From Pusillimonas sp. DMV24BSW_D (lineage in GTDB: Bacteria > Pseudomonadota > Gammaproteobacteria > Burkholderiales > Burkholderiaceae_B): DNA of 64,000 nt. The first letter of the stretch is position 1, and every line of letters starts with the position of its first letter. The notes under the pieces were generated by a model, which was not told the origin of the DNA, searched no databases, and saw only the letters and a list, made by a program, of their open reading frames with translations. This document shows positions 1-64,000 of this stretch, piece by piece. Made by a program: the position numbers and the translations under genes. The stretch spans positions 806,001-870,000 of the forward strand of contig NZ_CP049990.1 of NCBI RefSeq assembly GCF_011388195.1, read 5' to 3'.

Positions 1-186
1 ATGAAAGAAGCGGACTTCAAGTCTATTCGCGGCAAATTTCGTTTTGGCAACAATAATTTCCCCATTCTGGATATGCATACCATGGAGGTGGTGAAAGGGG
101 ATGACGGGCAAGTTACCTTGAAAACGATTGCCACCCCGTTCAAGGATCACCAGGATGCCTACCACCAGGCGTGCCCCATGAGTTAA
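1..186 (+). CDS. C-terminal end of a Liv-type ABC transporter substrate-binding protein (partial)
   Basis: The reading frame is open at the left edge, so only the last 61 residues are present. They show the usual tail of branched-chain-amino-acid-type (Periplasmic_binding_protein 6) receptors: an RGKFRFG-NNNFPI-D segment followed by a short strand (MEVVKG-DGQ) and a C-terminal Cys-Pro-Met. This protein would sit in the periplasm and hand its ligand to a Liv-type permease; the permease genes are not downstream, so they would lie upstream or elsewhere. The ligand cannot be told from this fragment. The first ATG shown is internal and is not proposed as the start. Confidence 0.75.
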   Translation: MKEADFKSIRGKFRFGNNNFPILDMHTMEVVKGDDGQVTLKTIATPFKDHQDAYHQACPMS

Positions 187-196
187 GGCCGTTAGG

Positions 197-253
197 GCGA
201 AGCTTGATCCTCCGTTGTTTCGCGAGCCTGCAACGCGTATGATCAAGCTTCGC
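197..253. repeat. 13-bp perfect inverted repeat with 31-nt loop
   Basis: GCGAAGCTTGATC at 197-209 is exactly complementary to 241-253. It lies just downstream of the stop codon of the binding-protein gene. There is no T-tract after the right arm, so it is not a standard intrinsic terminator. It may stabilise the 3' end of the upstream message or act as a weak terminator. Confidence 0.6.
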
Positions 254-313
254 GGCAACCTTAAGCCAAAAACCCCCATTTAAAACACAATGCTGCATTG
301 TGTGGTGGCAACA

Positions 314-1639
314 ATGAAGACATTGAAACTTTCGGAGTTGATGGGCGCGTTCAGTTATGCGCTTGACATCACAGAAGGACAGCCACCCGGGCATTGTGTG
401 CGCTGTTGCTGGATTGGCATGCATATTGGCCGTCAAATCGGTCTGTCGCAACAGCAGCTTTGGGAACTCTATTACACGTTGCTGCTGAAGGATCTGGGCT
501 GTAGCAGTAACGCGGCGCGCATTTGCGAACTTTATCTTACCGACGATTTACAGTTCAAAAGAGATTTTAAAACCGTCGGCGACAGCAAGCCACGTGCGTT
601 GTCTTTTGTATTAAGTCATACAGGCTTGAATGAGGGGTTGGCCGCTCGGTTCAGGCGTGTCATGACCGTTATTCGTAACGCCGATGAGCTAACCCAGGAG
701 CTGATTTCAACGCGTTGCCAGCGCGGTGCTCAGATCGCGCGTCTTTTGCGTTTTCCCGCTGAAGTTGCCGATGGTATTCATAGTCTTGATGAACACTACA
801 ACGGCAAAGGTTATCCCGGCGGCCTCGTTGCCGATCAGATTCCCATTTATTCACGAATTGCCTTGCTTGCCCAGGTGATTGATGTTTTTCATACGGAAGG
901 TGGTGCACAGGCCGCCCTTGATGAAATTAACCTGCGCTCGGGGGGGTGGTTCGATCCTGCTCTGGTAAAAGCATTCAAGGCGGTTTCACACGACCCGCTT
1001 TTCTGGGATATGTTGTCTTCGCTAGGTATTGACGGCGCGGTGCATGATTTGGAACCGCCACACCCACAAGCCGTTCTGGACGAAGATTATTTAGACGATA
1101 TTGCCGCCGCATTTGGCGAGGTGGTTGACGCCAAAAGCCCTTACACCAGCGGCCACAGTGTGAGGGTGTCGCAGTATGCCGACATGATTGCGTTCCGCCT
1201 TGACCTGTCTGCGCCGAGTCGGCGCTGGCTTAAGCGTGGCGCGTTATTGCATGACGTGGGCAAACTGGGGGTGAGTAACAGTGTGCTCGACAAGGCGGGT
1301 AGTTTGGACCCGCAAGAGTGGGCTGCGGTGAAGCGGCATGCCGGTTATACCGAGACGATACTCGGTCGTATTTCGGCCTTTAATGAGCTTGCCCGTGTTG
1401 CCGGCGCGCATCACGAACGGCTTGATGGCGCTGGTTATCCCCGTGGCCTGACGGAGCAAGATATTCGTCTGGAAACACGCATTATCACGACCGCCGATAT
1501 TTTCGATGCCATTACTGCGGAACGCCCTTACAGAGGTGCCATTCCCGTAGATAAGGCGCTGGAGATCATGCGCGGGACGGTAGGCACAGCGTTGGATCCG
1601 GATTGCTTTGAGGCTTTATGCGCGGGTTTAGGCAAATAG
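314..1639 (+). CDS. Tandem HD-domain / HD-GYP phosphodiesterase
   Basis: Predicted soluble protein of 441 aa with two HD-type halves. The C-terminal half is a canonical HD-GYP domain: HSVRVSQYAD, then LLHDVGKLG, then HHERLDGAGYPRGL, matching the metal-binding and GYP motifs of cyclic-di-GMP phosphodiesterases. The N-terminal half keeps a GYP-like loop (EHYNGKGYPGGL), but the position of the HD pair reads LLLKDLGC, so it has lost a metal ligand and is probably not catalytic. I chose the ATG at 314 because the homologous part starts with MKTLKLSEL; an in-frame ATG at 290 is possible. The gene stands alone. Its target signal (c-di-GMP or a related dinucleotide) is inferred from family only. Confidence 0.8.
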   Translation: MKTLKLSELMGAFSYALDITEGQPPGHCVRCCWIGMHIGRQIGLSQQQLWELYYTLLLKDLGCSSNAARICELYLTDDLQFKRDFKTVGDSKPRALSFVLSHTGLNEGLAARFRRVMTVIRNADELTQELISTRCQRGAQIARLLRFPAEVADGIHSLDEHYNGKGYPGGLVADQIPIYSRIALLAQVIDVFHTEGGAQAALDEINLRSGGWFDPALVKAFKAVSHDPLFWDMLSSLGIDGAVHDLEPPHPQAVLDEDYLDDIAAAFGEVVDAKSPYTSGHSVRVSQYADMIAFRLDLSAPSRRWLKRGALLHDVGKLGVSNSVLDKAGSLDPQEWAAVKRHAGYTETILGRISAFNELARVAGAHHERLDGAGYPRGLTEQDIRLETRIITTADIFDAITAERPYRGAIPVDKALEIMRGTVGTALDPDCFEALCAGLGK

Positions 1640-1683
1640 AATAACGCGACTAATTGCGTGCGCCGACTGTGGCTTTCAAATAA

Positions 1684-2364
1684 TCATGCCAACAGATAAA
1701 ACATGACGGTAACGCCCCCTGCCGCCAGGTAGGGGCCGAAGCTGATTGCCTGGCCGCGTTCAAGGCGGCCCCGAATTTTCATGATGCCTGCCCAAACCAA
1801 TGCTGTAACAGAGGCAAGCAACAGTACCCAGGGTAAAGCCATCCAACCCAGCCAGGCACCCAGGGCGGCCAGTAGTTTGAAGTCGCCCTGCCCGATACCG
1901 GCTTTACCCGTGATTCTGAAAAATACCTGGAAGGTGATCCATAACCATAAATAGCCTGCCACGGCGCCAATCACCGCATCGGGTAAGGGGGTGAGTGCCC
2001 CGTTCAAATTAACCAGAAGACCCAGCCACAATAGGGGCAGCGTCAGCAAATCGGGAAGCAGACCCGTCCGAGCGTCGACCCACCCCAGCGTGACCAATAC
2101 GTTATTGAATACGATGACGGCCAACCCAACGGGTGTCGGTCCTAGAAGCCACACCGCGATTAAAGTGGTGAGCGTGGTGAGGGGCCAAACCGGCGCGTGG
2201 CTGGAAAAATCGAAGAGCGGGTTCTTTTTGGTAAGTCGAGGATTGATTTGCTCAACGAGCCGCAGGGCGGCTTGGCGCAGTAACCATGTAAGCCCCCAAG
2301 ACCAGATTAAAGCAGCTGGAATGCTGACCGCCGGATTAAGACGCCAAGGTTCCCATTCCCACAT
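1684..2364 (-). CDS. gspO: Prepilin peptidase-like aspartic protease of the type II secretion system (GspO), methylase domain missing
   Basis: A 226-aa polytopic membrane protein of the A24 family. The two catalytic aspartates are visible in WVDARTGLLPD and in GIGQGDFKLLAALGAW, the latter being the family's GxGD-type motif. It should cleave the leader of the pseudopilins encoded divergently (gspG to gspK). Full-length PilD/GspO enzymes carry an N-terminal cytoplasmic methyltransferase region with a four-cysteine zinc site; here the N-terminus is short and has no cysteine pairs. It may therefore cleave without methylating, or depend on a second PilD elsewhere. It lies 5 nt from gspC, on the same strand. 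Confidence 0.85.
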   Translation of the reverse strand: MWEWEPWRLNPAVSIPAALIWSWGLTWLLRQAALRLVEQINPRLTKKNPLFDFSSHAPVWPLTTLTTLIAVWLLGPTPVGLAVIVFNNVLVTLGWVDARTGLLPDLLTLPLLWLGLLVNLNGALTPLPDAVIGAVAGYLWLWITFQVFFRITGKAGIGQGDFKLLAALGAWLGWMALPWVLLLASVTALVWAGIMKIRGRLERGQAISFGPYLAAGGVTVMFYLLA

Positions 2365-2369
2365 AAATG

Positions 2370-2819
2370 TCAGTTTGCGTTCCGGGTGATGAAGCCATTG
2401 GGATAGCCGGCTTGTTGGCGGGTGATGGGGATCTCTTCAGCCACGCCATCCTGGCTGATGGTGATACCGTTGTGTGACACTGTTTCAAGAAAAATGCCCG
2501 GCGCGAGAGATTGGCCGTTGCGATATGTACGCGCAGGTTGATTATTGATACTGAGCAGTGCCGCACCTTGCCCGCCCGTGTTGGCAATGACGCCGACAAG
2601 ATCAATTTTTATGCCAAGTGTTCGCCCGCCGAACCATTGCGCCATGGGCTGAATACCGGGATTGGCGGAATAAGTCGACAAAGCGGGCGCAAGTTTTTGG
2701 GGGGTGGGGGCGAGCAATAGCGCCGCCCAGATACCCAGGCCCGCGGCCAGAGCGATAACGGCGATGGCACGTACAACGCGCGGCGCAACAGGGTCTGCAG
2801 AGAAGGTTTGAATCGTCAT
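2370..2819 (-). CDS. gspC: Type II secretion inner-membrane linker GspC, short form without PDZ domain
   Basis: A 149-aa protein with one N-terminal transmembrane helix (about residues 17-38, IAVIALAAGLGIWAALLL) followed by a periplasmic homology region (LVGVIANTGGQGAALLSINNQPARTYRNGQSLAPG) typical of GspC. In this family that region contacts the periplasmic N-domains of the secretin. The usual C-terminal PDZ domain or coiled coil is absent; the protein stops shortly after the homology region. The start at 2819 gives a standard type II membrane anchor; an in-frame ATG at 2840 would add seven residues, and neither has a strong ribosome binding site. It is transcribed with gspO, divergently from gspG. 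Confidence 0.75.
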   Translation of the reverse strand: MTIQTFSADPVAPRVVRAIAVIALAAGLGIWAALLLAPTPQKLAPALSTYSANPGIQPMAQWFGGRTLGIKIDLVGVIANTGGQGAALLSINNQPARTYRNGQSLAPGIFLETVSHNGITISQDGVAEEIPITRQQAGYPNGFITRNAN

Positions 2820-2998
2820 GAGATAGGATGGAGGCAACATTGCTTTGTCGGCAACGTGAGTTTGCCATGACTACAACCAAAAACACTACTGAAAAATAAT
2901 GGCAAACATTGGTTTCTACCGTTAAGAATAAGGTATATATTCGAAACCTGTTTATGTCTGTCATGATAACGGGCTATTTTCTATATCAGGCTAAGTAA
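2820..2998. promoter_or_regulatory. Divergent intergenic region between gspC-gspO and gspG-F
   Basis: This 179-bp AT-rich stretch separates the two halves of the secretion locus and must contain both promoters. TAAGGTATATATTC-type AT-rich segments lie around 2930-2945. I could not assign a convincing -35/-10 pair or an operator. Confidence 0.4.
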
Positions 2999-3433
2999 AT
3001 GATGCCCTCGCTTAAAAGAAGATTGAACCGCCAACGCGGTTTTTCGTTGATTGAAATTATGGTGGTGGTGGTCATTATGGGTGTATTGGCCGCTTTAATT
3101 GTGCCTAACTTAATGGGTCGCCCCGATCAGGCGCGTGCCATTGCCGCCCGTCAGGATATTGGTTCGCTCATGCAGGCGTTGAAGTTGTATCGGCTCGACC
3201 ATGGCCGCTATCCGAATAACGAGCAAGGTTTAAACGCATTAATGGGCGCCGGTGATTCGGCGCAGGGAGGGCGGCAAGCCTATTTGGAACGTTTGCCGAA
3301 TGACCCTTGGGGAACACCCTATCAATATTTGAATCCGGGTGTGCATGGTGAAGTCGATGTGTTCTCTTTGGGGGCAGACGGGCGCCCCGGCGGCGAAGGA
3401 AAAGATGCGGATATTGGATCCTGGTCGCAATAG
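2999..3433 (+). CDS. gspG: Major pseudopilin GspG
   Basis: The 144-aa protein has a type IV prepilin leader ending in RQRG, cleaved before FSLIEIMVVVVIMGVLAALIVPNL, with the Glu at mature position 5. The C-terminal part has the classic GspG pattern: DIGSLMQALKLYRLDHGRYPNNEQGLNAL, then a WGTPYQYLNPG segment and FSLGADGRPGGEGKDADIGSW, which in this family forms the calcium-binding loop. It would form the body of the secretion pseudopilus after processing by GspO. It is the first gene of a long operon; its 3' end overlaps gspH by 29 nt. Confidence 0.95.
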   Translation: MMPSLKRRLNRQRGFSLIEIMVVVVIMGVLAALIVPNLMGRPDQARAIAARQDIGSLMQALKLYRLDHGRYPNNEQGLNALMGAGDSAQGGRQAYLERLPNDPWGTPYQYLNPGVHGEVDVFSLGADGRPGGEGKDADIGSWSQ

Positions 3434-3923
3434 CCACGCTGAAAAGGGGTTTACCCTGCTGGAGATGCTGGTTGTGCTGGCTATTATGGGGACAACGGCG
3501 GCTTTGGTTGGGGTTGGCCTGGTGGCGGGCCGTGAGCGCCGGCTATTGAAGCAAGACGCGCAGGTGTTGTCGCAACTTTTTACGGCGGCCCAGGCGCAGG
3601 CGCGCCAACAGGCAACGTCTATTGCCTGGCGGTATGGGGCAAACGGCTTTAAGTTCGAGTTGGTTTTGCAAACCCCGTATCTGCCGGCCGATCTGGCGCG
3701 TTATGTCGATTTGAATCATCAAGCACTCACTGAGCGTAATCCAACCTTGCGGGCGCGTGCCTGGCAATCTGAAGAGCCGGTGCGTGTTCGTGTTGATCCG
3801 CCCATTCCACCTGTTTTCAACCGTGAATGGATGTCGGGTCCCCGGGTGGTTGAGCTGGATAATGGTTTGACTCAGGTCAGGATAGTGCGTTCGGCCCAGG
3901 GGCAGTATCGGGTGCTGCCATGA
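3405..3923 (+). CDS. gspH: Minor pseudopilin GspH
   Basis: The 172-aa product has a short leader cleaved at KG/FTLLEMLVVLAIMGTTAALVGVGLV, which gives the N-methyl-Phe helix of minor pseudopilins. It would sit at or near the tip of the pseudopilus with GspI, J and K. The start at 3405 is supported by an AAGGA site four bases upstream and by the short leader expected; it overlaps the end of gspG by 29 nt. The downstream gspI ATG overlaps its stop codon by 4 nt (ATGA). Confidence 0.9.
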   Translation: MRILDPGRNSHAEKGFTLLEMLVVLAIMGTTAALVGVGLVAGRERRLLKQDAQVLSQLFTAAQAQARQQATSIAWRYGANGFKFELVLQTPYLPADLARYVDLNHQALTERNPTLRARAWQSEEPVRVRVDPPIPPVFNREWMSGPRVVELDNGLTQVRIVRSAQGQYRVLP

Positions 3924-4291
3924 GCTGTTGTTCGAATCAATCGGGTTTTACATTGGTCGAGGTGCTGATTGCGTTGGCAATTGTGGGTATTGCTTTGGCG
4001 GCGGGCATGCGGGCATTGGGCTTGAGCGTAGACGGCACGCGTGCCTTGCAGCAACGCACGTTGGCGTTGCAGGCGGTGGAAAACCGGGTGGCCGAACTGC
4101 GCTTGTCACGTGAAATGCCTGCTCCGGGGCGTCGTTTTCAGCCTTGTCCGCAAGGTGGCTTGGATTTTGTGTGTGAACAGGTGTTTGCCGATACGATCAA
4201 TGCCAATTTTCGTCTTGTGACGGTGCGTGCCCGTTTGGGCGCCGGCCCGGTATTGGGTGAGTTGAATGGTCTGTTATCGGTGCTGCCATGA
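3920..4291 (+). CDS. gspI: Minor pseudopilin GspI
   Basis: A 123-aa prepilin-like protein with leader ending QSG, cleaved before FTLVEVLIALAIVGIALAAGMRALGL. The length and the conserved AVENRVAELRLS segment after the helix match GspI, which nucleates the tip complex with J and K. It is translationally coupled to gspH and gspJ by ATGA overlaps on both sides, which fits equimolar tip assembly. Confidence 0.9.
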   Translation: MSCCSNQSGFTLVEVLIALAIVGIALAAGMRALGLSVDGTRALQQRTLALQAVENRVAELRLSREMPAPGRRFQPCPQGGLDFVCEQVFADTINANFRLVTVRARLGAGPVLGELNGLLSVLP

Positions 4292-4836
4292 GTGCCGACA
4301 TACCTGCGCAACGCGGTTTAACGTTGATAGAGATCTTGGTGGCGCTGGCACTCATGGCGTTGCTCAGTGTCATTTCCTGGCGCGCGCTCGACATGACGGA
4401 TCGTTCAGTTCAAGTCTTGCAGACACGCATTCAGGATACGCAGTCTTTGGCAAGGGTGTTGGGTCAGGTTGAGCATGATTTGAAGCGTCATGTGGGCGTG
4501 CTTTGGCGCTCGCCTGTTTTGTCTATTGTTCGCACCCGGGGAAATGGTGCGTGGCAGTTGGTTGAGTGGCGTCAGGAGGGCTCACGTTTGCTAAGGGCGG
4601 TCAGTGATCCGTCGTACGCTTTGCCGATGCCGGAATTGAATCGTTATGAAGTCGTACTGGAGGATATTGCCTCATTCTCCCTGCGTGAGTGGGGCGCTGA
4701 GCAACAATGGGTATCGCCGACGGAAACACTGGATTCAGGCGCGAGCGAAGCAGGGCTGAAAGGGTTCGAGGTAAACGTTGTCCGCATCGATAATGGCGCG
4801 CCCGCCGTATTTCGGAAAGTGGTGTTATTGCCATGA
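4288..4836 (+). CDS. gspJ: Minor pseudopilin GspJ
   Basis: A 182-aa pseudopilin with leader ending QRG before LTLIEILVALALMALLSVISWRALDMTDRS. The WRALDxM motif after the helix and the later LARVLGQVEHDLKRHVG region are typical of GspJ. It is predicted to join GspI and GspK in the pseudopilus tip. The Phe at mature position 1 is replaced by Leu, which prepilin peptidases tolerate in several GspJ proteins. ATGA overlaps couple it to gspI and gspK. Confidence 0.9.
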   Translation: MSADIPAQRGLTLIEILVALALMALLSVISWRALDMTDRSVQVLQTRIQDTQSLARVLGQVEHDLKRHVGVLWRSPVLSIVRTRGNGAWQLVEWRQEGSRLLRAVSDPSYALPMPELNRYEVVLEDIASFSLREWGAEQQWVSPTETLDSGASEAGLKGFEVNVVRIDNGAPAVFRKVVLLP

Positions 4837-5744
4837 GCACCCGCCGTCGACCTAACACGCTCTCGATGCAACGCGGCATGGCGGTGGTGGGCGCATTGGT
4901 GGTGGTGGCGGCTGTTTCAATGATGGCGGCAAGTATGGTTCAACAACAGGCTATGCTAAGCCGGTTGCTTGTGGGGGAACGCGATCGCGCACAGGCGAAA
5001 TGGTTATTGCGGGGCGGGCTCGATTGGGCGCGCGTGATGTTGATTAATGACGCAAGACGCCACGCTTTGACCGTACCGAATGGGGTATGGTCGCAGGCCA
5101 TTGTGGGGTTTGAGGTGCCGTTGCCGGATGGCACGCGCAGTGCGCAGGTGTCCGGTCAAATCGAAGATGAGCAGGGGAAATTCAATTTGAATGCCTTGGC
5201 GGTCGAGGGTCGAATACAGCCGGACGCGGTGTCTGTATTGCGTCGCCTGTTTTCAATGCTGGGCGTGGCCCCGGAATTGGCTATGGTGGTTGCGCAACGT
5301 ATTGCCGGTTCGCAGCAAGCGCAAATCACGCAACAAGGTCCGATTGGCTTGCGCACTTTGCGCGACCTGGAAGGGGTTGATGGTTTTTCCGTGCAGACGA
5401 TCGCACGCATTAAGGATTACATTACGATCTTGCCTGAACGGGGGCCGGTTAATGTGAATACCGCACCCGCTGAACTGCTCAGTGCGTTGTTGCCGGAATT
5501 GGGTCTGGCCGCTGCGCGGGGGTTGGTTAAAGCGCGCAATGAGGGGCAATGGTTCAATAGTCGGGGTGATTTTTTAAATCGTACCCAAATGAGGGCCGGT
5601 GACCTGGCGTTCGCGATAGGAGTAAGAAGTGATTGGTTCAAGGTTTCCGGTGTGGTGTCCTTGGGTGAAGCTTTAACCACTGTGCAGGCGTTGATGCATC
5701 GTACCCGACAGAATCCGCCTGCTGTTGTCTGGATAGAACATTAA
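4833..5744 (+). CDS. gspK: Minor pseudopilin GspK
   Basis: At 303 aa this is the large tip pseudopilin. It has an N-terminal leader ending MQRG, then MAVVGALVVVAAVSMMAASMVQQQ; GspK proteins usually lack the Glu at position 5, as here. The soluble part has the two helix-hairpin-helix-like repeats typical of the family (LRTLRDLEGVDGFSVQTIARIKDYITILPERGPVNVNTAPAELLSALLPELG). It caps the pseudopilus. It overlaps gspJ by 4 nt and is followed one base later by gspL. Confidence 0.93.
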   Translation: MSTRRRPNTLSMQRGMAVVGALVVVAAVSMMAASMVQQQAMLSRLLVGERDRAQAKWLLRGGLDWARVMLINDARRHALTVPNGVWSQAIVGFEVPLPDGTRSAQVSGQIEDEQGKFNLNALAVEGRIQPDAVSVLRRLFSMLGVAPELAMVVAQRIAGSQQAQITQQGPIGLRTLRDLEGVDGFSVQTIARIKDYITILPERGPVNVNTAPAELLSALLPELGLAAARGLVKARNEGQWFNSRGDFLNRTQMRAGDLAFAIGVRSDWFKVSGVVSLGEALTTVQALMHRTRQNPPAVVWIEH

Positions 5745-5745
5745 T

Positions 5746-6768
5746 ATGAAAACCCGCCTGCGACTCGCTTTGCCGAAACTGGATCAAATTGATCGAACGA
5801 CGACAGTGGCGTTCGCCTTGTTTGATCGAGGGGGACGTTTGCTGCGTAGTGGTGAGCAAGCGCTGGAGTCGCTCGCGCAAGGCACTGGGGCTGATTGGGT
5901 CGAGGTGATTCTGCATCCCGACGATGCGGTTGTGGCCACCGTGCAGGTTCCGCCGGTTCGGTCGTCACAACGTGAAGACGCAATTAATGCATGCGTTGAG
6001 CCATTGACGTTAAGCAATATTGAGGATTTATGTATTGCGTATGGGCCAAGAGGCAGTGAAGGCGGGGTGGATGTTGCCTGGGTGGATCGCAAAGCCTTGC
6101 TGCATGGATGGCAGATGCTGGAGCGCTTGGGCTTGAACGTACAGCGGATTACGCCGCTGGCACACGCATTGCCGCAGCGTGATCCTTATCCGGGCCGGCA
6201 GCTCACGTTGCCGGTTGACGCGCGTTGGCAGACACCTCTTCCAGATTGGTCCTTTGCGCGCCCAAAGTGGCGCCCGCATTCGCCGGTCAGGCAATGGAAA
6301 TCGACGTTGTATTGGGTCGCGGCGGCTGTGCTGGTGTGGTTGGCGGGTTTGCAGCTTTATGCCTACCAGTTGAACCAAGAGATGGAAGGCTTGCGTGATC
6401 AGGCGGTGCGCGAGGTGCAAAGCGCATTCCCGCAGATGAGCGTGGTGATTGACCCGTTGCGCCAGGCACAGAATGAGCGTGATGCGTTGTTGCGGGCTAC
6501 AGGGACAGCCGTGCAAAGTGATTTCATTCCGTTGGGTTTGGATAGTGCGGCATTGCTTGGGCCATACGATATTCAGCTTGAGGCCCTGCGTTACCAGGAT
6601 CAAGTGCTAACGCTTGTGCTGGTTGAAAACTCTGGTGCTGGTGCGGCTTTTGAAGCAGTGCGCCAGACAGCTGAACAACAAGGTCTGACCTTAAGTCGTG
6701 ATGAAGGTAAGAACAGCAATATTTGGCGTTTCAGCCGGAATCAAGTGAGCGAAGGAGGGCAACGGTGA
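5746..6768 (+). CDS. gspL: Type II secretion inner-membrane platform protein GspL
   Basis: A 340-aa bitopic protein. The cytoplasmic N-terminal part (about 1-185) corresponds to the actin-like fold that docks the ATPase GspE in this family. A single transmembrane helix follows (about 186-205, LYWVAAAVLVWLAGLQLY) and then a periplasmic ferredoxin-like domain. It would connect GspE to GspM and the pseudopilus. The stop codon overlaps the GTG start of gspM, the usual L-M arrangement. Confidence 0.88.
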   Translation: MKTRLRLALPKLDQIDRTTTVAFALFDRGGRLLRSGEQALESLAQGTGADWVEVILHPDDAVVATVQVPPVRSSQREDAINACVEPLTLSNIEDLCIAYGPRGSEGGVDVAWVDRKALLHGWQMLERLGLNVQRITPLAHALPQRDPYPGRQLTLPVDARWQTPLPDWSFARPKWRPHSPVRQWKSTLYWVAAAVLVWLAGLQLYAYQLNQEMEGLRDQAVREVQSAFPQMSVVIDPLRQAQNERDALLRATGTAVQSDFIPLGLDSAALLGPYDIQLEALRYQDQVLTLVLVENSGAGAAFEAVRQTAEQQGLTLSRDEGKNSNIWRFSRNQVSEGGQR

Positions 6769-7355
6769 GTTTTCTTTTCAGATTGCGATCACACGCCCAA
6801 ACATTTCGCATACGTGGCGCGTCTTTAGCGCAACATGGCTCAGTCCGGTGGGCGGGTTTGAACGCGCGTGAGCGTAAGCTGGTTGGGTTTTGCGCGGCGT
6901 TTTTATTGCTTGCCATGGTTTGGATGTTGATTGTGAGGCCGGCGTTAAAAACGATTGATGAAGCACGGGCGTCGATACCGCAGTTACGCGCTGATCTGGT
7001 GCAGATTCAAGCTTTGGTTGTCGAAGCAAAGTCGTTAAGTCGACAAGTGTCCGGCGCTATCCCTGATCAGCAGATGCGTGGCGCCATAGAGGAAAGTCTG
7101 CAAAGCGCAGGGTTAAGTTCGCGGGTTCAGTTGCTGGAAGAGGGGGCGGGTGCACAAGCCAATCAGCGCTGGTTGATTGTTTTTTCAAACTCCAACGCTG
7201 CCGATGTGCTTACCTGGTTGTCTGACGTCCCGTACGCCTTGCGTTTGCAGATCCATGCGGCTGATTTGGCGCGGGCTGTCGTGTCGGGCAGGGCGCAGCC
7301 TGATCAGCTTAGTGGCGAAGTGGTTTTGCAGCAGCCTGGCGAGGTGGCCTCGTGA
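6765..7355 (+). CDS. gspM: Type II secretion inner-membrane platform protein GspM
   Basis: A 196-aa protein with a cytoplasmic N-terminus, the short LNARERKLVGFCAAFLLLAMVWMLIVRPAL pattern (conserved R-E-R-x-L followed by one transmembrane helix) and a small periplasmic domain. This is the GspM signature and partner of GspL. I chose the GTG at 6765 because it overlaps the gspL stop as GTGA and gives a normal length; an upstream ATG at 6723 would lie deep inside gspL. Its end overlaps gspN. Confidence 0.85.
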   Translation: MSFLFRLRSHAQTFRIRGASLAQHGSVRWAGLNARERKLVGFCAAFLLLAMVWMLIVRPALKTIDEARASIPQLRADLVQIQALVVEAKSLSRQVSGAIPDQQMRGAIEESLQSAGLSSRVQLLEEGAGAQANQRWLIVFSNSNAADVLTWLSDVPYALRLQIHAADLARAVVSGRAQPDQLSGEVVLQQPGEVAS

Positions 7356-8128
7356 GGCGGCGTGTTGTTGCTCAGGTGGCGGGGCTCCTGCTTGTTGCGG
7401 TTGCTGCGGCGTTTGCCGTGCTGCCTGCTCGGTGGGTGATGTCGTGGGTGCCGTCAAATTGGCCTTTGTCTATTGTGGATGCCGATGGTACGGTGTGGCA
7501 GGGGCGTGCCACGATTGCCGTCGGTGTTCAGGGCCGAATGCGCACCGTGCCCACGCCGATTGAGTGGCGATTGGTTTGGGGCAGTAGTGGCTGGCTGCCA
7601 CGCCCGCAATGGTATGTTGAGCATCCTTGGTTGAATGGGCCTTTGTTGCTTACACCCGGTGTATCGGGCGTTGGGGTATCGGGGCAATCGTTGGAAATGC
7701 CTGCGTTGGCGCTGTCAACACTGGATGCCCGGATCGCGGCCATGGGTCCCGGTGGGGTGTTGCGGGCAACTTGGCCGGCCTCGTTTCTGGGCAAGGCTGA
7801 GCGCGCTCAGGGAGCCGAATTGTTGCGTCTGGATTGGCTCAGTGCATCGTCGTCGTTAACGCGGGTTCGTCCCATGGGCCAATATGTATTGACGCTAACG
7901 CGAGGTGAACCGGGCGCGGTGGACATGGGCCTGAAAACAACGGAAGGCCCATTGTTTCTTGAGGGTGGCGGCGTTATTCAGGGTAGGGCTGACGTTAATT
8001 TCGAGGTGGTTGCACGTTCCGCCCCTGGTGTGGGGGCGCAAACACAGGCGGCGCTGCAAGATTTACTGGCGACATTGGGGCCGTATCGAAACGGGGAAAC
8101 GCGGTTGCGGTATCGTGCGAATCCATAA
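7352..8128 (+). CDS. gspN: Type II secretion accessory protein GspN
   Basis: A 258-aa protein with one N-terminal transmembrane segment (VAGLLLVAVAAAFAVLPA) and a periplasmic beta-rich domain. GspN is an optional component found in Pseudomonas, Xanthomonas and Burkholderiales-type systems; its exact role is not settled. The start is a GTG that overlaps the gspM stop by 4 nt. The conserved WQGRATIAV and LLTPGVSG segments fit the family, but the assignment rests mainly on position between gspM and gspD. Confidence 0.8.
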   Translation: MRRRVVAQVAGLLLVAVAAAFAVLPARWVMSWVPSNWPLSIVDADGTVWQGRATIAVGVQGRMRTVPTPIEWRLVWGSSGWLPRPQWYVEHPWLNGPLLLTPGVSGVGVSGQSLEMPALALSTLDARIAAMGPGGVLRATWPASFLGKAERAQGAELLRLDWLSASSSLTRVRPMGQYVLTLTRGEPGAVDMGLKTTEGPLFLEGGGVIQGRADVNFEVVARSAPGVGAQTQAALQDLLATLGPYRNGETRLRYRANP

Positions 8129-8145
8129 ATGAAGAAAGAGAAATA

Positions 8146-10536
8146 ATGATCTGGAGACATCCATTGACTAGTGCGCGTGTTGATACCCCGGGCCTTGCCG
8201 GGCAGGGCAAACTCATTACCGGTTTGGCTTTATTGGGTTTGCTGGCCGGTTGTGCGGGTATGAATCAGTCGTCTGTAAGTTCGGGTCCGTCCCCGTTGGT
8301 TGTTCGCACTTCTGCGACGGCAAGCGAGGGACGCGTGACGGCGCCGCCTAACGCGGTGTCGCAATCGGCACCGCCGGTTCGGTATGAGCGGGACGATGCA
8401 ATGGCGGATGCCGACAATACCGAACGCGAGGGTCAGGCTCGCGCCCCGGCCAATGAGAACGGCGCGACTACGATGCTCAACTTTGTTGAGGCAGACGTGA
8501 ACGGCGTGGTGCGGGCGTTGGCGCAATTTACGGGCCGTAATTTCGTGGTGGATCCGAGCGTGAACGGGCAACTTACGCTGGTATCGGAAACCCCGGTGAA
8601 TTCGCAGACAGCTTATGAAATGCTTTTGGCGGCGTTGCGTATGCGTGGTTTCGCGGCGGTTGACGTGAATGGGGTGACTCGTGTCGTGCCCGAGGCGGAT
8701 GCCAAGTTGCAGGGTGTGCAGGTGGCCGATGGGTCGCAGGGCGGGGGCGAGTTGGCAACGCGCGTGTTTCAGCTTCGTTATGAAAGTGCGGCAAACCTTG
8801 TCCCGGTCCTACGCCCGATGATCGCCCCCGACAATACGATTAATGCGTATCCGTCGAACAATACGCTGGTTGTGACGGATTACGCCGATAATCTGGCGCG
8901 TATTGCCGAAGTCATTGAGCGTATTGATACACCCGACTCCATGAGTACGGATGTCATGCCGATTCGTCACGGCGTGGCGCTTGATGTGGCGGCTTTGGCA
9001 AACCAATTGTTGGGTAATCGCCGGGGTGGTGACAGTCAGGGCCAGGTTGTGGTGGTTGCCGATCCGCGCAGCAATGCGGTTTTATTGCGGGCAAACAGTC
9101 CAGAAAAGCTGGCGCAGGCGCGCAACTTGATTCGCCGTATCGATAGTCCGGAGTCGGGCGGGGGAAATTTGCACGTTGTGTATTTGAGGAACGCGCAGGC
9201 GACGGAGTTGGCTGAGGTTTTACGTGGTGCGCTTGAGGGCCACGCAGGCTCGGGTGACGGTAATCGTGCTCAGGTTTCCGATCCGAATGGTCTTGGCGAG
9301 CTGATGGATGAATCTCTCGAGCAGGACGGCGGGGCGTTGCCGGTAAACTCCGTTGGCGGGGCGGCCTCGATGCCGGGTGTGGCCATGCTTGATAGCATGC
9401 AGGCCGGTGGTGGCGGTTCGCGTACCGGCAGGGCGCAGCCGGTTGCATTTAGGGCCGGCGGCGCAACGATACAGGCGGACCCTTCAACCAATACGTTAAT
9501 TATTGCTGCACCGCCACCGCTTTATCGCAGCTTGCGTGAAGTGATCGATCAGCTTGATCAGCGCCGGGCTCAGGTGCTGGTTGAAAGCCTGATTGTTGAG
9601 GTGAATGCGGATGATGCGGCTGAGTTGGGTATTCAGTGGATGTTGGGCGCGAACGATATTGAAAATGGCGGCTCGTCTTTCTTCGGTGGTGCCAATTTGG
9701 GTGGCAGCGGTTTGAATCGAACCGGAGCCAGTTCAATCGACACTTTGGCTCAGGGTCTGAGTTTGGGTGTGGTTCGCGGCACAGTGAATATTCTGGGTAA
9801 CCAGGTGCTGAATCTTTCCGTGTTGGCGCGTGCGCTGCAGTCGAACGGGAATGCCAATGTATTGTCGACACCTAATTTGCTGACGCTCGATAACGAAGAA
9901 GCCAGCATTATGGTGGGCAGGACAGTGCCGTTTGTAACCGGCCAATACACCACCAGCGGCGACGGTGCGAGCAATCCTTTCCAAACCGTTTCGCGCGAAG
10001 ATGTGGGCCTGACATTAAGAATTCGTCCGCAAATCTCGGAAGGCGGTACGGTTAAGCTGGCGCTGTATCAGGAAGTGAGTGATATCGACGCCGGCGCATC
10101 AAGTGCGCTGAACGGCTTGGTTACGCGTAAACGTGCGCTGGAAACCGATGTGCTGGTGGATGACGGGCAGATTATTGTGCTGGGGGGGCTGTTGGAAGAT
10201 ACTTTGTCAACCTCGACCAGCTCAGTGCCGTTGTTGGGCGACATCCCCGGTATTGGGCAACTCTTCCGTTACGATAGCCGCACCCGCACAAAAACCAACC
10301 TTATGGTGTTCCTGCGGCCTCACATCATTCGCAATGCGCAAGACAGCGCAAGCATTACGCTGGATCGCTACAACTACATGAGAGCTGTACGGGCCAACTT
10401 GCCGGACGATGCCTCCTGGTTGGCGTCTGATGCCGACGTGGCGCCGCTGCCTGCAGTTGATCGCAATCCGGGTACCGGCCTGCTGGATTTGCGCGGTTTC
10501 AATCCAGATCAATCAACGGTAACCAATCCATCATGA
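8146..10536 (+). CDS. gspD: Type II secretion outer-membrane secretin GspD, lipoprotein form
   Basis: A 796-aa secretin. It has an N0 domain ([26 protein letters not shown]), N1-N3 domains with a disordered Gly/Ser-rich insertion near residues 375-435, and the C-terminal secretin barrel ([38 protein letters not shown], then [14 protein letters not shown]). The signal peptide ends in a lipobox, LLAGC, so Cys36 is predicted to be lipidated. Lipidated secretins such as HxcQ can target themselves to the outer membrane without a pilotin, and no gspS-like pilotin is seen here. It overlaps gspE by 4 nt. Confidence 0.95.
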
Positions 10537-11954
10537 CGCCACGTGTGCCTTATACCTGGGCGCAAGCGCATCGTGCGCTGATTCAGGCCACCCCCGAGGG
10601 TGTGTCGGTGGTGTTGTCGGAACGCGCCTCGGATTGGGTTCTGATTGAGCTTCGGCGCCGTTTTGGTGAGCTGCCGACACGGCGTATTGCCGAGGAGACG
10701 TTCGACACATTACTGGCCTCGGTGTATGCGCAGACCGGGGATGCGGCGGCAGTGGTGGATGCCGCCGCCAATGAAATTGATCTTGATCGTTTAATGCAGG
10801 CTATTCCCGAAGTGGAAGACTTGCTTGAGATGGCCGATGATGCACCCGTCATTCGCATGATTAACGCCTTGTTTACGCAAGCGGTGCGCGACGGGGCCAG
10901 CGACGTGCATTTGGAGGCATTTGAAACCTACTCTGTTGTGCGTTATCGCGTTGACGGCACCCTGCGCGATATTGTGAACCCGCGTCGGGCTTTGCATAAC
11001 GCGTTGGTCTCGCGAATCAAAATCATGGCCAATCTGGATATTGCAGAAAAGCGTTTGCCGCAAGACGGTCGCATTGCGTTGCGTGTGGGCAAGCGTCCTA
11101 TCGATGTGCGGGTGTCAACGCTGCCGACTGTGCACGGCGAGCGTGCGGTATTGCGTTTGCTTGATAAAGAGTCCGGGCGCCTCGAGCTTACACGGCTGGG
11201 CATGGCGCCCGATGTTTTGAGCCGGTTAAATAGCCTGTTGCATCTGCCTCATGGCATTGTTCTGGTAACCGGCCCCACCGGAAGCGGGAAAACAACCACG
11301 CTGTATGCCGCGCTGGCGCAACTTGATACCGCCACCACCAATATCCTGACGGTCGAAGACCCAATTGAATATGATCTGGCCGGCATTGGGCAGACACAGG
11401 TGAATGCGCGCATCGAGTTAACGTTTGCCAAGGCACTGCGTGCGATTTTGCGGCAGGATCCCGATGTCATCATGATTGGTGAAATCCGTGATTTGGAAAC
11501 GGCGCAGATTGCCGTCCAGGCGTCGTTAACCGGTCACTTGGTTTTGGCTACGCTGCATACCAATGATGCTGTATCGGCGGTGACGCGCTTAATCGATATG
11601 GGTATTGAGCCTTTCCTGCTGGCGTCCACCTTGCAAGGTGTGTTGGCGCAGCGTTTGATTCGAAAGCTTTGCCCGTCGTGCAAGGAGGTGGATGGCCGCG
11701 GCGTGGCGTTACCGTCTTCAGTGGGGTGTGCGGCTTGTGCCCATACAGGTTATAGCGGTCGTACCGGTATCCACGAGTTGTTTGTGGTGGATGATGCCGC
11801 ACGCGAGATGATTCATTCCGGCGCGCATGAACAGGGTTTGCGTCATCACGCCCGTGACAACGGTTTGCGCAGCTTGCGCGAAGATGGGGAGCGTTGGATT
11901 GAACAAGGCGTGACCACGGCGGAAGAGTTGCTGCGCGTTACGCGTGATACGTAA
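10533..11954 (+). CDS. gspE: Type II secretion traffic ATPase GspE
   Basis: A 473-aa cytoplasmic ATPase of the VirB11/PulE family that powers pseudopilus growth. Visible features: N1E region, [11 protein letters not shown] (Asp box), Walker [10 protein letters not shown] near residue 247, Walker B-like [12 protein letters not shown], His box ATLHTND, and a C-terminal four-cysteine zinc module (CPSC and CAAC, about residues 380-403) that distinguishes GspE and PilB from GspE2-like proteins. Overlap with gspD and close spacing to gspF keep it in the operon. Confidence 0.96.
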
Positions 11955-11976
11955 GTAAACGGGAAGAAAAACAGAT

Positions 11977-13188
11977 ATGCCCAGTTATCGGTACGAAGCA
12001 GCGAAAGCAAACGGCCAGGTAGAGCGCGGCCTGGTCGATGCCGATACGGAACGCAGTGCACGGCAATTGTTGCGCGCGCGCGGTTTATTACCGCTGTCGC
12101 TAAACCCGGTCAATCGGGCCTCGAACCGAGTCGAGTGGCTCAGGCGCAGCTTAAGGCTGAGCGATACTGATCTGGGCTGGATCACACGCCAGTTGGCGGG
12201 TTTGTTGGCGGCGGGGTTGTCGCTGGAGGCGGCGCTGGGCGCCATTATCGATCAATTGGAGTCACATCCGGCCGCGGCGGTGCTGGCCGCCGTGCGGTCC
12301 GACATACGCGCGGGTCACCGTTTGTGCGAGGCTATGTCGGTGCATCCTCGTGCCTTTCCGTCGGTTTATCTTGCTTTGGTTGAAGCGGGCGAAACGTCGG
12401 GCGAATTGGCGGCAGTGATGGAACGATTGGCGACGTATGTGGAGTCAAGAAGTCAATTGCGTAATAAAGTCATGACCGCTTTCATTTATCCGGCCGTCGT
12501 GATGTTTGTTGCCATGGCCATCGTGACGTTTTTGTTGATTTATGTTGTGCCCCAGGTGGTTGGTGCGTTTAATCAAACGCAACAGGCATTACCGCTTCTT
12601 ACCCGGATGTTGCTCGTGGTAAGCGATTTTGTTCAGCATTGGGGCGGCGTGTCGGTTGTTGTAATGGGCTTGCTTTATGCGGGCTGGCGCGGATTATTGC
12701 GGGTGCCGTCGTTCTGCTTGCGCTGGCATGCGCGGATTCTAACCCTGCCTTTTGTCGGCCGCTTTGTGAAAGAAATGAATACCGCAAGGTACGCGGCCAC
12801 ACTGGCCATTCTTGCCGGCAGCGGCGTGCCGCTGGTGACCGCGCTGCCTGCGGCAACCCGCACCTTAACTAACCGTCGGCTGCAGCAAGCAGCAAATGAG
12901 GCAGCGCGTCGGGTGCGTGAGGGTAGCCCTTTGGCCGCGGCCCTGAAGTCGCACCAGGCGTTTCCGCCGCTGCTCATTCATTTGATCGATAGCGGCGAAA
13001 GAACGGGCCGCTTGCCCGAAATGCTTGAGCGCGCAGCGCAATCACTGGGCCAGGACGTTGAGCGCCGGGCGGTGACGATGACGGCGCTGCTTGAGCCCTT
13101 ACTGACGTTGTTAATGGGGCTGATGGTGCTGGTGATTGTCTTGGCAATCATGATGCCCATTATCGAGATGAATCAGATGATTCAGTGA
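11977..13188 (+). CDS. gspF: Type II secretion inner-membrane core protein GspF
   Basis: A 403-aa polytopic protein with two copies of the T2SSF cytoplasmic helical domain. The first carries RQLAGLLAAGLSLEAALGAI and LVEAGETSGELAAVMERLA, the second NTARYAATLAILAGSGVPLVTAL and LIDSGERTGRLPEMLERAA. Three transmembrane helices are seen (about 168-190, 220-240 and the C-terminal VLVIVLAIMMPIIEM). It is the rotor or platform contacted by GspE. It is the last gene of the operon; the next gene is convergent, 26 nt away. Confidence 0.95.
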   Translation: MPSYRYEAAKANGQVERGLVDADTERSARQLLRARGLLPLSLNPVNRASNRVEWLRRSLRLSDTDLGWITRQLAGLLAAGLSLEAALGAIIDQLESHPAAAVLAAVRSDIRAGHRLCEAMSVHPRAFPSVYLALVEAGETSGELAAVMERLATYVESRSQLRNKVMTAFIYPAVVMFVAMAIVTFLLIYVVPQVVGAFNQTQQALPLLTRMLLVVSDFVQHWGGVSVVVMGLLYAGWRGLLRVPSFCLRWHARILTLPFVGRFVKEMNTARYAATLAILAGSGVPLVTALPAATRTLTNRRLQQAANEAARRVREGSPLAAALKSHQAFPPLLIHLIDSGERTGRLPEMLERAAQSLGQDVERRAVTMTALLEPLLTLLMGLMVLVIVLAIMMPIIEMNQMIQ

Positions 13189-13213
13189 TAATGGGCGAGG
13201 TTTTGATGGTGGT

Positions 13214-14329
13214 TCAAGAGCCGGGCGGTGGGGCGTCTTTGACCAAACGGAAACCCAAGTGCGACATGGGGCTGTATGGGTCGGCTCCGCGCCGGGCACT
13301 GGGTCGGTAGGAAAGGCAATAGCTTTCATCGCACAAGAAGGACCCGCCTCGAATCACGCGCTTGGGCGCATCGGCAGGCGTGCCGGGTTGAGAGGGGTCG
13401 AACGACGTTGCAGGGCCTTGCGGGTTACGGATTGATGCCTCGTCTTTTTGGGCCTGCTGGGCGAAGTAATCGATGCGATACCAGTCGTTGACCCACTGCC
13501 ATGCATTTCCTGTCATGTCATACAGACCGTAACCATTGGGCGCGAAGGATCCGGCGGGCAGGGTGTCGACACCGTCGCCGGCAGCGGGGTTAACCACGGG
13601 AAACACGGTGTCTTCCTTGTTCCAGTAGTTGGCCATTCTCTGGCCGTTGGGCATCAGTTCATCTCCCCAGGAATAATTGGCCTGCTCTTTTCCGCCCCGG
13701 GCAGCGTACTCCCATTCTGCTTCGGTGGGAAGGCGTTTGCCGGCCCATTTTGCATACGCCTGAACGTCTTCATAGCTGACCTGAACAACAGGATGGTCTG
13801 GTTTGTTTTCAATGGTGCTGTCCGGGCCTTTGGGGTGGCGCCAATTCGCACCCGGCTTATATCGCCACCATGCCCAATACTGGTTCAGGGGTACGGGCTT
13901 GTTGGTGCCTACGAATACGATGGCGCCCGGCACAAGCACGTCATCGGGTGGTTTTGGAGTGCCGGGGGGCAATTGCACACGAACCGTTTCCCAATCGGGT
14001 TTACGTTCAGCCGTGGTGATATACCCGGTTTCCTCAACAAACTGTGCAAACTGCGCGTTGGTGACGTGGGTTGTGTCAATCCAGAAACCGTCGACGTGAA
14101 CGGTGTGGGTGGGCCGCTCGTTGGGTTGTGCCAGTTCGCTGTCGCTGCCCATGAGGAACGTACCCGATGGAATCCACGCCATACCCTCAGGGCCTATTTC
14201 GCCGTCGCCGATAATGACGGTGGGTTTTGTGACCTCTTGGGACGGCTTATTCATTTGGGCCAGAATGAAGCCTGCGGCCAACGCGATTCCCACGACACCG
14301 ACGATCGCCCACCGATATCGACTCATCAT
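13214..14329 (-). CDS. Formylglycine-generating enzyme (sulfatase-modifying factor) with membrane anchor
   Basis: The 371-aa protein has an N-terminal transmembrane segment (about 7-25) followed by an FGE-sulfatase domain. It starts with MAWIPSGTFLMGSD and ends with RVIRGGSFLCDESYCLSYRPSARR---SHLGFRLV. The two cysteines, Cys333 and Cys338, align with the copper-binding catalytic pair of SUMF1-type enzymes, so real oxidase activity is likely rather than a generic ergothioneine or adhesion role. It would convert the active-site Cys of a sulfatase to formylglycine at the membrane or in the periplasm. It directly follows the sulfatase gene: its ATG is one base after that stop. An ATG at 14344 overlapping the sulfatase end is an alternative start. 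Confidence 0.85.
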   Translation of the reverse strand: MMSRYRWAIVGVVGIALAAGFILAQMNKPSQEVTKPTVIIGDGEIGPEGMAWIPSGTFLMGSDSELAQPNERPTHTVHVDGFWIDTTHVTNAQFAQFVEETGYITTAERKPDWETVRVQLPPGTPKPPDDVLVPGAIVFVGTNKPVPLNQYWAWWRYKPGANWRHPKGPDSTIENKPDHPVVQVSYEDVQAYAKWAGKRLPTEAEWEYAARGGKEQANYSWGDELMPNGQRMANYWNKEDTVFPVVNPAAGDGVDTLPAGSFAPNGYGLYDMTGNAWQWVNDWYRIDYFAQQAQKDEASIRNPQGPATSFDPSQPGTPADAPKRVIRGGSFLCDESYCLSYRPSARRGADPYSPMSHLGFRLVKDAPPPGS

Positions 14330-14330
14330 T

Positions 14331-16505
14331 CTAGTAAATCGCATAAGCCGGATCGCAATTCGTGTTCAGATTGTTCTGAATGATGCCGCCGTCGGTGGCG
14401 TTGGTCAGGCCGTCGAACGCGCCGCTTACCATGAAGTCGTACATGCTGGATTTGCCCCAATCGCGCGCAATGCGGGCCCAGTTTTCCACATCGTCGCCGT
14501 TGACGACCCGATCCAGATTGCCGTCTCCCGGGCACAGCGGATTCGAAGCCAATACCTGATCCATTTTTTGCTTCAAGTCGTCGTAGATAGCCAGTGTTTG
14601 GGACGTGGGTGCCTGCAGCAAGTCACGGTCTGGTGTGTCCAGCAACGGGCGATTTTTATCCTGGTTGATTTGGAAGAGCTGCTCAACCGTAGTCGTACGC
14701 GGGCTGTTAGGGGTGGACGCATCGTATTCCTGCGTAATATTGCGAACCAACTTATATTGTTCGTTACGAAGTCCGATGGAGGTTTCAGGATTAATCGTAA
14801 CTTGGCTTTGTCCGTCATTGGCCAGTGCTTTGTTCACTTCCCAGCACATGCTGTATCCCGTGCCGCCGTTATCCACAACCGATGGGTCGTCGTAACCCGG
14901 CCCCCACCATACACCTTGATTGTCTTCGCAAACGCTCTTTGATACGGGAATTTGGGTGCAGCTGGTGCTGATCACACACGGGGCATTGCGCGTGTTGTTC
15001 GCCTGATAGTTAAAGCTGCCCATTGCAAAATTGATCGTACGTAAGGTTTCCTGGCCCGGGTTTTGCACATAAGCCATGAGGCTGGTGGAGTCGAGCGTTT
15101 GCACCGCTTCGTCGTGGGCGTTCAAGTTGGCTACTTCCCCAAAAAATTGAAACACATCAACCATGTTGACCATGTTTTCTACATCTCGATTGGGCGCTTG
15201 TACTTGCGGGCCCGCCACGATAAGCGGTGTCCAAATACCGGTTTGATAAGCGGTGCCTTTGGCTTGAGAGGGCGCAAAAGGCTGTTTGACTGCCGTGCCC
15301 AGCGTGCCGTTGTCACCCACAATAACAATGGTGGTGTTGGATGCGGCAGGGTCATAAACAAGCCGGCCGTTACTGTCCCATTGGGCCAGCCCTACTTCGA
15401 CCATTAAACGACCCAACTCCGCATCCATCGCTTCGATCATCTGATTCTGAAGCAGGCGGCCTGCACCCGTTGCCCCGCAATCCAGGCTGTCACGAAGCGA
15501 GATGGTATTTTCGGATAGCAGGCCGACAGGGGGTTGTTGCCATGGGGTGTGTGCCGACGTGTAGCTTACGGTGGCCATCCAGGGCCGGTTGGTCGGCCGG
15601 GATTTGATCCAGTCAATAGCGGCATCGGTTTCAATGCGGGTGCGGTAACCCCGCGCACGCATATCGGTTAGCGGTACTTCTTCCACGTAGCTTCCGTCAT
15701 TGATGACCAACGGCGAAACATAGTAGGCATTTTCCTGATTGAAATTGACCCAGCCGGGTCGAGGATCGCTACACGTTTGATTGGGCGCAAATACGCCACC
15801 TGAATCAATACATTGCAGACCTGGCGCGTCCTCGTGGGGGGCAGGCCCGGTTACGCTGATGTCGGTACAACTGTTGTCGGGCTTGAAGCACGCTCCAAAG
15901 TCGGTTCCCGCCCTGTTTTGTCTGGGAAGAAAGCCACATTTGTGGGTGTCTGGTGCCGCCAGGCCCCCCGCTGTGGTATCAATTGATCCGGGTAAGCCGC
16001 CCAGCCAACCGTAGAAGTAGTCCCATCCCAACGTGTGGGGTGCCGCGTTGCCTGCTTCGTTATTCTCCGGCCCGCCCAAGTGAAATTTGCCGAACAAGCC
16101 GCTTTCATAGTTGGCTTTCTTCAGAAGCTTTGGCGCGGTGGTGGCAAACGGTGACACGTGAGAGTTAGCCAGGTCGTTAGGCCCGATGGCTTGATAAATG
16201 TTGGTGCGAGGGGGGAATTGGCCGACAAAGAATGAGGCGCGGCCAAGAGAGCATTCGGGCATAGCCCAGGCGTTGCGAAAACGAAGGCCTGCCTGGGCAA
16301 CGGCGTTAATATTTGGCATACGCGGCGGCGTAAGGCCGCCATAGCCGAACGAGGCCATTTGGTCGATACCCACATCGTCCATAATCACGAACAGAATATT
16401 CGGTGTTTGGCTTGCATTAGACGATGTTGACGTGTTGCCGCTGTCGCAAGCAGCCAGAACCAGGGGGGCGCATGCAAGGAGCAGCTTGGCCGCGTATGTT
16501 TTCAC
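14331..16505 (-). CDS. Lipoprotein arylsulfatase-family hydrolase with dockerin-like C-terminus
   Basis: A 724-aa alkaline-phosphatase-superfamily sulfatase. The GTG start at 16505 has CGGAGA upstream and yields a lipoprotein signal with lipobox LAAC (Cys20). Metal-binding Asp43-Asp44 lie in NILFVIMDDVG. The nucleophile region reads C85-S-L-G-R, so the Pro of the usual C-x-P-x-R formylglycine signature is Leu. Later HTPWQQP and VGDNG segments match the metal site. The last 70 residues contain two EF-hand-like repeats (GDGNLDRVVNGDD and NATDGG), resembling a dockerin. Its modifying enzyme is encoded next door. The substrate is unknown. Several Cys pairs suggest disulfides in the envelope. Confidence 0.85.
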   Translation of the reverse strand: MKTYAAKLLLACAPLVLAACDSGNTSTSSNASQTPNILFVIMDDVGIDQMASFGYGGLTPPRMPNINAVAQAGLRFRNAWAMPECSLGRASFFVGQFPPRTNIYQAIGPNDLANSHVSPFATTAPKLLKKANYESGLFGKFHLGGPENNEAGNAAPHTLGWDYFYGWLGGLPGSIDTTAGGLAAPDTHKCGFLPRQNRAGTDFGACFKPDNSCTDISVTGPAPHEDAPGLQCIDSGGVFAPNQTCSDPRPGWVNFNQENAYYVSPLVINDGSYVEEVPLTDMRARGYRTRIETDAAIDWIKSRPTNRPWMATVSYTSAHTPWQQPPVGLLSENTISLRDSLDCGATGAGRLLQNQMIEAMDAELGRLMVEVGLAQWDSNGRLVYDPAASNTTIVIVGDNGTLGTAVKQPFAPSQAKGTAYQTGIWTPLIVAGPQVQAPNRDVENMVNMVDVFQFFGEVANLNAHDEAVQTLDSTSLMAYVQNPGQETLRTINFAMGSFNYQANNTRNAPCVISTSCTQIPVSKSVCEDNQGVWWGPGYDDPSVVDNGGTGYSMCWEVNKALANDGQSQVTINPETSIGLRNEQYKLVRNITQEYDASTPNSPRTTTVEQLFQINQDKNRPLLDTPDRDLLQAPTSQTLAIYDDLKQKMDQVLASNPLCPGDGNLDRVVNGDDVENWARIARDWGKSSMYDFMVSGAFDGLTNATDGGIIQNNLNTNCDPAYAIY

Positions 16506-16714
16506 TAGTGTCTCCGAATGGGCGGGGATGCTTGAAAGAATGACCGGACTAAGTTTCGTTTTGCTGTTTATGCCGACCAATTGTCTTTGTTATTGCTTTA
16601 TTTCTGAATGGAAAAAAATCTTAACAAAAGGTAGGAAAAGTTCATAGAGCATAACCGGAAAGTGCTTCAAATTATGCCCGGCGTCCATTTTTTCCATTGA
16701 AATAAATAGGGCGG
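16506..16714. promoter_or_regulatory. AT-rich intergenic region upstream of the sulfatase
   Basis: These 209 bp separate the sulfatase start from the stop of a LysR gene and carry the promoter for the sulfatase-FGE pair. Long A/T runs occur around 16600-16640. No clear operator or terminator was identified. Confidence 0.35.
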
Positions 16715-17653
16715 CTAGCCTCGGCTCATAATTAAATTGGTGAAAACAGGCGGCAAGTTGGTGAATTTTTCAAAGATCAGCTTGCGCAGCCAGCTATTGC
16801 CCGAATCGTAATGGTAGCGCCCGTGCCAGTATTGCCTTACCTCGTAAGACAGAGAGGGGAACGGCAGGTTCATGATGCGGATCTTGCCGTTCAAAGCCAG
16901 TGTTCTTCCCAGGCGCGACGGCACAATCGCCAACAGGTCGGTTGAGGTAATGATTTGCTCCAGGCCCAGAAACGATGACACTTTGACTGCAATTTTGCGC
17001 TCCACGCCGCGCTCTTCCAGCGCCTTGTCGAGCCTTGAGTGCCCGGTAGCCGGGGCAACCAGCGCCAGGTGCTCTTCCTGAAGAAATTGTTCTTTCGTTA
17101 GCGTGTCAATGACGCGGGGATGGTTGGCACGCAAAATGCAGGAATAATTCTCGGCAAACAAACGTTGTTGATAAAAGCCGCTGTGCAAATCGATGGTGTA
17201 GCCAATCGCAAGATCAAGCTTCCCGTTTTCCAGCAGGCTGGGTGTCATGCTGTCAAGGTCAACCGAATCAATCTTTATTTTGGGCGCGGATTCTTTCAAT
17301 AGGGCGAGCAGTTCGGGCAGCATGACCAACTGCGCCACATGGCTCAGGCCCAGGCGAAACCGGCGGGTGGAGGTGCCGGCGTCGAACGGCTTATAGGCCC
17401 CGCCTTCCGGATTGAGCAAATTAATGGCGTGATCAATGTCGGGAAGCAGGTTTTCCAGAAAGGGAGTGGCCATCATGCCTTCCGAGGTGCGCACAAACAG
17501 CGGGTCGCCGAAGTGTTCGCGTAAGTGGCCCAGCCGCACGCTAATCGCGGGCTGGCTTAACCCAACCTGTTCGCAGGCGCCGGTGACGCTACGGGCGGCA
17601 CGTATTTCCTTTAATAACAAAAAGTCATAAAGATCGAGTTTGTTCTGGGCCAT
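16715..17653 (-). CDS. LysR-type regulator of the gentisate operon (NahR/LinR-like)
   Basis: A 312-aa LysR regulator. The winged helix-turn-helix spans about residues 5-64 (LLLKEIRAARSVTGACEQVGLSQPAISVRLGHLREHFGDPLFVR), followed by a periplasmic-binding-protein-like effector domain. The short DLYDFLLL start and the LFVRTSEGM wing are like the NahR/LinR/PcpR branch, which responds to aromatic acids. It is divergent from the gentisate genes with a 145-bp gap that holds an inverted repeat, so it probably activates that operon in response to an aromatic substrate or to gentisate. The effector is not known from sequence. Confidence 0.85.
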   Translation of the reverse strand: MAQNKLDLYDFLLLKEIRAARSVTGACEQVGLSQPAISVRLGHLREHFGDPLFVRTSEGMMATPFLENLLPDIDHAINLLNPEGGAYKPFDAGTSTRRFRLGLSHVAQLVMLPELLALLKESAPKIKIDSVDLDSMTPSLLENGKLDLAIGYTIDLHSGFYQQRLFAENYSCILRANHPRVIDTLTKEQFLQEEHLALVAPATGHSRLDKALEERGVERKIAVKVSSFLGLEQIITSTDLLAIVPSRLGRTLALNGKIRIMNLPFPSLSYEVRQYWHGRYHYDSGNSWLRKLIFEKFTNLPPVFTNLIMSRG

Positions 17654-17704
17654 TTATTTATAATCGCATTTCGGTATTCGGGATATTACTGATTTAACCG
17701 CACT

Positions 17705-17725
17705 ACTATTAAGAAATGCAATAGT
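17705..17725. promoter_or_regulatory. Candidate LysR binding site between the regulator and the gentisate operon
   Basis: ACTATT at 17705-17710 and AATAGT at 17720-17725 form an inverted repeat with a 9-bp spacer. It is placed about 75-95 bp before the fumarylpyruvate hydrolase start and about 50 bp before the LysR start. This size and position fit a LysR recognition site, but no binding data are implied. Confidence 0.4.
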
Positions 17726-17798
17726 GGGTATTTAGGGCAGCGTATTGCGGCGAAACGTACAATCCTGGAAACTTGAGTTATTACTAACAGGAGTAGAC

Positions 17799-18659
17799 AT
17801 GCGTATTTGCCGTTACGACGACAATCGATTAGGCGTGGTCAAAGATGACCGCGTTTTTGATGTAACCGAAGCACTCGATGCCATTCCGGCGCCTGCGGGT
17901 TATCCGTTGCCCACGCACGATTTGCTGATCGCCAATTTAGACAAGGTACGCGCGCGCATCGACGCCGTGCTGCCCAATGCCGCTTCCAAGGCTATTAATG
18001 ACGTTAAGTTCCTGAGCCCGATCGCCAACCCAGGCAAGCTGGTCGCGGCGCCGGTGAACTACCTGAAGCATTTGCAGGAAGCGCGCAGCGACGAAGCCAT
18101 CCATCATAGCAACCAAGTATTGGAAATTCAGAAAATCGGTTTGTTCCTGAAGGCAACCAGCTCTTTAATTGGCGCCGGTGAACCCGTTAAGGTGCGTCAC
18201 CACGACCGTCGCAACGACCACGAAATCGAGCTGGCCGTTATTATCGGCAAGCCCGGTACCAACATTAAAAAAGAAAACGCCTGGGATCACATTGCCGCTT
18301 ATTCCATTGGCCTGGACATGACGGTTCGCGGCCCGGAAGAGCGCAGCCTGCGTAAATCGGTTGATACCTACAGCGTGTTGGGTCCCTGGATGGTGACCGC
18401 CGATGAAATGGGTGATGCCACCCAGTTGGGTTTTCATCTGACGGTCAACGATGAAGACCGCCAAAAGGCTAACACGAAAGATTTGGTTTTGGATATTCCT
18501 GAACTGATTGAATATGCGTCGGCTTTTTATACCCTGCATCCAGGTGATGTCATTTACACTGGAACACCGGAAGGTGTGGGCCCGGTTAAACCCGGCGACA
18601 CCATTATGGCTGAATTCGAAAAAATCGGCCGCATGTATGTTGCCGTTGAGTCAGCCTGA
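17799..18659 (+). CDS. Fumarylpyruvate / maleylpyruvate hydrolase (FAH family)
   Basis: A 286-aa fumarylacetoacetate-hydrolase-family protein. The metal site is visible in DHEIELAVIIGKPG (E-x-E near residue 142), with conserved GLDMTVRG, PWMVTADEM and GDVIYTGTPEGVGPVKPGD. In this setting it should hydrolyse the ring-opening product of gentisate to pyruvate plus fumarate or maleate. The ATG at 17799 is preceded by AACAGGAG, so the longer upstream reading is not used. No maleylpyruvate isomerase gene is found in the operon, so it may act directly on maleylpyruvate. It is the first gene of the operon, 33 bp before gentisate dioxygenase. Confidence 0.88.
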   Translation: MRICRYDDNRLGVVKDDRVFDVTEALDAIPAPAGYPLPTHDLLIANLDKVRARIDAVLPNAASKAINDVKFLSPIANPGKLVAAPVNYLKHLQEARSDEAIHHSNQVLEIQKIGLFLKATSSLIGAGEPVKVRHHDRRNDHEIELAVIIGKPGTNIKKENAWDHIAAYSIGLDMTVRGPEERSLRKSVDTYSVLGPWMVTADEMGDATQLGFHLTVNDEDRQKANTKDLVLDIPELIEYASAFYTLHPGDVIYTGTPEGVGPVKPGDTIMAEFEKIGRMYVAVESA

Positions 18660-18692
18660 TACACCCTGACGCACACTAGGCAGGAGACAATT

Positions 18693-19742
18693 ATGAATGC
18701 ACCTCATCCCGTTAATAACGTTGCCGATCGCGAAGCTTTCTACAAGAAAATCGACGGCGCAAGCATGACGCCCTTGTGGGAAGTGTTACATAACATCGTA
18801 ACGCCGCTTCCTCAAACACAAGCGGCGCCGCATGTATGGAAATGGGAAAAAAGCTACCCGTGGCTACTTGAAGCGGGTGGCTTGATTTCGGCGATGGAGG
18901 CTGAGCGCCGTGTACTGGTTCTTGAGAACCCGGCATTGCGTGGGAAAACGCGTATCACCAATAGTTTGTACGCGGGTTTGCAGCTGATTATGCCGGGTGA
19001 GGTTGCGCCTGCCCATCGTCATTCGCAGTCGGCCTTGCGCTTTATTCTGCATGGTTCGGGTGCTTATACCGCTGTTCAGGGTGAAAAGGTCACCATGAAC
19101 GTGGGCGACTTCGTCATTACCCCATCCTGGACGTTCCACGATCACGGCAATCCATCCGATGAGCCCATGGTGTGGCTCGATGGTCTGGATCTGGCCATCG
19201 TGGAATTGTTCGACGCACAGTTCATGGAAAAGGGCGAGGAACATAGTCAGGAAACGAACGTTGAAGCGGGTACGAACCTGGCTGAGTTCGGCAACACTAT
19301 GAAGCCGGTTGAATACAAAGCGCGTTCCAAAACATCGCCGCTGTTCTGGTATCCCTATGAACGCACGCGCGAAGCATTGGAAACGATGCGTCGTTTCGGA
19401 GCGCTGAATGAGTGCTGGGGCCACAAACTGCAGTACACCAATCCGGTAACGGGTGATTGGGCCATGCCGACCATGGGTCAGTTCATGCAGCTGATGCCCA
19501 AGGGCTTTAAAGGGCGTCCTTATCGTTCAACCGATTCAACGATTTATGTTGCGGTTGAAGGCTCCGGGCGTTGTGTGGTGAACGGCCAGGTTCTCGAGTT
19601 CGGTCCGAAAGATGTGCTTGTTTGTCCGTCTTGGTTGCCGTACCACTTTGAAATCGACGAAGGCGATGATGCCGTGTTGTTCAGCTACTCCGATCGTCCG
19701 GCGCAGCAAGCGCTTGATCTGTGGCGTGAGCAAATCGGCTAA
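18693..19742 (+). CDS. Gentisate 1,2-dioxygenase
   Basis: A 349-aa bicupin enzyme of the usual length. The N-terminal cupin has the Fe(II) ligands in PAHRHSQSALRFILHGSGAYT (about residues 106-126) and a third His in the TFHDHGNPSDEPMVWLDGLD segment; the second cupin (STIYVAVEGSGRCVVNGQVLEFGPKDVLVCPSW) lacks the full ligand set, as in the family. It cleaves gentisate between the carboxyl- and hydroxyl-bearing carbons to maleylpyruvate, in the cytoplasm. It lies between the FAH hydrolase and the ring hydroxylase, which fits a 3-hydroxybenzoate or salicylate route. Confidence 0.93.
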   Translation: MNAPHPVNNVADREAFYKKIDGASMTPLWEVLHNIVTPLPQTQAAPHVWKWEKSYPWLLEAGGLISAMEAERRVLVLENPALRGKTRITNSLYAGLQLIMPGEVAPAHRHSQSALRFILHGSGAYTAVQGEKVTMNVGDFVITPSWTFHDHGNPSDEPMVWLDGLDLAIVELFDAQFMEKGEEHSQETNVEAGTNLAEFGNTMKPVEYKARSKTSPLFWYPYERTREALETMRRFGALNECWGHKLQYTNPVTGDWAMPTMGQFMQLMPKGFKGRPYRSTDSTIYVAVEGSGRCVVNGQVLEFGPKDVLVCPSWLPYHFEIDEGDDAVLFSYSDRPAQQALDLWREQIG

Positions 19743-19853
19743 GTACCGGCTTTAGTTTTAATCAGCAAATTTGAATTGTTTCTAAATGGGGCGAAGGGCC
19801 CCAGGGGTGTTGTCGTCTCTGCGATTTCAGCATCCTGGTGAAAGGGAGTGGTT

Positions 19854-21044
19854 ATGAGTTCAGCAGACAACCTGCCGTTTATCGTTGCAGGGGGTGGCAT
19901 TGGCGGCCTTTGTGCAGGCCTGGCGTTGGCACGCAAGGGCCTTCCGGTGAAAGTGCTGGAGCGCGCGCCTGAAATTGGCGAAATTGGTTATGGCATTCAG
20001 ATTGCGCCGAATGGCCATGCAATTCTGAAAAAGCTCGGCGTCATGGAAATTCTGGAGCCCCAGGTGTTTTATCCGGATGCGTTGATTCTGGTCGATGCCA
20101 TCGATTTGAAGGAAGTATCGCGCATTCAGTTGAAAGATCGTTTTGTCGACCGCTACAAGTATCCTTATTTTGTGGTGCACCGTCGCGATTTGCATGCCGC
20201 TTTGGTTGAAACCTGCCGGCGTGAGCCCCATTTCTCGTTCGAGGAAGGCGAGGTCGACAGTTATGAGCAGCGCGATGGTTATGTTGAAGTCAATTGCAGC
20301 GACGGCCGTACGATGCAGGCGCGCGCGATGATTGGTTGTGAGGGCTTGCGCTCTAAAACGCGTGCCCGCATTGTGGGTGACACCCCACGCTCTACCGGTT
20401 ATGTGGTGTACCGCGGCTTGGTGCCTGTAGAGGAAATCTCCAATAAAGAATATTTGAATTCGATGGTAGTGTACGGTGGGCCGGGTTGCCACATTGTTCA
20501 ATATCGTTTGCGCGGCGGTACGGTCATGAATAATGTGGCTACGTTCCAAAGCCCGGCGTATGCGCGCGGTGAAACAGACTACGGCGGTGTGGAAGAATTC
20601 AAGGCTGCTTACGACAAGTGTGCGCCCGAAGTGCGTGACATGTTGAAATATTTTGCGTTGGATAAAAACTGGTTGTTGCACGATGTTCAGCCTGCAACCA
20701 ACTGGACCGACGGCAACGTGACGTTGTTGGGTGATTCGGCGCACGCCACGCTTCAGTATTTGGCGCAAGGTGCCATTATGGCAATGGAAGACGCGCTGGT
20801 GATGGCGCACGAAGTGGCGCAGCAACCTAATAATGTGAACGCAGCGTTCATGAAGTATCAGGATCAGCGCTTGAACAGGACGGCGCGTGTCATTACCACG
20901 GCGCGGCTGTTTGGTGCCATTGTGCATGCTCGTGAAGGTGAGCGCCTGTTGCGTAATGAACTTGCCAAGAGTCGCGATGTCGATATTCCATGGGAAGTCG
21001 ATTGGTTGTATCAGGGCGCGAATTTGCTCGACAAGATCGACTGA
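19854..21044 (+). CDS. FAD-dependent 3-hydroxybenzoate 6-hydroxylase-type monooxygenase
   Basis: A 396-aa class A flavoprotein hydroxylase. It shows the FAD fingerprint VAGGGIGGLCAGLALARKG near the N-terminus, the family RRDLHAALVE motif, and LLGDSAHATLQYLAQGAIMAMEDA at about residue 285 (second FAD motif). The EIGYGIQIAPNGH segment resembles 3-hydroxybenzoate 6-hydroxylases of the MhbM/XlnD type rather than salicylate 1-hydroxylases. The expected product is gentisate, the substrate of the preceding gene. The ATG at 19854 has AAGGGAG six bases upstream; a GTG at 19848 is in frame but inside that site. The exact substrate (3-hydroxybenzoate or salicylate) is inferred. Confidence 0.82.
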   Translation: MSSADNLPFIVAGGGIGGLCAGLALARKGLPVKVLERAPEIGEIGYGIQIAPNGHAILKKLGVMEILEPQVFYPDALILVDAIDLKEVSRIQLKDRFVDRYKYPYFVVHRRDLHAALVETCRREPHFSFEEGEVDSYEQRDGYVEVNCSDGRTMQARAMIGCEGLRSKTRARIVGDTPRSTGYVVYRGLVPVEEISNKEYLNSMVVYGGPGCHIVQYRLRGGTVMNNVATFQSPAYARGETDYGGVEEFKAAYDKCAPEVRDMLKYFALDKNWLLHDVQPATNWTDGNVTLLGDSAHATLQYLAQGAIMAMEDALVMAHEVAQQPNNVNAAFMKYQDQRLNRTARVITTARLFGAIVHAREGERLLRNELAKSRDVDIPWEVDWLYQGANLLDKID

Positions 21045-21151
21045 GTTTGTGGCTGAGTTAGGAAAACCAAAAAGGAGCTAAAGGGTTTTCAAGAAGTGTC
21101 GTAGTAAATAGGTGTTGTAGTTTTAATTCAAACGATAACGGAGACATAGCT

Positions 21152-22336
21152 ATGAAAAAGCGTTTTTTCCTGCGCACGTTGGTTGGCGCAATGGCAGTAG
21201 CAGCAATTGGTTTTCAGGCCCCTCAAGTCAGGGCGGCTGAAGAGCCCTTCAAGGTTGGCTTGATTGTGCCGATGACGGGTGCTTTCGCCTCGACCGGCCG
21301 TCAGGTCTATGCCGGTGCTCAGGCTTATATGGAACACCACGGCGATACGGTTGCCGGGCGTAAAGTTGAAATCATTCTGAAAGACGACGGCGGTGTTGCT
21401 GCTAATTCGCGCAAGCTGGCCCAGGAACTGATTGTGAACGACGACGTTGATGTCATTGCCGGTTTCGGCCTGACGCCAATCGCGTTGGCGGTTGCGCCGG
21501 TTGCCACCGAGTCGGAAACCCCCATGGTGATCATGGCGGCCCAAACGCAAACCGTTACCAATGCTTCGCCTTTCATTACGCGAACCAGCGGCACCATTAA
21601 GCAGGTTACCTCGGGTATTGCTCAGTGGGCGGTGGAAAACGACATTAAAACAGCCGTTACGCTGGTGCCCGATTATGCGCCGGGTTACGAATCGGAAGAG
21701 TCATTCAAAAAATACTTCCTGGAAGGCGGTGGCAAAATTCTTGAAGAAATCCGCGTGCCTATGCGCAATCCCGACTTCGCACCGTTCTTGCAGCGTGTAC
21801 GTGACTTAAAGCCTGATGCGTTGTTCGTGATGTTGCCTGCCGGCCCCGGTGCGGCATTGATGAAACAGTATGGTCAGCGCGGTTTGGCTGAAGCCGGTAT
21901 CAAGTTGATTGGTCATGGCGCCATTACCGATGATGACAACCTGAATGAAGGTGGTGCGGCGGCGTTAGGTGCGATTACCTCCGATTACTACTCCAATCAT
22001 CATGATTCCGAATTGAATCGCAAGTTCAAGGAAACCTACAAGAAGTTCGACCCCACCAGTCGTGCCAACTTCTTTGGTGTTGCCGGCTACGATGGCATGC
22101 AGCTTATTTACGAAGCGCTGAAGAAGAGCGATGGTAAGGCGGAAGGCATGGCGCTGGTTGATGCCATGAAAGGTCTTTCCTTTGAAAGCCCACGTGGCCC
22201 GGTTACGTTGGATCCTGAATATCGCGATTTCATTCAGAACATTTACATGCGCGAAGTCAAAAAAGTGGGCGATGAATACCACAACGTTGAGTTCGATGTT
22301 GTTGAAAACGTTAACGCTGTAGGCGAAGCCAAGTAA
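21152..22336 (+). CDS. Liv-type ABC transporter periplasmic binding protein (gentisate operon)
   Basis: A 394-aa exported receptor. The signal peptide MKKRFFLRTLVGAMAVAAIGF ends near ...VRAAEEPF. The mature protein starts FKVGLIVPMTGAFASTGRQVYAGAQAYMEHHGDTVAGRKVEIILKDDGG, the usual opening of Peripla_BP_6 receptors. Position inside the gentisate operon suggests an aromatic acid (3-hydroxybenzoate or similar) as ligand rather than an amino acid; this is inference. A good purine-rich site (ACGGAG) precedes the ATG. The permease ATG overlaps its stop codon by one base. Confidence 0.88.
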   Translation: MKKRFFLRTLVGAMAVAAIGFQAPQVRAAEEPFKVGLIVPMTGAFASTGRQVYAGAQAYMEHHGDTVAGRKVEIILKDDGGVAANSRKLAQELIVNDDVDVIAGFGLTPIALAVAPVATESETPMVIMAAQTQTVTNASPFITRTSGTIKQVTSGIAQWAVENDIKTAVTLVPDYAPGYESEESFKKYFLEGGGKILEEIRVPMRNPDFAPFLQRVRDLKPDALFVMLPAGPGAALMKQYGQRGLAEAGIKLIGHGAITDDDNLNEGGAAALGAITSDYYSNHHDSELNRKFKETYKKFDPTSRANFFGVAGYDGMQLIYEALKKSDGKAEGMALVDAMKGLSFESPRGPVTLDPEYRDFIQNIYMREVKKVGDEYHNVEFDVVENVNAVGEAK

Positions 22337-23208
22337 TGTTGACCATACTTTTTGACGGCGTCGCGTATGGGATGCTGTTGTTTGTACTGGCCATTGGTTT
22401 GTCCGTGACGCTTGGGTTGATGAACTTCATCAACCTGGCGCACGGCGCCTTTGCCATGGCAGGGGGGTACACCACGGTTCTGCTGATGCGGAACTACGAT
22501 GTCCCCTTCCTGTGGTGCATGCCCATCGCATTTATTGTGGCGGCGGTGTTGGGGGCCGTGCTGGAGCGCACGTTGTATCGCCCCATGTATAACAAACCGC
22601 CGCTTGATCAAGTGTTGTTTTCAATTGGCCTGGCATTTATTGCCGTGACGGCGGTTGATTACAGTATTGGCTCAAGCGAGCAAATTATTCAGTTGCCCGA
22701 ATGGTTGCGTGGGCGCAGTGAAATTGCGATTGGCGATCAGATTCTGGCTATGGGCCATTACCGGATTCTTATTATTGCTATCTGCGTGGCGCTGGCGTTC
22801 GTGCTGCAATACATATTGAACAAAACACGTTTCGGCAGCCGCTTGCGTGCGGCCGTTGATGACCAGCGCGTGGCAGACGGCCTGGGTATCAATGTGAATG
22901 TGGTGTTTTTCTCCACGTTTGCATTCGGCTCCGGTTTGGCTGGGCTGGGTGGCGCACTGGGTGCGCAGGTATTGGGTCTTGACCCGACCTTTCCATTCAA
23001 ATTCATGATCTATTTCCTTATTGTAGTGGCGATCGGCGGAACGTCGTCTCTTACCGGTCCGCTGCTGGCGTCGCTCTTGCTGGGGATCGCCGATGTGGCA
23101 GGCAAATACTACATTCCGGAATTAGGGTCTTTCATTGTGTATATCGTAATGATTGTCATGCTCTTGTGGCGTCCTCAAGGGTTGTTTGCGACCAGAGGGA
23201 GTAAATAG
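22336..23208 (+). CDS. Liv-type ABC permease, LivH subunit
   Basis: A 290-aa membrane protein with about eight helices. It has the family motif around residues 195-215 (FSTFAFGSGLAGLGGALGAQV) and VVAIGGTSSLTGPLLASLLLG, which hold the EAA-like loop that contacts the ATPases. It pairs with the LivM subunit encoded 3 bp downstream to form the channel of the aromatic-acid uptake system. Start overlaps the stop of the binding-protein gene by one base. Confidence 0.92.
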   Translation: MLTILFDGVAYGMLLFVLAIGLSVTLGLMNFINLAHGAFAMAGGYTTVLLMRNYDVPFLWCMPIAFIVAAVLGAVLERTLYRPMYNKPPLDQVLFSIGLAFIAVTAVDYSIGSSEQIIQLPEWLRGRSEIAIGDQILAMGHYRILIIAICVALAFVLQYILNKTRFGSRLRAAVDDQRVADGLGINVNVVFFSTFAFGSGLAGLGGALGAQVLGLDPTFPFKFMIYFLIVVAIGGTSSLTGPLLASLLLGIADVAGKYYIPELGSFIVYIVMIVMLLWRPQGLFATRGSK

Positions 23209-23210
23209 CC

Positions 23211-24179
23211 ATGAGTGACGTTCAATCTACGTTGTTGCGTAATACGCGCTTCAGGATCTGGGAGCCGTTCTTCTGGGTTGTCCCATTTGTGGTTTTGGCG
23301 CTGTTTCCAGGGCAGTCGTTTCTGATTAATCAAATGGCGATTATGGCACTGTATGCCATTTCGCTCGACCTGATTCTGGGCTACACCGGCATTATGTCGT
23401 TGGGCCACGCTGCCTTCTTTGGTTTGGGTGCTTATGCCGCCGGCTTGTTTTGCATTCATGTTTCCCCCGATCCGATCATCGGGCTGGTGGCAGGCATGGT
23501 GGTGGCTGGGATTGGTGGGCTTATCTTCAGTGTTACCGTACTGAGGGGAACCCACTTGACGGTGGTGATGGTCACCTTGGGGGTGTCATTAATACTTTAC
23601 GAGTTGGCCAACTACCTAACTGGTTTGACCGGGGGGGCAGACGGTTTGCAGGGTGTCGATATGGCGCCTATCTTCGGCATTTTCAAGTTTAAGTTCGACG
23701 GCATTACGGCGGCTTACTATTCGCTGGTTGTGTTGTTGGTTTTCTTGTTCATTTGCCGGCGACTGGCGCATTCACCCTTTGGTTTCAGCCTGAAGGCGAT
23801 TCGCGACAATCGCTTGCGCGCCACGGCCATCGGCATTAGTGCCGAGCGCCGCATCATACTGATTTACACCATTGCCGGCGCCATTGCCGGTGTGGCGGGG
23901 GCGGTGCAGGCGCAAAGCATGAACTTTGCCTCGTTGGAAGTGTTTTCTTTCGAGAAATCGGCCGATGTGTTGTTAATGGTTGTGATTGGCGGCACCGCAT
24001 GGGTATACGGCGGTTTTGTAGGGGCAATTGTGTTCAGTGGCCTGCACCATATTTTGTCCGACATCACGCCGCAATACTGGACCTTCTGGGTTGGTTTGTT
24101 CCTGGTTGTGTTAATGCGGGTAGGGCGCGACCGCTTGTTGCGCCCCTGGACCTGGTTCAGGAGGGAAACACATGGCTGA
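23211..24179 (+). CDS. Liv-type ABC permease, LivM subunit
   Basis: A 322-aa polytopic protein. Typical LivM features are seen: YAISLDLILGYTGIMSLGHAAFFGLGAYAAGL after the first helices and SPFGFSLKAIRDNRLRATAIGISAERR (coupling loop) near residue 185-210, followed by IAGVAGAVQAQ. It forms a heterodimer with LivH. Its end overlaps the ATG of the LivG gene by 8 nt. Confidence 0.92.
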   Translation: MSDVQSTLLRNTRFRIWEPFFWVVPFVVLALFPGQSFLINQMAIMALYAISLDLILGYTGIMSLGHAAFFGLGAYAAGLFCIHVSPDPIIGLVAGMVVAGIGGLIFSVTVLRGTHLTVVMVTLGVSLILYELANYLTGLTGGADGLQGVDMAPIFGIFKFKFDGITAAYYSLVVLLVFLFICRRLAHSPFGFSLKAIRDNRLRATAIGISAERRIILIYTIAGAIAGVAGAVQAQSMNFASLEVFSFEKSADVLLMVVIGGTAWVYGGFVGAIVFSGLHHILSDITPQYWTFWVGLFLVVLMRVGRDRLLRPWTWFRRETHG

Positions 24180-24960
24180 AACCGAATACGCATTCTCGGC
24201 AACGGGCCTGGTGAAGCGGTTCGGCGGGATCACCGCCATCGATAACGTCACGTTGAATTTGCGCAAAGGGGCCCGTCATGCCTTAATCGGTCCGAACGGC
24301 GCAGGGAAAACCACCTTTGTTAACTTGCTCACCGGCGTGTTGGAGCCCACGGAAGGGACGATTCTGCTGGAAGGCGATGATGTTACCGACTTGCCGGTGC
24401 ACCAGCGGGTTAAGCGCGGCATGGTGCGTACTTTTCAGATCAACCAGCTGTTCGACGACTTAACCCCGCTTGAAACGCTGGCGCTGACGGTATCCGAACA
24501 TCAGGGTCTGGGCGGCAAGCTGTGGCAGTTGCTGGGGTCGAACAAAGCCGTCATGGATCGCTGCGATGAATTGCTTGAGCAATTCAAGTTGAAAGATGTG
24601 ATGAATCAGCCGACGCATGTATTGCCATACGGCAAGCGTCGTCAGTTGGAAATTGCCATTGCCCTGGCGTGTAATCCACGTGTGCTGTTGCTTGATGAGC
24701 CGGTGGCGGGCGTGCCCGAAGGGGAACGTCAGGATCTGCTGGCGATTATCGACGCGTTGCCTAAAGACGTATCCATTTTGCTTATTGAACACGACATGGA
24801 TTTGGTGTTCAGCTTTGCCACTCGCATGACGGTGTTGGTGAACGGTGCGCTGTTAACGGAAGCCGATCCGGAAACTATTGCCAACGACCCGCGTGTTAAA
24901 GAGGTTTATCTTGGGCACGGAGAGCCAAGCGAGCTGGTAAAGGAGGTGGCAGGTGGCTGA
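24172..24960 (+). CDS. Liv-type ABC ATPase, LivG subunit
   Basis: A 262-aa ATP-binding subunit. Walker A GPNGAGKTTFVNLLTG (about residues 39-54) and Walker B VLLLDEPVAGVPEGE are clear. The signature position reads LPYGKRRQLEIA, the LSYG-type form of LivG, and the switch His lies in LLIEHDMDLV. It energises uptake by LivHM in the cytoplasm. It overlaps both flanking genes by 8 nt. Confidence 0.92.
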   Translation: MAETEYAFSATGLVKRFGGITAIDNVTLNLRKGARHALIGPNGAGKTTFVNLLTGVLEPTEGTILLEGDDVTDLPVHQRVKRGMVRTFQINQLFDDLTPLETLALTVSEHQGLGGKLWQLLGSNKAVMDRCDELLEQFKLKDVMNQPTHVLPYGKRRQLEIAIALACNPRVLLLDEPVAGVPEGERQDLLAIIDALPKDVSILLIEHDMDLVFSFATRMTVLVNGALLTEADPETIANDPRVKEVYLGHGEPSELVKEVAGG

Positions 24961-25657
24961 ACTGCTGAGAATGGAAGGGGTAAGCGCCGGCTACGCTGGT
25001 GCGGTGGTGTTGCAGGATATTTCCCTGTCAATGGAAGAGGGCCAAACGTTGGCTTTGCTTGGGCGTAACGGCACGGGCAAAACAACGCTCATTAATACCA
25101 TTGTGGGAGTGACCCAGCAGTACAAGGGCGGTATCGAACTCTTGGGTAAGCCGTTGCAAAAGTTGAATCCTTATCAACGTGCGGCGGCCGGTATCGGGTG
25201 GGTACCGCAAGAACGAAATATTTTTAAATCGTTAACCGTACACGAGAACTTAACGGCGATTGAGCGACCGGGCCCATGGTCGCCTAATCGTGTGTATGAG
25301 ATGTTCCCGCGCCTGGCCGAACGTAAAGAGAACATGGGTACGCAGTTGTCGGGTGGTGAGCAGCAAATGCTGGCGATTGGCCGGGCATTGGTGCTGAACC
25401 CCAAGTTGCTGCTGCTTGATGAGCCCACCGAAGGTTTGGCTCCGATTCTGGTTGAAGAGGTTATCCAGGGTATTCGTCGGGTTACGCGCGACGAGGGGCT
25501 GAGTGCCATTATTGTGGAACAGCATCCGCAGCTTATTCTGGCTATTTCAGAGCGGGCTGTGGTGTTGGATCGGGGTACGGTGGTGCATGAAGGCACTGCC
25601 GCCGAGTTGCGTGACGATCACGACAAGTTGAATCACTTGTTGGGTGTTGCGCGTTAA
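24953..25657 (+). CDS. Liv-type ABC ATPase, LivF subunit
   Basis: A 234-aa ATPase with Walker A GRNGTGKTTLINT, signature LSGGEQQMLAIGRAL, Walker B LLLLDEPTEGLAP and switch region IIVEQHPQ. It is the second nucleotide-binding subunit of this transporter. It ends the gentisate-transport operon; a strong intrinsic terminator begins 37 bp after its stop. Confidence 0.93.
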   Translation: MAELLRMEGVSAGYAGAVVLQDISLSMEEGQTLALLGRNGTGKTTLINTIVGVTQQYKGGIELLGKPLQKLNPYQRAAAGIGWVPQERNIFKSLTVHENLTAIERPGPWSPNRVYEMFPRLAERKENMGTQLSGGEQQMLAIGRALVLNPKLLLLDEPTEGLAPILVEEVIQGIRRVTRDEGLSAIIVEQHPQLILAISERAVVLDRGTVVHEGTAAELRDDHDKLNHLLGVAR

Positions 25658-25693
25658 GTGTTGTAAGGGCTTGTTGTAAAAGCCTCCGGTATT

Positions 25694-25722
25694 GCCCCCG
25701 CTTTTGCGGGGGCTCTTTTTTT
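25694..25722 (+). terminator. Intrinsic terminator of the gentisate/transport operon
   Basis: GCCCCCGC at 25694-25701 pairs perfectly with GCGGGGGC at 25706-25713 across a TTTT loop and is followed by TCTTTTTTT. This is a textbook rho-independent terminator at the end of the plus-strand operon, before the convergent Rieske gene. Confidence 0.93.
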
Positions 25723-25753
25723 GGTGCGCCCCGGTTAGCGCACCTTTGGCAAG

Positions 25754-26803
25754 TTAGGCTGCGGAGGCCGCGCTTTCTTCCTGTTCTTGCTTGACCAGGC
25801 GTTCAATAATGCGCCGGGCTTGTACGCCGCCGGAATCAATGTTCAACATCAGCAGGCGTCGGCCGGGGTTGGCTTCAAGGTTGCGTTGCTGTGCTTCAAG
25901 AACGTCGACGTCTTGCAGGAAAATACGTTTATGTTCTTTCTGGATATTACCGGTGAGCGCCGTGTCTTGTGGGTTGAAGTTGCGCGCCATACCCCAGAAG
26001 TACCAGGTGGTGGTTTCGGTTTCAGGGGTGATGAAGTCGATAATGATTGAACGGGCCTTGTGCTGTTGAGGCGCATTGACGCCCCCCTTGCCAACGTGTG
26101 CCACGCCCACGTCGATCAGTACGTGGCTGGGTGGGCTGAAGTGTGATTCCTGCCAGCGCTCAACCTCGGCGGTGGGGTCGGCACCGTTTTGCTTCAATGC
26201 GAATTGCCAGAACGGCGGGGGGTGAATGCCTTCCATGTAGCGGCTGGTAATAACGCTGTCGCCTTCCACCGCTGTGTTCACAGGCGACTCGTCGATTTCC
26301 TCTTGCCCAATGCTGTCGGTGTGTACATAGGTTTCATGGGTGAGGTCCATGAGGTTGTCGATAATAAGGCGATAGTCGCACTTAACATGGAACAGTCCGC
26401 CGCCGTATGCCCACTCGGGATTGTTTTCCCATTCAAACGAAGGCACCAGGCTTTCGTCGGCTTTGTCGGGGTCGCCCGGCCAAACCCAGATAAAGTTATT
26501 GCGCTCAACAACGGCGTAACGCTTAACGCACGGAAAGCCGCCCACGCGTTGCATTGGCATGGCAACGGGTTTGCCTTCACAGCCCATCACCAGGCCATGG
26601 TAACCGCACACCAGATTACCGTCTTCCACGTACCCCAAAGACAGTGCCGCGCCCCGATGTGGACAGAAGTCTTCCACTGCGCAAACCTTATTATCTTTAC
26701 CGCGATAAAACGCAATGCGTTCACCACAAATTTGTCGCCCTAATGGTTTGTCTGCAATTTCATCGGGGGTGCAGGCAACGTACCACGTGTTCTTCAAATA
26801 CAT
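25754..26803 (-). CDS. VanA-like Rieske oxygenase (aromatic O-demethylase type), no reductase nearby
   Basis: A 349-aa oxygenase component. The Rieske [2Fe-2S] ligands are C47-P-H49 and C66-G-Y-H69; the mononuclear iron motif is D153-L-T-H156-E-T-Y-V-H161. Length and layout match vanillate O-demethylase oxygenases and related dicamba or 3-O-methylgallate demethylases. It needs a VanB-type flavin/ferredoxin reductase, which is not adjacent. The substrate could be vanillate or another methoxylated or carboxylated aromatic; nearby CoA ligases and gal genes fit a lignin-type aromatic but do not prove it. The ATG has GGAGAGAGA upstream. Confidence 0.8.
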   Translation of the reverse strand: MYLKNTWYVACTPDEIADKPLGRQICGERIAFYRGKDNKVCAVEDFCPHRGAALSLGYVEDGNLVCGYHGLVMGCEGKPVAMPMQRVGGFPCVKRYAVVERNNFIWVWPGDPDKADESLVPSFEWENNPEWAYGGGLFHVKCDYRLIIDNLMDLTHETYVHTDSIGQEEIDESPVNTAVEGDSVITSRYMEGIHPPPFWQFALKQNGADPTAEVERWQESHFSPPSHVLIDVGVAHVGKGGVNAPQQHKARSIIIDFITPETETTTWYFWGMARNFNPQDTALTGNIQKEHKRIFLQDVDVLEAQQRNLEANPGRRLLMLNIDSGGVQARRIIERLVKQEQEESAASAA

Positions 26804-27023
26804 TTTGTGTCTCTCTCCATTTGGTTTGGATTCCGTATCGGAAGCCGGAAATTGATTTCAAGTGATTAAAAAAAGAACTTGCATCAGAACGCTTTAGCGG
26901 TATTTTGATGTTGCGAAAAGACGTATGAGTTCTTTTTTTTATAATAATTTAATCTTGCCTAATATATTGATATATATACATTTTTTAGGAACTCTAGCAG
27001 AAAATGCATAAATTCCCAAATGA
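26804..27023. promoter_or_regulatory. Strongly AT-rich intergenic stretch upstream of the VanA-like gene
   Basis: These 220 bp contain TTTTTTTTATAATAATTTAATC and TATATTGATATATATACATTTTTTAG-like runs near 26930-26990, far more AT-rich than the surroundings. The segment holds the promoter of the minus-strand oxygenase. No clean palindrome longer than a few bases was found. Confidence 0.4.
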
Positions 27024-28604
27024 TTATGTCTTCAATAAATTGCGAGCGAGTGAGGTCAGTTGAGACCTAAGAATTTTGCCGCGATGGTTACGGGGCAGAC
27101 GTGACAGCGGAATCAAATGTTGTGGGATTTTTTCCAGGGGTAATACTTGTCGGCAATGCTGAACAATGTCGACTGTGGAAGTGGCTTGATGTTGGTAAGG
27201 GACGAAGAAACAGACGATCTGCATACCGTAAAGTTCGTCGGGCATGCCAATAACCGCGGCGTCTTGAATATGGGGGTGGCTCACAACAATCGCTTCCACT
27301 TCGGCAGGTGAAATTTTGACCCCGCCCCGTATGATGAGGTCGTCGGTGCGACCCCAAACGTGTAAATAGCCGTCGGTATCCAGTTGCGCGGCGTCGCGCA
27401 TTAAAAATGGCTGACCGCGTAACGGTTGCAAGGAACCATCCGGACTCAAATAACCCAGGGCAATTTTTTGCGTGTTAACCAGAAACGGCTGCAGCATAGG
27501 GGCGTCGCCGGGCATGGGGCGTTGGGCGGCAAAGCTCAGTTGAACCGAGTTCAACACGCGCCCAACACTGCCTGGTTTGCGGTCGTGGACTCGATTGCCG
27601 CTGATCCAGCCTGTTTCTGTACTGCCGTAAAGGTTAATGAGTGGGCGCTGATAGTGCTGTTCGAATGCCTCCCAGTGCGCAATGGCAAGCGGTGCAGTGC
27701 TGGATGTGATGACGCGTAGTGATGACAAAAGCTTTTCGTGCTGTGCAATCGGCTCTTTCAATAACAGTTGAATAATGGTGGGCACGCCCACACTGACGGT
27801 GAGTTGGTGTGTGTGTACCCATTGCCCGAAGCGTCTTAATGAAAACCGCCGGGCCAAATGCAGTGTGAGACCTGTTTGCAGAAATGGCATCAAACTAAGA
27901 ATCTGGCTGGAATACCAGTTCAACGAACGGTATTCCAGCATTCGGTCGTTTGAGTCCAGTTGCAGCATATCGATTGAGTCCAGGCCATTGAGCCACATGG
28001 CCTGATGGTCGTACACCACGATTTTGGGTTGTCCTGTGGTGCCTGACGTACAGGAAATACAGGCTACCTCGTGAGCCTGACTCAATGGAAATGATGTTTC
28101 AGTGTCGGTGCCTGGAGGGAGTGTGCTGATGGTCTTTTGGGCGTCGAGCATGACCACCCCGTTGTCGAGCACATCCCAGTAAGAAATGATGCGAATCGAA
28201 TTGGGCAATGAGTCTGGGGCCGGGTCGTGGTCGTGTGTATTGCCCGCAAGCACAAGTGCAGGTTTGATTGCGTTAACCACGGTATTGAGCGAGGCACGAA
28301 TGAAACCGGGGTCGAGCGGGCAAACAACGCCACCAACACGCCATATGGCCAGCCATAGAATCACTTTCGCAATGCTGTTGTCGCCAGTGAGAACCACCTT
28401 TTCCTGGGGTTGCAGGCCGGTACGCTTAAGGGCTAGGGCGCTTTGTTCGACGGCTTGTTGCAGGGCTTTAAAGCTCAGGCGTTGGCCGTTGTCGACGTCG
28501 ACCAGTGCGGCTTTATTGGGATAGACCAACGCATAATGTTTCAGCAAAGTACCAATAGGCTGAAAAGTGCCCGCTTGGGTCGTGTGGCTTGCGGACTCAC
28601 TCAT
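27024..28604 (-). CDS. AMP-forming acyl/aryl-CoA ligase
   Basis: A 526-aa member of the ANL adenylating superfamily. Core motifs: CTSGTTGQPKIVVYD (P-loop), NLYGSTETGW (A5), DDLIIRGGVKISPAEVEAIVVSHP (hinge and A8), and the C-terminal catalytic Lys in NHRGKILRSQL. It should activate a carboxylic acid to its CoA thioester in the cytoplasm. The ATG at 28604 overlaps the end of the upstream LysR gene by 8 nt, so both are probably made from one message. The substrate is not evident; an aromatic or dicarboxylic acid of the neighbouring pathways is likely. Confidence 0.82.
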   Translation of the reverse strand: MSESASHTTQAGTFQPIGTLLKHYALVYPNKAALVDVDNGQRLSFKALQQAVEQSALALKRTGLQPQEKVVLTGDNSIAKVILWLAIWRVGGVVCPLDPGFIRASLNTVVNAIKPALVLAGNTHDHDPAPDSLPNSIRIISYWDVLDNGVVMLDAQKTISTLPPGTDTETSFPLSQAHEVACISCTSGTTGQPKIVVYDHQAMWLNGLDSIDMLQLDSNDRMLEYRSLNWYSSQILSLMPFLQTGLTLHLARRFSLRRFGQWVHTHQLTVSVGVPTIIQLLLKEPIAQHEKLLSSLRVITSSTAPLAIAHWEAFEQHYQRPLINLYGSTETGWISGNRVHDRKPGSVGRVLNSVQLSFAAQRPMPGDAPMLQPFLVNTQKIALGYLSPDGSLQPLRGQPFLMRDAAQLDTDGYLHVWGRTDDLIIRGGVKISPAEVEAIVVSHPHIQDAAVIGMPDELYGMQIVCFFVPYQHQATSTVDIVQHCRQVLPLEKIPQHLIPLSRLPRNHRGKILRSQLTSLARNLLKT

Positions 28605-29505
28605 TGGTCTGTGCACCCAAGGTTTCGCAGGCCCATTTCCAGAACACCTGAATACGGCGATGCTCGGCTTTGTCTTCAGGGCAAACGATGTAATAGCCTG
28701 AACCCGTTTTCAGTCTCAACTTGAACGGGGCATTCAGTGCGCCCTCACGCAGGTAAGTGTCAATAAGCGGGGTGCGACCCAGCCCCACGCCAATCCCGTT
28801 CACGATGGCGTGCAACGAAGTAACTTGCAAGTTGAAAATGATCTCGCGGGCGAAGTCGATATTGCCCAGACCGGCTGCTTCAAGCCATACGGGCCAGTCA
28901 TCTTGGTAAGTGGACGAAAAATAAGTTCGAATTTGGGCCAGCTGGGCCATGGCCGCGTGGGGGGCTTCCGGGTTGATGCCGTGGGCGAGCGTGGGTGTGC
29001 AGACCGGGAAGATTTCTTCGCTTTGCAGCAATTGTGTTTTCAGCCCACGCCATTGGCCGGTGCCGTAACGGAACGCAATGTCGTAAGAACGTTGGCGAAA
29101 CTGGTCGAAGGTGGAATGGGTGAGAACCTGCAGCGTGATGTTGGGATGCAAAGCCTGAAATTCCGGCAGGCGGGGAATTAAACATTGCATGGCATACGTG
29201 GGCAGGCAATGAATGGTTAAAACCTCGGTCGACTTTTCGTCGCGTGTTCTTGCCGTGGCCGATTGCAACAAACCAATGGCGTCCCGCACCGATTCAAGAT
29301 ACTGCTGCCCGGCGGTGGTTAACACCAGAGCACGGTTACGTCGCACGAACAGCCGTGTGGCAAGGTGCTCTTCCAGGTTCTTTATTTGATGGCTGATCGC
29401 AGTTTGTGTGAGATGCAGCTCTTTACCCGCCGCCGTGAAATTCAAGTGACGAGCGGCGGCTTCGAAGGCAAGCAGGCTGGTTAAAGAGGGCAGATTGCGG
29501 GGCAT
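28597..29505 (-). CDS. LysR-type regulator, GcvA-like
   Basis: A 302-aa regulator with N-terminal helix-turn-helix (SLTSLLAFEAAARHLNFTAAGKELHLTQTAISHQIKNLEEHLATRLFVRRNRALVLT split over residues 6-62), whose wording is typical of the GcvA/AmpR branch. An effector-binding domain follows. It is co-transcribed with the overlapping CoA ligase gene and divergent from the 29740 gene. A 21-bp palindrome lies in the 234-bp gap and is the natural candidate for its operator. Confidence 0.85.
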   Translation of the reverse strand: MPRNLPSLTSLLAFEAAARHLNFTAAGKELHLTQTAISHQIKNLEEHLATRLFVRRNRALVLTTAGQQYLESVRDAIGLLQSATARTRDEKSTEVLTIHCLPTYAMQCLIPRLPEFQALHPNITLQVLTHSTFDQFRQRSYDIAFRYGTGQWRGLKTQLLQSEEIFPVCTPTLAHGINPEAPHAAMAQLAQIRTYFSSTYQDDWPVWLEAAGLGNIDFAREIIFNLQVTSLHAIVNGIGVGLGRTPLIDTYLREGALNAPFKLRLKTGSGYYIVCPEDKAEHRRIQVFWKWACETLGAQTNE

Positions 29506-29556
29506 CTTTTAACGGGCGGCAACGATGAAAACAGACGGGTCGGAGCGTGCTGAATT

Positions 29557-29577
29557 GGCATGAATTTAATTCATGCC
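29557..29577. promoter_or_regulatory. Perfect 21-bp palindrome, candidate operator
   Basis: Ten-base arms GGCATGAATT and AATTCATGCC flank one central T. A partial copy (TTAATTCAT) recurs at 29715-29723, just before the ribosome binding site of the downstream gene. Location between a divergent LysR regulator and the plus-strand catabolic genes suggests a regulator binding site. Confidence 0.55.
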
Positions 29578-29739
29578 TGTAATGAATAAGTATCGTTAGT
29601 TCTTTTAATTGTGTTCCGTTACGATGAAGAAGGCAAGCCGTTTACCAAAGGTAATGGCTTAAAAGAACGCAAATATTTTGGTTTGTTCTCACAACAAACA
29701 CATCAATGAAAAAAATTAATTCATACAAGGAGCCGTGGT

Positions 29740-30501
29740 TTGAACAGCAATCAACATGAGCCAGACTGGAAAGCAGATCCCGAAGCCATTCAAGCGCTTG
29801 CGCCCAAAGGCCGTATTCGCGCCGCCATTAACTATGGCAACCCGGTGCTGGCCAAGCGATTGCCGGAGGGGCAGGCGGGCGGCGTTTCGGCCGATCTGGC
29901 GCGTGGCCTGGCACAGCGTGTTGGGTTGGAGGTTGAGTTTGTGTCATTCGATACCGCGGGCAAGGTGGCTGATACTGCGCAAGATGACGTTTGGGATATT
30001 GCGTTTCTGGCCATCGATCCCAAGCGCGCCGAAACCATTTCCTATACCGCACCCTACGTGCTGATTGAAGGTACGTATATGGTGCGCGAAGACTCCCCCA
30101 TTAAAACCATTGAAGATGTCGACCAGGAAGGCGTGACGGTGGCGGTGGGCAAAGGCGCGGCTTACGACCTGTTCTTGTCGCGCACATTGAAGAACGCTGA
30201 GATTGTGCGTTATCCCCTGTCGGAAGATGCGATTGAGCGTTTCGACGCCGACGGCATCAGTACAGTGGCAGGCGTGCGACAACCCTTGAACACCCATGCA
30301 GGTCAGTTTCCCGGCTATCGCGTGCTTGAGGGGCGTTTCACGGTGATCGAGCAGGCGATGGGTTGCCCCAAGGGGCGTGATAAGGCGGCCGCGTTGGTGC
30401 GTCGTTACCTGGAGTTCGCTAAAGCGTCGGGCATGGTGGCCGACGGTTTGCAGCGCAGCGGCGAAGGTGACGCCACTGTGGCGCCTGCGGCCCAGGTGTA
30501 G
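29740..30501 (+). CDS. Solute-binding-fold (SBP_bac_3) protein without signal peptide
   Basis: A 253-aa protein with the amino-acid-receptor fold: GRIRAAINYGNPVLAK, GGVSADLARGLAQRVGLEVEFVSFD, DIAFLAIDPKRAETISYTAPYVLIEGTYMV and VTVAVGKGAAYDLFLSR. The start is a TTG with AAGGAG seven bases upstream. No hydrophobic signal is encoded before residue 30, and no permease genes are linked. It should therefore be cytoplasmic. Some SBP-fold proteins are enzymes (for example cyclohexadienyl dehydratase) or sensors, so a catalytic or ligand-sensing role in the adjoining pathway is possible. Function is not established. Confidence 0.65.
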   Translation: MNSNQHEPDWKADPEAIQALAPKGRIRAAINYGNPVLAKRLPEGQAGGVSADLARGLAQRVGLEVEFVSFDTAGKVADTAQDDVWDIAFLAIDPKRAETISYTAPYVLIEGTYMVREDSPIKTIEDVDQEGVTVAVGKGAAYDLFLSRTLKNAEIVRYPLSEDAIERFDADGISTVAGVRQPLNTHAGQFPGYRVLEGRFTVIEQAMGCPKGRDKAAALVRRYLEFAKASGMVADGLQRSGEGDATVAPAAQV

Positions 30502-30530
30502 CCTGCTTCTACAACCAATTGGACAAGCAT

Positions 30531-31361
30531 ATGACGATAACTGAATGTACCCCTCGTTACGGCAATGAGACCGTGGCGCCCAATGTGAGTTTGCACTACC
30601 AATATTTCGAGTCGCAGCAGGCCGGCCCTTGTACCGTGTTGCTGCACTCTTTGGCGATGGATCACTCCTTCTGGCGCTTTGTGGCGCCTGAACTGGCCAA
30701 ACACGGTTCCGTGTTGTGTGTCGATTTGCGCGGTCATGGTCGCTCAAGCAAACCACAAGGGCCTTATACCATCGCTGCCATGGCGGCCGACGTTCGTGCG
30801 TTACTTGATCGGTTGAGTATTGACCAGGTGGTCGTGGCCGGTGCATCGATGGGGGGCTGTGTGGCATTGCAGTTCGCCATTGATAACGCCGATATTACGC
30901 GTGCTTTGGGCTTAATCGATACCACCGCCTGGTACGGCGAAAACGCCGCTGCTGATTGGGCCAACCGCGCAGCAAAGGCGCGTTTGGAAGGGTTTGGCAG
31001 TTTGGTGGGTTTCCAGCAAACGCGTTGGTTTGGTGAGCCGTTCCGCGAGCGCCACCCGCAGGTTGTGCAAGAGAGTGTGGCGGTTTTTGTGGCCAATGAT
31101 TTAACCGGCTATGAAGGCGCTTGCCATGCCATGGGGGCATTCGATGCACGTTCGAAGTTGCTGGGGTTGCGTATGCCGGTGTCGATTGTGGTGGGAACGG
31201 AAGATTACGCCACGCCGGTGGCCATGGCGGAAGCCTTGTATCAGGGTATCCCGGGGTCGCGCCTGAAAACCATTGAGGGCGCGCGCCACTTAACGCCGCT
31301 TGAAGTGCCGAAAGACATTACACGCATGCTGTCTGAGTTGCGCAGCCGCGTGCAGCAGTAA
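30531..31361 (+). CDS. Alpha/beta hydrolase, enol-lactonase-like
   Basis: A 276-aa alpha/beta hydrolase with nucleophile elbow GASMGG, an acid in GTEDYATPV, and the catalytic His in GARHLTPLE. The HSLAMDHSFW oxyanion region and VDLRGHGRSSKPQGPY resemble 3-oxoadipate enol-lactonases (PcaD-like). It may open a lactone or cleave a C-C or amide bond in the pathway that uses the molybdenum hydroxylase encoded next. It begins 29 bp after the SBP-like gene and ends 30 bp before the hydroxylase operon, so all are probably co-transcribed. Confidence 0.75.
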   Translation: MTITECTPRYGNETVAPNVSLHYQYFESQQAGPCTVLLHSLAMDHSFWRFVAPELAKHGSVLCVDLRGHGRSSKPQGPYTIAAMAADVRALLDRLSIDQVVVAGASMGGCVALQFAIDNADITRALGLIDTTAWYGENAAADWANRAAKARLEGFGSLVGFQQTRWFGEPFRERHPQVVQESVAVFVANDLTGYEGACHAMGAFDARSKLLGLRMPVSIVVGTEDYATPVAMAEALYQGIPGSRLKTIEGARHLTPLEVPKDITRMLSELRSRVQQ

Positions 31362-31391
31362 ATAACAAGGGTAGGGAAAGGAGACAACCTG

Positions 31392-32267
31392 ATGAAGCCT
31401 TTTGATTACGTCAAACCCAGGCAATTGGCCGAGGCGGTGAGCCTGCTTAGCGCGGACGACCCCGATACACGACCAGTTAGCGGTGGTACGGCCATTATGC
31501 TGATGATGAAAGCCGGTGTATTGCGGCCGGCGCGTTTGGTCAGTTTGCGCCATGTTGAAGATGAGTATCGCCAGATTGAAGTGGCCCCCGACGGTTCTTT
31601 GCATATTGGCGGCATGACGACGCTGGCGGAATTGGAGCGCTCGCCTGAAATTCAGCAAGGCTGGCCCATGTTGGCGCGTACGTTTAAAACATTATCGAAT
31701 ATTCGGGTGCGCAATGTGGCCATGATTGGCGGTAATCTGGCGCATGGTGATCCGCACATGGATATGCCCCCGGTGTTAACCGCGCTGGGTGCCAAGGTGG
31801 TGATTCAGGGGCCGAATGGTTCGCGTGAGCTGCCCGTGAAGGATTTGTGCCTGGGTTATTACGAAACCGCGTTGGCCGGCGATGAACTGATTACCAAGGT
31901 AATTGTGCCACCCATGCAGGGGCGGCAAGCCGCGTATTTCAAAGTAACCACACGCGTATCGCACGACTGGCCAACGTTAGGCTTGGCGGCAGTGGTGAAA
32001 ATGGAGCAAGACCGCCTGGCTGACGCGCGTTTGATCGTGGGGGCGGCAACCGATCGCCCCACGTCGCTCGACAACGCTGTTCAGTTGTTGGTGGGGCAGC
32101 CGCTTTCTGATGCATTGCTGAAGCAAGCAGGCGAAGAAGCCGCGCATGGTTTGGATATTGTTAGCGATCAACATGGTTCCGCGCAGTACAAGAAACACTT
32201 GCTTAGCGTTTATCTGGGGCGCGCGGTGCGTGCAGCAGTGGGCGGCGGACAACAGGAGGCATCATGA
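31392..32267 (+). CDS. Molybdenum hydroxylase FAD-binding subunit (CoxM/CutM type)
   Basis: A 291-aa subunit with the FAD-binding motifs of the xanthine-oxidase family: PVSGGTAIMLMMKAG near the N-terminus and TLSNIRVRNVAMIGGNLAHGDPHMDMPPVLTALGA at about residue 98-135. It passes electrons from the [2Fe-2S] subunit to its acceptor. No [4Fe-4S] insertion is present, so it is not the HcrB form of 4-hydroxybenzoyl-CoA reductase. It overlaps the large subunit gene by 4 nt. Confidence 0.92.
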   Translation: MKPFDYVKPRQLAEAVSLLSADDPDTRPVSGGTAIMLMMKAGVLRPARLVSLRHVEDEYRQIEVAPDGSLHIGGMTTLAELERSPEIQQGWPMLARTFKTLSNIRVRNVAMIGGNLAHGDPHMDMPPVLTALGAKVVIQGPNGSRELPVKDLCLGYYETALAGDELITKVIVPPMQGRQAAYFKVTTRVSHDWPTLGLAAVVKMEQDRLADARLIVGAATDRPTSLDNAVQLLVGQPLSDALLKQAGEEAAHGLDIVSDQHGSAQYKKHLLSVYLGRAVRAAVGGGQQEAS

Positions 32268-34567
32268 AAATGGAAACGCAACGCGATCAAACGCGCGAAC
32301 TGGGGCGTTCCCGGGGACGTTTCGAGGCCCAGGCAAAAGTAAGCGGCCGCGCTGAATACATTCACAACCTTACGCTACCACGCATGCTGCATGCCAAAAT
32401 TCTACGCAGTACGGTTGCCCACGGACGCATTGTGTCTATCGATAAGTCGGAAGCTGAAGCGTTGGAAGGCGTGCATTCGGTGATCACGTCGGAAGACATT
32501 ATGACGGTGATGCCCGAGCCTTATTTCGGCCCGGCGTTTCACGACCAGCCGATTCTTGCTGTGGGAAAAGTGCATTATGTGGGCGAGCCTGTTGCCGTGG
32601 TGCTGTCGGAAGACCCGTATATCGCGGAAGAAGCCACACATCTAATTGACGTAACCTATGAAGAATTGCCTGCGGTCTTTAATGAAGTGGAGGCAGCCGA
32701 ATCGAAAGTCGTGGTGCACGACGAGCTGCGACCGGCCGGCACCTTCCCCGATCTTAAGCACCTTGCGGGAAGGCGCGATACCAATATTGCGCTGGATTTC
32801 CAGGTGCGCACGGGTGATGTGGAAAAAGCGTTTGCCGAAGCCGACCATATTTTTGAGCATTCATTCCGTACCCAGCAGGTCATGCATACCCCGTTGGAGC
32901 CGATGATTTCGGTGGGTGAATTAACGGATTCCGGTATAACCGTGCACACTGCTTCGCAGAGCCCGTCGTTTGTGCGCCTGGAAATTGCACGTTTGTTGCG
33001 TTGGCCGGAATCTCGCGTACGCGTACGCACTGCGTTTTTGGGTGGCGGCTTTGGTGCCAAGCTGTATGTGAAACTGGAAGCGCTGGCTGTGGCGCTGACT
33101 ATGCTGGCGCGCCGCCCGGTGCGTGTCGCGTTAACCATGGAAGAGCAGTTCTACACTATTACCAAGCATGCAACCACGTTCAAGATCAAGTCGGCGGTAA
33201 ACAAGGAAGGGCGTATTACCGGCCGTAAGTGCACGGTGTGGTGGAACGGTGGTGCCTATGCCGATATTGGCCCGCGTGTTACGCAAAAGTCGGGCTTTAC
33301 AGCTCCGGGTCCTTATGAAATAGACAATGTTTGGGTGGACTCCTATCAGGTGTACACCAACCTGCCGCCCGCAGGCGCGTTCCGTGGTTTTGGTATTACG
33401 CAGTTGGTGTGGGCGTATGAAAGTCAGGCCGATATTATTGCGCGTGAACTGGGCATGGATCCGGTTGAGTTCCGTCGCCTGAACATGTTGCGAGAAGGGC
33501 GCCCGCATGCGACCGGCACGATCATGCGCGATGCAGCATTAATTGAAGTATTGGATCGTACGGCCGAACGCATGAAATGGAACGAGCCGTTTGATCGTGG
33601 AACAGAAAAACTGCGACGCGGTCGCGGTGTGGGTGTGGGCTACAAGGCGCTTGTTGCGCCCACCACGTCGGTCGCCATGGTTACCCTTTCGGCTGACGGC
33701 AGCTGCTTTCTGCATATGTCGACGGTTGATATGGGGCAGGCTTCCAACACCACCATGTCGATGGTGGCGGCTGAAGTGTTGGGCATTGATCCGGAAGACA
33801 TCAAGGTCATTCGTCCAGACACCGACGTCACGCCTTACGACATGGCCACACTGGGGTCACGTTCCACCTTCCATATGGGCCACGCAGTGCGCCTTGCGGC
33901 CGAAGATGCCGTCGAGAAAATGAAAGTGCTGGCAGCCCAGTTGAGTGTGCCAGAAGGGGAACCGCTGGAAGCCGGCAAATTGCTTAAGCAGCGCTACGGC
34001 ATGCAAGCCGGCAATATTGTTGGCGTGGGCAGCTATATCCCTGACTACATTTCTCCCAACAAGGAAACCGGACACTCCGAGAACATCACGCCGAACTGGA
34101 TGATTGGAGGCTGCGGTGTTGAGGTTGAGGTAGACACGGAAACCGGCCAGTTCCGTTTGGTACGCATGGAAAACGTGGTCGATTGCGGTACAGCATTGAA
34201 CCCGAAGATTGTGGAAACGCAAGTTTCGGGCGCTGCCATTATGCAAATAGGTGCGGCTCTGTACGAGAACATGGAGTTTGACGAAGACGGCCAGCTTCGC
34301 AATGCCTCGTTTGCTGAATACAAGATACCCGGCATTACCGACTTACCCGATCAAATCGGTAATGAGGCCGTTGATGCCTACCAGAACAATGGTCCGTTCG
34401 GCGCCAAAGGGGTCGGCGAAAGCGGTGCATTCGGGGTGGCGTCGGCCATTGCGGCCGCCATCGAAGATGCCGTTGGGGTGCGGCTGACGTCGATGCCAAT
34501 GAAGTATGAAACCGTGTGCCAGGAACTGCATGCGAATGATCCCAAGTTTCGCCAGTGGGGGGAATGA
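32264..34567 (+). CDS. Molybdenum hydroxylase large, molybdopterin-binding subunit
   Basis: A 767-aa xanthine-dehydrogenase-family subunit. Cofactor-contact segments are GGGFGAKLYVK (about 261) and PPAGAFRGFGITQ (about 366), and the C-terminal GAKGVGESGAFG holds the catalytic Glu that activates the Mo-bound water. The loop is GAFRGFG, not the CSFR loop of CO dehydrogenase, so the substrate is probably a carbon next to nitrogen in a heterocycle or a CoA thioester. Family enzymes of this size include nicotinate, isonicotinate, quinoline and picolinate hydroxylases. The substrate remains unassigned. Confidence 0.9.
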   Translation: MKMETQRDQTRELGRSRGRFEAQAKVSGRAEYIHNLTLPRMLHAKILRSTVAHGRIVSIDKSEAEALEGVHSVITSEDIMTVMPEPYFGPAFHDQPILAVGKVHYVGEPVAVVLSEDPYIAEEATHLIDVTYEELPAVFNEVEAAESKVVVHDELRPAGTFPDLKHLAGRRDTNIALDFQVRTGDVEKAFAEADHIFEHSFRTQQVMHTPLEPMISVGELTDSGITVHTASQSPSFVRLEIARLLRWPESRVRVRTAFLGGGFGAKLYVKLEALAVALTMLARRPVRVALTMEEQFYTITKHATTFKIKSAVNKEGRITGRKCTVWWNGGAYADIGPRVTQKSGFTAPGPYEIDNVWVDSYQVYTNLPPAGAFRGFGITQLVWAYESQADIIARELGMDPVEFRRLNMLREGRPHATGTIMRDAALIEVLDRTAERMKWNEPFDRGTEKLRRGRGVGVGYKALVAPTTSVAMVTLSADGSCFLHMSTVDMGQASNTTMSMVAAEVLGIDPEDIKVIRPDTDVTPYDMATLGSRSTFHMGHAVRLAAEDAVEKMKVLAAQLSVPEGEPLEAGKLLKQRYGMQAGNIVGVGSYIPDYISPNKETGHSENITPNWMIGGCGVEVEVDTETGQFRLVRMENVVDCGTALNPKIVETQVSGAAIMQIGAALYENMEFDEDGQLRNASFAEYKIPGITDLPDQIGNEAVDAYQNNGPFGAKGVGESGAFGVASAIAAAIEDAVGVRLTSMPMKYETVCQELHANDPKFRQWGE

Positions 34568-35061
34568 TGAGCGAATCCAACAATACTCAAATTAGTTTTG
34601 TTTTGAATGGCCAACCTGTTAAGGCCCATGTGCAAACCCATCATTCCGTGCTGGATGTGTTGCGTAATACGTTTGAACTTTATGGTGCGCGTGAAAGCTG
34701 TGGGCAAGGGTTGTGCGGCTGTTGTACCGTTATTGTCGACGGCAAGTCGGTTAGCGGGTGTCTTGCGCTGGCGGCCGATCTAGATGGCACTCGGGTCGAA
34801 ACGGTTGAGGGTCTGGATGCTTCGGGTCAGCTTGATCCCGTTCAGCAAGCCTTTATCGATTGCGGCGCATTTCAATGCGGGTTTTGCACATCCGGCTTCT
34901 TGCTGATGAGCAAGCAGTTGCTGGCGTCCAATCCGAACCCGACAGAGTCGGAAATCAAACATTATCTTGCCGGCAATTTGTGTCGTTGCGCCGCGTATCC
35001 TGAAATCATTCAGGCGGTTCGGCTGGCGGCTGATCGAATCAATGCCGGTAGCCAGGCATAA
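34567..35061 (+). CDS. Molybdenum hydroxylase [2Fe-2S] small subunit
   Basis: A 164-aa ferredoxin-like subunit with two [2Fe-2S] sites: the plant-type C-x4-C-G-C-C pattern in ESCGQGLCGCCTVIVDG plus a downstream Cys, and the helical pattern in QCGFCTSGF and NLCRCAAYPEI. It relays electrons between molybdopterin and FAD. ATG codons at 34564 and 34567 overlap the large-subunit stop; the second has the better spacing from the G-rich site at 34556-34562. The order FAD-Mo-FeS differs from the FeS-first order of many relatives. Confidence 0.92.
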   Translation: MSESNNTQISFVLNGQPVKAHVQTHHSVLDVLRNTFELYGARESCGQGLCGCCTVIVDGKSVSGCLALAADLDGTRVETVEGLDASGQLDPVQQAFIDCGAFQCGFCTSGFLLMSKQLLASNPNPTESEIKHYLAGNLCRCAAYPEIIQAVRLAADRINAGSQA

Positions 35062-35070
35062 GGGGGTCGT

Positions 35071-35721
35071 GTGGAGTTAATTGGAAAACAAGTTATTCAA
35101 CTGCCCAGGGCCCAGGTGTGGGAGGCGTTGAACGACCCTGAGGTGCTGAAGCAATGTATTCCAGGGTGCGATCAGTTCGTGGCAAGTGGCGAAAATGAGT
35201 ACGACATTGTCATGACCGCAGCGGTGGGGCCGATCAAGGCCAAATTCAAGGGCAAGTTAACGTTAGGCGATATCAACCCGCCTGAGTCTTATACGCTAAC
35301 GTTTGATGGATCGGGAGGTGCTGCCGGTTTTGGCAAAGGCAATGCCAGCGTTGTTTTGGGCGATTTGCCTGGGCAAACCGAACTGGAGTATTCAGTGCAG
35401 GCCAAGGTCGGGGGGCGGCTGGCCCAAGTGGGTTCACGCCTGATCGACGGCGTTGCCAAGAAAATGGCCGACGAGTTTTTCGAGCGTTTTAAACAGCGGG
35501 TTGAGCCGGAGGGAGCAGGCGAAGGTGAAGTGTTGGATGCTGCGGCGCCGGGTAGCGCGGCTCAATCCGGAGAAGAGGCCGCCTCCAAAGAACAGGCCGC
35601 GTCCAAAGAACAGGCCGGCGGTCGGACTGCGGGTGACAAACAACCTTCAATGCAGCAGCGCTGGATTTGGTATGCCATTGCCGCACTCATTATTGTATTG
35701 GTGCTCGGTTATTCCACTTAA
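35071..35721 (+). CDS. CoxG-like SRPBCC protein with C-terminal membrane anchor
   Basis: A 216-aa protein that starts with GTG. Residues 1-145 form a CoxG/SRPBCC domain (IQLPRAQVWEALNDPEVLKQCIPGCDQF, then GPIKAKFKGKLTLGDI). A low-complexity linker with a twofold AASKEQ repeat and a C-terminal transmembrane helix (IWYAIAALIIVLVLGY) follow. CoxG-type proteins accompany molybdenum hydroxylases and are thought to recruit the enzyme to the membrane or to its electron acceptor. Its position directly after the three hydroxylase genes supports that role. Confidence 0.85.
   Translation: MELIGKQVIQLPRAQVWEALNDPEVLKQCIPGCDQFVASGENEYDIVMTAAVGPIKAKFKGKLTLGDINPPESYTLTFDGSGGAAGFGKGNASVVLGDLPGQTELEYSVQAKVGGRLAQVGSRLIDGVAKKMADEFFERFKQRVEPEGAGEGEVLDAAAPGSAAQSGEEAASKEQAASKEQAGGRTAGDKQPSMQQRWIWYAIAALIIVLVLGYST
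35581..35616 (+). repeat. Two 18-bp direct repeats in the CoxG-like gene
   Basis: Positions 35581-35598 and 35599-35616 are identical apart from one base and encode the repeated Ala-Ala-Ser-Lys-Glu-Gln linker. A slippage-prone linker between the soluble domain and the membrane anchor is the simplest reading. Confidence 0.7.
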
Positions 35722-35795
35722 TTACGCAGCTTGTTTCACCTCGTCTGCAGCGGGATTCAGTGGCGTTGAGGAAGTCAATAGAAGATAATCTCCTT

Positions 35796-37586
35796 ATGAC
35801 CACATTCTTCGGCCCCACTGAAACCACTTGTTCGCCGCTCGATAACGGCGGTTTTGTTTTGCGTAGCACCCAACCTTTGGCTGAGTACGCACCGCGCATT
35901 ACCGATTACCTGCTTGCGTGGGTCCAGAAAGCGCCTGAGCAAGCCTTTTTATCGCAACGCGATGAAGCGCAGGCTTGGCAGCATCTTACATACGAACAGG
36001 CGTTGATGCAGGCGCGGTCGGTCGGGCAGTTTTTGCTCGACAAAGGGTGCGATGCTCACAACCCATTGTTGATTTTGGCTGAAAACTCATTGGCGACGGC
36101 TTCGCTTTTGTTGGGTGCGCTTTACGTGGGGGTGCCGGTTGCACCTGTTTCGCCGGCTTATGTTTCGCAAAAAGGGGCGCACGACAAACTGAAAGTGTGC
36201 GTCGACACGTTGAAACCTCGCGTGGCTTACGTGGGGCAAACAGATTGGGTTGGGCAGTTAGTGCAAGTGTGTGATTTGCCTTTGCAGGTGATTACACCGG
36301 AAGCCGTGCCCGGCCATACCGCTTTAGATGTGGTTTTAAGTACAGGGCCCACCCACGCGGTCGTGCAGGCAAATGCCAAAGTCGGCCCTGATACTGTTGC
36401 CAAATATCTGTTTACCTCGGGTTCAACGGGGGCGCCCAAGGGGGTGAACAATACACATCGCATGTTGTGTGCCAATCAGCAGCAGTTGCGTCAAATTTTC
36501 CCCTTTGTGCTTGAGCGGCCGCCTATTTTGGTGGATTGGCTGCCCTGGCATCATACGTTTGGTGGTAATGAGGTGTTTTTTTTGGCGATGTGCAATGGTG
36601 GAACCCTGCATATTGATCAGGGCAAGCCGGTGGGGTCATTGTTCGAGCAAACCATTACCAATTTGCGCGAAATTTCACCCACCATCCACTTCAACGTGCC
36701 GTTGGCGTTTCATCAACTGGTAGTGCGTATGCGCGACGATTCCGTATTACGTGAAAGCTTCTTTCGTCGGCTTGACCTTATGTTTTATGCCGGCGCCGGC
36801 ATGCCTCAACAAACGTGGTCCGACCTTGAAGCATTGGCTGAATTGGTGCGGGGGCACCGGGTGCCTATGGTAACGGCGTGGGGCGCGACAGAAACCGCGC
36901 CTTTGGCAACCGGTGTGTTTTTTGAGTCGCATCGAGCCGACAATGTGGGTATTCCGGTACCGGGTTGTGAAATCAAGTTCGCGCCTGTCGATGGGCGTTT
37001 TGAGCTTCGGGTGCGTGGGCCGAATGTGATGCCCGGTTATCTGGGGCGGTCCGATTTAACCGCACGGGTTTTCGATGAAGAGGGCTATTTTTGCAGTGGT
37101 GATGCGGCCAGCCTTGCCGATGAAAGCGAACCGTCGAAAGGCATCATTTTTGAAGGGCGTATCAGTGAGGATTTCAAGTTGCATTCAGGTACCTGGGTGT
37201 CGGTGGGGCGCTTGCGTGGTTTGCTGATGGGTGAATTATTGCCTTTGGTGTCCGATGTGGTAATTGCCGGGCAGGGGCGGGATCGCCTTGGTTTGCTGGT
37301 ATTTCTGGATACGGGGGTTGCCCGGCGCCATGTGGGGCAGAATGATTTGAACTATGCTGCGCTGGCGCATCATCCCGCTATTCACGAATATGTTTGCGCC
37401 GCCATTGCGCGTCATAACGCCATGCATCCGGGCAGCGCCACTCGAATTGACTGCTACGCCATTCCAACCGATCCCCCATCTGCTGTTGCGCGTGAAATAA
37501 CCGACAAAGGATCGTTGAACCAGGCGAATGTACTGTCGCATCGCACTAAAGTGGTGCAGGAAATGTTCGGGGATGAGGCAGATTGA
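35796..37586 (+). CDS. Feruloyl-CoA synthase-like AMP-forming ligase
   Basis: A 596-aa ANL-superfamily ligase. Motifs: [19 protein letters not shown] (P-loop), [31 protein letters not shown] (A5) and [14 protein letters not shown] (A7). The unusually long core and [11 protein letters not shown] are typical of the Fcs (feruloyl-CoA synthase) family; the substrate may be another aromatic acid. I chose the ATG at 35796, since reading further upstream would run into the CoxG-like gene. No enoyl-CoA hydratase/aldolase or vanillin dehydrogenase is adjacent, so a classic ferulate pathway is not shown. Confidence 0.8.
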
Positions 37587-37641
37587 GCCGGACGCGCCGG
37601 CAGCGCCCCGTTAGCCTGAATAGGGTTTGAGCGCCTCTTTC

Positions 37642-37657
37642 TGGCACGTTATTTGCT
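37642..37657 (+). promoter_or_regulatory. Sigma-54 (-24/-12) promoter element
   Basis: TGGCACG, four bases, TTGCT: an exact match to the consensus YTGGCACG-N4-TTGCW, with GG-N10-GC spacing. The transcript should start close to 37668. That excludes the ATG at 37661 and leaves the ATG at 37712 with a leader of about 44 nt. A sigma-54 activator gene was not found in the window. Confidence 0.6.
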
Positions 37658-37711
37658 TGTATGAAAGGTATGAATACTTTCGTCCATCTTATTTCCAGCG
37701 GCGCAACCAGC

Positions 37712-38332
37712 ATGTTCTGGTTGCGGGCACGTAACCACAATACACTTGCGCTTACCGCGTCGCGAGCCATGCGGGCACTTCAGGACAGCGACGTGTGGTT
37801 GGTAGATGCGCGGGTTCATCAAAGTGTGGTCGAGCTGGCGCCGCCGTCCGCACGCGTGATTCGGTTGGAGCCGCAAGAGAATGAGTTGCGCGGGCAAACG
37901 GTTGCGTTGGGGCAGATGCGGCGCTATCGGCGGGCGGGTTATTCTGTGGCGCGGTTGCGTACCCCAGTCAACGCGGGTGATGACACCCTGGACCCGGCGG
38001 CATTGCGATTGCCTCTCATGCCTTCGCAGGTTGGGCGCGGCGTGACGCTTGTTGCGCCGCGTGTCGATGAGCCGAGCCTTGATTGGGTCAGGTTGTCGCA
38101 TAACGGCATGACCTTGGTTTGCTACATGGGCGGCTTTTGCATCACCCGTTTAAGCCAGGATTTAACGCGCATAGGCTGCTCGCCCTCTTTGCGGGTGACG
38201 GCGGTTTATTACAAAGCTTGCGCGCAGTACCGGTATGAGCACACAACATTAAGCGCATTGGTCAAAGCCGTGCAGTCGGGCGATTCGCTCAAGCCCGCAG
38301 TTGTTGTGCTTGATGGCATGATGCCTTTGTAA
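37712..38332 (+). CDS. Divergent tetrapyrrole-methylase (SUMT/CobA-like) protein with degenerate SAM motif
   Basis: About 206 aa. The C-terminal half follows uroporphyrinogen-III methyltransferase closely: a RGVTLVAPRVDEPSLDW stretch, NGMTLVCYMGG, then SPSLRVTAVYYKACAQY and LKPAVVVLDGM at the usual spacing. The N-terminal half also fits (MFWLRARNHNTLALTASRAM, LQDSDVWLVDARV), but the SAM-binding GAGPGD loop reads RARNHN. The protein is also shorter than SUMT by about 40 residues. It is likely to have lost methyltransferase activity or changed function. Homology and the sigma-54 element favour the start at 37712; ATGs at 37661 and 37670 are in frame. Confidence 0.6.
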   Translation: MFWLRARNHNTLALTASRAMRALQDSDVWLVDARVHQSVVELAPPSARVIRLEPQENELRGQTVALGQMRRYRRAGYSVARLRTPVNAGDDTLDPAALRLPLMPSQVGRGVTLVAPRVDEPSLDWVRLSHNGMTLVCYMGGFCITRLSQDLTRIGCSPSLRVTAVYYKACAQYRYEHTTLSALVKAVQSGDSLKPAVVVLDGMMPL

Positions 38333-38397
38333 ATGTTATTCAGGACACCAACGTTGACGGCCGTTAAAATGACCCCTTCCCAGAAAGGAGTCATTCC

Positions 38398-39618
38398 ATG
38401 CCCGGCCTGCTGGCGCCTCATTTGCGCCGTTTTCGTTCTGTTCTAGCCGTCTGTAGAACGGGAAGCACCGCTCAGGCGGCACTGATTTTGCCGTTGTCGC
38501 AATCGGCTATTGCGCGCGCAATTCGTGAGTTGGAAGACGATTTGGCTCGCCCTTTGTTTGAGCGTGCGGCAAGGGGTATGTTGCCAACCCCGGTGGGGCG
38601 TTTGTTGTCGTATCGTGCCGAACGCGCGATGGCGCAGCTTCAGTTGGCTGAGACTGAACTAAAAGGGCATGATCAAGGTAGCGTATCGCTGACGACAAGC
38701 CGGTTTGTTCATACTGTTGGATACCGGCATCTTCAAACGTTTATTATTTTTTGTGAAACCCGCAGTGAAACGATTGCGGCGCAGCGGCTGGGGGTGAGCC
38801 AGCCGGCCGTCAACCAAACATTGCGGCAACTTTCTCATTTGCTGGGGTGCGAACTTTTCCAGCGTTCTGCACGGGGTGTTCGGTTAACCGAAAACGGCGA
38901 GGCTTTATTGCGCCGCGTGAAGTTGGCTTTGGCGGAATTTCGTCATGCCGCTGAGGATCTGGCTGCGTTCGACGGCCGGATGCAGGGGCGGATTGTCATT
39001 GGTTCTTTGCCTTTATCAGCCGGCGTATTGGTGCCGCGTGCGGTTGATCGCATGTTGGTCCGGCGGCACGATCTGAAAGTGACCATTGTTGATGGCACGT
39101 ACGATGGCTTGATGTATCAGTTGCGTCATGCTGATATTGATGTCGTCGTGGGCGCTTTGCGTCCCGGCGCGCCGGGCAGTGATGTTGTGCAAACGCCGTT
39201 GTTTGAAGATACGCTGTCTGTCGTGGTGCGGCGTGGTCATCCGTTGGAAAAGCAGGCGTTGAAAACGCTGCGCGATGTAGTAGACCAGCCTTGGATAGCG
39301 CCGTTAAGCGGCACGCCTGCAAGAGAGGCGTTCGAGCGCGCATTTCGCGCAGCGGGGGTTGCCCCGCCTTCTGCCGAGCTGGAAGTAAATAGCGCCATTG
39401 TGTTGCAGGCATTGCTGCAAGACAGCAATCGGCTTGCGTTATTGTCGCGTCGCCAGATTTTTCACGGTATTTCTTCGGGTGTGTTCAGTATTCTGCCTAT
39501 AGCGGTAGAGGAAACATCGCGTCAGATTGGTTTGACGATGCGTGCCGACGCGGACCCCAGTGCAAGCATTCGACTGTTTATTCAAGAACTCCAGGTATTA
39601 GCGAAAGAGCTGAGTTAA
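38398..39618 (+). CDS. LysR-type regulator with two N-terminal helix-turn-helix domains
   Basis: A 406-aa protein, about 100 residues longer than usual LysR regulators. Residues 8-66 form one LysR DNA-binding domain (LRRFRSVLAVCRTGSTAQAA--PLSQSAIARAIRELEDDLARPLFERA), and residues 110-167 form a second (FIIFCETRSETIAAQRLGVSQPAVNQTLRQLSHLLGCELFQRSARG). The effector domain follows (IVIGSLPLSAGVLVPRAV). It precedes galB-galC-galD on the same strand with a 114-bp gap and is the obvious candidate regulator. AAAGGAG lies upstream of the ATG. Confidence 0.85.
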   Translation: MPGLLAPHLRRFRSVLAVCRTGSTAQAALILPLSQSAIARAIRELEDDLARPLFERAARGMLPTPVGRLLSYRAERAMAQLQLAETELKGHDQGSVSLTTSRFVHTVGYRHLQTFIIFCETRSETIAAQRLGVSQPAVNQTLRQLSHLLGCELFQRSARGVRLTENGEALLRRVKLALAEFRHAAEDLAAFDGRMQGRIVIGSLPLSAGVLVPRAVDRMLVRRHDLKVTIVDGTYDGLMYQLRHADIDVVVGALRPGAPGSDVVQTPLFEDTLSVVVRRGHPLEKQALKTLRDVVDQPWIAPLSGTPAREAFERAFRAAGVAPPSAELEVNSAIVLQALLQDSNRLALLSRRQIFHGISSGVFSILPIAVEETSRQIGLTMRADADPSASIRLFIQELQVLAKELS

Positions 39619-39732
39619 TTTTTATAAGTATAAGTAAAACGCATGGCCCCGCGCGCGATGTCACTGGTCACTCCGGTTCAGTTTTGGCACACTGGCCTCG
39701 TTGCATGATTCGTATCTTTGCGAGGGGTAATA

Positions 39733-40479
39733 ATGAGCAATTCAAATATAAATGATCAGCGTGCGGGCCTGGTGGTGAGTGCGCATTCCGCCGATTTTGT
39801 CTGGCGCTCAGCCGGCGCGATTGCGGTGCATGCCGCGCTGGGTTATCGCATGAAAGTGGTCTGCCTTTCGTTTGGTGAGCGCGGTGAGTCGGCCAAGCTG
39901 TGGCGTAAAGGCGATATGACGCTTGATAAGGTTAAAGCGGCGCGCAAGGAAGAGGCGCAACGCGCAGCCGATGTTTTGGGCGCTGAAATTGAGTTCTTTG
40001 ACGTCGGGGATTATCCCATGCGCATCTCCGACGACACATTAATGCGTCTGGTCGATGTTTATCGCGAATTGCAACCGGCATTTGTGTTAAGCCATTCGGT
40101 TAAAGATCCCTACAACTTCGATCACCCTTTGGCGATGCATGTTGCACAAGAGGCGCGCGTTATTGCGCAGGCCGAAGGGCATAACCCCGGCCAGAAAGTG
40201 GTAGGTGCGCCGCCGGTTTACGCGTTTGAGCCGCATCAAACCGAGCAGTGCGAATGGGTGCCGAATACGTTTCTGGATATCACCCATGTTTGGGATAAAA
40301 AGCGCCAGGCGATCGAATGTATGGCAGGCCAAGAACATTTATGGGCTTACTACACACGGGTTGCGCAACAGCGCGGCGTGCAGGCCAAGCGTAATATAGG
40401 CATTACCGCGGCCCGAAATATCGAGTATGCGGAAGGCTATATGCGTTTAACCCCTTCAGTTGTAGGAGAACTGGCATGA
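39733..40479 (+). CDS. galB: 4-oxalomesaconate hydratase, GalB type (PIG-L family)
   Basis: A 248-aa PIG-L-fold zinc enzyme. The N-terminal metal motif reads [18 protein letters not shown] (His18, Asp21), the form seen in GalB-like proteins instead of the AHPDDE of sugar deacetylases; [17 protein letters not shown] carries further ligands. GalB hydrates 4-oxalomesaconate to 4-carboxy-4-hydroxy-2-oxoadipate. This role is supported by the following aldolase and tautomerase genes. The ATG at 39733 is preceded by GAGGGG. The stop overlaps galC by 4 nt. Confidence 0.85.
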
Positions 40480-41171
40480 AGCGAGGCGTTGTCGTTCAAA
40501 AAGTAACCCGTGCCGACCCGGCCGATATTGCACTGCTGCAAAAGGCGGGTGCTGCAACCGTACATGAAGCGCAGAGTCGTTTGGGCCTGATGGCACCTTA
40601 TATGCGGCCCATTTGGCCGGGGGCCTGCATTGCCGGTTCGGCGATTACGGCTTTGGTACCGCCTGCCGATAACTGGATGCTTCACGTGGCGGTTGAGCAG
40701 TGTCAAAAAGGCGATGTTCTGGTCGTTGCAACCACGTCCGAATGCACCGACGGCTACTTCGGCGATCTTCTGGCCACCTCTTTAATGGCGCGTGGTGTGT
40801 TGGGCCTGGTGATTGACGGCGGGTGTCGCGATGTGCGCGCATTAACGGAAATGCAGTTTCCGGTATGGTCGCGTGCCATTTCGGCCCAGGGTACCGTTAA
40901 GGAAACGTTGGGCTCCGTTAATGTTCCGGTTACCTGCGCGCACCAACTGGTTAACCCAGGCGACGTTATTGTGGCCGACGATGACGGTGTGGCGGTGGTG
41001 CAAGTGGCCGACGTGCCTCAGGTTGCTCAGGCCGCTTTGGCCCGGATGGAAAAAGAAGAAAAGACGCGTCAGGTGTTGGCAACCGGGGAATTGGGCCTTG
41101 ATTATTACGGCATGCGTGAACGCCTCGAGGCCAAGGGCTTGCGTTACGTTAATTCTTTGAGTGATCTGTAA
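40476..41171 (+). CDS. galC: 4-carboxy-4-hydroxy-2-oxoadipate aldolase, GalC type (RraA-like fold)
   Basis: A 231-aa RraA-fold class II aldolase. The metal- and substrate-binding segment [27 protein letters not shown] and the downstream [14 protein letters not shown] are clear. In the gallate and protocatechuate 4,5-cleavage pathways this enzyme splits its substrate into pyruvate and oxaloacetate. The gene lies between galB and galD, so a role as regulator of RNase E is not supported. Confidence 0.88.
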
Positions 41172-41182
41172 TTCACGGGGCG

Positions 41183-42274
41183 ATGATGCAAACGCGTATT
41201 CCTTGTGTGCAAATGCGGGGCGGCACATCGAAAGGGGCTTATTTTCATGCGGCCGATTTACCCGATGACGCAACGGTTCGTGACGCGGTGTTATTGGCTG
41301 TCATGGGCTCGCCCGACCCGCGCCAAATCGACGGCATTGGCGGCGCAGACCCTTTAACCAGCAAGGTCGCCATTGTGTCGCCGTCAACGCGTGCCGACGC
41401 CGATGTCGATTATCTTTTTGCGCAGGTTGTCGTTAATGAGGCGCGGGTTGATTACGGGCAGAATTGCGGCAATATTCTGGCGGGTGTAGGCCCGTTCGCC
41501 ATTGAAACGGGCATGGTGACGGCACAGGAAGGCATGACGCCGGTTGCCATTCATATGGTCAATACGGGGCAAATAGCGGTTGCACATGTTGCTACACCAG
41601 GTGGGCAGGTTGTTTATGAAGGTGATCAACGAATAGACGGCGTGCCGGGTACAGCGGCGTCGATTCCAATTGCATTTCGTGACACCGCGGGCTCGAGTTG
41701 CGGTGCGCTTTTCCCCACTGGCAACATGAAAGACCTTATCGACGGTGTTTCGCTTACCTGCATTGATAACGGCATGCCCATGGTGCTGATGCGGGCTCAG
41801 GATTTTGGGTGTACGGGCAACGAGACACGGGAGGCGCTGGATGCCGACACGGCACTGAAGGCGCGCATCGAGGCGATCCGCCTGAAGGTCGGCCCGATGA
41901 TGAACCTGGGTGACGTGTCTGAACGGACAGTGCCGAAAATGTGTTTGGTGTCGCCGCCTGAACACGGCGGTGCCGTTAATACGCGCTGTTTCATTCCGCA
42001 TCGTTGCCATGCGTCAATTGGCGTGCTGGCGGCGGTAAGCGTGGCAACAGCCGTCGCGATGCCTGGTACGGTTTGCGAGGGGGTTGGGGTGGTACCCGAA
42101 GGCGATCATATTAAGCTTGAAATTGAGCACCCCACGGGGCATATGGGAGTGGAAATTGCATTGGAACGAACGGCTGACGGCGTGCGTGTGGCACAAGCTG
42201 CCTTAATTCGTACGGCACGCTGGCTTTTCGATGGCCACGTGTGCGTGCCGCGCGGTGTTTGGGCCGGCAGCTAA
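41183..42274 (+). CDS. galD: 4-oxalomesaconate tautomerase, GalD type (PrpF family)
   Basis: A 363-aa PrpF-family isomerase with duplicated diaminopimelate-epimerase-like domains. Characteristic segments are VQMRGGTSKGAYF at the N-terminus, YGQNCGNILAGVGPFAIE with the active-site Cys near residue 95, and NTRCFIPHRCHASIGVLAAVSVATA. GalD converts the keto and enol forms of 4-oxalomesaconate. Neighbouring galB and galC favour this over 2-methylaconitate isomerase (no prpC/prpD nearby). ATGs at 41183 and 41186 are both possible. Confidence 0.87.
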   Translation: MMQTRIPCVQMRGGTSKGAYFHAADLPDDATVRDAVLLAVMGSPDPRQIDGIGGADPLTSKVAIVSPSTRADADVDYLFAQVVVNEARVDYGQNCGNILAGVGPFAIETGMVTAQEGMTPVAIHMVNTGQIAVAHVATPGGQVVYEGDQRIDGVPGTAASIPIAFRDTAGSSCGALFPTGNMKDLIDGVSLTCIDNGMPMVLMRAQDFGCTGNETREALDADTALKARIEAIRLKVGPMMNLGDVSERTVPKMCLVSPPEHGGAVNTRCFIPHRCHASIGVLAAVSVATAVAMPGTVCEGVGVVPEGDHIKLEIEHPTGHMGVEIALERTADGVRVAQAALIRTARWLFDGHVCVPRGVWAGS

Positions 42275-42289
42275 GTCAAAGGATATTTA

Positions 42290-43012
42290 ATGTCGAAAGA
42301 AACATTAGTGCTGTTGCCCGGCTTGTTGTGTGACGACGCAGTATGGGTTCATCAACGCCATGCGATGGGCCAACGCGTTGATACGGTCGTACCGAACTAC
42401 GCCGAGCTGGGCTCCATTGAGGGCATGGCGAGAAAGGTGCTGGCTGAAGTGACCGCCCCTGTTTTTTCATTGGCCGGTCACTCAATGGGCGGACGGGTTG
42501 CGCTTGAGATTGTTCGTATGGCGCCCCAACGGGTGCGGCGTTTGGCGCTGCTCGACACAGGTTATGAGCCTATCGCGGCGGGGGAGGCCGGTGCGCAGGA
42601 GCGTGAAAAGCGCATGAAGTTGCTGGAGCATGCAAAAGCCCATGGCATGCGCGAAATGGGCAAGTTGTGGGCGCCCGGCATGGTGCATCCCGATCGTCTG
42701 GCGTCACCCTTGTTCAATGAAATTCTGGATATGATCGAACGCCGCACGCCGGAGCAGTTCGAAGCGCAAATTAATGCCTTGCTGGGTCGCCCCGATGCGG
42801 GGCCGGTGTTGCGCAAATTGCATTGCCCAACCGCACTTATTTGTGGCCGAGAAGATGCCTGGAGCCCCTATGCGCGGCACGAGGCGATGAGCCATATGGT
42901 GCCGACGCAGTGGGTAACGTTACACGCTGTTGAGCACTGTGGACACATGTCGACCATGGAGCAGCCCAAAGCGGTCAGTGCTCTGTTGGATATGTGGCTT
43001 TCGCGCGATTAA
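42290..43012 (+). CDS. Alpha/beta hydrolase of the gal operon
   Basis: A 240-aa hydrolase with LPGLLCDDAVW (oxyanion region), nucleophile elbow GHSMGG, acid in CGREDAWSPY and His in EHCGHMSTMEQP. It resembles the small family of carboxylesterase or amidase-like hydrolases found next to aromatic catabolic genes. It follows galD after 15 bp and precedes the SnoaL-like gene by 13 bp, so it belongs to the same operon. It could hydrolyse an amide, ester or lactone intermediate; the substrate is not known. Confidence 0.75.
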   Translation: MSKETLVLLPGLLCDDAVWVHQRHAMGQRVDTVVPNYAELGSIEGMARKVLAEVTAPVFSLAGHSMGGRVALEIVRMAPQRVRRLALLDTGYEPIAAGEAGAQEREKRMKLLEHAKAHGMREMGKLWAPGMVHPDRLASPLFNEILDMIERRTPEQFEAQINALLGRPDAGPVLRKLHCPTALICGREDAWSPYARHEAMSHMVPTQWVTLHAVEHCGHMSTMEQPKAVSALLDMWLSRD

Positions 43013-43025
43013 AAGGATGAAAGGA

Positions 43026-43469
43026 ATGGAGCATCATCATGACGCCGATACTTTGGCGATTCATACGATTTGCAAAGATCTGGCAGTGCGCACCGCTTGC
43101 CTGGTTGATCAGCAAAATTACGAAGCCCTGGTGCAATTGTTTACACCTGATGCCTCGTTGGTTAGGCCGGGGGGCGAGCCATTGGTGGGGCGCGCGCAAA
43201 TACTGGCTTCCTACCAAAGTAAGCCGAAGGAGCGCCTTACGCGTCACTTCGTTACCAATTCGGTGGTGTACGAAGCGGACCTTAATGCTGCGCGAATGAC
43301 CAGTTATGTGTTGCTATGGAGTGCCGCCGCCGATTCGCCGCTTGATGCTTTTGGTAGAAAAGCCGATGCGCGCCAGGTTGCCGGCCAGTTCGACGATTAC
43401 CTGGTGCGCACCGAAGAAGGTTGGCGTATCGCTCGGCGCAGCGCATCATTTCAAATGTATCGCGAGTAA
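43026..43469 (+). CDS. SnoaL-like / NTF2-fold small protein
   Basis: A 147-aa protein of the SnoaL_4 type (AVRTACLVDQQNYEALVQLFTPDASLVRPGGEPLVGRAQILASYQ). It has the same fold as the beta subunits of ring-hydroxylating oxygenases, but no alpha subunit is near. In catabolic operons such proteins act as isomerases, dehydratases or accessory proteins. AAAGGA precedes the ATG at 43026. It is the last plus-strand gene before a convergent MarR gene; the 32-bp gap holds no terminator-like hairpin. Confidence 0.7.
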   Translation: MEHHHDADTLAIHTICKDLAVRTACLVDQQNYEALVQLFTPDASLVRPGGEPLVGRAQILASYQSKPKERLTRHFVTNSVVYEADLNAARMTSYVLLWSAAADSPLDAFGRKADARQVAGQFDDYLVRTEEGWRIARRSASFQMYRE

Positions 43470-43501
43470 CTTCCAATCGTATTCCGGTGGCGCCGTCGCC
43501 T

Positions 43502-44011
43502 TCATTCGGGTGCATCCTTCTGGTAGTACGAGTTGTTTTCGCCCATCATTTTGCTTAACAAATAAAGCAGCGTTTTTTGTTCGTCGGGTGCAAGATTTCG
43601 CATTACATCGACTTGAATACGAGCCACATGAGGCTCTGCTTGTTTATAAAGCGCCTTGCCTTTTGGGGTCATGTAAATTTGAAGGCCCCGCTTCGATTTC
43701 GGGCTGCTGCGCCGTTCAAAATAACCTTGCGCCTCAAGGCGCCGCACCATGCCGCCAACGGTGGCTTCATCCCAGTTCAATCGGGCGGCCAGTTCGCGTT
43801 GCTCCAGCCCTTCCTGAATGCTGACCGCCAGAAAAGCCGCAAGTTGGCTGGCCGTCAGGCCCATTTTCCCCATTTCAGCGTCGAATGTGGCATTAATGAA
43901 TTGGCCGCCCCGACGCAGCAAATACCCTGGCATATCGTACAGTTTGATAAACGGGTTTTGCGTCGGAGATGCGTGTTCGGCCGCATTGTGTGAAGTGTCT
44001 TTTTGTTTCAT
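43502..44011 (-). CDS. MarR-family regulator divergent from the flavin monooxygenase operon
   Basis: A 169-aa MarR-type winged-helix protein. The recognition region is QRELAARLNWDEATVGGMVRRLEAQGYFERR, followed by a basic wing (SSPKSKRGLQIYMTPKG). It is transcribed away from the FMN reductase gene, and the 244-bp gap contains two palindromes downstream of a promoter-like sequence. This arrangement fits a repressor released by an aromatic or heterocyclic acid. The N-terminal 20 residues are hydrophilic and probably disordered. Confidence 0.85.
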   Translation of the reverse strand: MKQKDTSHNAAEHASPTQNPFIKLYDMPGYLLRRGGQFINATFDAEMGKMGLTASQLAAFLAVSIQEGLEQRELAARLNWDEATVGGMVRRLEAQGYFERRSSPKSKRGLQIYMTPKGKALYKQAEPHVARIQVDVMRNLAPDEQKTLLYLLSKMMGENNSYYQKDAPE

Positions 44012-44044
44012 TTCTAAATCGTATCAGGACTTACCCTAGGCTTA

Positions 44045-44114
44045 TTGACAGGTAATTTTCAGGTCTTTACCATTTAAAAAAAGCATGCTTAGTTTTAGCA
44101 TGACTATACGTCAT
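44045..44114 (+). promoter_or_regulatory. Candidate promoter and MarR operators for the flavin monooxygenase operon
   Basis: TTGACA at 44045-44050 is followed 17 bp later by TACCAT, a plausible sigma-70 promoter pointing to the plus strand. Just downstream are the palindromes AAGCATGCTT (44081-44090) and ATGAC-TATAC-GTCAT (44100-44114). Repressor binding there would block transcription. A weak copy (TTAGCATGAC) joins the two. Confidence 0.45.
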
Positions 44115-44255
44115 AAATTTAAGAAAAACCAGAAAACCCTATAGTAGTTTGGAGACAACCGTCTGGGTAGTGGTACTCGTAACGTCATTTTTAAAGCTCA
44201 TTGGTCAGGCTGGCTTATTGGCGTGGCAAAAAGTTTGGTTTGTGAAGGATTAGGT

Positions 44256-44852
44256 ATGAACACAGATTCCCCTTTGATTGTAGGGATTGGCGGCACGATG
44301 CGTGTCGGCTCAACGTCGGAAAAGGCCATGGCGGCTGCTCTGCGGATGGCCGAGAGTCAGGGTGCGCGCACCCTGATGCTGTCGGGTCCCGCTCTGGATA
44401 TGGAAACCTTTGATCCGGCAGTGGCATCGCGATCGGAAAATGCCCAGCGTTTGGTCGAGGCCTTGCGTGCGGCCGACGGCATTATTTTGTCGTCGCCCAG
44501 CTACCACGGGTCGATTTCCGGCCATTTGAAAAACGCGCTTGATTACACCGAAGACATGCGCGCCGATGAGCGTCCGTACTTCGACAATCGCGCGGTGGGC
44601 TGCATTGTGTGCGCCGATGGCGCGCAAGCCATGGGTTCAACCCTGTCAACGCTGCGGTCGATCGTGCATGCGCTGCGTGGCTGGCCCACACCTTACGCCG
44701 CCGTGATTAATTCCAGCCTGAAGCCGTTTGAGGCCGATGGCAGTATCAAGAATCCCGACGTGGCCGCCCAGCTGAATATCATGGCCGGCCAGGTTGTTGA
44801 GTTTGCCCGCCGCGCGCGCCTTGCCGCCAGCGTCGAGGCGTCCGTTAATTAG
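44256..44852 (+). CDS. NAD(P)H-dependent FMN reductase
   Basis: A 198-aa flavodoxin-fold reductase of the NADPH_dep_FMN_red family. It shows GIGGTMRVGSTSEKAM (phosphate loop) and ILSSPSYHGSISGHLKNALDYTEDM, the typical flavin-contact motif. It should supply reduced FMN to the luciferase-like monooxygenase encoded two genes downstream. The ATG at 44256 has GAAGGA nine bases upstream, so the longer reading from 44223 is not used. First gene of the operon. Confidence 0.85.
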   Translation: MNTDSPLIVGIGGTMRVGSTSEKAMAAALRMAESQGARTLMLSGPALDMETFDPAVASRSENAQRLVEALRAADGIILSSPSYHGSISGHLKNALDYTEDMRADERPYFDNRAVGCIVCADGAQAMGSTLSTLRSIVHALRGWPTPYAAVINSSLKPFEADGSIKNPDVAAQLNIMAGQVVEFARRARLAASVEASVN

Positions 44853-44868
44853 AACAGGAGTCAGCAAT

Positions 44869-45651
44869 ATGGCGTTTGAAGAATCTTTTATTACCGTTGA
44901 TGGTTGCCGAACCCGCATTCGGCGGGGTGGCAAAGGCCAAACGGTGTTGTATTTGCATGGGGCCAACGGCGCACCCATGATTCAGCCTTTCATGGAAGTG
45001 CTGGCGCAAGACTACGATTTAATCGTTCCCGAGCATCCCGGCTTTGGCATGTCGGATGAGCCCGAGTGGCTCGATAACATGCAAGACTTGGCGTACTTTT
45101 ATCTCGATCTACTCGACCATATGAAACTCGACAGCGTGCACGTGGTGGGCAGCTCGATGGGTGGCTGGCTTGGTATGGAGATGGGTATTCGTGAGCCAGG
45201 TCGTATCAAGTCGCTGACTTTAGTGGGTACGGCGGGTGTACGTGTTCCGGGTATTTTGCCAGGTGATATTTTTCTTTGGGATGCTGAAACGGCAGCCCGT
45301 AATACTTTCTTTAATCAAGACATTGCGCAGAAAGTGCTGTCGATGGCGCCCGACACCGAGGAAGCGCAAGACATCATGCTTAAGAACCGTGAAACGGTGG
45401 CAAGGCTGGCGTGGCAGCCGCGTCTGTATGACCTGAATTTGCCTAAGTGGCTGCGTCGTATTCAGGCGCCGGTGAAACTCATTTGGGGCGAGCAAGACAA
45501 AATTATGCCGTTAGCGGTAGGCGAGGCACTGCAGCCACAGTTGCCGAACGCGACGCTGCAAGTTTTCAAAAACTGTGGGCATTTACCTCAGGTTGAGTTT
45601 CCCGATGAGTTCAGCGCGTCTGTTAAGCAATTTATTGAAGGGGTTAAATAG
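44869..45651 (+). CDS. Alpha/beta hydrolase of the flavin monooxygenase operon
   Basis: A 260-aa hydrolase: LYLHGANGAPMIQPF (oxyanion), nucleophile GSSMGGW, acid in GEQDKIMPL and His in NCGHLPQVEFP. The layout is like meta-cleavage-product hydrolases and N-formylmaleamate deformylase-like enzymes. ACAGGAG precedes the ATG. Placed between the FMN reductase and the flavin oxygenase, it probably acts on the product of the oxygenase. Confidence 0.78.
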   Translation: MAFEESFITVDGCRTRIRRGGKGQTVLYLHGANGAPMIQPFMEVLAQDYDLIVPEHPGFGMSDEPEWLDNMQDLAYFYLDLLDHMKLDSVHVVGSSMGGWLGMEMGIREPGRIKSLTLVGTAGVRVPGILPGDIFLWDAETAARNTFFNQDIAQKVLSMAPDTEEAQDIMLKNRETVARLAWQPRLYDLNLPKWLRRIQAPVKLIWGEQDKIMPLAVGEALQPQLPNATLQVFKNCGHLPQVEFPDEFSASVKQFIEGVK

Positions 45652-45653
45652 TC

Positions 45654-46823
45654 ATGAATGTCACTCTTTTCCATTTGATGTCGTATGCCGACCTGGACTT
45701 TGAGGCCACGAAGGAATATGAAACCGTTTGGATGAAACTGCCAAACAAGTTCTATGACCCAGTAAAAGGTCACAAACTGTACAACCGTTATCTCGATGAG
45801 CTGGAGTATGCAGAAACATTGGGTTTCGACGGCGTGGCGGTCAATGAGCATCACCAAACCGCGTATGGCTTAATGCCTTCCCCGGTGGTCATGGCGTCGG
45901 CCCTGGCGCGTCGCACGCAGCGCGTAAAAATTGCTATTTTGGGTAGTGCTTTGCCTTTGCGCGAACACCCCATGACGGTGGCTGAAGAATACGCCATGCT
46001 CGACGTCATTACCGGCGGGCGGTTAATTGCCGGTTTTGTGCGTGGCATTGGTGCCGAATACCATACCTTCGGTTTGAACCCAACCATTTCCCACGAACGT
46101 TTCCACGAAGCGCACGACCTGATCGTGCAAGCCTGGACACAACCCGGCCCCACCTCCTTCAGCGGCAAGCATTACAACGTGGACTACGTGAACTTGTGGC
46201 CACGCCCGTTCCAAAACCCGCATCCACCAATCTGGGTGCCTTCCCAGGGCAGTAAAGAAACCATCGATTGGGCTGCACATCCCGATCACCGGTATACCTA
46301 TTTGCAAACGTTCAGCCCTGCCAAAGCGGTGCAAAAATATTTGCAGTCATATCGCGACACAGCCGAGCAGTTTGGCTACGAAGCAGACGATAGCCAGTTG
46401 GGCTGGGCGGTACCTGTTTATGTGGCAGACACCGACGAGCAGGCCATTAACGAGGCGCGCGAGCCGTTTGAATTGTTCCGCAATCGTTTATTGAAAATGC
46501 CATTCGAGATGCTGCTTCCGCCCGGGTATAGCTCGCGGGATTCTCTTAAGCGCATCATGGCGGCCAAGGCGATGTTGTCGCAAGACCTGACCATTGAAGT
46601 GGCCATTGACATGGGCATGCTTGTTTGCGGTAGCCCGACTACTGTGCGCCAGCAGCTTGAGTCGCATTGGAACGAAATGCACTTCGGTAATTTGCTGACG
46701 ATGCTGCATTTTGGAAATTTGTCGGAAGAGCTTACACGTCGCAACATGGACATGTTTGCCAAGGAAATTTTGCCGGGCTTGCAAACCATGAAGCGCGCGG
46801 CTCCGGCTCAGGCCTCTGCATAA
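45654..46823 (+). CDS. Luciferase-like (LLM class) FMNH2-dependent monooxygenase
   Basis: A 389-aa TIM-barrel flavin oxygenase. It has GFDGVAVNEHHQTAYGLMPSP (NEHH motif at about residue 60), VKIAILGSALPLREHPMTVAEEYAMLDVITGGRLIAGFVRGIGAEY and PPIWVPSQGS. Such enzymes use FMNH2 supplied by a partner reductase, here encoded by 44256. Relatives insert oxygen into, or open, N-heteroaromatic rings (RutA and PyrA types) or carry out Baeyer-Villiger reactions. The substrate is unknown. It overlaps nothing and is 2 bp after the hydrolase stop. Confidence 0.82.
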   Translation: MNVTLFHLMSYADLDFEATKEYETVWMKLPNKFYDPVKGHKLYNRYLDELEYAETLGFDGVAVNEHHQTAYGLMPSPVVMASALARRTQRVKIAILGSALPLREHPMTVAEEYAMLDVITGGRLIAGFVRGIGAEYHTFGLNPTISHERFHEAHDLIVQAWTQPGPTSFSGKHYNVDYVNLWPRPFQNPHPPIWVPSQGSKETIDWAAHPDHRYTYLQTFSPAKAVQKYLQSYRDTAEQFGYEADDSQLGWAVPVYVADTDEQAINEAREPFELFRNRLLKMPFEMLLPPGYSSRDSLKRIMAAKAMLSQDLTIEVAIDMGMLVCGSPTTVRQQLESHWNEMHFGNLLTMLHFGNLSEELTRRNMDMFAKEILPGLQTMKRAAPAQASA

Positions 46824-46835
46824 AGGAGGCAATCA

Positions 46836-47720
46836 ATGTTGCTAGGCCAGATACTGAACGGATTGGTTAGCGGTGCCATGTATGCGCTGGTAGCCATCGG
46901 GTTCACGCTTATTGTCGGTGTCCTCGACAAGCTTAATTTCACTCACCCGGAAGTGTTCATGCTGGGTGGTTTCATCGGGCTGGTCTCCTTGACTTACCTG
47001 CCATTGGAGTGGGCGTTTATTTTCGCTTTTCTTATCGGCGGTTTGCTTGGTTTGTTTACCGAGTTCGTGGCATTCCGGCGTTTTCAAAGTGCCGATTCAC
47101 GTATCACGGCGGCATTAAGTTCACTGGCGCTTGGCCTGGTTTTCATTGATCTTGTGCATAAGTTCTGGGGGAACGAGAATGTTCCTCTTCCCCCACAAAC
47201 AGGCTGGCTGACGGAAACCTTTGAAATAGCGGGCGTCAGGTTCCTGAACCTGCAATTAATGGTGCTGGGGGTCACGTTGGCCCTGATGATTGGGTTGCAT
47301 TTCCTGATTCATCATATGAAGATCGGTCGTCAGATTCGAGCGGTGGCGGAGGCGCCCACGTCAGCGACCTTGCTCGGCGTTAATGTGTTGCGTGTCAAGC
47401 AGGCGGTGTTTTTCATCTCGTCAGCATTGGCCGCTATTGCAGGGTTGTTGCTCGCTTTGCGCAGTGACGCCGTCGGGTCGGAAATTGGCCTGACTTTCGG
47501 TTTGAAGGCTATGGCCATCATGGCGATCGGCGGTATGGGTGATTTGCGAGGTGCCGTTCTGGCTGCTTTGCTCATTGGCGTGATTGAGGCGCTGATGTTC
47601 TATTTCGGCTGGGGCCGCCTGGGTGAAATGACGGTTTGGCTGGCGATGATTCTAATTCTTCTGCTGCGCCCCGCGGGCTTGTTCGCGGGCGGGCTACATT
47701 CCAGGGAGCAGCGGGTTTGA
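46836..47720 (+). CDS. Liv-type ABC permease LivH (second system)
   Basis: A 294-aa permease of the LivH family: NGLVSGAMYALVAIGFTLIVGVLDKLNFTHPEVFMLGGF at the N-terminus, RQIRAVAEAPTSATLLGVNV (coupling loop) and MAIMAIGGMGDLRGAVLAALLIG. It belongs to the transporter encoded by 46836-51277, downstream of the flavin oxygenase, so it should import that pathway's substrate. Confidence 0.92.
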   Translation: MLLGQILNGLVSGAMYALVAIGFTLIVGVLDKLNFTHPEVFMLGGFIGLVSLTYLPLEWAFIFAFLIGGLLGLFTEFVAFRRFQSADSRITAALSSLALGLVFIDLVHKFWGNENVPLPPQTGWLTETFEIAGVRFLNLQLMVLGVTLALMIGLHFLIHHMKIGRQIRAVAEAPTSATLLGVNVLRVKQAVFFISSALAAIAGLLLALRSDAVGSEIGLTFGLKAMAIMAIGGMGDLRGAVLAALLIGVIEALMFYFGWGRLGEMTVWLAMILILLLRPAGLFAGGLHSREQRV

Positions 47721-48562
47721 TAAGCGATTACCTTATTATCACAGGCATTAATGTATTGCTGGCCTGGAGTGTTTATATCGTTCTGTTAACGGGTAGCCTG
47801 TCGTTCGCGCAAGGCGCGTTCATGGCGATTGGCTGCTATGCCGCCAGTTACCTCACTACGGAAATGGGGCTGTCGTTCTGGCCGGCCACGCTCATTGCGG
47901 CGGGGATCACCGCGATTATCGCCGGGGTCATCGGCTTTCCGGCATTAAGGTTGCGGGGTATTTATCTTATTCTGGCCACTTTGGGTATTACCTTTTGTGT
48001 ACGGGTACTGCTTGAAAATCTGGAGTTCCTGGGTGGAATCGGGGGCATGAGCGGCATGCTGGGTACCGACTTGTTCGCTGTGGTGATTGCTGTTGTGGTT
48101 GTCGGGCTTTTGCTCGCGGTGGTTTCTTTTAGTCCGCTGCAGAGGGTGTTTGATGCGGTTCGTGAAGACGAGCGTGTTGCCGCCTCTATGGGCATTAATG
48201 TTACGGCGGTTCGCCTGATCGGGTTTGCAGCCGGTGCGGCGGTAGCGGCTGTCGGCGGGTCCTTGTATGGTCATTACCTGACGTTTGTACGGCCCGAGAA
48301 TTTCGACGTTCTGTTGGCCATTTACGTGGTGTTGTATGTGGTGTTGGGCGGCGTGAACAATATGATCGGCCCGTTTGTAGGTGCCGTTGTTATGACCTTG
48401 CTGCCGGAATACTTTCGTGTACTGGCTGAATGGCGTCCAACGGTGTTTGGTTTGGCGGTACTGCTGATGTTGCTTGTGCGCCCCGACGGCTTGCTGTCTT
48501 TCCGTTTTCCCACCTTGCGTGCCGGGAAAACTTCAAACGCTATTGAAAGGAAAGCAGCATGA
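47717..48562 (+). CDS. Liv-type ABC permease LivM (second system)
   Basis: A 281-aa permease. I chose the TTG at 47717, which overlaps the LivH stop, has GGGAGC eight bases upstream and gives the short N-terminus ISDYLIITGINVLLAWSVY; a start at 47636 would lie within livH. SLSFAQGAFMAIGCYAASYL and LQRVFDAVREDERVAASMGINVTAVR (coupling loop) are typical. It pairs with the preceding LivH. Confidence 0.88.
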   Translation: MISDYLIITGINVLLAWSVYIVLLTGSLSFAQGAFMAIGCYAASYLTTEMGLSFWPATLIAAGITAIIAGVIGFPALRLRGIYLILATLGITFCVRVLLENLEFLGGIGGMSGMLGTDLFAVVIAVVVVGLLLAVVSFSPLQRVFDAVREDERVAASMGINVTAVRLIGFAAGAAVAAVGGSLYGHYLTFVRPENFDVLLAIYVVLYVVLGGVNNMIGPFVGAVVMTLLPEYFRVLAEWRPTVFGLAVLLMLLVRPDGLLSFRFPTLRAGKTSNAIERKAA

Positions 48563-49314
48563 GCGGAAAAGTGATTTTGGATATTACCGATCTGCAAAAG
48601 TCCTTTGGCGGCATTCGTGCACTTGACGGCATTAGCCTGCAGGTATTCGAAGGTGAAATTCTTGGTTTGATTGGCCCCAACGGTGCGGGTAAGACGGCAC
48701 TGTTGAATACGATTACCGGTTTCTATCGCCCTACGGCGGGCAGCATTCGTTTTCAGGGTCATGAAATCAGTACTTTGCCGCTTTATGAAATCGGGCGCCG
48801 CGGGGTGGGGCGCACGTTTCAGAATATTCGTTTATTCAAGCGCATGACGGTATTGGAGAACGTGATGGTGGCGGACAAGCGCCACGCAACATCGCCCTTA
48901 CGCTCTTTGTGGAACTTTGCCGGGCGGGCCAAGGCCCGCGCTGAAGCAATGGCGCTGCTGGATATGATGCAATTAACCGATAAGGCTGATGATCTGGCGG
49001 CTTCGTTGTCGTATGGTGATTCGCGTCGCCTTGAAATAGCACGTGCACTTGCAGGTAAACCGGCACTCATGCTGCTGGACGAACCTGCAGCCGGCATGAA
49101 CGATGCCGAAACAGAGCAACTGGTTGAGGACATTCATCGTATTCGAAGCCGAGTAGGCGCGATGGTCTTGATTGAACACGACATGAGCCTGATTCGTAGT
49201 TTGTCCGACCGCGCGGTTGCGATGGATTATGGCCGAAAGATAGCGGAAGGCGACGTGCATGCGGTTTTGGAGCACCCGGAAGTGCGCCGCGCGTATTTGG
49301 GAGACGACGAATGA
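48559..49314 (+). CDS. Liv-type ABC ATPase LivG (second system)
   Basis: A 251-aa ATPase with Walker A GPNGAGKTALLNTITG, a LSYGDSRRLEIARAL signature, Walker B LMLLDEPAAGMNDAE and switch LIEHDMSLI. The last residue of the P-loop GKT is followed by Ala instead of Thr/Ser, a small deviation. ATGA overlaps join it to livM and livF. Confidence 0.92.
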   Translation: MSGKVILDITDLQKSFGGIRALDGISLQVFEGEILGLIGPNGAGKTALLNTITGFYRPTAGSIRFQGHEISTLPLYEIGRRGVGRTFQNIRLFKRMTVLENVMVADKRHATSPLRSLWNFAGRAKARAEAMALLDMMQLTDKADDLAASLSYGDSRRLEIARALAGKPALMLLDEPAAGMNDAETEQLVEDIHRIRSRVGAMVLIEHDMSLIRSLSDRAVAMDYGRKIAEGDVHAVLEHPEVRRAYLGDDE

Positions 49315-50069
49315 GCCGGATTCTTGAAGTGAATGACCTGCATGTGTCATATGGCCCCATTAAGGCCTTGCGCGGGGTTAGCTTGCATGTCTCAGAGGGT
49401 GAAACGGTATCGATTGTGGGGGCCAATGGGGCGGGTAAGTCGACTTTAATGCGGGCGCTGTCCGGCATTTTGCCCATTGCGGCGGGTCAGGCGACGTTCC
49501 TTGAGCAGGATATTCGAGCCGTCAAGGCCCACCAGTTGGCGCGCTTGGGCATGCTTCATGTGCCTGAGGGACGCGGAACCATGCAGGGGATGGTGGTCGA
49601 GGAAAACCTGCGCCTGGCGTGGGAAATTCGCCCCAGCGACACTCCGTTCGAAACGGCGGCGGAAGAGGTGTATGCACGCTTTCCGCGGCTGGGCGAGCGG
49701 CGCAAACAGTTAGCCGGTGGATTGTCAGGGGGGGAGCAGCAAATGCTGGCCATTGGCCGGGCGCTGATCAATCGGCCGCGGTTATTGCTGGTTGATGAGC
49801 CCTCTATGGGCTTGTCTCCTTTGTTCTCCAAAGAAGTATTCAAAGTTTTGGCCGAGCTTCGCGACTCGGGCATGACGATCTTGCTGGTCGAACAGAACGT
49901 TCGCAGCGCGCTGGATCTCGCGCATCGGGCGTATGTTCTGAACCAGGGGGTGTTCCTAACCTCTGGTAATGCGGCAGAGTTGGCTAAAGATCCAGCGATC
50001 ATGGCCAGTTTCTTGGGGCATGGCAAGATCAAGCAGTCGGCATCGCCGACTGCCCAAGCAACGCAGTAA
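49311..50069 (+). CDS. Liv-type ABC ATPase LivF (second system)
   Basis: A 252-aa ATPase with Walker A GANGAGKSTLMRALSG, signature LSGGEQQMLAIGRALINRP, Walker B LLLVDEPSMGLSP and LLVEQNVRSAL. It forms the second nucleotide-binding subunit of this transporter; the binding-protein gene follows after 44 bp. Confidence 0.93.
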   Translation: MSRILEVNDLHVSYGPIKALRGVSLHVSEGETVSIVGANGAGKSTLMRALSGILPIAAGQATFLEQDIRAVKAHQLARLGMLHVPEGRGTMQGMVVEENLRLAWEIRPSDTPFETAAEEVYARFPRLGERRKQLAGGLSGGEQQMLAIGRALINRPRLLLVDEPSMGLSPLFSKEVFKVLAELRDSGMTILLVEQNVRSALDLAHRAYVLNQGVFLTSGNAAELAKDPAIMASFLGHGKIKQSASPTAQATQ

Positions 50070-50113
50070 ACAAGTGTTTCATCAGTCCTTTAATAATCAC
50101 GGAGACAAATATT

Positions 50114-51277
50114 ATGAAAAAATGGCGTTTTGCAATGTTGCTGGCCGCAGCGCTGGCATTGCCGTTCGGCGCTTCGGCTGCCGACAAACCCCCCATCAAA
50201 TTGGGTACGTTGTTACCGCAAACCGGCCCGCTGGGCGCTTATGGGAAATCGCAGCAGTTAGCGATTGAACTGGCTGTTGAAGACGTTAATAAGGCGGGTG
50301 GCGTAAACGGCAGCATGATCGACATGCAGTTTGCCGACACCCAAATGGATCCAGGCCAGGCGGTATTGATGTTCCGCCAATTCGCTAACGACGGCGTTTT
50401 TGCGGTTATCGGTCCCATGACCGGCACCCAGTGGGAAACAGTCAGCCCATTGGCCAACCGCATGGGCGTGCCGGCTTTAACGTCTACCGCCGCCAAGCCG
50501 GGTATTACCATTCGTCCCTGGACAATCCGCCTGCAACCGCCTGATGATTTATTCATTGCAGACGGCTTTGAGGACTTCCTGCGTATTTATCCGGACACAA
50601 AGCGCATCGTTATTGTGGCCGATGTGCGTGAGGCATCGGGCAAAGCAGGCGCAGATGCTTATGCGGCGTTGGCCAAAAAGCATGGTGTGGAATTGATCGA
50701 ATTGGTTGAGTTCTCCACCCGTGCAACCGATCTTTCACCGGTCGCGATTAAAGTGAAAAGCCTGAATCCGGACGCCATTATGGTGTCGGCGTTGGGGCAT
50801 AACGCGTTGCAGTTGGCCAAGGAGTTCAATGTGCAAGGCATTGAAGCGCCTGTTCTGGGTAATTCGCTGATTTGGCCCGGTCCCTTTGTTTACACGGTGG
50901 GTGATAACGGTAAAAACTGGCACTCGATGGGTTTCACCACGGTGAACAGTTCAACCGGCGACAACGAACTGAACAAGGCTTATGTTGAACGTTTCCTTGA
51001 GCGTGCCGACGATACCATGGGAGACCCGGCCAATACCGCCAACTGGAGCTTGAGTTACGATGCCGTGCTACTTTATGCAGACATCATGCGTAAAAACAAT
51101 ATCGACGGCAATACACCGGCCGATAAGGCGCGTGAACTGATTAAAGACGCGTTTGTTGATTTGAAAACGTTCTCCGGCATTCAGAAGTATGAGTTCCAGG
51201 AATCGGGTGATGCCTATATTCCGGGTCGTGTACTGAAAATCAATCCAGAAACAAAAATGTGGCAGTTTGCCGACTAA
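50114..51277 (+). CDS. Liv-type ABC substrate-binding protein (second system)
   Basis: A 387-aa exported receptor with signal peptide MKKWRFAMLLAAALALPFGASA, cleaved before ADKPPIKLG. The mature domain starts LGTLLPQTGPLGAYGKSQQLAIELAVEDVNKAGGV and includes FAVIGPMTGTQWETVSPLANRMGVPALTSTAAKPG. The ligand is likely the substrate of the upstream flavin oxygenase pathway, by operon context. A terminator follows 28 bp after the stop. Confidence 0.9.
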   Translation: MKKWRFAMLLAAALALPFGASAADKPPIKLGTLLPQTGPLGAYGKSQQLAIELAVEDVNKAGGVNGSMIDMQFADTQMDPGQAVLMFRQFANDGVFAVIGPMTGTQWETVSPLANRMGVPALTSTAAKPGITIRPWTIRLQPPDDLFIADGFEDFLRIYPDTKRIVIVADVREASGKAGADAYAALAKKHGVELIELVEFSTRATDLSPVAIKVKSLNPDAIMVSALGHNALQLAKEFNVQGIEAPVLGNSLIWPGPFVYTVGDNGKNWHSMGFTTVNSSTGDNELNKAYVERFLERADDTMGDPANTANWSLSYDAVLLYADIMRKNNIDGNTPADKARELIKDAFVDLKTFSGIQKYEFQESGDAYIPGRVLKINPETKMWQFAD

Positions 51278-51304
51278 ATAAGCGGCAGTAAGTTGCTTGA
51301 TCCG

Positions 51305-51333
51305 CCCCGGGAGTGACCCTCACCGGGGTTTTT
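51305..51333 (+). terminator. Intrinsic terminator after the second transporter operon
   Basis: CCCCGG (51305-51310) pairs with CCGGGG (51323-51328); an inner TGA/TCA pairing can extend the stem with a small bulge. A run of five T follows. It separates the transporter operon from the zinc-receptor promoter. Confidence 0.75.
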
Positions 51334-51350
51334 CTTCGTCATTAAAAGTT

Positions 51351-51362
51351 ATGTTATAACAT
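51351..51362. promoter_or_regulatory. Zur-box-like palindrome upstream of the zinc receptor
   Basis: ATGTTATAACAT is a perfect 12-bp palindrome located 22 bp before the GTG start. It matches the core of proteobacterial Zur sites (TGTTATN-TATAACA type). Zinc-dependent repression of the receptor is expected. Confidence 0.65.
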
Positions 51363-51384
51363 TGCAAAATTAATGGAGAGGAAA

Positions 51385-53460
51385 GTGAAGAAAATTTGGG
51401 TCAGCAGTTTGAATGCCGGTGTAGGTTTGGTTGCGGCTTGTTATGGTGTTGGCGTTGCAGCAGTGGAGCCGCCTGTGTCGGAGCCGAAGCAATTAGAAAA
51501 GATTGTCATTAAAGCCAACCCGTTGAGAACAGAAGCCAATAACGCCGCGGTACCGGTATCGGTGTTGTCTGGTGAGCGTTTGCTGTTAAGCGATCAAACA
51601 ACTTTGGGTGTGGCGCTTGAGGGGTTGCCCGGTGTACGCGCCGATACCTTTGGGGCAGGTGCGAGTCGCCCAATTATTCGCGGACAAACAGCGCCGCGTG
51701 TAGTGGTGTTGCAAGATGGTTCGGATGTGATGGATGCTTCCGGCATCTCCCCGGATCACGCTATCTCTGTCGACCCGATGCTGGCCGATCGAATTGAGGT
51801 CATTCGGGGTCCGGGAGCCTTGCTATATAGCGCAGGTGCGATTGGCGGTGTGGTGAATGTGGTTGATGGCCGGATACCGGATGCGGTGCCTGTTGCCGGC
51901 GTTGAAGGGTTTGCCAATTTGCGGGGCGCGTCCGGTGCCCGCGAGCGAGCAGGTGCGGTGGGTGTCACGGCAGGAGAAGGAAATTTCGCTATTCGGTTGG
52001 AGGGCGCTACACGGCATGCCGATGATTACAGGGTGCCTGATTGGTCGACATCGCGTTTGCCCGGATCATTTGCCCGGAGCACAACAGGCAGTATCGGCGC
52101 CAGTTGGTTTCACGATAACGGCTATACCGGGTTGTCGTTCAGCCAGATGAACAGTCGTTACGGGTTACCAGGCCATGACCATGGCTATGACGATTGCCAC
52201 CCTCACGACTTAGCCTTGCATTGCGGTGGGCATGATGATCATGACGAGGACCATGAGGAAGACGGGCACGACGATCACGACCATGAAGGTTCAGATGACA
52301 GCGATACACCGGTTACGCGGTTAAAGTCGCAACGGTTTGATGCTCGCGGCGAATACAGCAACCCGTTACCCGGGTTAACGCGGCTGAGCTGGCGTGCCGG
52401 ATTTGCAAAATACCGACACGACGAAATGGAGCATGACGAGATTGCCAGCACGTTCAAAAACCGGGCGTACGATTTGCGTCTTGAGTTGGCACATGCTCCG
52501 ATCGCCGGATGGGAAGGGGTGTTCGCATTGCAAAATGGTCAAAGTCGTTTCGATACCTCCGGGCCTGAGCGATTTTTACCGAGCACGCGTACAAAAACGT
52601 GGGGCGTGGCGTTGCTCGAGACTTATCGTTTAAACGATTGGCGTTTTGAGGTTGGGATGCGGCACGATTGGCAGTCGATTCGTCCGGACTCCACCCAGCC
52701 GGCTTATCAGGGGCGGGCGTTGTCGGGGTCGGCCGCCGCGATATGGGAATTTGCGCCTGCGTATTCTCTGGCATTGCAGTTCTCCCGGGCGGAACGCATG
52801 CCGGGCGCCCAGGAGCTTTATGCCGATGGTGTCCACTTGGCCACGAATACATATGAAATAGGGCAGTCGGACTTAGGCACCGAAAAATCAACCGGCGTGG
52901 ATCTGACGTTAAGAAAGACCGAGGGTGATTTCACTTTTGAAGCCAGCGTATTTTATAACCGCGTGAACGATTATATTTATGCTCAAACGTTGGACCGTTA
53001 TGAGGACTTTCGCTTAATTCGCTATGCGCAGCAGGACGCGCAGTTCGTGGGTCTTGAGCTCGATATGAATTACCAGGTGAATCGGACTATTTCCGTAGGC
53101 GTTTTCGGTGACGTGACACGAGGGCGTTTAACGAATGGCGGCGGGGATCTACCGCGCATTCCTGCCGCGCGTCTGGGTGGCCGGATTAATGCGCAATGGC
53201 AGGACTGGCGGGCAAACCTTGAGGTGATCAGGGTTTTGCGTCAGAGTCGGATAGCCGCATACGAAAGTGCGACACCGGGGTATACCATGCTTAACGCCGG
53301 TGTTGCATATGATTTCGAGGCGCAAGGGGCTGATGCGCAAGTTTATTTGCAAGGGCGCAACCTTTTAAACCGTTTGGCGTTTAACCACAGTTCTTATCTC
53401 GCACAGGTGGCGCCGTTACCCGGTCGCAGTATTATGTTAGGCGTACGCGTGGACTATTAA
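51385..53460 (+). CDS. znuD: TonB-dependent zinc receptor, ZnuD-like, with His/Asp-rich loop
   Basis: A 691-aa outer-membrane receptor: signal peptide (KKIWVSSLNAGVGLVAACYGVGVAA), TonB box-like LEKIVIKANP, plug domain (GVALEGLPGVRADTFGAGASRPIIRGQ, RIEVIRGPGALLYSAGAIGGVVNVVD) and a C-terminal barrel ending in VRVDY. An extracellular segment at about residues 263-306 has eleven His and many Asp/Glu (GHDHGYDDCHPHD, then HDDHDEDHEED), a zinc-capture loop as in ZnuD. I chose the GTG at 51385, because GGAGAGGA directly precedes it and the product has a proper signal; an ATG at 51373 overlaps that site. Confidence 0.88.
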   Translation: MKKIWVSSLNAGVGLVAACYGVGVAAVEPPVSEPKQLEKIVIKANPLRTEANNAAVPVSVLSGERLLLSDQTTLGVALEGLPGVRADTFGAGASRPIIRGQTAPRVVVLQDGSDVMDASGISPDHAISVDPMLADRIEVIRGPGALLYSAGAIGGVVNVVDGRIPDAVPVAGVEGFANLRGASGARERAGAVGVTAGEGNFAIRLEGATRHADDYRVPDWSTSRLPGSFARSTTGSIGASWFHDNGYTGLSFSQMNSRYGLPGHDHGYDDCHPHDLALHCGGHDDHDEDHEEDGHDDHDHEGSDDSDTPVTRLKSQRFDARGEYSNPLPGLTRLSWRAGFAKYRHDEMEHDEIASTFKNRAYDLRLELAHAPIAGWEGVFALQNGQSRFDTSGPERFLPSTRTKTWGVALLETYRLNDWRFEVGMRHDWQSIRPDSTQPAYQGRALSGSAAAIWEFAPAYSLALQFSRAERMPGAQELYADGVHLATNTYEIGQSDLGTEKSTGVDLTLRKTEGDFTFEASVFYNRVNDYIYAQTLDRYEDFRLIRYAQQDAQFVGLELDMNYQVNRTISVGVFGDVTRGRLTNGGGDLPRIPAARLGGRINAQWQDWRANLEVIRVLRQSRIAAYESATPGYTMLNAGVAYDFEAQGADAQVYLQGRNLLNRLAFNHSSYLAQVAPLPGRSIMLGVRVDY

Positions 53461-53469
53461 AATGTCGAG

Positions 53470-54672
53470 ATGCCGCCACCCCCTCTTTCCTACAACGATA
53501 CTCATTCGGATAACCAGCCGATTCACGGCGTGGCTCGACGTGTCGCGCATCTTGATATGGACGCGTTTTATGCGTCGGTTGAGCTACTGAAGTACCCGGA
53601 GCTGAAGGGGCAGGCGGTGGTGATTGGGGGCCGTAATACGCCGGCCCCGGCTGAACGCGCCGATGGTCGTCGTGTGTTCGGGCGTTTGCGTCAGTATGTG
53701 GGGCGCGGCGTCGTGACTACGTCTACCTACGAGGCGCGGGCGTTGGGTGTGTTTTCCGCCATGGGCATGATGAAAGCGGCGCAATTGGCCCCCGACGCCT
53801 ATTTGCTGCCTGCCGATTTCAATGCCTATCGAGATTATTCGCGCCGGTTCAAGGCAGCGGTTGCCGCCATTGCCCCTTGTATTGAAGATAGGGGCATTGA
53901 CGAAATCTATATTGATTTGACGCCGCTCGAAGAGCCGTCGAACGTCATCGGGCGGCGGCTGAAAGCGGCTGTGTTCGAGGCAACCGGTCTGACTTGTTCT
54001 ATTGCGATTTCACCCAATAAGCTCTTGTCGAAAATCGGTTCCGAATTGGAGAAACCGGATGGCCTGACCATTCTGACCCACGACGACATTCCGGCGCGAA
54101 TCTGGCCGCTGTCGGTTGGGAAAATTAATGGAATCGGTCCAAAAGCCACGCAGAAATTGCAATCTTTAGGTATTGAAACGATTGCCCAATTGGCTACGGC
54201 CGATGCCGGTATGTTGCAAACACACTTTGGTCGAACTTATGCCTATTGGCTATTGCAGGTGGCGCAAGGGCGTGATGAGCGTGAAGTTGTAACGCATTCC
54301 GAGCCCAAATCAGTTAGCCGGGAAACTACCTTCGATCGGGACTTGCACGTAGTGCACGACCGCACGCACTTGTCGACCATCTTTTTCAAGTTATGTGAAA
54401 AAGTGGGTGAGGACTTGAAACGAAAAGGCGTGAGGGGGCGAACAGTAGGCGTCAAACTGCGCTTTGAAGATTTCCGGACCGTCACTCGCGATTATTCGCT
54501 CGACCTCGAAACGGATGACGTTCAGCTCATTCATTTTGCCGCCCGACAGTGTTTAAAGCGCATTGAGTTTTCGGCCCGCGTGCGTTTGCTGGGCGTGCGG
54601 GTGAGTTCTCTTGCGCCGGCTTTGCAAAATGGGGTGAACGAACCCACTTTGGTCCAATTACCGCTTTACTAG
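53470..54672 (+). CDS. dinB: DNA polymerase IV (DinB, Y-family)
   Basis: A 400-aa translesion polymerase. Palm motifs are HLDMDAFYASVELLKYPELKGQAVVIGG and EDRGIDEIYIDLT (catalytic Asp-Glu). The helix-hairpin-helix thumb region is KINGIGPKATQKLQSLGIETIAQLATAD, followed by the little-finger domain. About 25 extra residues (NTPAPAERADGRRVFGRLRQ region) lie between VIGG and RGVVTTSTYEAR, where standard DinB has a few residues. No beta-clamp motif could be fixed at the C-terminus with confidence. It follows znuD by 9 bp. Confidence 0.9.
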   Translation: MPPPPLSYNDTHSDNQPIHGVARRVAHLDMDAFYASVELLKYPELKGQAVVIGGRNTPAPAERADGRRVFGRLRQYVGRGVVTTSTYEARALGVFSAMGMMKAAQLAPDAYLLPADFNAYRDYSRRFKAAVAAIAPCIEDRGIDEIYIDLTPLEEPSNVIGRRLKAAVFEATGLTCSIAISPNKLLSKIGSELEKPDGLTILTHDDIPARIWPLSVGKINGIGPKATQKLQSLGIETIAQLATADAGMLQTHFGRTYAYWLLQVAQGRDEREVVTHSEPKSVSRETTFDRDLHVVHDRTHLSTIFFKLCEKVGEDLKRKGVRGRTVGVKLRFEDFRTVTRDYSLDLETDDVQLIHFAARQCLKRIEFSARVRLLGVRVSSLAPALQNGVNEPTLVQLPLY

Positions 54673-54767
54673 CGCTATTGCTATTGTTTTTGGAATTGGC
54701 AGGGAAATGAGCAGGCGGATAGTGAAGTTGTATCAATCGTGAAAATACCGATGCAAATCATTCAATT

Positions 54768-54783
54768 GCTCTGTATACTGAGT
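54768..54783. promoter_or_regulatory. PicR-type operator, site 1 (before picR)
   Basis: GCTCTGTATACTGAGT: imperfect palindrome centred on GTATAC, 24 bp before the picR start. It shares GTATACTGA with site 2. Suggests autoregulation. Confidence 0.6.
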
Positions 54784-54807
54784 AAAAACACGAGAGACTA
54801 AAGCATT

Positions 54808-55401
54808 ATGAGACAGAGTTATTCAGCCGTGCCGAACAACGATTCAGTTTCGGATATAGAACAGAAAAAAAAGCAACATCCTGACAACGTCGGTTCAACG
54901 ATTAAGAAGGAACCTTTGCCCGACGACATTACGCCCGACGTATTCAGCCAACAGGGGCTTTGGTCGCGCCCGGGGTTCTTGGTGCGCCGGTTGAATCAAA
55001 TTCATTATGCAATGTTCTTCGAGGAATGCAAAGAGGGGAATATCACCCCGGTTCAATATGGGATTCTGACTGTGTTGTCGCGCAACCCGTGGCTGGATCA
55101 AACCGCAATTGGCTATGAGTTGGGGCTTGATCGCACCACGTCCGCCGATGTGATCAAACGGCTGGAGGAGAAAGGTCTGGTCGAGCGGCGCGTGAATCCT
55201 ACCGATAAACGCTCACGTCAGGCCAATATCACGCCTGAAGGGCTGGCGCTCATGGAGTCGCTGAAAGACGGTATGGCGAGATCGCAGCAACGCCTCATCG
55301 AGCCCCTGTCGCCGGCCGATCGCAAGACATTCATGACCTTGCTGGCTGAAGTGGTGGAGGCAAACAATCAACATGGCCGGGCGGCGTTGAAGTCTGTTTG
55401 A
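54808..55401 (+). CDS. picR: MarR-family regulator, PicR-like
   Basis: A 197-aa MarR regulator with a 45-residue polar N-terminal extension, then LWSRPGFLVRRLNQIHYAMFFEECKEGNITPVQYGILTVLSRNPWLDQTAIGYELGLDRTTSADVIKRLEEKGLVERR (split domain, HTH about residues 105-135). This type (NicR/PicR) represses nicotinate or picolinate genes and is released by a pathway intermediate. It heads the cluster picR-C-E-D-F, as in Alcaligenes. Palindromic sites before its own gene, picC, the Rieske operon and the TRAP gene suggest it controls all four. Effector unknown here. Confidence 0.82.
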   Translation: MRQSYSAVPNNDSVSDIEQKKKQHPDNVGSTIKKEPLPDDITPDVFSQQGLWSRPGFLVRRLNQIHYAMFFEECKEGNITPVQYGILTVLSRNPWLDQTAIGYELGLDRTTSADVIKRLEEKGLVERRVNPTDKRSRQANITPEGLALMESLKDGMARSQQRLIEPLSPADRKTFMTLLAEVVEANNQHGRAALKSV

Positions 55402-55453
55402 CCTCTGTCTGAATCGTTAACTAAGGGTTTACGCCATAGGAGCGAGATGATTT

Positions 55454-55469
55454 TGTCAGTATACTGACA
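55454..55469. promoter_or_regulatory. PicR-type operator, site 2 (before picC), perfect palindrome
   Basis: TGTCAGTATACTGACA is a perfect 16-bp palindrome 41 bp before the picC start. It is the best of the four related sites and the likely main operator of the catabolic genes. Confidence 0.75.
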
Positions 55470-55509
55470 TTAACTTTACATTATCGCTTTAGGCAAGAGG
55501 AGAGTTGTT

Positions 55510-56472
55510 GTGAGCCGAATTCGTAAAATTGCGTTGGAAGAGCACTTTTCAGGTGTGGGTTTTGGCGATTATTCAAAAGCGTTTGTCAGCCTGATCGACC
55601 CTGCCGTGGCGGCCGACTTAACGCGTCGCCTTACCGATTTCGACGAAATTCGTTTAAAGGAAATGGACGCGGCCGGAATCGATTATGTGATTCTTTCGCA
55701 AACGGGCCCTGGGGTGCAGGCCGAGAAAGACACGGCGGCCGCTATTGCCCGTGCAAAGGAAAATAATGATTTCCTGGCGGAGCAGATTGCGCGGCACCCC
55801 ACGCGTTTTGGCGGTTTTGCGCATTTGCCCATGCAAGACCCCAAAGCGGCGGCCGACGAACTCGAGCGTGCGGTGAATGTGTTGGGTTTCAAGGGGGCGC
55901 TGGTGAACGGCCACACCCATGGCGTGTATTACGATGACCCGGCGTTTGACGTGTTTTGGGAACGCATGCAGGCACTGGATGTGCCCTTGTATCTGCACCC
56001 TTTCAATATGTTCGATACCCCGCACATGTTCACCAAACACCCTGAATTGATGGGCGCCACTTGGGGCTGGGGGGTGGAAACCGGTACGCATGCATTGCGC
56101 CTGCTGTTCGGCGGTGTGTTTGATCGCTTCCCGAAATTGAAGTTGATTCTGGGGCATATGGGCGAAGGGCTGCCGTTTTTACGCTGGCGTTTCGACAGCC
56201 GTTTTGCTGTGTATCCGCAGGGCGTTACGCTGGAGCGCAAGCCGTCCGAATACTTCGGCTCCAACATCGTCATCACGACATCGGGCGTATGTTCACATCC
56301 TTCTTTAATGGGTGCCATTGGCGAAATGGGCGCAGAAGGTGTTATGTTTTCGGTAGATTACCCTTATGAAGAAACTGCGGTGGCCGCCGAGTTTATCGAA
56401 ACGGCACCGATGGATGAAAAAACACGTGCGCTGGTTTGCCATGGCAATGCCGAGCGCCTGTTCAAGCTTTAA
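55510..56472 (+). CDS. picC: 3,6-dihydroxypicolinate decarboxylase-like amidohydrolase (PicC)
   Basis: A 320-aa amidohydrolase-2-family TIM-barrel decarboxylase, same length as gamma-resorcylate decarboxylase and PicC. Metal ligands can be placed: E10 and H12 (ALEEHF), H163 (LHPFN), H216 (LGHMGEGLPF) and D283 (SVDYPYE). It should remove the carboxyl group of 3,6-dihydroxypicolinate to give 2,5-dihydroxypyridine, the substrate of PicD two genes on. The GTG start has GAGGAG upstream. A plain 2,6-dihydroxybenzoate-type activity cannot be excluded, but the neighbours make the pyridine substrate much more likely. Confidence 0.82.
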   Translation: MSRIRKIALEEHFSGVGFGDYSKAFVSLIDPAVAADLTRRLTDFDEIRLKEMDAAGIDYVILSQTGPGVQAEKDTAAAIARAKENNDFLAEQIARHPTRFGGFAHLPMQDPKAAADELERAVNVLGFKGALVNGHTHGVYYDDPAFDVFWERMQALDVPLYLHPFNMFDTPHMFTKHPELMGATWGWGVETGTHALRLLFGGVFDRFPKLKLILGHMGEGLPFLRWRFDSRFAVYPQGVTLERKPSEYFGSNIVITTSGVCSHPSLMGAIGEMGAEGVMFSVDYPYEETAVAAEFIETAPMDEKTRALVCHGNAERLFKL

Positions 56473-56483
56473 ACGGAGATAGT

Positions 56484-57317
56484 ATGAGTGCGTTTTTGTA
56501 TGGGGCCAATGTTCACGCTAACGGTATTCGTCAGCATTACCTGCGTTATGGGGGCAATGAAGGCGAGCGGGCCGGGCGTGATGCGGTTGTCATTGTTCCC
56601 GGCATTACCAGCCCGGCTATTACATGGGGCTTTGTCGCAGAACGGTTTGGCCAACATTTCGACACTTACGTGCTCGATGTTCGCGGCCGTGGGTTGTCGG
56701 AAGCTTCCGATACGCTCGATTACAGTCTGGATGCGCAGGCGGCTGATGTTATTGAGTTCGCCAAAGCGCTGGGGTTGAAGCGTTACAGCATTGTGGGCCA
56801 CTCAATGGGTGGCCGCATCGGCGTACGCGCAGCGCGTTCAGAACCGGAAGGGTTGACGCGTCTGGTCATGGTCGACCCCCCCGTTTCAGGCCCTGGGCGT
56901 CGCGAGTATCCGTCGAAGTTGCCCTGGTATGTCGATTCCATGGCGCTGGCGCGCAAGGGTTGTAGTGCTGAAGAAATGCGTGCTTTTTGTCCTACCTGGA
57001 CACAAGAGCAATTACAGTTGCGCGCCGAGTGGCTCCATACTTGCGACGAACGCGCTATCATCACCAGCTTCGAAGATTTCCACAAAGACGACGTTCACGC
57101 CGATATGCCCAAGGTTAAAGTGCCCACCATGCTTATGGTGGCCGAAAGGGGCGACGTCATTCGTGAAGAAGACATTGAAGAAATCAAGACATTGATCCCG
57201 GGTGTCGCTATTTCCCACGTGAATGACGCGGGCCATATGATTCCCTGGGACAACGAAGAAGGCTTTTATGAGGCTTTCGGCGATTTCCTGGGTGCCCCGC
57301 TAACCCGTCGCGCCTAA
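56484..57317 (+). CDS. picE: N-formylmaleamate deformylase (PicE/NicD-like alpha/beta hydrolase)
   Basis: A 277-aa alpha/beta hydrolase. The triad reads S107 (GHSMGG), D224 (ERGDVIREED) and H251 (NDAGHMIPWDNEEGF). The VPGITSPAITWGFVAERFG start and LDVRGRGLS-SDTLDYSLD segment are very like NicD. It removes formate from N-formylmaleamate, the ring-cleavage product of 2,5-dihydroxypyridine, leaving maleamate. The ATG at 56484 has ACGGAG upstream. It lies between the decarboxylase and the dioxygenase, as in picRCEDF. Confidence 0.87.
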   Translation: MSAFLYGANVHANGIRQHYLRYGGNEGERAGRDAVVIVPGITSPAITWGFVAERFGQHFDTYVLDVRGRGLSEASDTLDYSLDAQAADVIEFAKALGLKRYSIVGHSMGGRIGVRAARSEPEGLTRLVMVDPPVSGPGRREYPSKLPWYVDSMALARKGCSAEEMRAFCPTWTQEQLQLRAEWLHTCDERAIITSFEDFHKDDVHADMPKVKVPTMLMVAERGDVIREEDIEEIKTLIPGVAISHVNDAGHMIPWDNEEGFYEAFGDFLGAPLTRRA

Positions 57318-57341
57318 TTCCGCTATTTTCAGGAGTTCATC

Positions 57342-58385
57342 ATGCCTGTAAGTGATTATCAACTTGTTTCCGCCTGGCAGGAAGTGCTGCGTTTGTCCAA
57401 GCTCGAGGCGGGCCAAACTGTAACGATTCTGACCAGTACCGCTACGCACCCCCAGAATTTGCGGTGTGCCGCAATTGCGGTGCAATCCCTGGGGGCGGTT
57501 ATGAACCGGCTGGATCTGCCGCCGGTCAATGCCGAGAAAGCGCTTAGTCGTGATCCGCTGGCCTATCTGGGGACCACGCCACTTACGGGTAACAAGGCCG
57601 CGATTGCCTGCCTGAAAGAAAGCGATTTGGTACTAGACCTTATGACGCTCTTGTTTTCGCCGGAGCAAATCGACATTCTGAAAAGTGGCACGAAAATTCT
57701 GTTGGCGGTTGAGCCGCCTGAAGTTTTGGTGCGCACGGTACCTACCGAAGCCGACCGCAAGCGCGTGAAAACGGCGGCGGCACGTATTGAGGCTGCCAAG
57801 GAAATGACGGTGGTGTCGGACGCGGGCACCGACCTGCGCTGCCCCATAGGTGAATTCCCGGCTACTGCAGAATATGCTTTTGTAGATGAAGCCGGCCGCT
57901 GGGATCACTGGCCAAGCGGTTTTGCCTTTACCTTCCCCAACGAAGGTCAGGCCACAGGCCGTATTGTGATCGACAAGGGCGATATTCTATTGCCGCAGAA
58001 AAGCTATACGACCGACCAGATTGTTCTAACGGTTGAGAACGGCTATGCCACCAAGATTGAAGGTGGTGTCGATGCCGAGCTGCTGCGTGAATATATGGCT
58101 TCCTTCAACGATCCTGAGGGCTATGCCATCTCCCATATTGGCTGGGGTTTGCAACCGCGCTGTTATTGGTCAACCCTGGGCTTGTACGACAAAGAACAAA
58201 CCATCGGCATGGATGCGCGTGCCTATGAGGGCAACTTCCTGTTCTCGTTAGGGCCGAACAACGAAGGTGGTGGAAGCCGCACAACGGCTTGCCATATTGA
58301 TATTCCTTTGCGCAATTGCACCGTGTCGCTCGACGGTGAAGAGGTGGTGCGTAACGGCAAAGTGCTGGATGGTGGTGTTAAATGA
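57342..58385 (+). CDS. picD: 2,5-dihydroxypyridine 5,6-dioxygenase (PicD/NicX)
   Basis: A 347-aa member of the M29 aminopeptidase-like fold used by NicX. Three iron ligands fall at exactly the positions reported for NicX: H265 (AISHIGWG), H318 and D320 (TACHIDIPL). The enzyme opens 2,5-dihydroxypyridine between C5 and C6 with O2 to give N-formylmaleamate. Annotation as leucyl aminopeptidase would be wrong. A CAGGAG site precedes the ATG; the stop overlaps picF (ATGA). Confidence 0.93.
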   Translation: MPVSDYQLVSAWQEVLRLSKLEAGQTVTILTSTATHPQNLRCAAIAVQSLGAVMNRLDLPPVNAEKALSRDPLAYLGTTPLTGNKAAIACLKESDLVLDLMTLLFSPEQIDILKSGTKILLAVEPPEVLVRTVPTEADRKRVKTAAARIEAAKEMTVVSDAGTDLRCPIGEFPATAEYAFVDEAGRWDHWPSGFAFTFPNEGQATGRIVIDKGDILLPQKSYTTDQIVLTVENGYATKIEGGVDAELLREYMASFNDPEGYAISHIGWGLQPRCYWSTLGLYDKEQTIGMDARAYEGNFLFSLGPNNEGGGSRTTACHIDIPLRNCTVSLDGEEVVRNGKVLDGGVK

Positions 58386-59011
58386 CCCAAGGTAATGATG
58401 TTCAAACCTATGCCAAGCAAGGGTTCGGGAATCAGTTCGAACTGAAGGCTCCTGTGGGCCTGCTGATTATCGATTTTGTGAATGGTTTTGCCGACCCCGA
58501 GGTATTTGGGGGCGGCAATATTAAAGAAGCCATTCAGAACACTGTTCCTTTGTTGGCTGAGGCACGCAAGCGTGGCTGGCCGGTTGCGCATACGCGTATT
58601 GTCTTTGCCGACGACGGCGCGGATAACAATATTTTCTCGTTGAAAGTGCCCAGTATGCTGGGCCTGAAGGAAGACCACCCCAACAGCGCCATTGTGTCTG
58701 AGCTGGCACCGGCGGAAGGCGAATACGTAGTGCGCAAAACGGTTCCGTCGGCGTTCTTCGGCACCTCGCTGGCTGCTTGGTTGGCGATGCGTGGTGTGCA
58801 AACGTTGGTGGTGGCCGGTGCGGTAACCAGTGGTTGCGTGCGTGCCAGTGTCGTCGACGCCATGCAGTGGGGCTTTCGCCCGCTGGTGTTGTCTGATTGC
58901 GTGGGTGACCGCGCCATGGGGCCGCACGACGCAAACATGTTCGACATGGAACAAAAATACGCCACCGTGATGACACGCGATGAAGCGTTAAAGGCCTTGG
59001 AAGGGCTGTAA
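58382..59011 (+). CDS. picF: Maleamate amidohydrolase (PicF/NicF, isochorismatase family)
   Basis: A 209-aa cysteine hydrolase. The D-K-C triad is D31 (LLIIDFVNGF), K119 (YVVRKTVPSAFFGT) and C152 (AGAVTSGCVRASVVDA). It hydrolyses maleamate to maleate and ammonia, the last nitrogen-releasing step of the pathway. It overlaps picD by 4 nt. A maleate cis-trans isomerase gene would be expected next but is not in the window; a bidirectional terminator follows instead. Confidence 0.92.
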   Translation: MTQGNDVQTYAKQGFGNQFELKAPVGLLIIDFVNGFADPEVFGGGNIKEAIQNTVPLLAEARKRGWPVAHTRIVFADDGADNNIFSLKVPSMLGLKEDHPNSAIVSELAPAEGEYVVRKTVPSAFFGTSLAAWLAMRGVQTLVVAGAVTSGCVRASVVDAMQWGFRPLVLSDCVGDRAMGPHDANMFDMEQKYATVMTRDEALKALEGL

Positions 59012-59032
59012 GTATTGCCTGCCAAGGCAAAC

Positions 59033-59091
59033 AAAAAACCGCTGCTTTAAACGTCTCCGAAAGGAGACTATTTAAAAAGCAGCGGTTTTTT
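59033..59091. terminator. Bidirectional terminator between picF and the Rieske operon
   Basis: An outer stem AAAACCGCTGCTTT pairs with AAAAGCAGCGGTTTT, and an inner stem GTCTCC/GGAGAC lies in the loop; A-runs on the left and T-runs on the right allow termination on both strands. A separate small hairpin TTGCCT/AGGCAA lies at 59015-59030. It separates the convergent picF and oxygenase transcripts. Confidence 0.9.
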
Positions 59092-59092
59092 A

Positions 59093-59620
59093 TTAAACCG
59101 GATAAACCAGGTCGGTAGCCAGAATTTCCGTATCGTATACAACCTGACGTTCTTTCAGCAGCAGGCCGTTTTCACTGCGTACAAAGCGGTCGTAATACTT
59201 GCCCGCCAGGTGAATGGTGGACGGGCCTTCGATAAGCGTTTGAATCAACAGGTAGTTGGTTTCGGCCTCAATGAACTCGTCTGTCTCATCCATGATACGA
59301 ATGTTCGATATCATGTGCATGATGTGGCGTGGTGCGAACATTTGTGTTTGTGCAATCGCCACGGCGCGGTCTTGCATCATTCCGCGTCCTTCCGCATAAA
59401 CCAGGCCAACCAGCATTTTCTGGTTGGCATTCTCGCGTGACGTAATGCGATAGACCCCATCTTCGGTAAAGAATTCAGGCCATTTTTTTACGTCGCAGGC
59501 ATCCAGTACCGCGCAATATTCGATATGAAACGCTTCGATTTCCGCGCGCAGTTGTTGGGCCCGCGCAGCGTCAACCTTGACAGGCTGATAAGAAAAGTCG
59601 GTTTTCATTGTTGAAAGCAT
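59093..59620 (-). CDS. Ring-hydroxylating oxygenase small (beta) subunit
   Basis: A 175-aa NTF2-fold subunit: RAEIEAFHIEYCAVLDACDVKKWPEFFTEDGVYRITSRENAN, then RHIMHMISNIRIMDETDEFIEAETNYLLIQT and DRFVRSENGLLLKERQVVYDTEIL. Length and wording fit the beta subunits of salicylate-5-hydroxylase/NagH-like systems. It has a structural role in an alpha3-beta3 hexamer. It begins one base after the alpha stop, with GGGGAT upstream, and is the last gene of the minus-strand operon. Confidence 0.88.
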   Translation of the reverse strand: MLSTMKTDFSYQPVKVDAARAQQLRAEIEAFHIEYCAVLDACDVKKWPEFFTEDGVYRITSRENANQKMLVGLVYAEGRGMMQDRAVAIAQTQMFAPRHIMHMISNIRIMDETDEFIEAETNYLLIQTLIEGPSTIHLAGKYYDRFVRSENGLLLKERQVVYDTEILATDLVYPV

Positions 59621-59621
59621 A

Positions 59622-60911
59622 TTAGATCCCCATTACTTCGCGGTAGTATTTGTACATGGCACGAATCGCCGCTTCTGAAATCAGGGACTCCGACGTGCCG
59701 ATTTTGTCGGCATCGAGTTTTACGACACTGTTTTCGGTGCTCGAGCGGCGTACCCCTTCCTGTACGAAGCGCAGTGCCTCGTTGTCTTCCAGGCCCAGAA
59801 AGCCTGAGGGCCCCATGAGGTTGCCCTGACGCAGGCGATGGCGCAGCATTTCTTCATCGTCTTCTTCGTAGCCGAACATGGTCCATTGCATAATCATGCT
59901 GTTCGGGCCATTGGGAATAATCTGACGAATACCCAGGGTGTTCATTTCACGCTGAATAATGAAATTGGGCCAGATGGTATCCATGGTGACGGACCAGGGG
60001 GAGTCGAACTCTTTAACGAAGTGCAGGAAACGCTCGTCTTGCAGTCGCAGCCCTTCATGGAAAGAACGCATTTCCTTTTTTGTTTCCGGGTTCACGTCGG
60101 CGTAAAGGTCGTCGGACTTGGCCGAGCCCATAATGCCGTGGCGCCCGTGTACCTTGTCGGCGAACATCATGGATTTATTGCCGGCCACCAATAAACCGAA
60201 AACCACCAGGAATGAGTGCAACAGCGTTGCGTGATAGGGGTCTTTCAGGTTCTCGTGGTACATCTTCCAGTTACAGGGCAATTCATTGCGGTAGTAACCC
60301 AGGATTTTCAATGGCTTGCCTGTGAACGTGACCTTAAAGTCCTCCAGAATTTCAGGGCTCAGATACTCTTCAAGTGGCTCGACTTTGTCGGAATACGAGG
60401 CAAAAACGACACCGTTCAAAGTGGTGACGTGCAGCTTGCGCAGGCCGTGGTCTTCATTGCGGAAGTCACGCGGCATGCCGCCTTGTTTGTTTACGCCACG
60501 TTTGAAGGGCACGCCCTGCAGGTCGCCTTTTAGTGTGTACGACCACTGGTGGTAAGGGCAAACGAATTCTTTTGCGTTGCCTTTGCTTTCGCGACAGAAC
60601 TCTGCCCCACGGTGGGCGCAACGGTTTTCAAAAACATGAATGGAGCCGTCTTCCGCACGGGATACCACAACGGGGGTGTCGCCTACATAAGAGCGTTTGT
60701 AGTCGCCGTGGTTGGGAATTTCGGCTTCAAGGGCAACGAAGTTCCACGTGTCGCCGCGGAAAATCAGCGCCATTTCGCGGTCGTATATTTCCTGGCTGGT
60801 ATAGACCCAGTCTGGAATGTAATGCAGGTCGTTTTCAGGCCAGGCATAATTCTCCAGGGCGTCGTCTTTGGACCCCAGTGTTTGCCCGATCACGGTTTGG
60901 GATTGATACAT
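59622..60911 (-). CDS. Ring-hydroxylating oxygenase large (alpha) subunit, salicylate-5-hydroxylase-like
   Basis: A 429-aa oxygenase subunit. Rieske ligands are C98-A-H100 and C118-P-Y-H121; the catalytic iron site is D224-P-Y-H227-A-T-L-L-H232. The length and the IFRGDTWNFVALEAEIPNHGDYKRSYVGDTPVVV-type start match NagG and anthranilate/salicylate hydroxylases. It receives electrons through the linked ferredoxin. The nearby pic genes and shared operator sites suggest that its substrate is a hydroxypicolinate, with 3,6-dihydroxypicolinate as product; salicylate to gentisate is the main alternative. AGGAGA precedes the ATG. Confidence 0.88.
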   Translation of the reverse strand: MYQSQTVIGQTLGSKDDALENYAWPENDLHYIPDWVYTSQEIYDREMALIFRGDTWNFVALEAEIPNHGDYKRSYVGDTPVVVSRAEDGSIHVFENRCAHRGAEFCRESKGNAKEFVCPYHQWSYTLKGDLQGVPFKRGVNKQGGMPRDFRNEDHGLRKLHVTTLNGVVFASYSDKVEPLEEYLSPEILEDFKVTFTGKPLKILGYYRNELPCNWKMYHENLKDPYHATLLHSFLVVFGLLVAGNKSMMFADKVHGRHGIMGSAKSDDLYADVNPETKKEMRSFHEGLRLQDERFLHFVKEFDSPWSVTMDTIWPNFIIQREMNTLGIRQIIPNGPNSMIMQWTMFGYEEDDEEMLRHRLRQGNLMGPSGFLGLEDNEALRFVQEGVRRSSTENSVVKLDADKIGTSESLISEAAIRAMYKYYREVMGI

Positions 60912-60929
60912 GGAAGATCTCCTGTGAAA

Positions 60930-62225
60930 TCAGTTTGGCTGGCCCGCACTATGGGCCGCCGTCGCGCTTTTGGCGAAAGCGCGTGCAGTGACGGATGTGT
61001 CGGTAAAGTCGTTGGGGTTGATGCGCACGCCTTTTTCGAACAGCGTGCGCAGCGCGCGCAAATCTCCGCCTGCATTGACTGCGATGGCGTAACGCGGAAC
61101 GTTGTTCCTGAGCCCCAACATAATGAATTTCGGCGTTTCGGCTTTCGGATCCAGCTCGCCGCGAATAACGTAATTTAAATCGGGTTCCGGCAGCCCCAGC
61201 ATCTGAATGTTGCAACCAAACTGATCCGTCCAGAACCATGGGTAGGCGGCGGGTGCCGGATCTTTGCCCAGCATATGCGTTGCCGCGATGCGTGCCTGCT
61301 CATTGGCGTTCTGCCAAGACTCAAGGCGCGAAGCCTGTGCTGCGCTGCCTCGAATTTGGCTGGTGCAATCGCCGGCGGCATAAACATTCGCCTGGCTTGT
61401 TTGGCATTGCTCATTCACCAGAATGCCGCCATTGTTGGGGTCGATATCCAGACCCCCTTGGCGCGCAAGGGCGTTATTGGCTGATAACCCCACAGACACC
61501 ATAACGGTATCGGCCACAATGTGGTGTTCGTTAGGCAGGCGGATGTCCCACGACGCCTTGATGTCGGTGGGCGGCGTAATCGAGGCCGGTGCGTTACCCA
61601 GGTGGAGCGACAGGCCGGTGTGCACAATACGTTGTTGCAGCCAGTCAGAAAATGTGGGCGGGGCAACACGGCTCAAAACACGGTCGGTGGCCTCAATAAC
61701 TGATACCGCCACCCCCATTTTGTGGGCGGTTGAAGCCACTTCAAGCCCCAGAAACCCGCCACCGATGACGGCCAGATGTTTGCTGTATTTCAGCGCGGTG
61801 CGAAGGGCGTGCGCATCATCGAGCGTTCTTAAATAGAACACGCCGGGGGCATCTTCTGGAAACGCTTCGATAAAACGGGCGGTGCCGCCGGTTGTTAACA
61901 GGCATTGGTCGAACACCACTTGCGAGTTGTCCGACAACTGCGCCGTGCCTGCAAGCGGATCGATTGACTCCACTCTCAGACCCAGACGCAGATCGATATC
62001 GGCAATGCTGTAGAAATCGACCGGTTTAACGTCGATTGCGGGTTCGTTTTCCGGTGTGGCTGCCAAGACATCTTTCGACAATGGCGGCCGTTCGTAAGGG
62101 GCGTGTGCTTCCTCACCAATAAGAGTGATTTTGCCTTCAAAGCCTTGGTCGCGCAGCGTTGCCGCTGCCACAGCGGCGGCTTGTCCGGCACCGACAATCA
62201 GAATAGAGGAGAGTGTTTCAGTCAT
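60930..62225 (-). CDS. Ferredoxin reductase, BphA4-type FAD enzyme
   Basis: A 431-aa pyridine-nucleotide disulfide-oxidoreductase-fold reductase. It shows SILIVGAGQAAAVAAATLRDQG (FAD), APYERPPLSKDVL, HLAVIGGGFLGLEVASTAHKMGVAVSVIEATDR (NADH) and NVYAAGDCTSQ. It passes electrons from NADH to the Rieske ferredoxin encoded just upstream. The C-terminal domain is the usual reductase dimer domain. I chose the ATG at 62225, with AAAAAGG upstream; a TTG two codons earlier is possible. Confidence 0.92.
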   Translation of the reverse strand: MTETLSSILIVGAGQAAAVAAATLRDQGFEGKITLIGEEAHAPYERPPLSKDVLAATPENEPAIDVKPVDFYSIADIDLRLGLRVESIDPLAGTAQLSDNSQVVFDQCLLTTGGTARFIEAFPEDAPGVFYLRTLDDAHALRTALKYSKHLAVIGGGFLGLEVASTAHKMGVAVSVIEATDRVLSRVAPPTFSDWLQQRIVHTGLSLHLGNAPASITPPTDIKASWDIRLPNEHHIVADTVMVSVGLSANNALARQGGLDIDPNNGGILVNEQCQTSQANVYAAGDCTSQIRGSAAQASRLESWQNANEQARIAATHMLGKDPAPAAYPWFWTDQFGCNIQMLGLPEPDLNYVIRGELDPKAETPKFIMLGLRNNVPRYAIAVNAGGDLRALRTLFEKGVRINPNDFTDTSVTARAFAKSATAAHSAGQPN

Positions 62226-62281
62226 ATTCAAACCTTTTTAAGCCTTTGCAAACCACTTAGGTTACTATGCGTGGCGCCAGG

Positions 62282-62587
62282 TTAAAGGTTTACCAGAATC
62301 TCATCGCCCTCGACTTTGACTTCGTACACTTTGACGGGTTCGGTTGCAGGTGCAGATTTTGGTTCGCCGGTGCGAAGGTCGAACATGGCTTGATGCAAGG
62401 GGCATTCCACACAGCCGTCCTCAATAAAGCCATCGGACAACAACGCGAATTGGTGGGTGCAAATGTTGTCGGTCACGAAGTATTCGCCTTCAGTGTGGTG
62501 TACCGCCAACTGTTTGCCTTCCAACTCTACGCCCAAAGATTCGTCTTCTTCAATTTGTCCGACTGTTGCAATCTTGATCCAATTCAT
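62282..62587 (-). CDS. Rieske-type ferredoxin of the oxygenase system
   Basis: A 101-aa Rieske ferredoxin with C43-T-H45 and C62-P-L-H65, the right size and layout for BphA3/NagAb-type carriers. It shuttles electrons from the reductase to the oxygenase alpha subunit. It is the first gene of the minus-strand operon fdx-reductase-alpha-beta, so it is nearest to the promoter with operator site 3. Confidence 0.93.
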   Translation of the reverse strand: MNWIKIATVGQIEEDESLGVELEGKQLAVHHTEGEYFVTDNICTHQFALLSDGFIEDGCVECPLHQAMFDLRTGEPKSAPATEPVKVYEVKVEGDEILVNL

Positions 62588-62619
62588 GATGTGCCTTTTG
62601 CGTTTTAATATTTCAATAT

Positions 62620-62635
62620 AATCAGTATGCTGTAT
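62620..62635. promoter_or_regulatory. PicR-type operator, site 3 (before the Rieske operon)
   Basis: AATCAGTATGCTGTAT; on the minus strand it reads ATACAGCATACTGATT. It keeps the CAG-ATACTGA core of site 2 and lies 33 bp before the ferredoxin start. Confidence 0.6.
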
Positions 62636-62745
62636 ATTTATTTTACGACAAATAGGGGTTTACACCAGCCTATTAGGATATTCCCTGAAAAATTCGATAA
62701 ATGGTCAAGTCTCCGTATTAACCCTCGTTGACACTTTTAAGCATT

Positions 62746-62761
62746 GATCAGCATACTAACA
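62746..62761. promoter_or_regulatory. PicR-type operator, site 4 (before the TRAP receptor)
   Basis: GATCAGCATACTAACA: 12 of 16 bases match the perfect palindrome at 55454. It lies 175 bp before the TRAP receptor start. Confidence 0.5.
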
Positions 62762-62935
62762 AATAACCTGATTCTGTCGCGACTGGTTTGTGATTCTTGG
62801 CAATCAAAATCGGTTCAATGGCATTTTCAGGCCAGCAGGTCGAGACACACCATCCTGCGCAAAAGTTTCTCAGGCCCGCGCCGGGCCGAAGCAGTTTGTC
62901 TGTCTCACACATAACAAACCCAAAAGGAGCTGTAC

Positions 62936-64000
62936 ATGCAAAGACGTCGCTTTTTAACCCAGGCAGCCGCGGCAACCGGAGCCGGTCTGGCCGCAGTCGG
63001 CCTTCCCGCCGTAGCGCAGAATGCACCCACCGTGCGCTGGCGTATGTCCACCGGCTGGCCGAAAAGTCTGGATGCACTTTACGGTTCCGCCGATGAGCTT
63101 TGCCGCCGTGTGGGCGAGCTGACAGGTGGAAAATTTGAAATTCGCGCCTTCCCTGGCGGTGAAATCGTGCCTTACGCCCAAAATATGGAAGCGGTCAGTA
63201 ACGGTACGGTTGAATGTAACCACGTTCTGGCTACTGCTCACATTGGCACGAACACCGCTATTGCGTTCGATACCGGTTTGTCGTTTGGCATGAATGCGCG
63301 TCAGCACAATGCCTGGATCCAGTTCGGCGGCGGTATGGAAAAACTGCGCGAAATGTATGGCCAGTACGGCATTACCAACTTTGTCACCGGCAACGTGGGC
63401 GTACAAATGGGCGGCTGGTATCGCAAGGAAATCAAGTCTTTGAAAGATCTTGAGGGTCTGAAAATTCGTGTTGGTGGTATCGGCGGCATGGTGCTGCAAA
63501 AGCTCGGTGCGGTTCCCCAGCAGATTCCGCCCAGCGATATTTACCCCTCTCTGGAAAAAGGCACGATCGACGCAGCTGAGTGGATTGGACCCTACGATGA
63601 TGAACGCCTGGGCCTGAACAAGGTTGCGCCGTTTTACTACTCACCCGGCTGGTGGGAAGGCAGTGCTTCCATTACCACGATGGTGAATACGGAAGCCTGG
63701 GAAAAATTGCCCGCCGAGTTCAAGTCTGCGTTTGAATGCGCTGCGAATGAACAGGCGCTGCGCATGTTGGCTGCTTACGATGCCAAGAATCCGCCCGCTT
63801 TGCGTTCCCTGATCGCCGGTGGTGCACAGTTGAAGTACTTCCCCAAAGACGTGATGGAAGCCGCTTACGCCGCATCACAAGAGTTGTGGGGCGAGTTGTC
63901 GGAAGAAAACCCGGATTTCGCCAAGATCTATCCCGAGTGGAAGAAATTCCAGGAGGCCGAGGCGAGCTGGTTCCGTGTTGCTGAAAACGCACTCGATAAC
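62936..64000 (+). CDS. TRAP transporter solute receptor (DctP family), Tat-exported, partial
   Basis: At least 355 aa; the frame runs through the right edge without a stop. It starts with a twin-arginine signal (RRRFLTQAAAATGAGLAAVG, cleaved after AVAQ) and continues WRMSTGWPKSLDALYGSADELCRRVGELTGGKFEIRAFPGGEIVP, a hallmark of DctP receptors of the TT_C (carboxylate-binding) group. VQMGGWYRKEIKSLKDLEGLKIRVGG holds the conserved carboxylate-binding Arg. AAAAGGAG precedes the ATG. Operator site 4 and its place next to the Rieske operon suggest uptake of the pyridine acid. The small and large permease genes would lie beyond the window. Confidence 0.9.
   Translation, partial: MQRRRFLTQAAAATGAGLAAVGLPAVAQNAPTVRWRMSTGWPKSLDALYGSADELCRRVGELTGGKFEIRAFPGGEIVPYAQNMEAVSNGTVECNHVLATAHIGTNTAIAFDTGLSFGMNARQHNAWIQFGGGMEKLREMYGQYGITNFVTGNVGVQMGGWYRKEIKSLKDLEGLKIRVGGIGGMVLQKLGAVPQQIPPSDIYPSLEKGTIDAAEWIGPYDDERLGLNKVAPFYYSPGWWEGSASITTMVNTEAWEKLPAEFKSAFECAANEQALRMLAAYDAKNPPALRSLIAGGAQLKYFPKDVMEAAYAASQELWGELSEENPDFAKIYPEWKKFQEAEASWFRVAENALDN

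Follow-up and report, generated by a model that had tools for sequence, protein, structure and literature searches.

A pic gene cluster with a PicB-type Rieske oxygenase in Pusillimonas sp. DMV24BSW_D

A stretch of 64,000 nucleotides of the Pusillimonas sp. DMV24BSW_D genome (the window) carries genes for the degradation of a pyridine acid and, facing them, the genes of a four-component Rieske oxygenase. The locus raises the question of which reaction this oxygenase catalyses and whether it stands in for a flavoprotein, as proposed in the first-pass annotation, in which PicB was taken to be a FAD monooxygenase. If true, the proposal would have meant a new route of pyridine hydroxylation. Gene content, gene order, motif sites, co-occurrence and the clade of the alpha subunit make it almost certain that the locus is a pic cluster serving the aerobic breakdown of picolinic acid and that the Rieske enzyme is PicB. 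The gene cluster and its Rieske step are already known and belong to a published route.

Gene content and order

The genes are arranged in the order picR-C-E-D-F on the forward strand, followed on the reverse strand by the genes for the beta subunit, the alpha subunit, the reductase and the ferredoxin, and then by a gene for a TRAP binding protein. According to the ORF listing of the window, picC, picE, picD, picF and the four oxygenase genes are all intact frames and the protein families agree, so the arrangement described in the first-pass annotation stands. The first gene, picR (54808-55401, +), encodes a regulator with a Pfam match to the MarR family. The product of picC (55510-56472, +), the putative 3,6-dihydroxypicolinate decarboxylase, belongs to the Amidohydro_2 family and is 74% identical to its counterpart in Alcaligenes sp. 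SORT26; it has solved decarboxylase relatives, of which gamma-resorcylate decarboxylase is the closest (E 1.4e-79). The putative N-formylmaleamate deformylase gene picE (56484-57317, +) encodes an alpha/beta hydrolase (71% identity to SORT26). The ORF caller placed its start at TTG 56436, but inspection of the frame by eye makes the ATG at 56484 likelier. For the product of picD (57342-58385, +; 81% identity to SORT26), the Pfam and NCBIfam profiles gave no match, and the assignment as 2,5-dihydroxypyridine 5,6-dioxygenase rests on the sole solved relative, the 2,5-dihydroxypyridine 5,6-dioxygenase 7cn3 (E 5e-117). The putative maleamate amidohydrolase PicF (58382-59011, +) is an Isochorismatase family protein with 76% identity to SORT26, and among solved structures it matches the 'putative isochorismatase' 3ot4 (E 1.2e-96).

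The oxygenase genes comprise those for the beta subunit (59093-59620, -; Ring_hydroxyl_B, 61% identity to SORT26), the alpha subunit (59622-60911, -; Rieske and Ring_hydroxyl_A), a FAD ferredoxin reductase of the glutathione-reductase type (60930-62231, -; Pyr_redox_2 and Reductase_C) and a Rieske ferredoxin (62282-62587, -; Rieske, 57-58% identity to two Alcaligenes loci). A picT-like gene for a TRAP solute-binding protein of the DctP family (62936-64000, +) runs beyond the end of the window. Just beyond that end, after the picT-like gene, MoCo-hydroxylase families and reading frames identify picA-like genes for MoCo, FAD and 2Fe-2S subunits (L032:4071-8608). The range covered by the first-pass annotation, 55510-62587, omits picR and the picA-like genes, both of which are useful for deciding the identity of the cluster. 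A maleate isomerase candidate (picG) is located outside the cluster at 660.8 kb, with 4fq7 as its top solved match (E 6.5e-95); picG is also reported to lie apart from the cluster in JQ135.

Identity of the Rieske oxygenase

In the available parts of PMC10142695, PicB consists of four genes, picB1B2B3B4, and is named 6HPA monooxygenase. The same parts describe pic clusters in Alcaligenes faecalis JQ135 and B. bronchiseptica RB50 that share with the present one picC, E, D and F, a four-gene picB with adjoining picA1A2A3, a picT divergent from picB and picR. Moreover, the alpha subunit of hydroxypicolinate 3-monooxygenase was grouped with the Rieske oxygenases (PF00848) in a published alignment citing Qiu 2019 for A. 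faecalis JQ135 (PMC9060491). No further paper titles on PicB were found among the literature matches listed.

As proxies for JQ135, our comparisons used A. faecalis AU14 and Alcaligenes sp. SORT26. The latter carries the complete set of 13 genes tested (A, T, B, F, D, E, C and MarR) at one locus, with identities of 43-81%. Over 75% of its length, the picR product shares 69% identity with that of the MarR gene next to the SORT26 pic genes; picR has the same orientation as picC here and the opposite one in SORT26. The least conserved part is the reductase (43-44% identity to two Alcaligenes loci), which would fit the 47% similarity given for the PicB2 proteins of RB50 and JQ135 in PMC10142695, provided that picB2 encodes the reductase, as in the gene order that we assume (ferredoxin, picB1; reductase, picB2; alpha, picB3; beta, picB4).

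Might the Rieske genes instead encode a salicylate 5-hydroxylase or an anthranilate dioxygenase that merely adjoins the pic genes? The alpha subunit is 46% identical to an annotated NagG and 42% identical to an annotated AndAc, and its nearest relative among solved structures is the salicylate 5-hydroxylase large subunit 7c8z (E 7.7e-121). Like anthranilate 1,2-dioxygenase AndAaAbAcAd, the system has four components, and all four NCBIfam AndA profiles match, the reductase included. However, all matches are below the curated cut-offs (AndAc, 438.9 of 750 bits; AndAd, 135.5 of 230; AndAa, 322.3 of 650; AndAb, 122.3 of 150). As to the salicylate 5-hydroxylase NagGH-NagAaAb, the presumed metal ligands and the carboxylate arginine are the same. 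In fact, C98, H100, C118, H121, D224, H227, H232, D376 and R329 are invariant in all 28 rows of the alpha alignment, and those that we take to be ligands of the Rieske centre and the mononuclear iron were set from the usual motifs. R329 was assigned as the carboxylate arginine by alignment with 7c8z, using an inferred offset of 19 residues for the tag; the role of this arginine in Rieske oxygenases has been described (PMC9060491). The reductases differ: the one in the cluster is of the FAD type, with Pyr_redox_2 and Reductase_C and no match to Fer2 among the Pfam profiles, whereas the counterpart of NagAa on pA81 is annotated as 2Fe-2S. NagAa itself is a 2Fe-2S reductase.

The alpha tree, built from the same 28 rows (21 from 80 related loci and seven others), places the alpha subunit within a PicB-type clade of 22 sequences, including that of A. 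faecalis AU14 (78% identity), with support of 100/99. This clade is separate from NagG and AndAc, although the long branches of OWN_920kb, AndAc and OWN_390kb leave their positions unsure. The placement relative to NagG and AndAc, suggested in the first-pass annotation as a check, thus falls outside both, and an identity as salicylate 5-hydroxylase was not borne out. Furthermore, the same genome carries alpha subunits of the NagG clade at two other positions, 1083 kb and 390 kb, the latter having a longer branch in the tree. Co-occurrence also argues against a bystander enzyme: among 121 genomes (the present one and 120 others of the family), a close PicC and a close alpha subunit are found in the identical set of 26, a count that ignores common descent. 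'Close' means at least 65% identity for PicC and 75% for alpha, the next best matches being at 49% and 52%. The two genes are less than 15 kb apart in 22 of the 26 genomes and 1.4 Mb apart in G036. Hence, a salicylate or anthranilate enzyme at this locus is very unlikely, and PicB is the preferred identity.

Substrate and predicted pathway

The reactions and the regulation that we infer for this organism follow homology and the published pathway. The molybdenum cofactor hydroxylase PicA, encoded just beyond the window, would yield 6-hydroxypicolinate. In PicB, electrons would pass from NAD(P)H via the FAD reductase and the ferredoxin to the alpha and beta subunits, which would hydroxylate 6-hydroxypicolinate at C3, para to the 6-OH. 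As judged from the sequences, the Rieske system, which falls in the salicylate 5-hydroxylase/anthranilate dioxygenase group, very probably makes 3,6-dihydroxypicolinate for PicC, as claimed in the first-pass annotation, and it probably does so from 6-hydroxypicolinate. PicC would decarboxylate the product to 2,5-dihydroxypyridine, and PicD, PicE and PicF together with the maleate isomerase would lead to fumarate. PicR would act as a repressor of the picC and picB/picT promoters.

Initially, either 3- or 6-hydroxypicolinate was considered as the substrate. Hydroxylation of 3-hydroxypicolinate at C6 would, as far as the chemistry is concerned, result in the same PicC substrate. However, the neighbouring picA-like genes correspond to the enzyme that produces 6-hydroxypicolinate in the published pathway (available parts of PMC10142695), and 6-hydroxypicolinate is therefore favoured, while 3-hydroxypicolinate as the natural substrate is highly improbable. 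It is somewhat less improbable, albeit still unlikely, that PicB also accepts 3-hydroxypicolinate, which would give two entry points to 3,6-dihydroxypicolinate.

The FAD_binding_3 profile (PF01494) yielded 40 matches in the genome, of which a single one lies inside the window (19881-20897) and none in the cluster. As far as this family is concerned, the reported lack of a FAD monooxygenase in the cluster was correct; the premise that PicB is a flavoprotein was not. Since PicB is itself a four-component Rieske system, a pic cluster without a flavoprotein is normal, and the oxygenase does not replace one. For the same reason, the idea of a flavoprotein PicB elsewhere in the genome, pursued with FAD_binding_3 only, was dropped. 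A new route to 2,5-dihydroxypyridine, in which a salicylate-hydroxylase-like system takes the place of PicB, would agree with the missing FAD_binding_3 protein and with the nearest solved structure, but it deserves next to no credence because PicB of the studied strains is an already described Rieske system of four genes (PMC9060491; available parts of PMC10142695) and the entire block, Rieske genes included, is present in SORT26.

Related loci and candidate operator sites

Related loci were taken as the best 80 of at least 586 alpha relatives, and genes were counted as present at 40% or more identity and 50% or more coverage. All four B genes are contained in 67 of these best 80 loci, PicC in 64, and at least one of C, D, E, F or the MoCo subunit in 76. 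Among the remaining four, L046 and L109 are short loci and L101 retains matches to the two small PicA subunits. The fourth, L085 from Burkholderia sp., has the PicB set with a best PicA match of 36%, and PicC was not found in this genome at E 1e-60. In some of the loci scored as picA-negative, the flank ends too early; the picC contig of Cupriavidus numazuensis, for instance, also bears a MoCo match of 69%. The PicB relatives collected here remain of use; a few come from genomes that lack PicC or a close PicA, and there the substrates could differ.

The first-pass annotation also proposed an operator shared by the two gene groups. Three candidate PicR-type sites, labelled as such by the motif TCAG-N4-CTNN that we presume for PicR, are present: TCAGTATACTGA between picR and picC (55456-55467), and the pair TCAGTATGCT (62622-62631) and TCAGCATACT (62748-62757) before the ferredoxin gene, in the picB/picT region. 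The PicR study of 2022 in AEM reportedly found one site before picC and two before picB/picT, and the layout here is the same. In the available parts of PMC12016517 and PMC10740729, PicR appears only in the reference lists.

None of three motif forms is specific alone, and the motif was rejected as stand-alone proof. TCAG-N4-CT matches the window 31 times versus 13.15 expected, and of the three full palindromes TCAG-N4-CTGA in the window two lie elsewhere. The form TCAGYATRCT, chosen after the sites had been seen, matches the genome 28 times (12 on the forward and 16 on the reverse strand), versus 12 times for a backward control. Among the motif tests, it is the count over loci that carries the weight. 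TCAG-N4-CT occurs within 400 bp before the ferredoxin gene in 67 of 70 usable loci (ten of the 80 had no usable ferredoxin match), versus about 10.4 expected from single-base shuffles. A control stretch within alpha contains it in three of these 70 loci. Before picC, the motif is present in 46 of 64 loci, a raw count without shuffle control. With sites on both sides, an operator common to picC and picB is plausible.

Gene content and relation to the described pic cluster

Reading the frames of the window confirmed that the eight genes named in the first-pass annotation are all intact and arranged in the order given there. picC, picE, picD and picF lie on the forward strand (55510-59011), and a family search placed a MarR regulator gene (picR, 54808-55401, forward strand) upstream of picC. 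The opposite strand carries the picB genes for the beta subunit (59093-59620), the alpha subunit (59622-60911), the reductase (60930-62231) and the ferredoxin (62282-62587). PicC was assigned to Amidohydro_2, PicE to the alpha/beta hydrolases and PicF to the isochorismatases. Of the PicB components, the beta subunit belongs to the ring-hydroxylating beta family, the alpha subunit and the ferredoxin are Rieske proteins, and the reductase is of the FAD type and matches Reductase_C; solved relatives support the assignments of PicC, PicF and the alpha subunit. PicD had no match in Pfam or NCBIfam, and its sole solved relative in a structure-database comparison was 2,5-dihydroxypyridine 5,6-dioxygenase. 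Further upstream, a 695-aa frame (51373-53460) with a His/Asp-rich stretch resembles by eye a TonB-type receptor and is perhaps metal-related.

The cluster is cut by the window end and continues downstream in the same genome (locus L032). First comes the remainder of a picT-like TRAP solute-binding gene, whose in-window part spans 62936-64000 on the forward strand. Three molybdenum hydroxylase genes come next, for a MoCo subunit of 821 aa, an FAD subunit of 276 aa and a 410-aa 2Fe-2S subunit that carries a fused CoxG domain. Beyond these lie a gene for an NMT1-type binding protein, frames that by eye resemble the remaining parts of an ABC transporter, and genes for the TRAP proteins DctQ and DctM. 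Judged by sequence, the three hydroxylase genes match picA1A2A3 in position and composition. For the final step of the pathway, a candidate maleate isomerase gene is located at 660.8 kb.

The abstract of Qiu et al. 2019 is said to describe "PicB, a four-component 6HPA monooxygenase" and reportedly gives the gene order picRCEDFB4B3B2B1A1A2A3. Together, the window and its downstream continuation show the same set of genes in the same order; the picT-like gene sits between picB and picA. According to PMC10142695, PicA converts picolinate to 6-hydroxypicolinate, the 6HPA monooxygenase PicB forms 3,6-dihydroxypicolinate, and PicC yields 2,5-dihydroxypyridine, which is followed by PicD, E, F and G; picA1A2A3 and picB1B2B3B4 adjoin, and picT and picB are divergent. 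PMC9060491, citing Qiu et al. 2019, lists the hydroxypicolinate 3-monooxygenase alpha subunit as a Rieske oxygenase (PF00848) of the aryl-carboxylate cluster with a conserved arginine. The first-pass annotation had proposed that a Rieske system may replace a flavoprotein PicB in a possibly new route to 2,5-dihydroxypyridine. The chemistry was probably guessed correctly; the novelty is lost, as PicB is already described as a four-gene enzyme (PMC10142695) and the alpha subunit of hydroxypicolinate 3-monooxygenase as a Rieske oxygenase (PMC9060491). The cluster is the known pic cluster in one further species.

Phylogeny and active site of the alpha subunit

In a tree of 28 rows, the window alpha subunit falls inside a clade of 22 PicB-type rows including A. 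faecalis (support 100/99). NagG, a pA81 relative and two own-genome paralogues form a separate clade (100/99), and AndAc and a third own-genome paralogue also stand apart; the placement of the long branches OWN_920kb, AndAc and OWN_390kb is uncertain. All 28 aligned rows share the presumed ligands of the Rieske centre and of the iron, as well as R329, the equivalent of NagG R323. A NagG-clade alpha subunit of the same genome (G000:C1:1082736-1083962; L115) is 45-46% identical to that of the window and, from its sequence, would be the likelier salicylate 5-hydroxylase. The genome (3.19 Mb) has 32 Rieske-domain and eight MoCoBD_1 matches, apparently many for its size.

Conservation and deviating loci

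Among the loci of the best 80 of at least 586 alpha-subunit relatives, some of which end at contig ends or the flank limit, affecting gene-presence counts, the four B genes are complete in 67, PicC is present in 64, picC, E, D and F occur together in 50, the three picA genes in 54 and the complete set in 39. Alcaligenes sp. SORT26 has all 13 tested genes (picA, picT, picB, picF, D, E, C and MarR; 43-81% identical); its MarR gene is directed away from picC, whereas both are co-directional in the window. Across 121 genomes (our own and 120 of the family), PicC (at least 65% identity) and the alpha subunit (at least 75%) were found in the identical 26 genomes, lying within 15 kb in 22, on separate contigs in three and 1.4 Mb apart in one (G036).

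Several loci deviate. Burkholderia sp. 4M9327F10 (L085) has the full PicB gene set and a MarR gene, with no PicC genome-wide at E 1e-60 and no PicA match above 36%. The pic genes of Alcaligenes faecalis AU14 (L042, L125) are split: picB and picA are found near 4.13-4.15 Mb, and picC lies around 1.61 Mb together with a MarR gene and a picE match over 234 of 293 residues. Six genomes lack a close picA at the locus: three have it elsewhere or just outside (69-72%), and no close picA was found in the others (best matches 43%, 36% and 35%). SAGV5 (L055), Pigmentiphaga sp. (L064), a Burkholderiales MAG (L066) and Pigmentiphaga litoralis (L079) carry picB and picC, E, D and F next to a MoCo enzyme just 32-33% identical to PicA, and some of them may use a different entry substrate. 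The best genome-wide PicA match is 43% in SAGV5; in P. litoralis, a frame elsewhere in the genome, interrupted by one stop, matches PicA at 72%. A Burkholderiaceae MAG (L108), possibly incomplete, has picB and picC, E, D and F, and its best PicA match is 35%.

Putative operator sites

The sequence TCAG-N4-CTNN, which we take to be the PicR motif, occurs in the window once between picR and picC and twice between picB and picT, an arrangement that an AEM 2022 abstract reportedly describes as well. The motif alone is frequent in the window (31 matches versus 13.15 expected). Before the ferredoxin gene it is found in 67 of 70 loci, versus 10.4 expected and three of 70 in a coding control, a strong enrichment, though these loci are related by descent.
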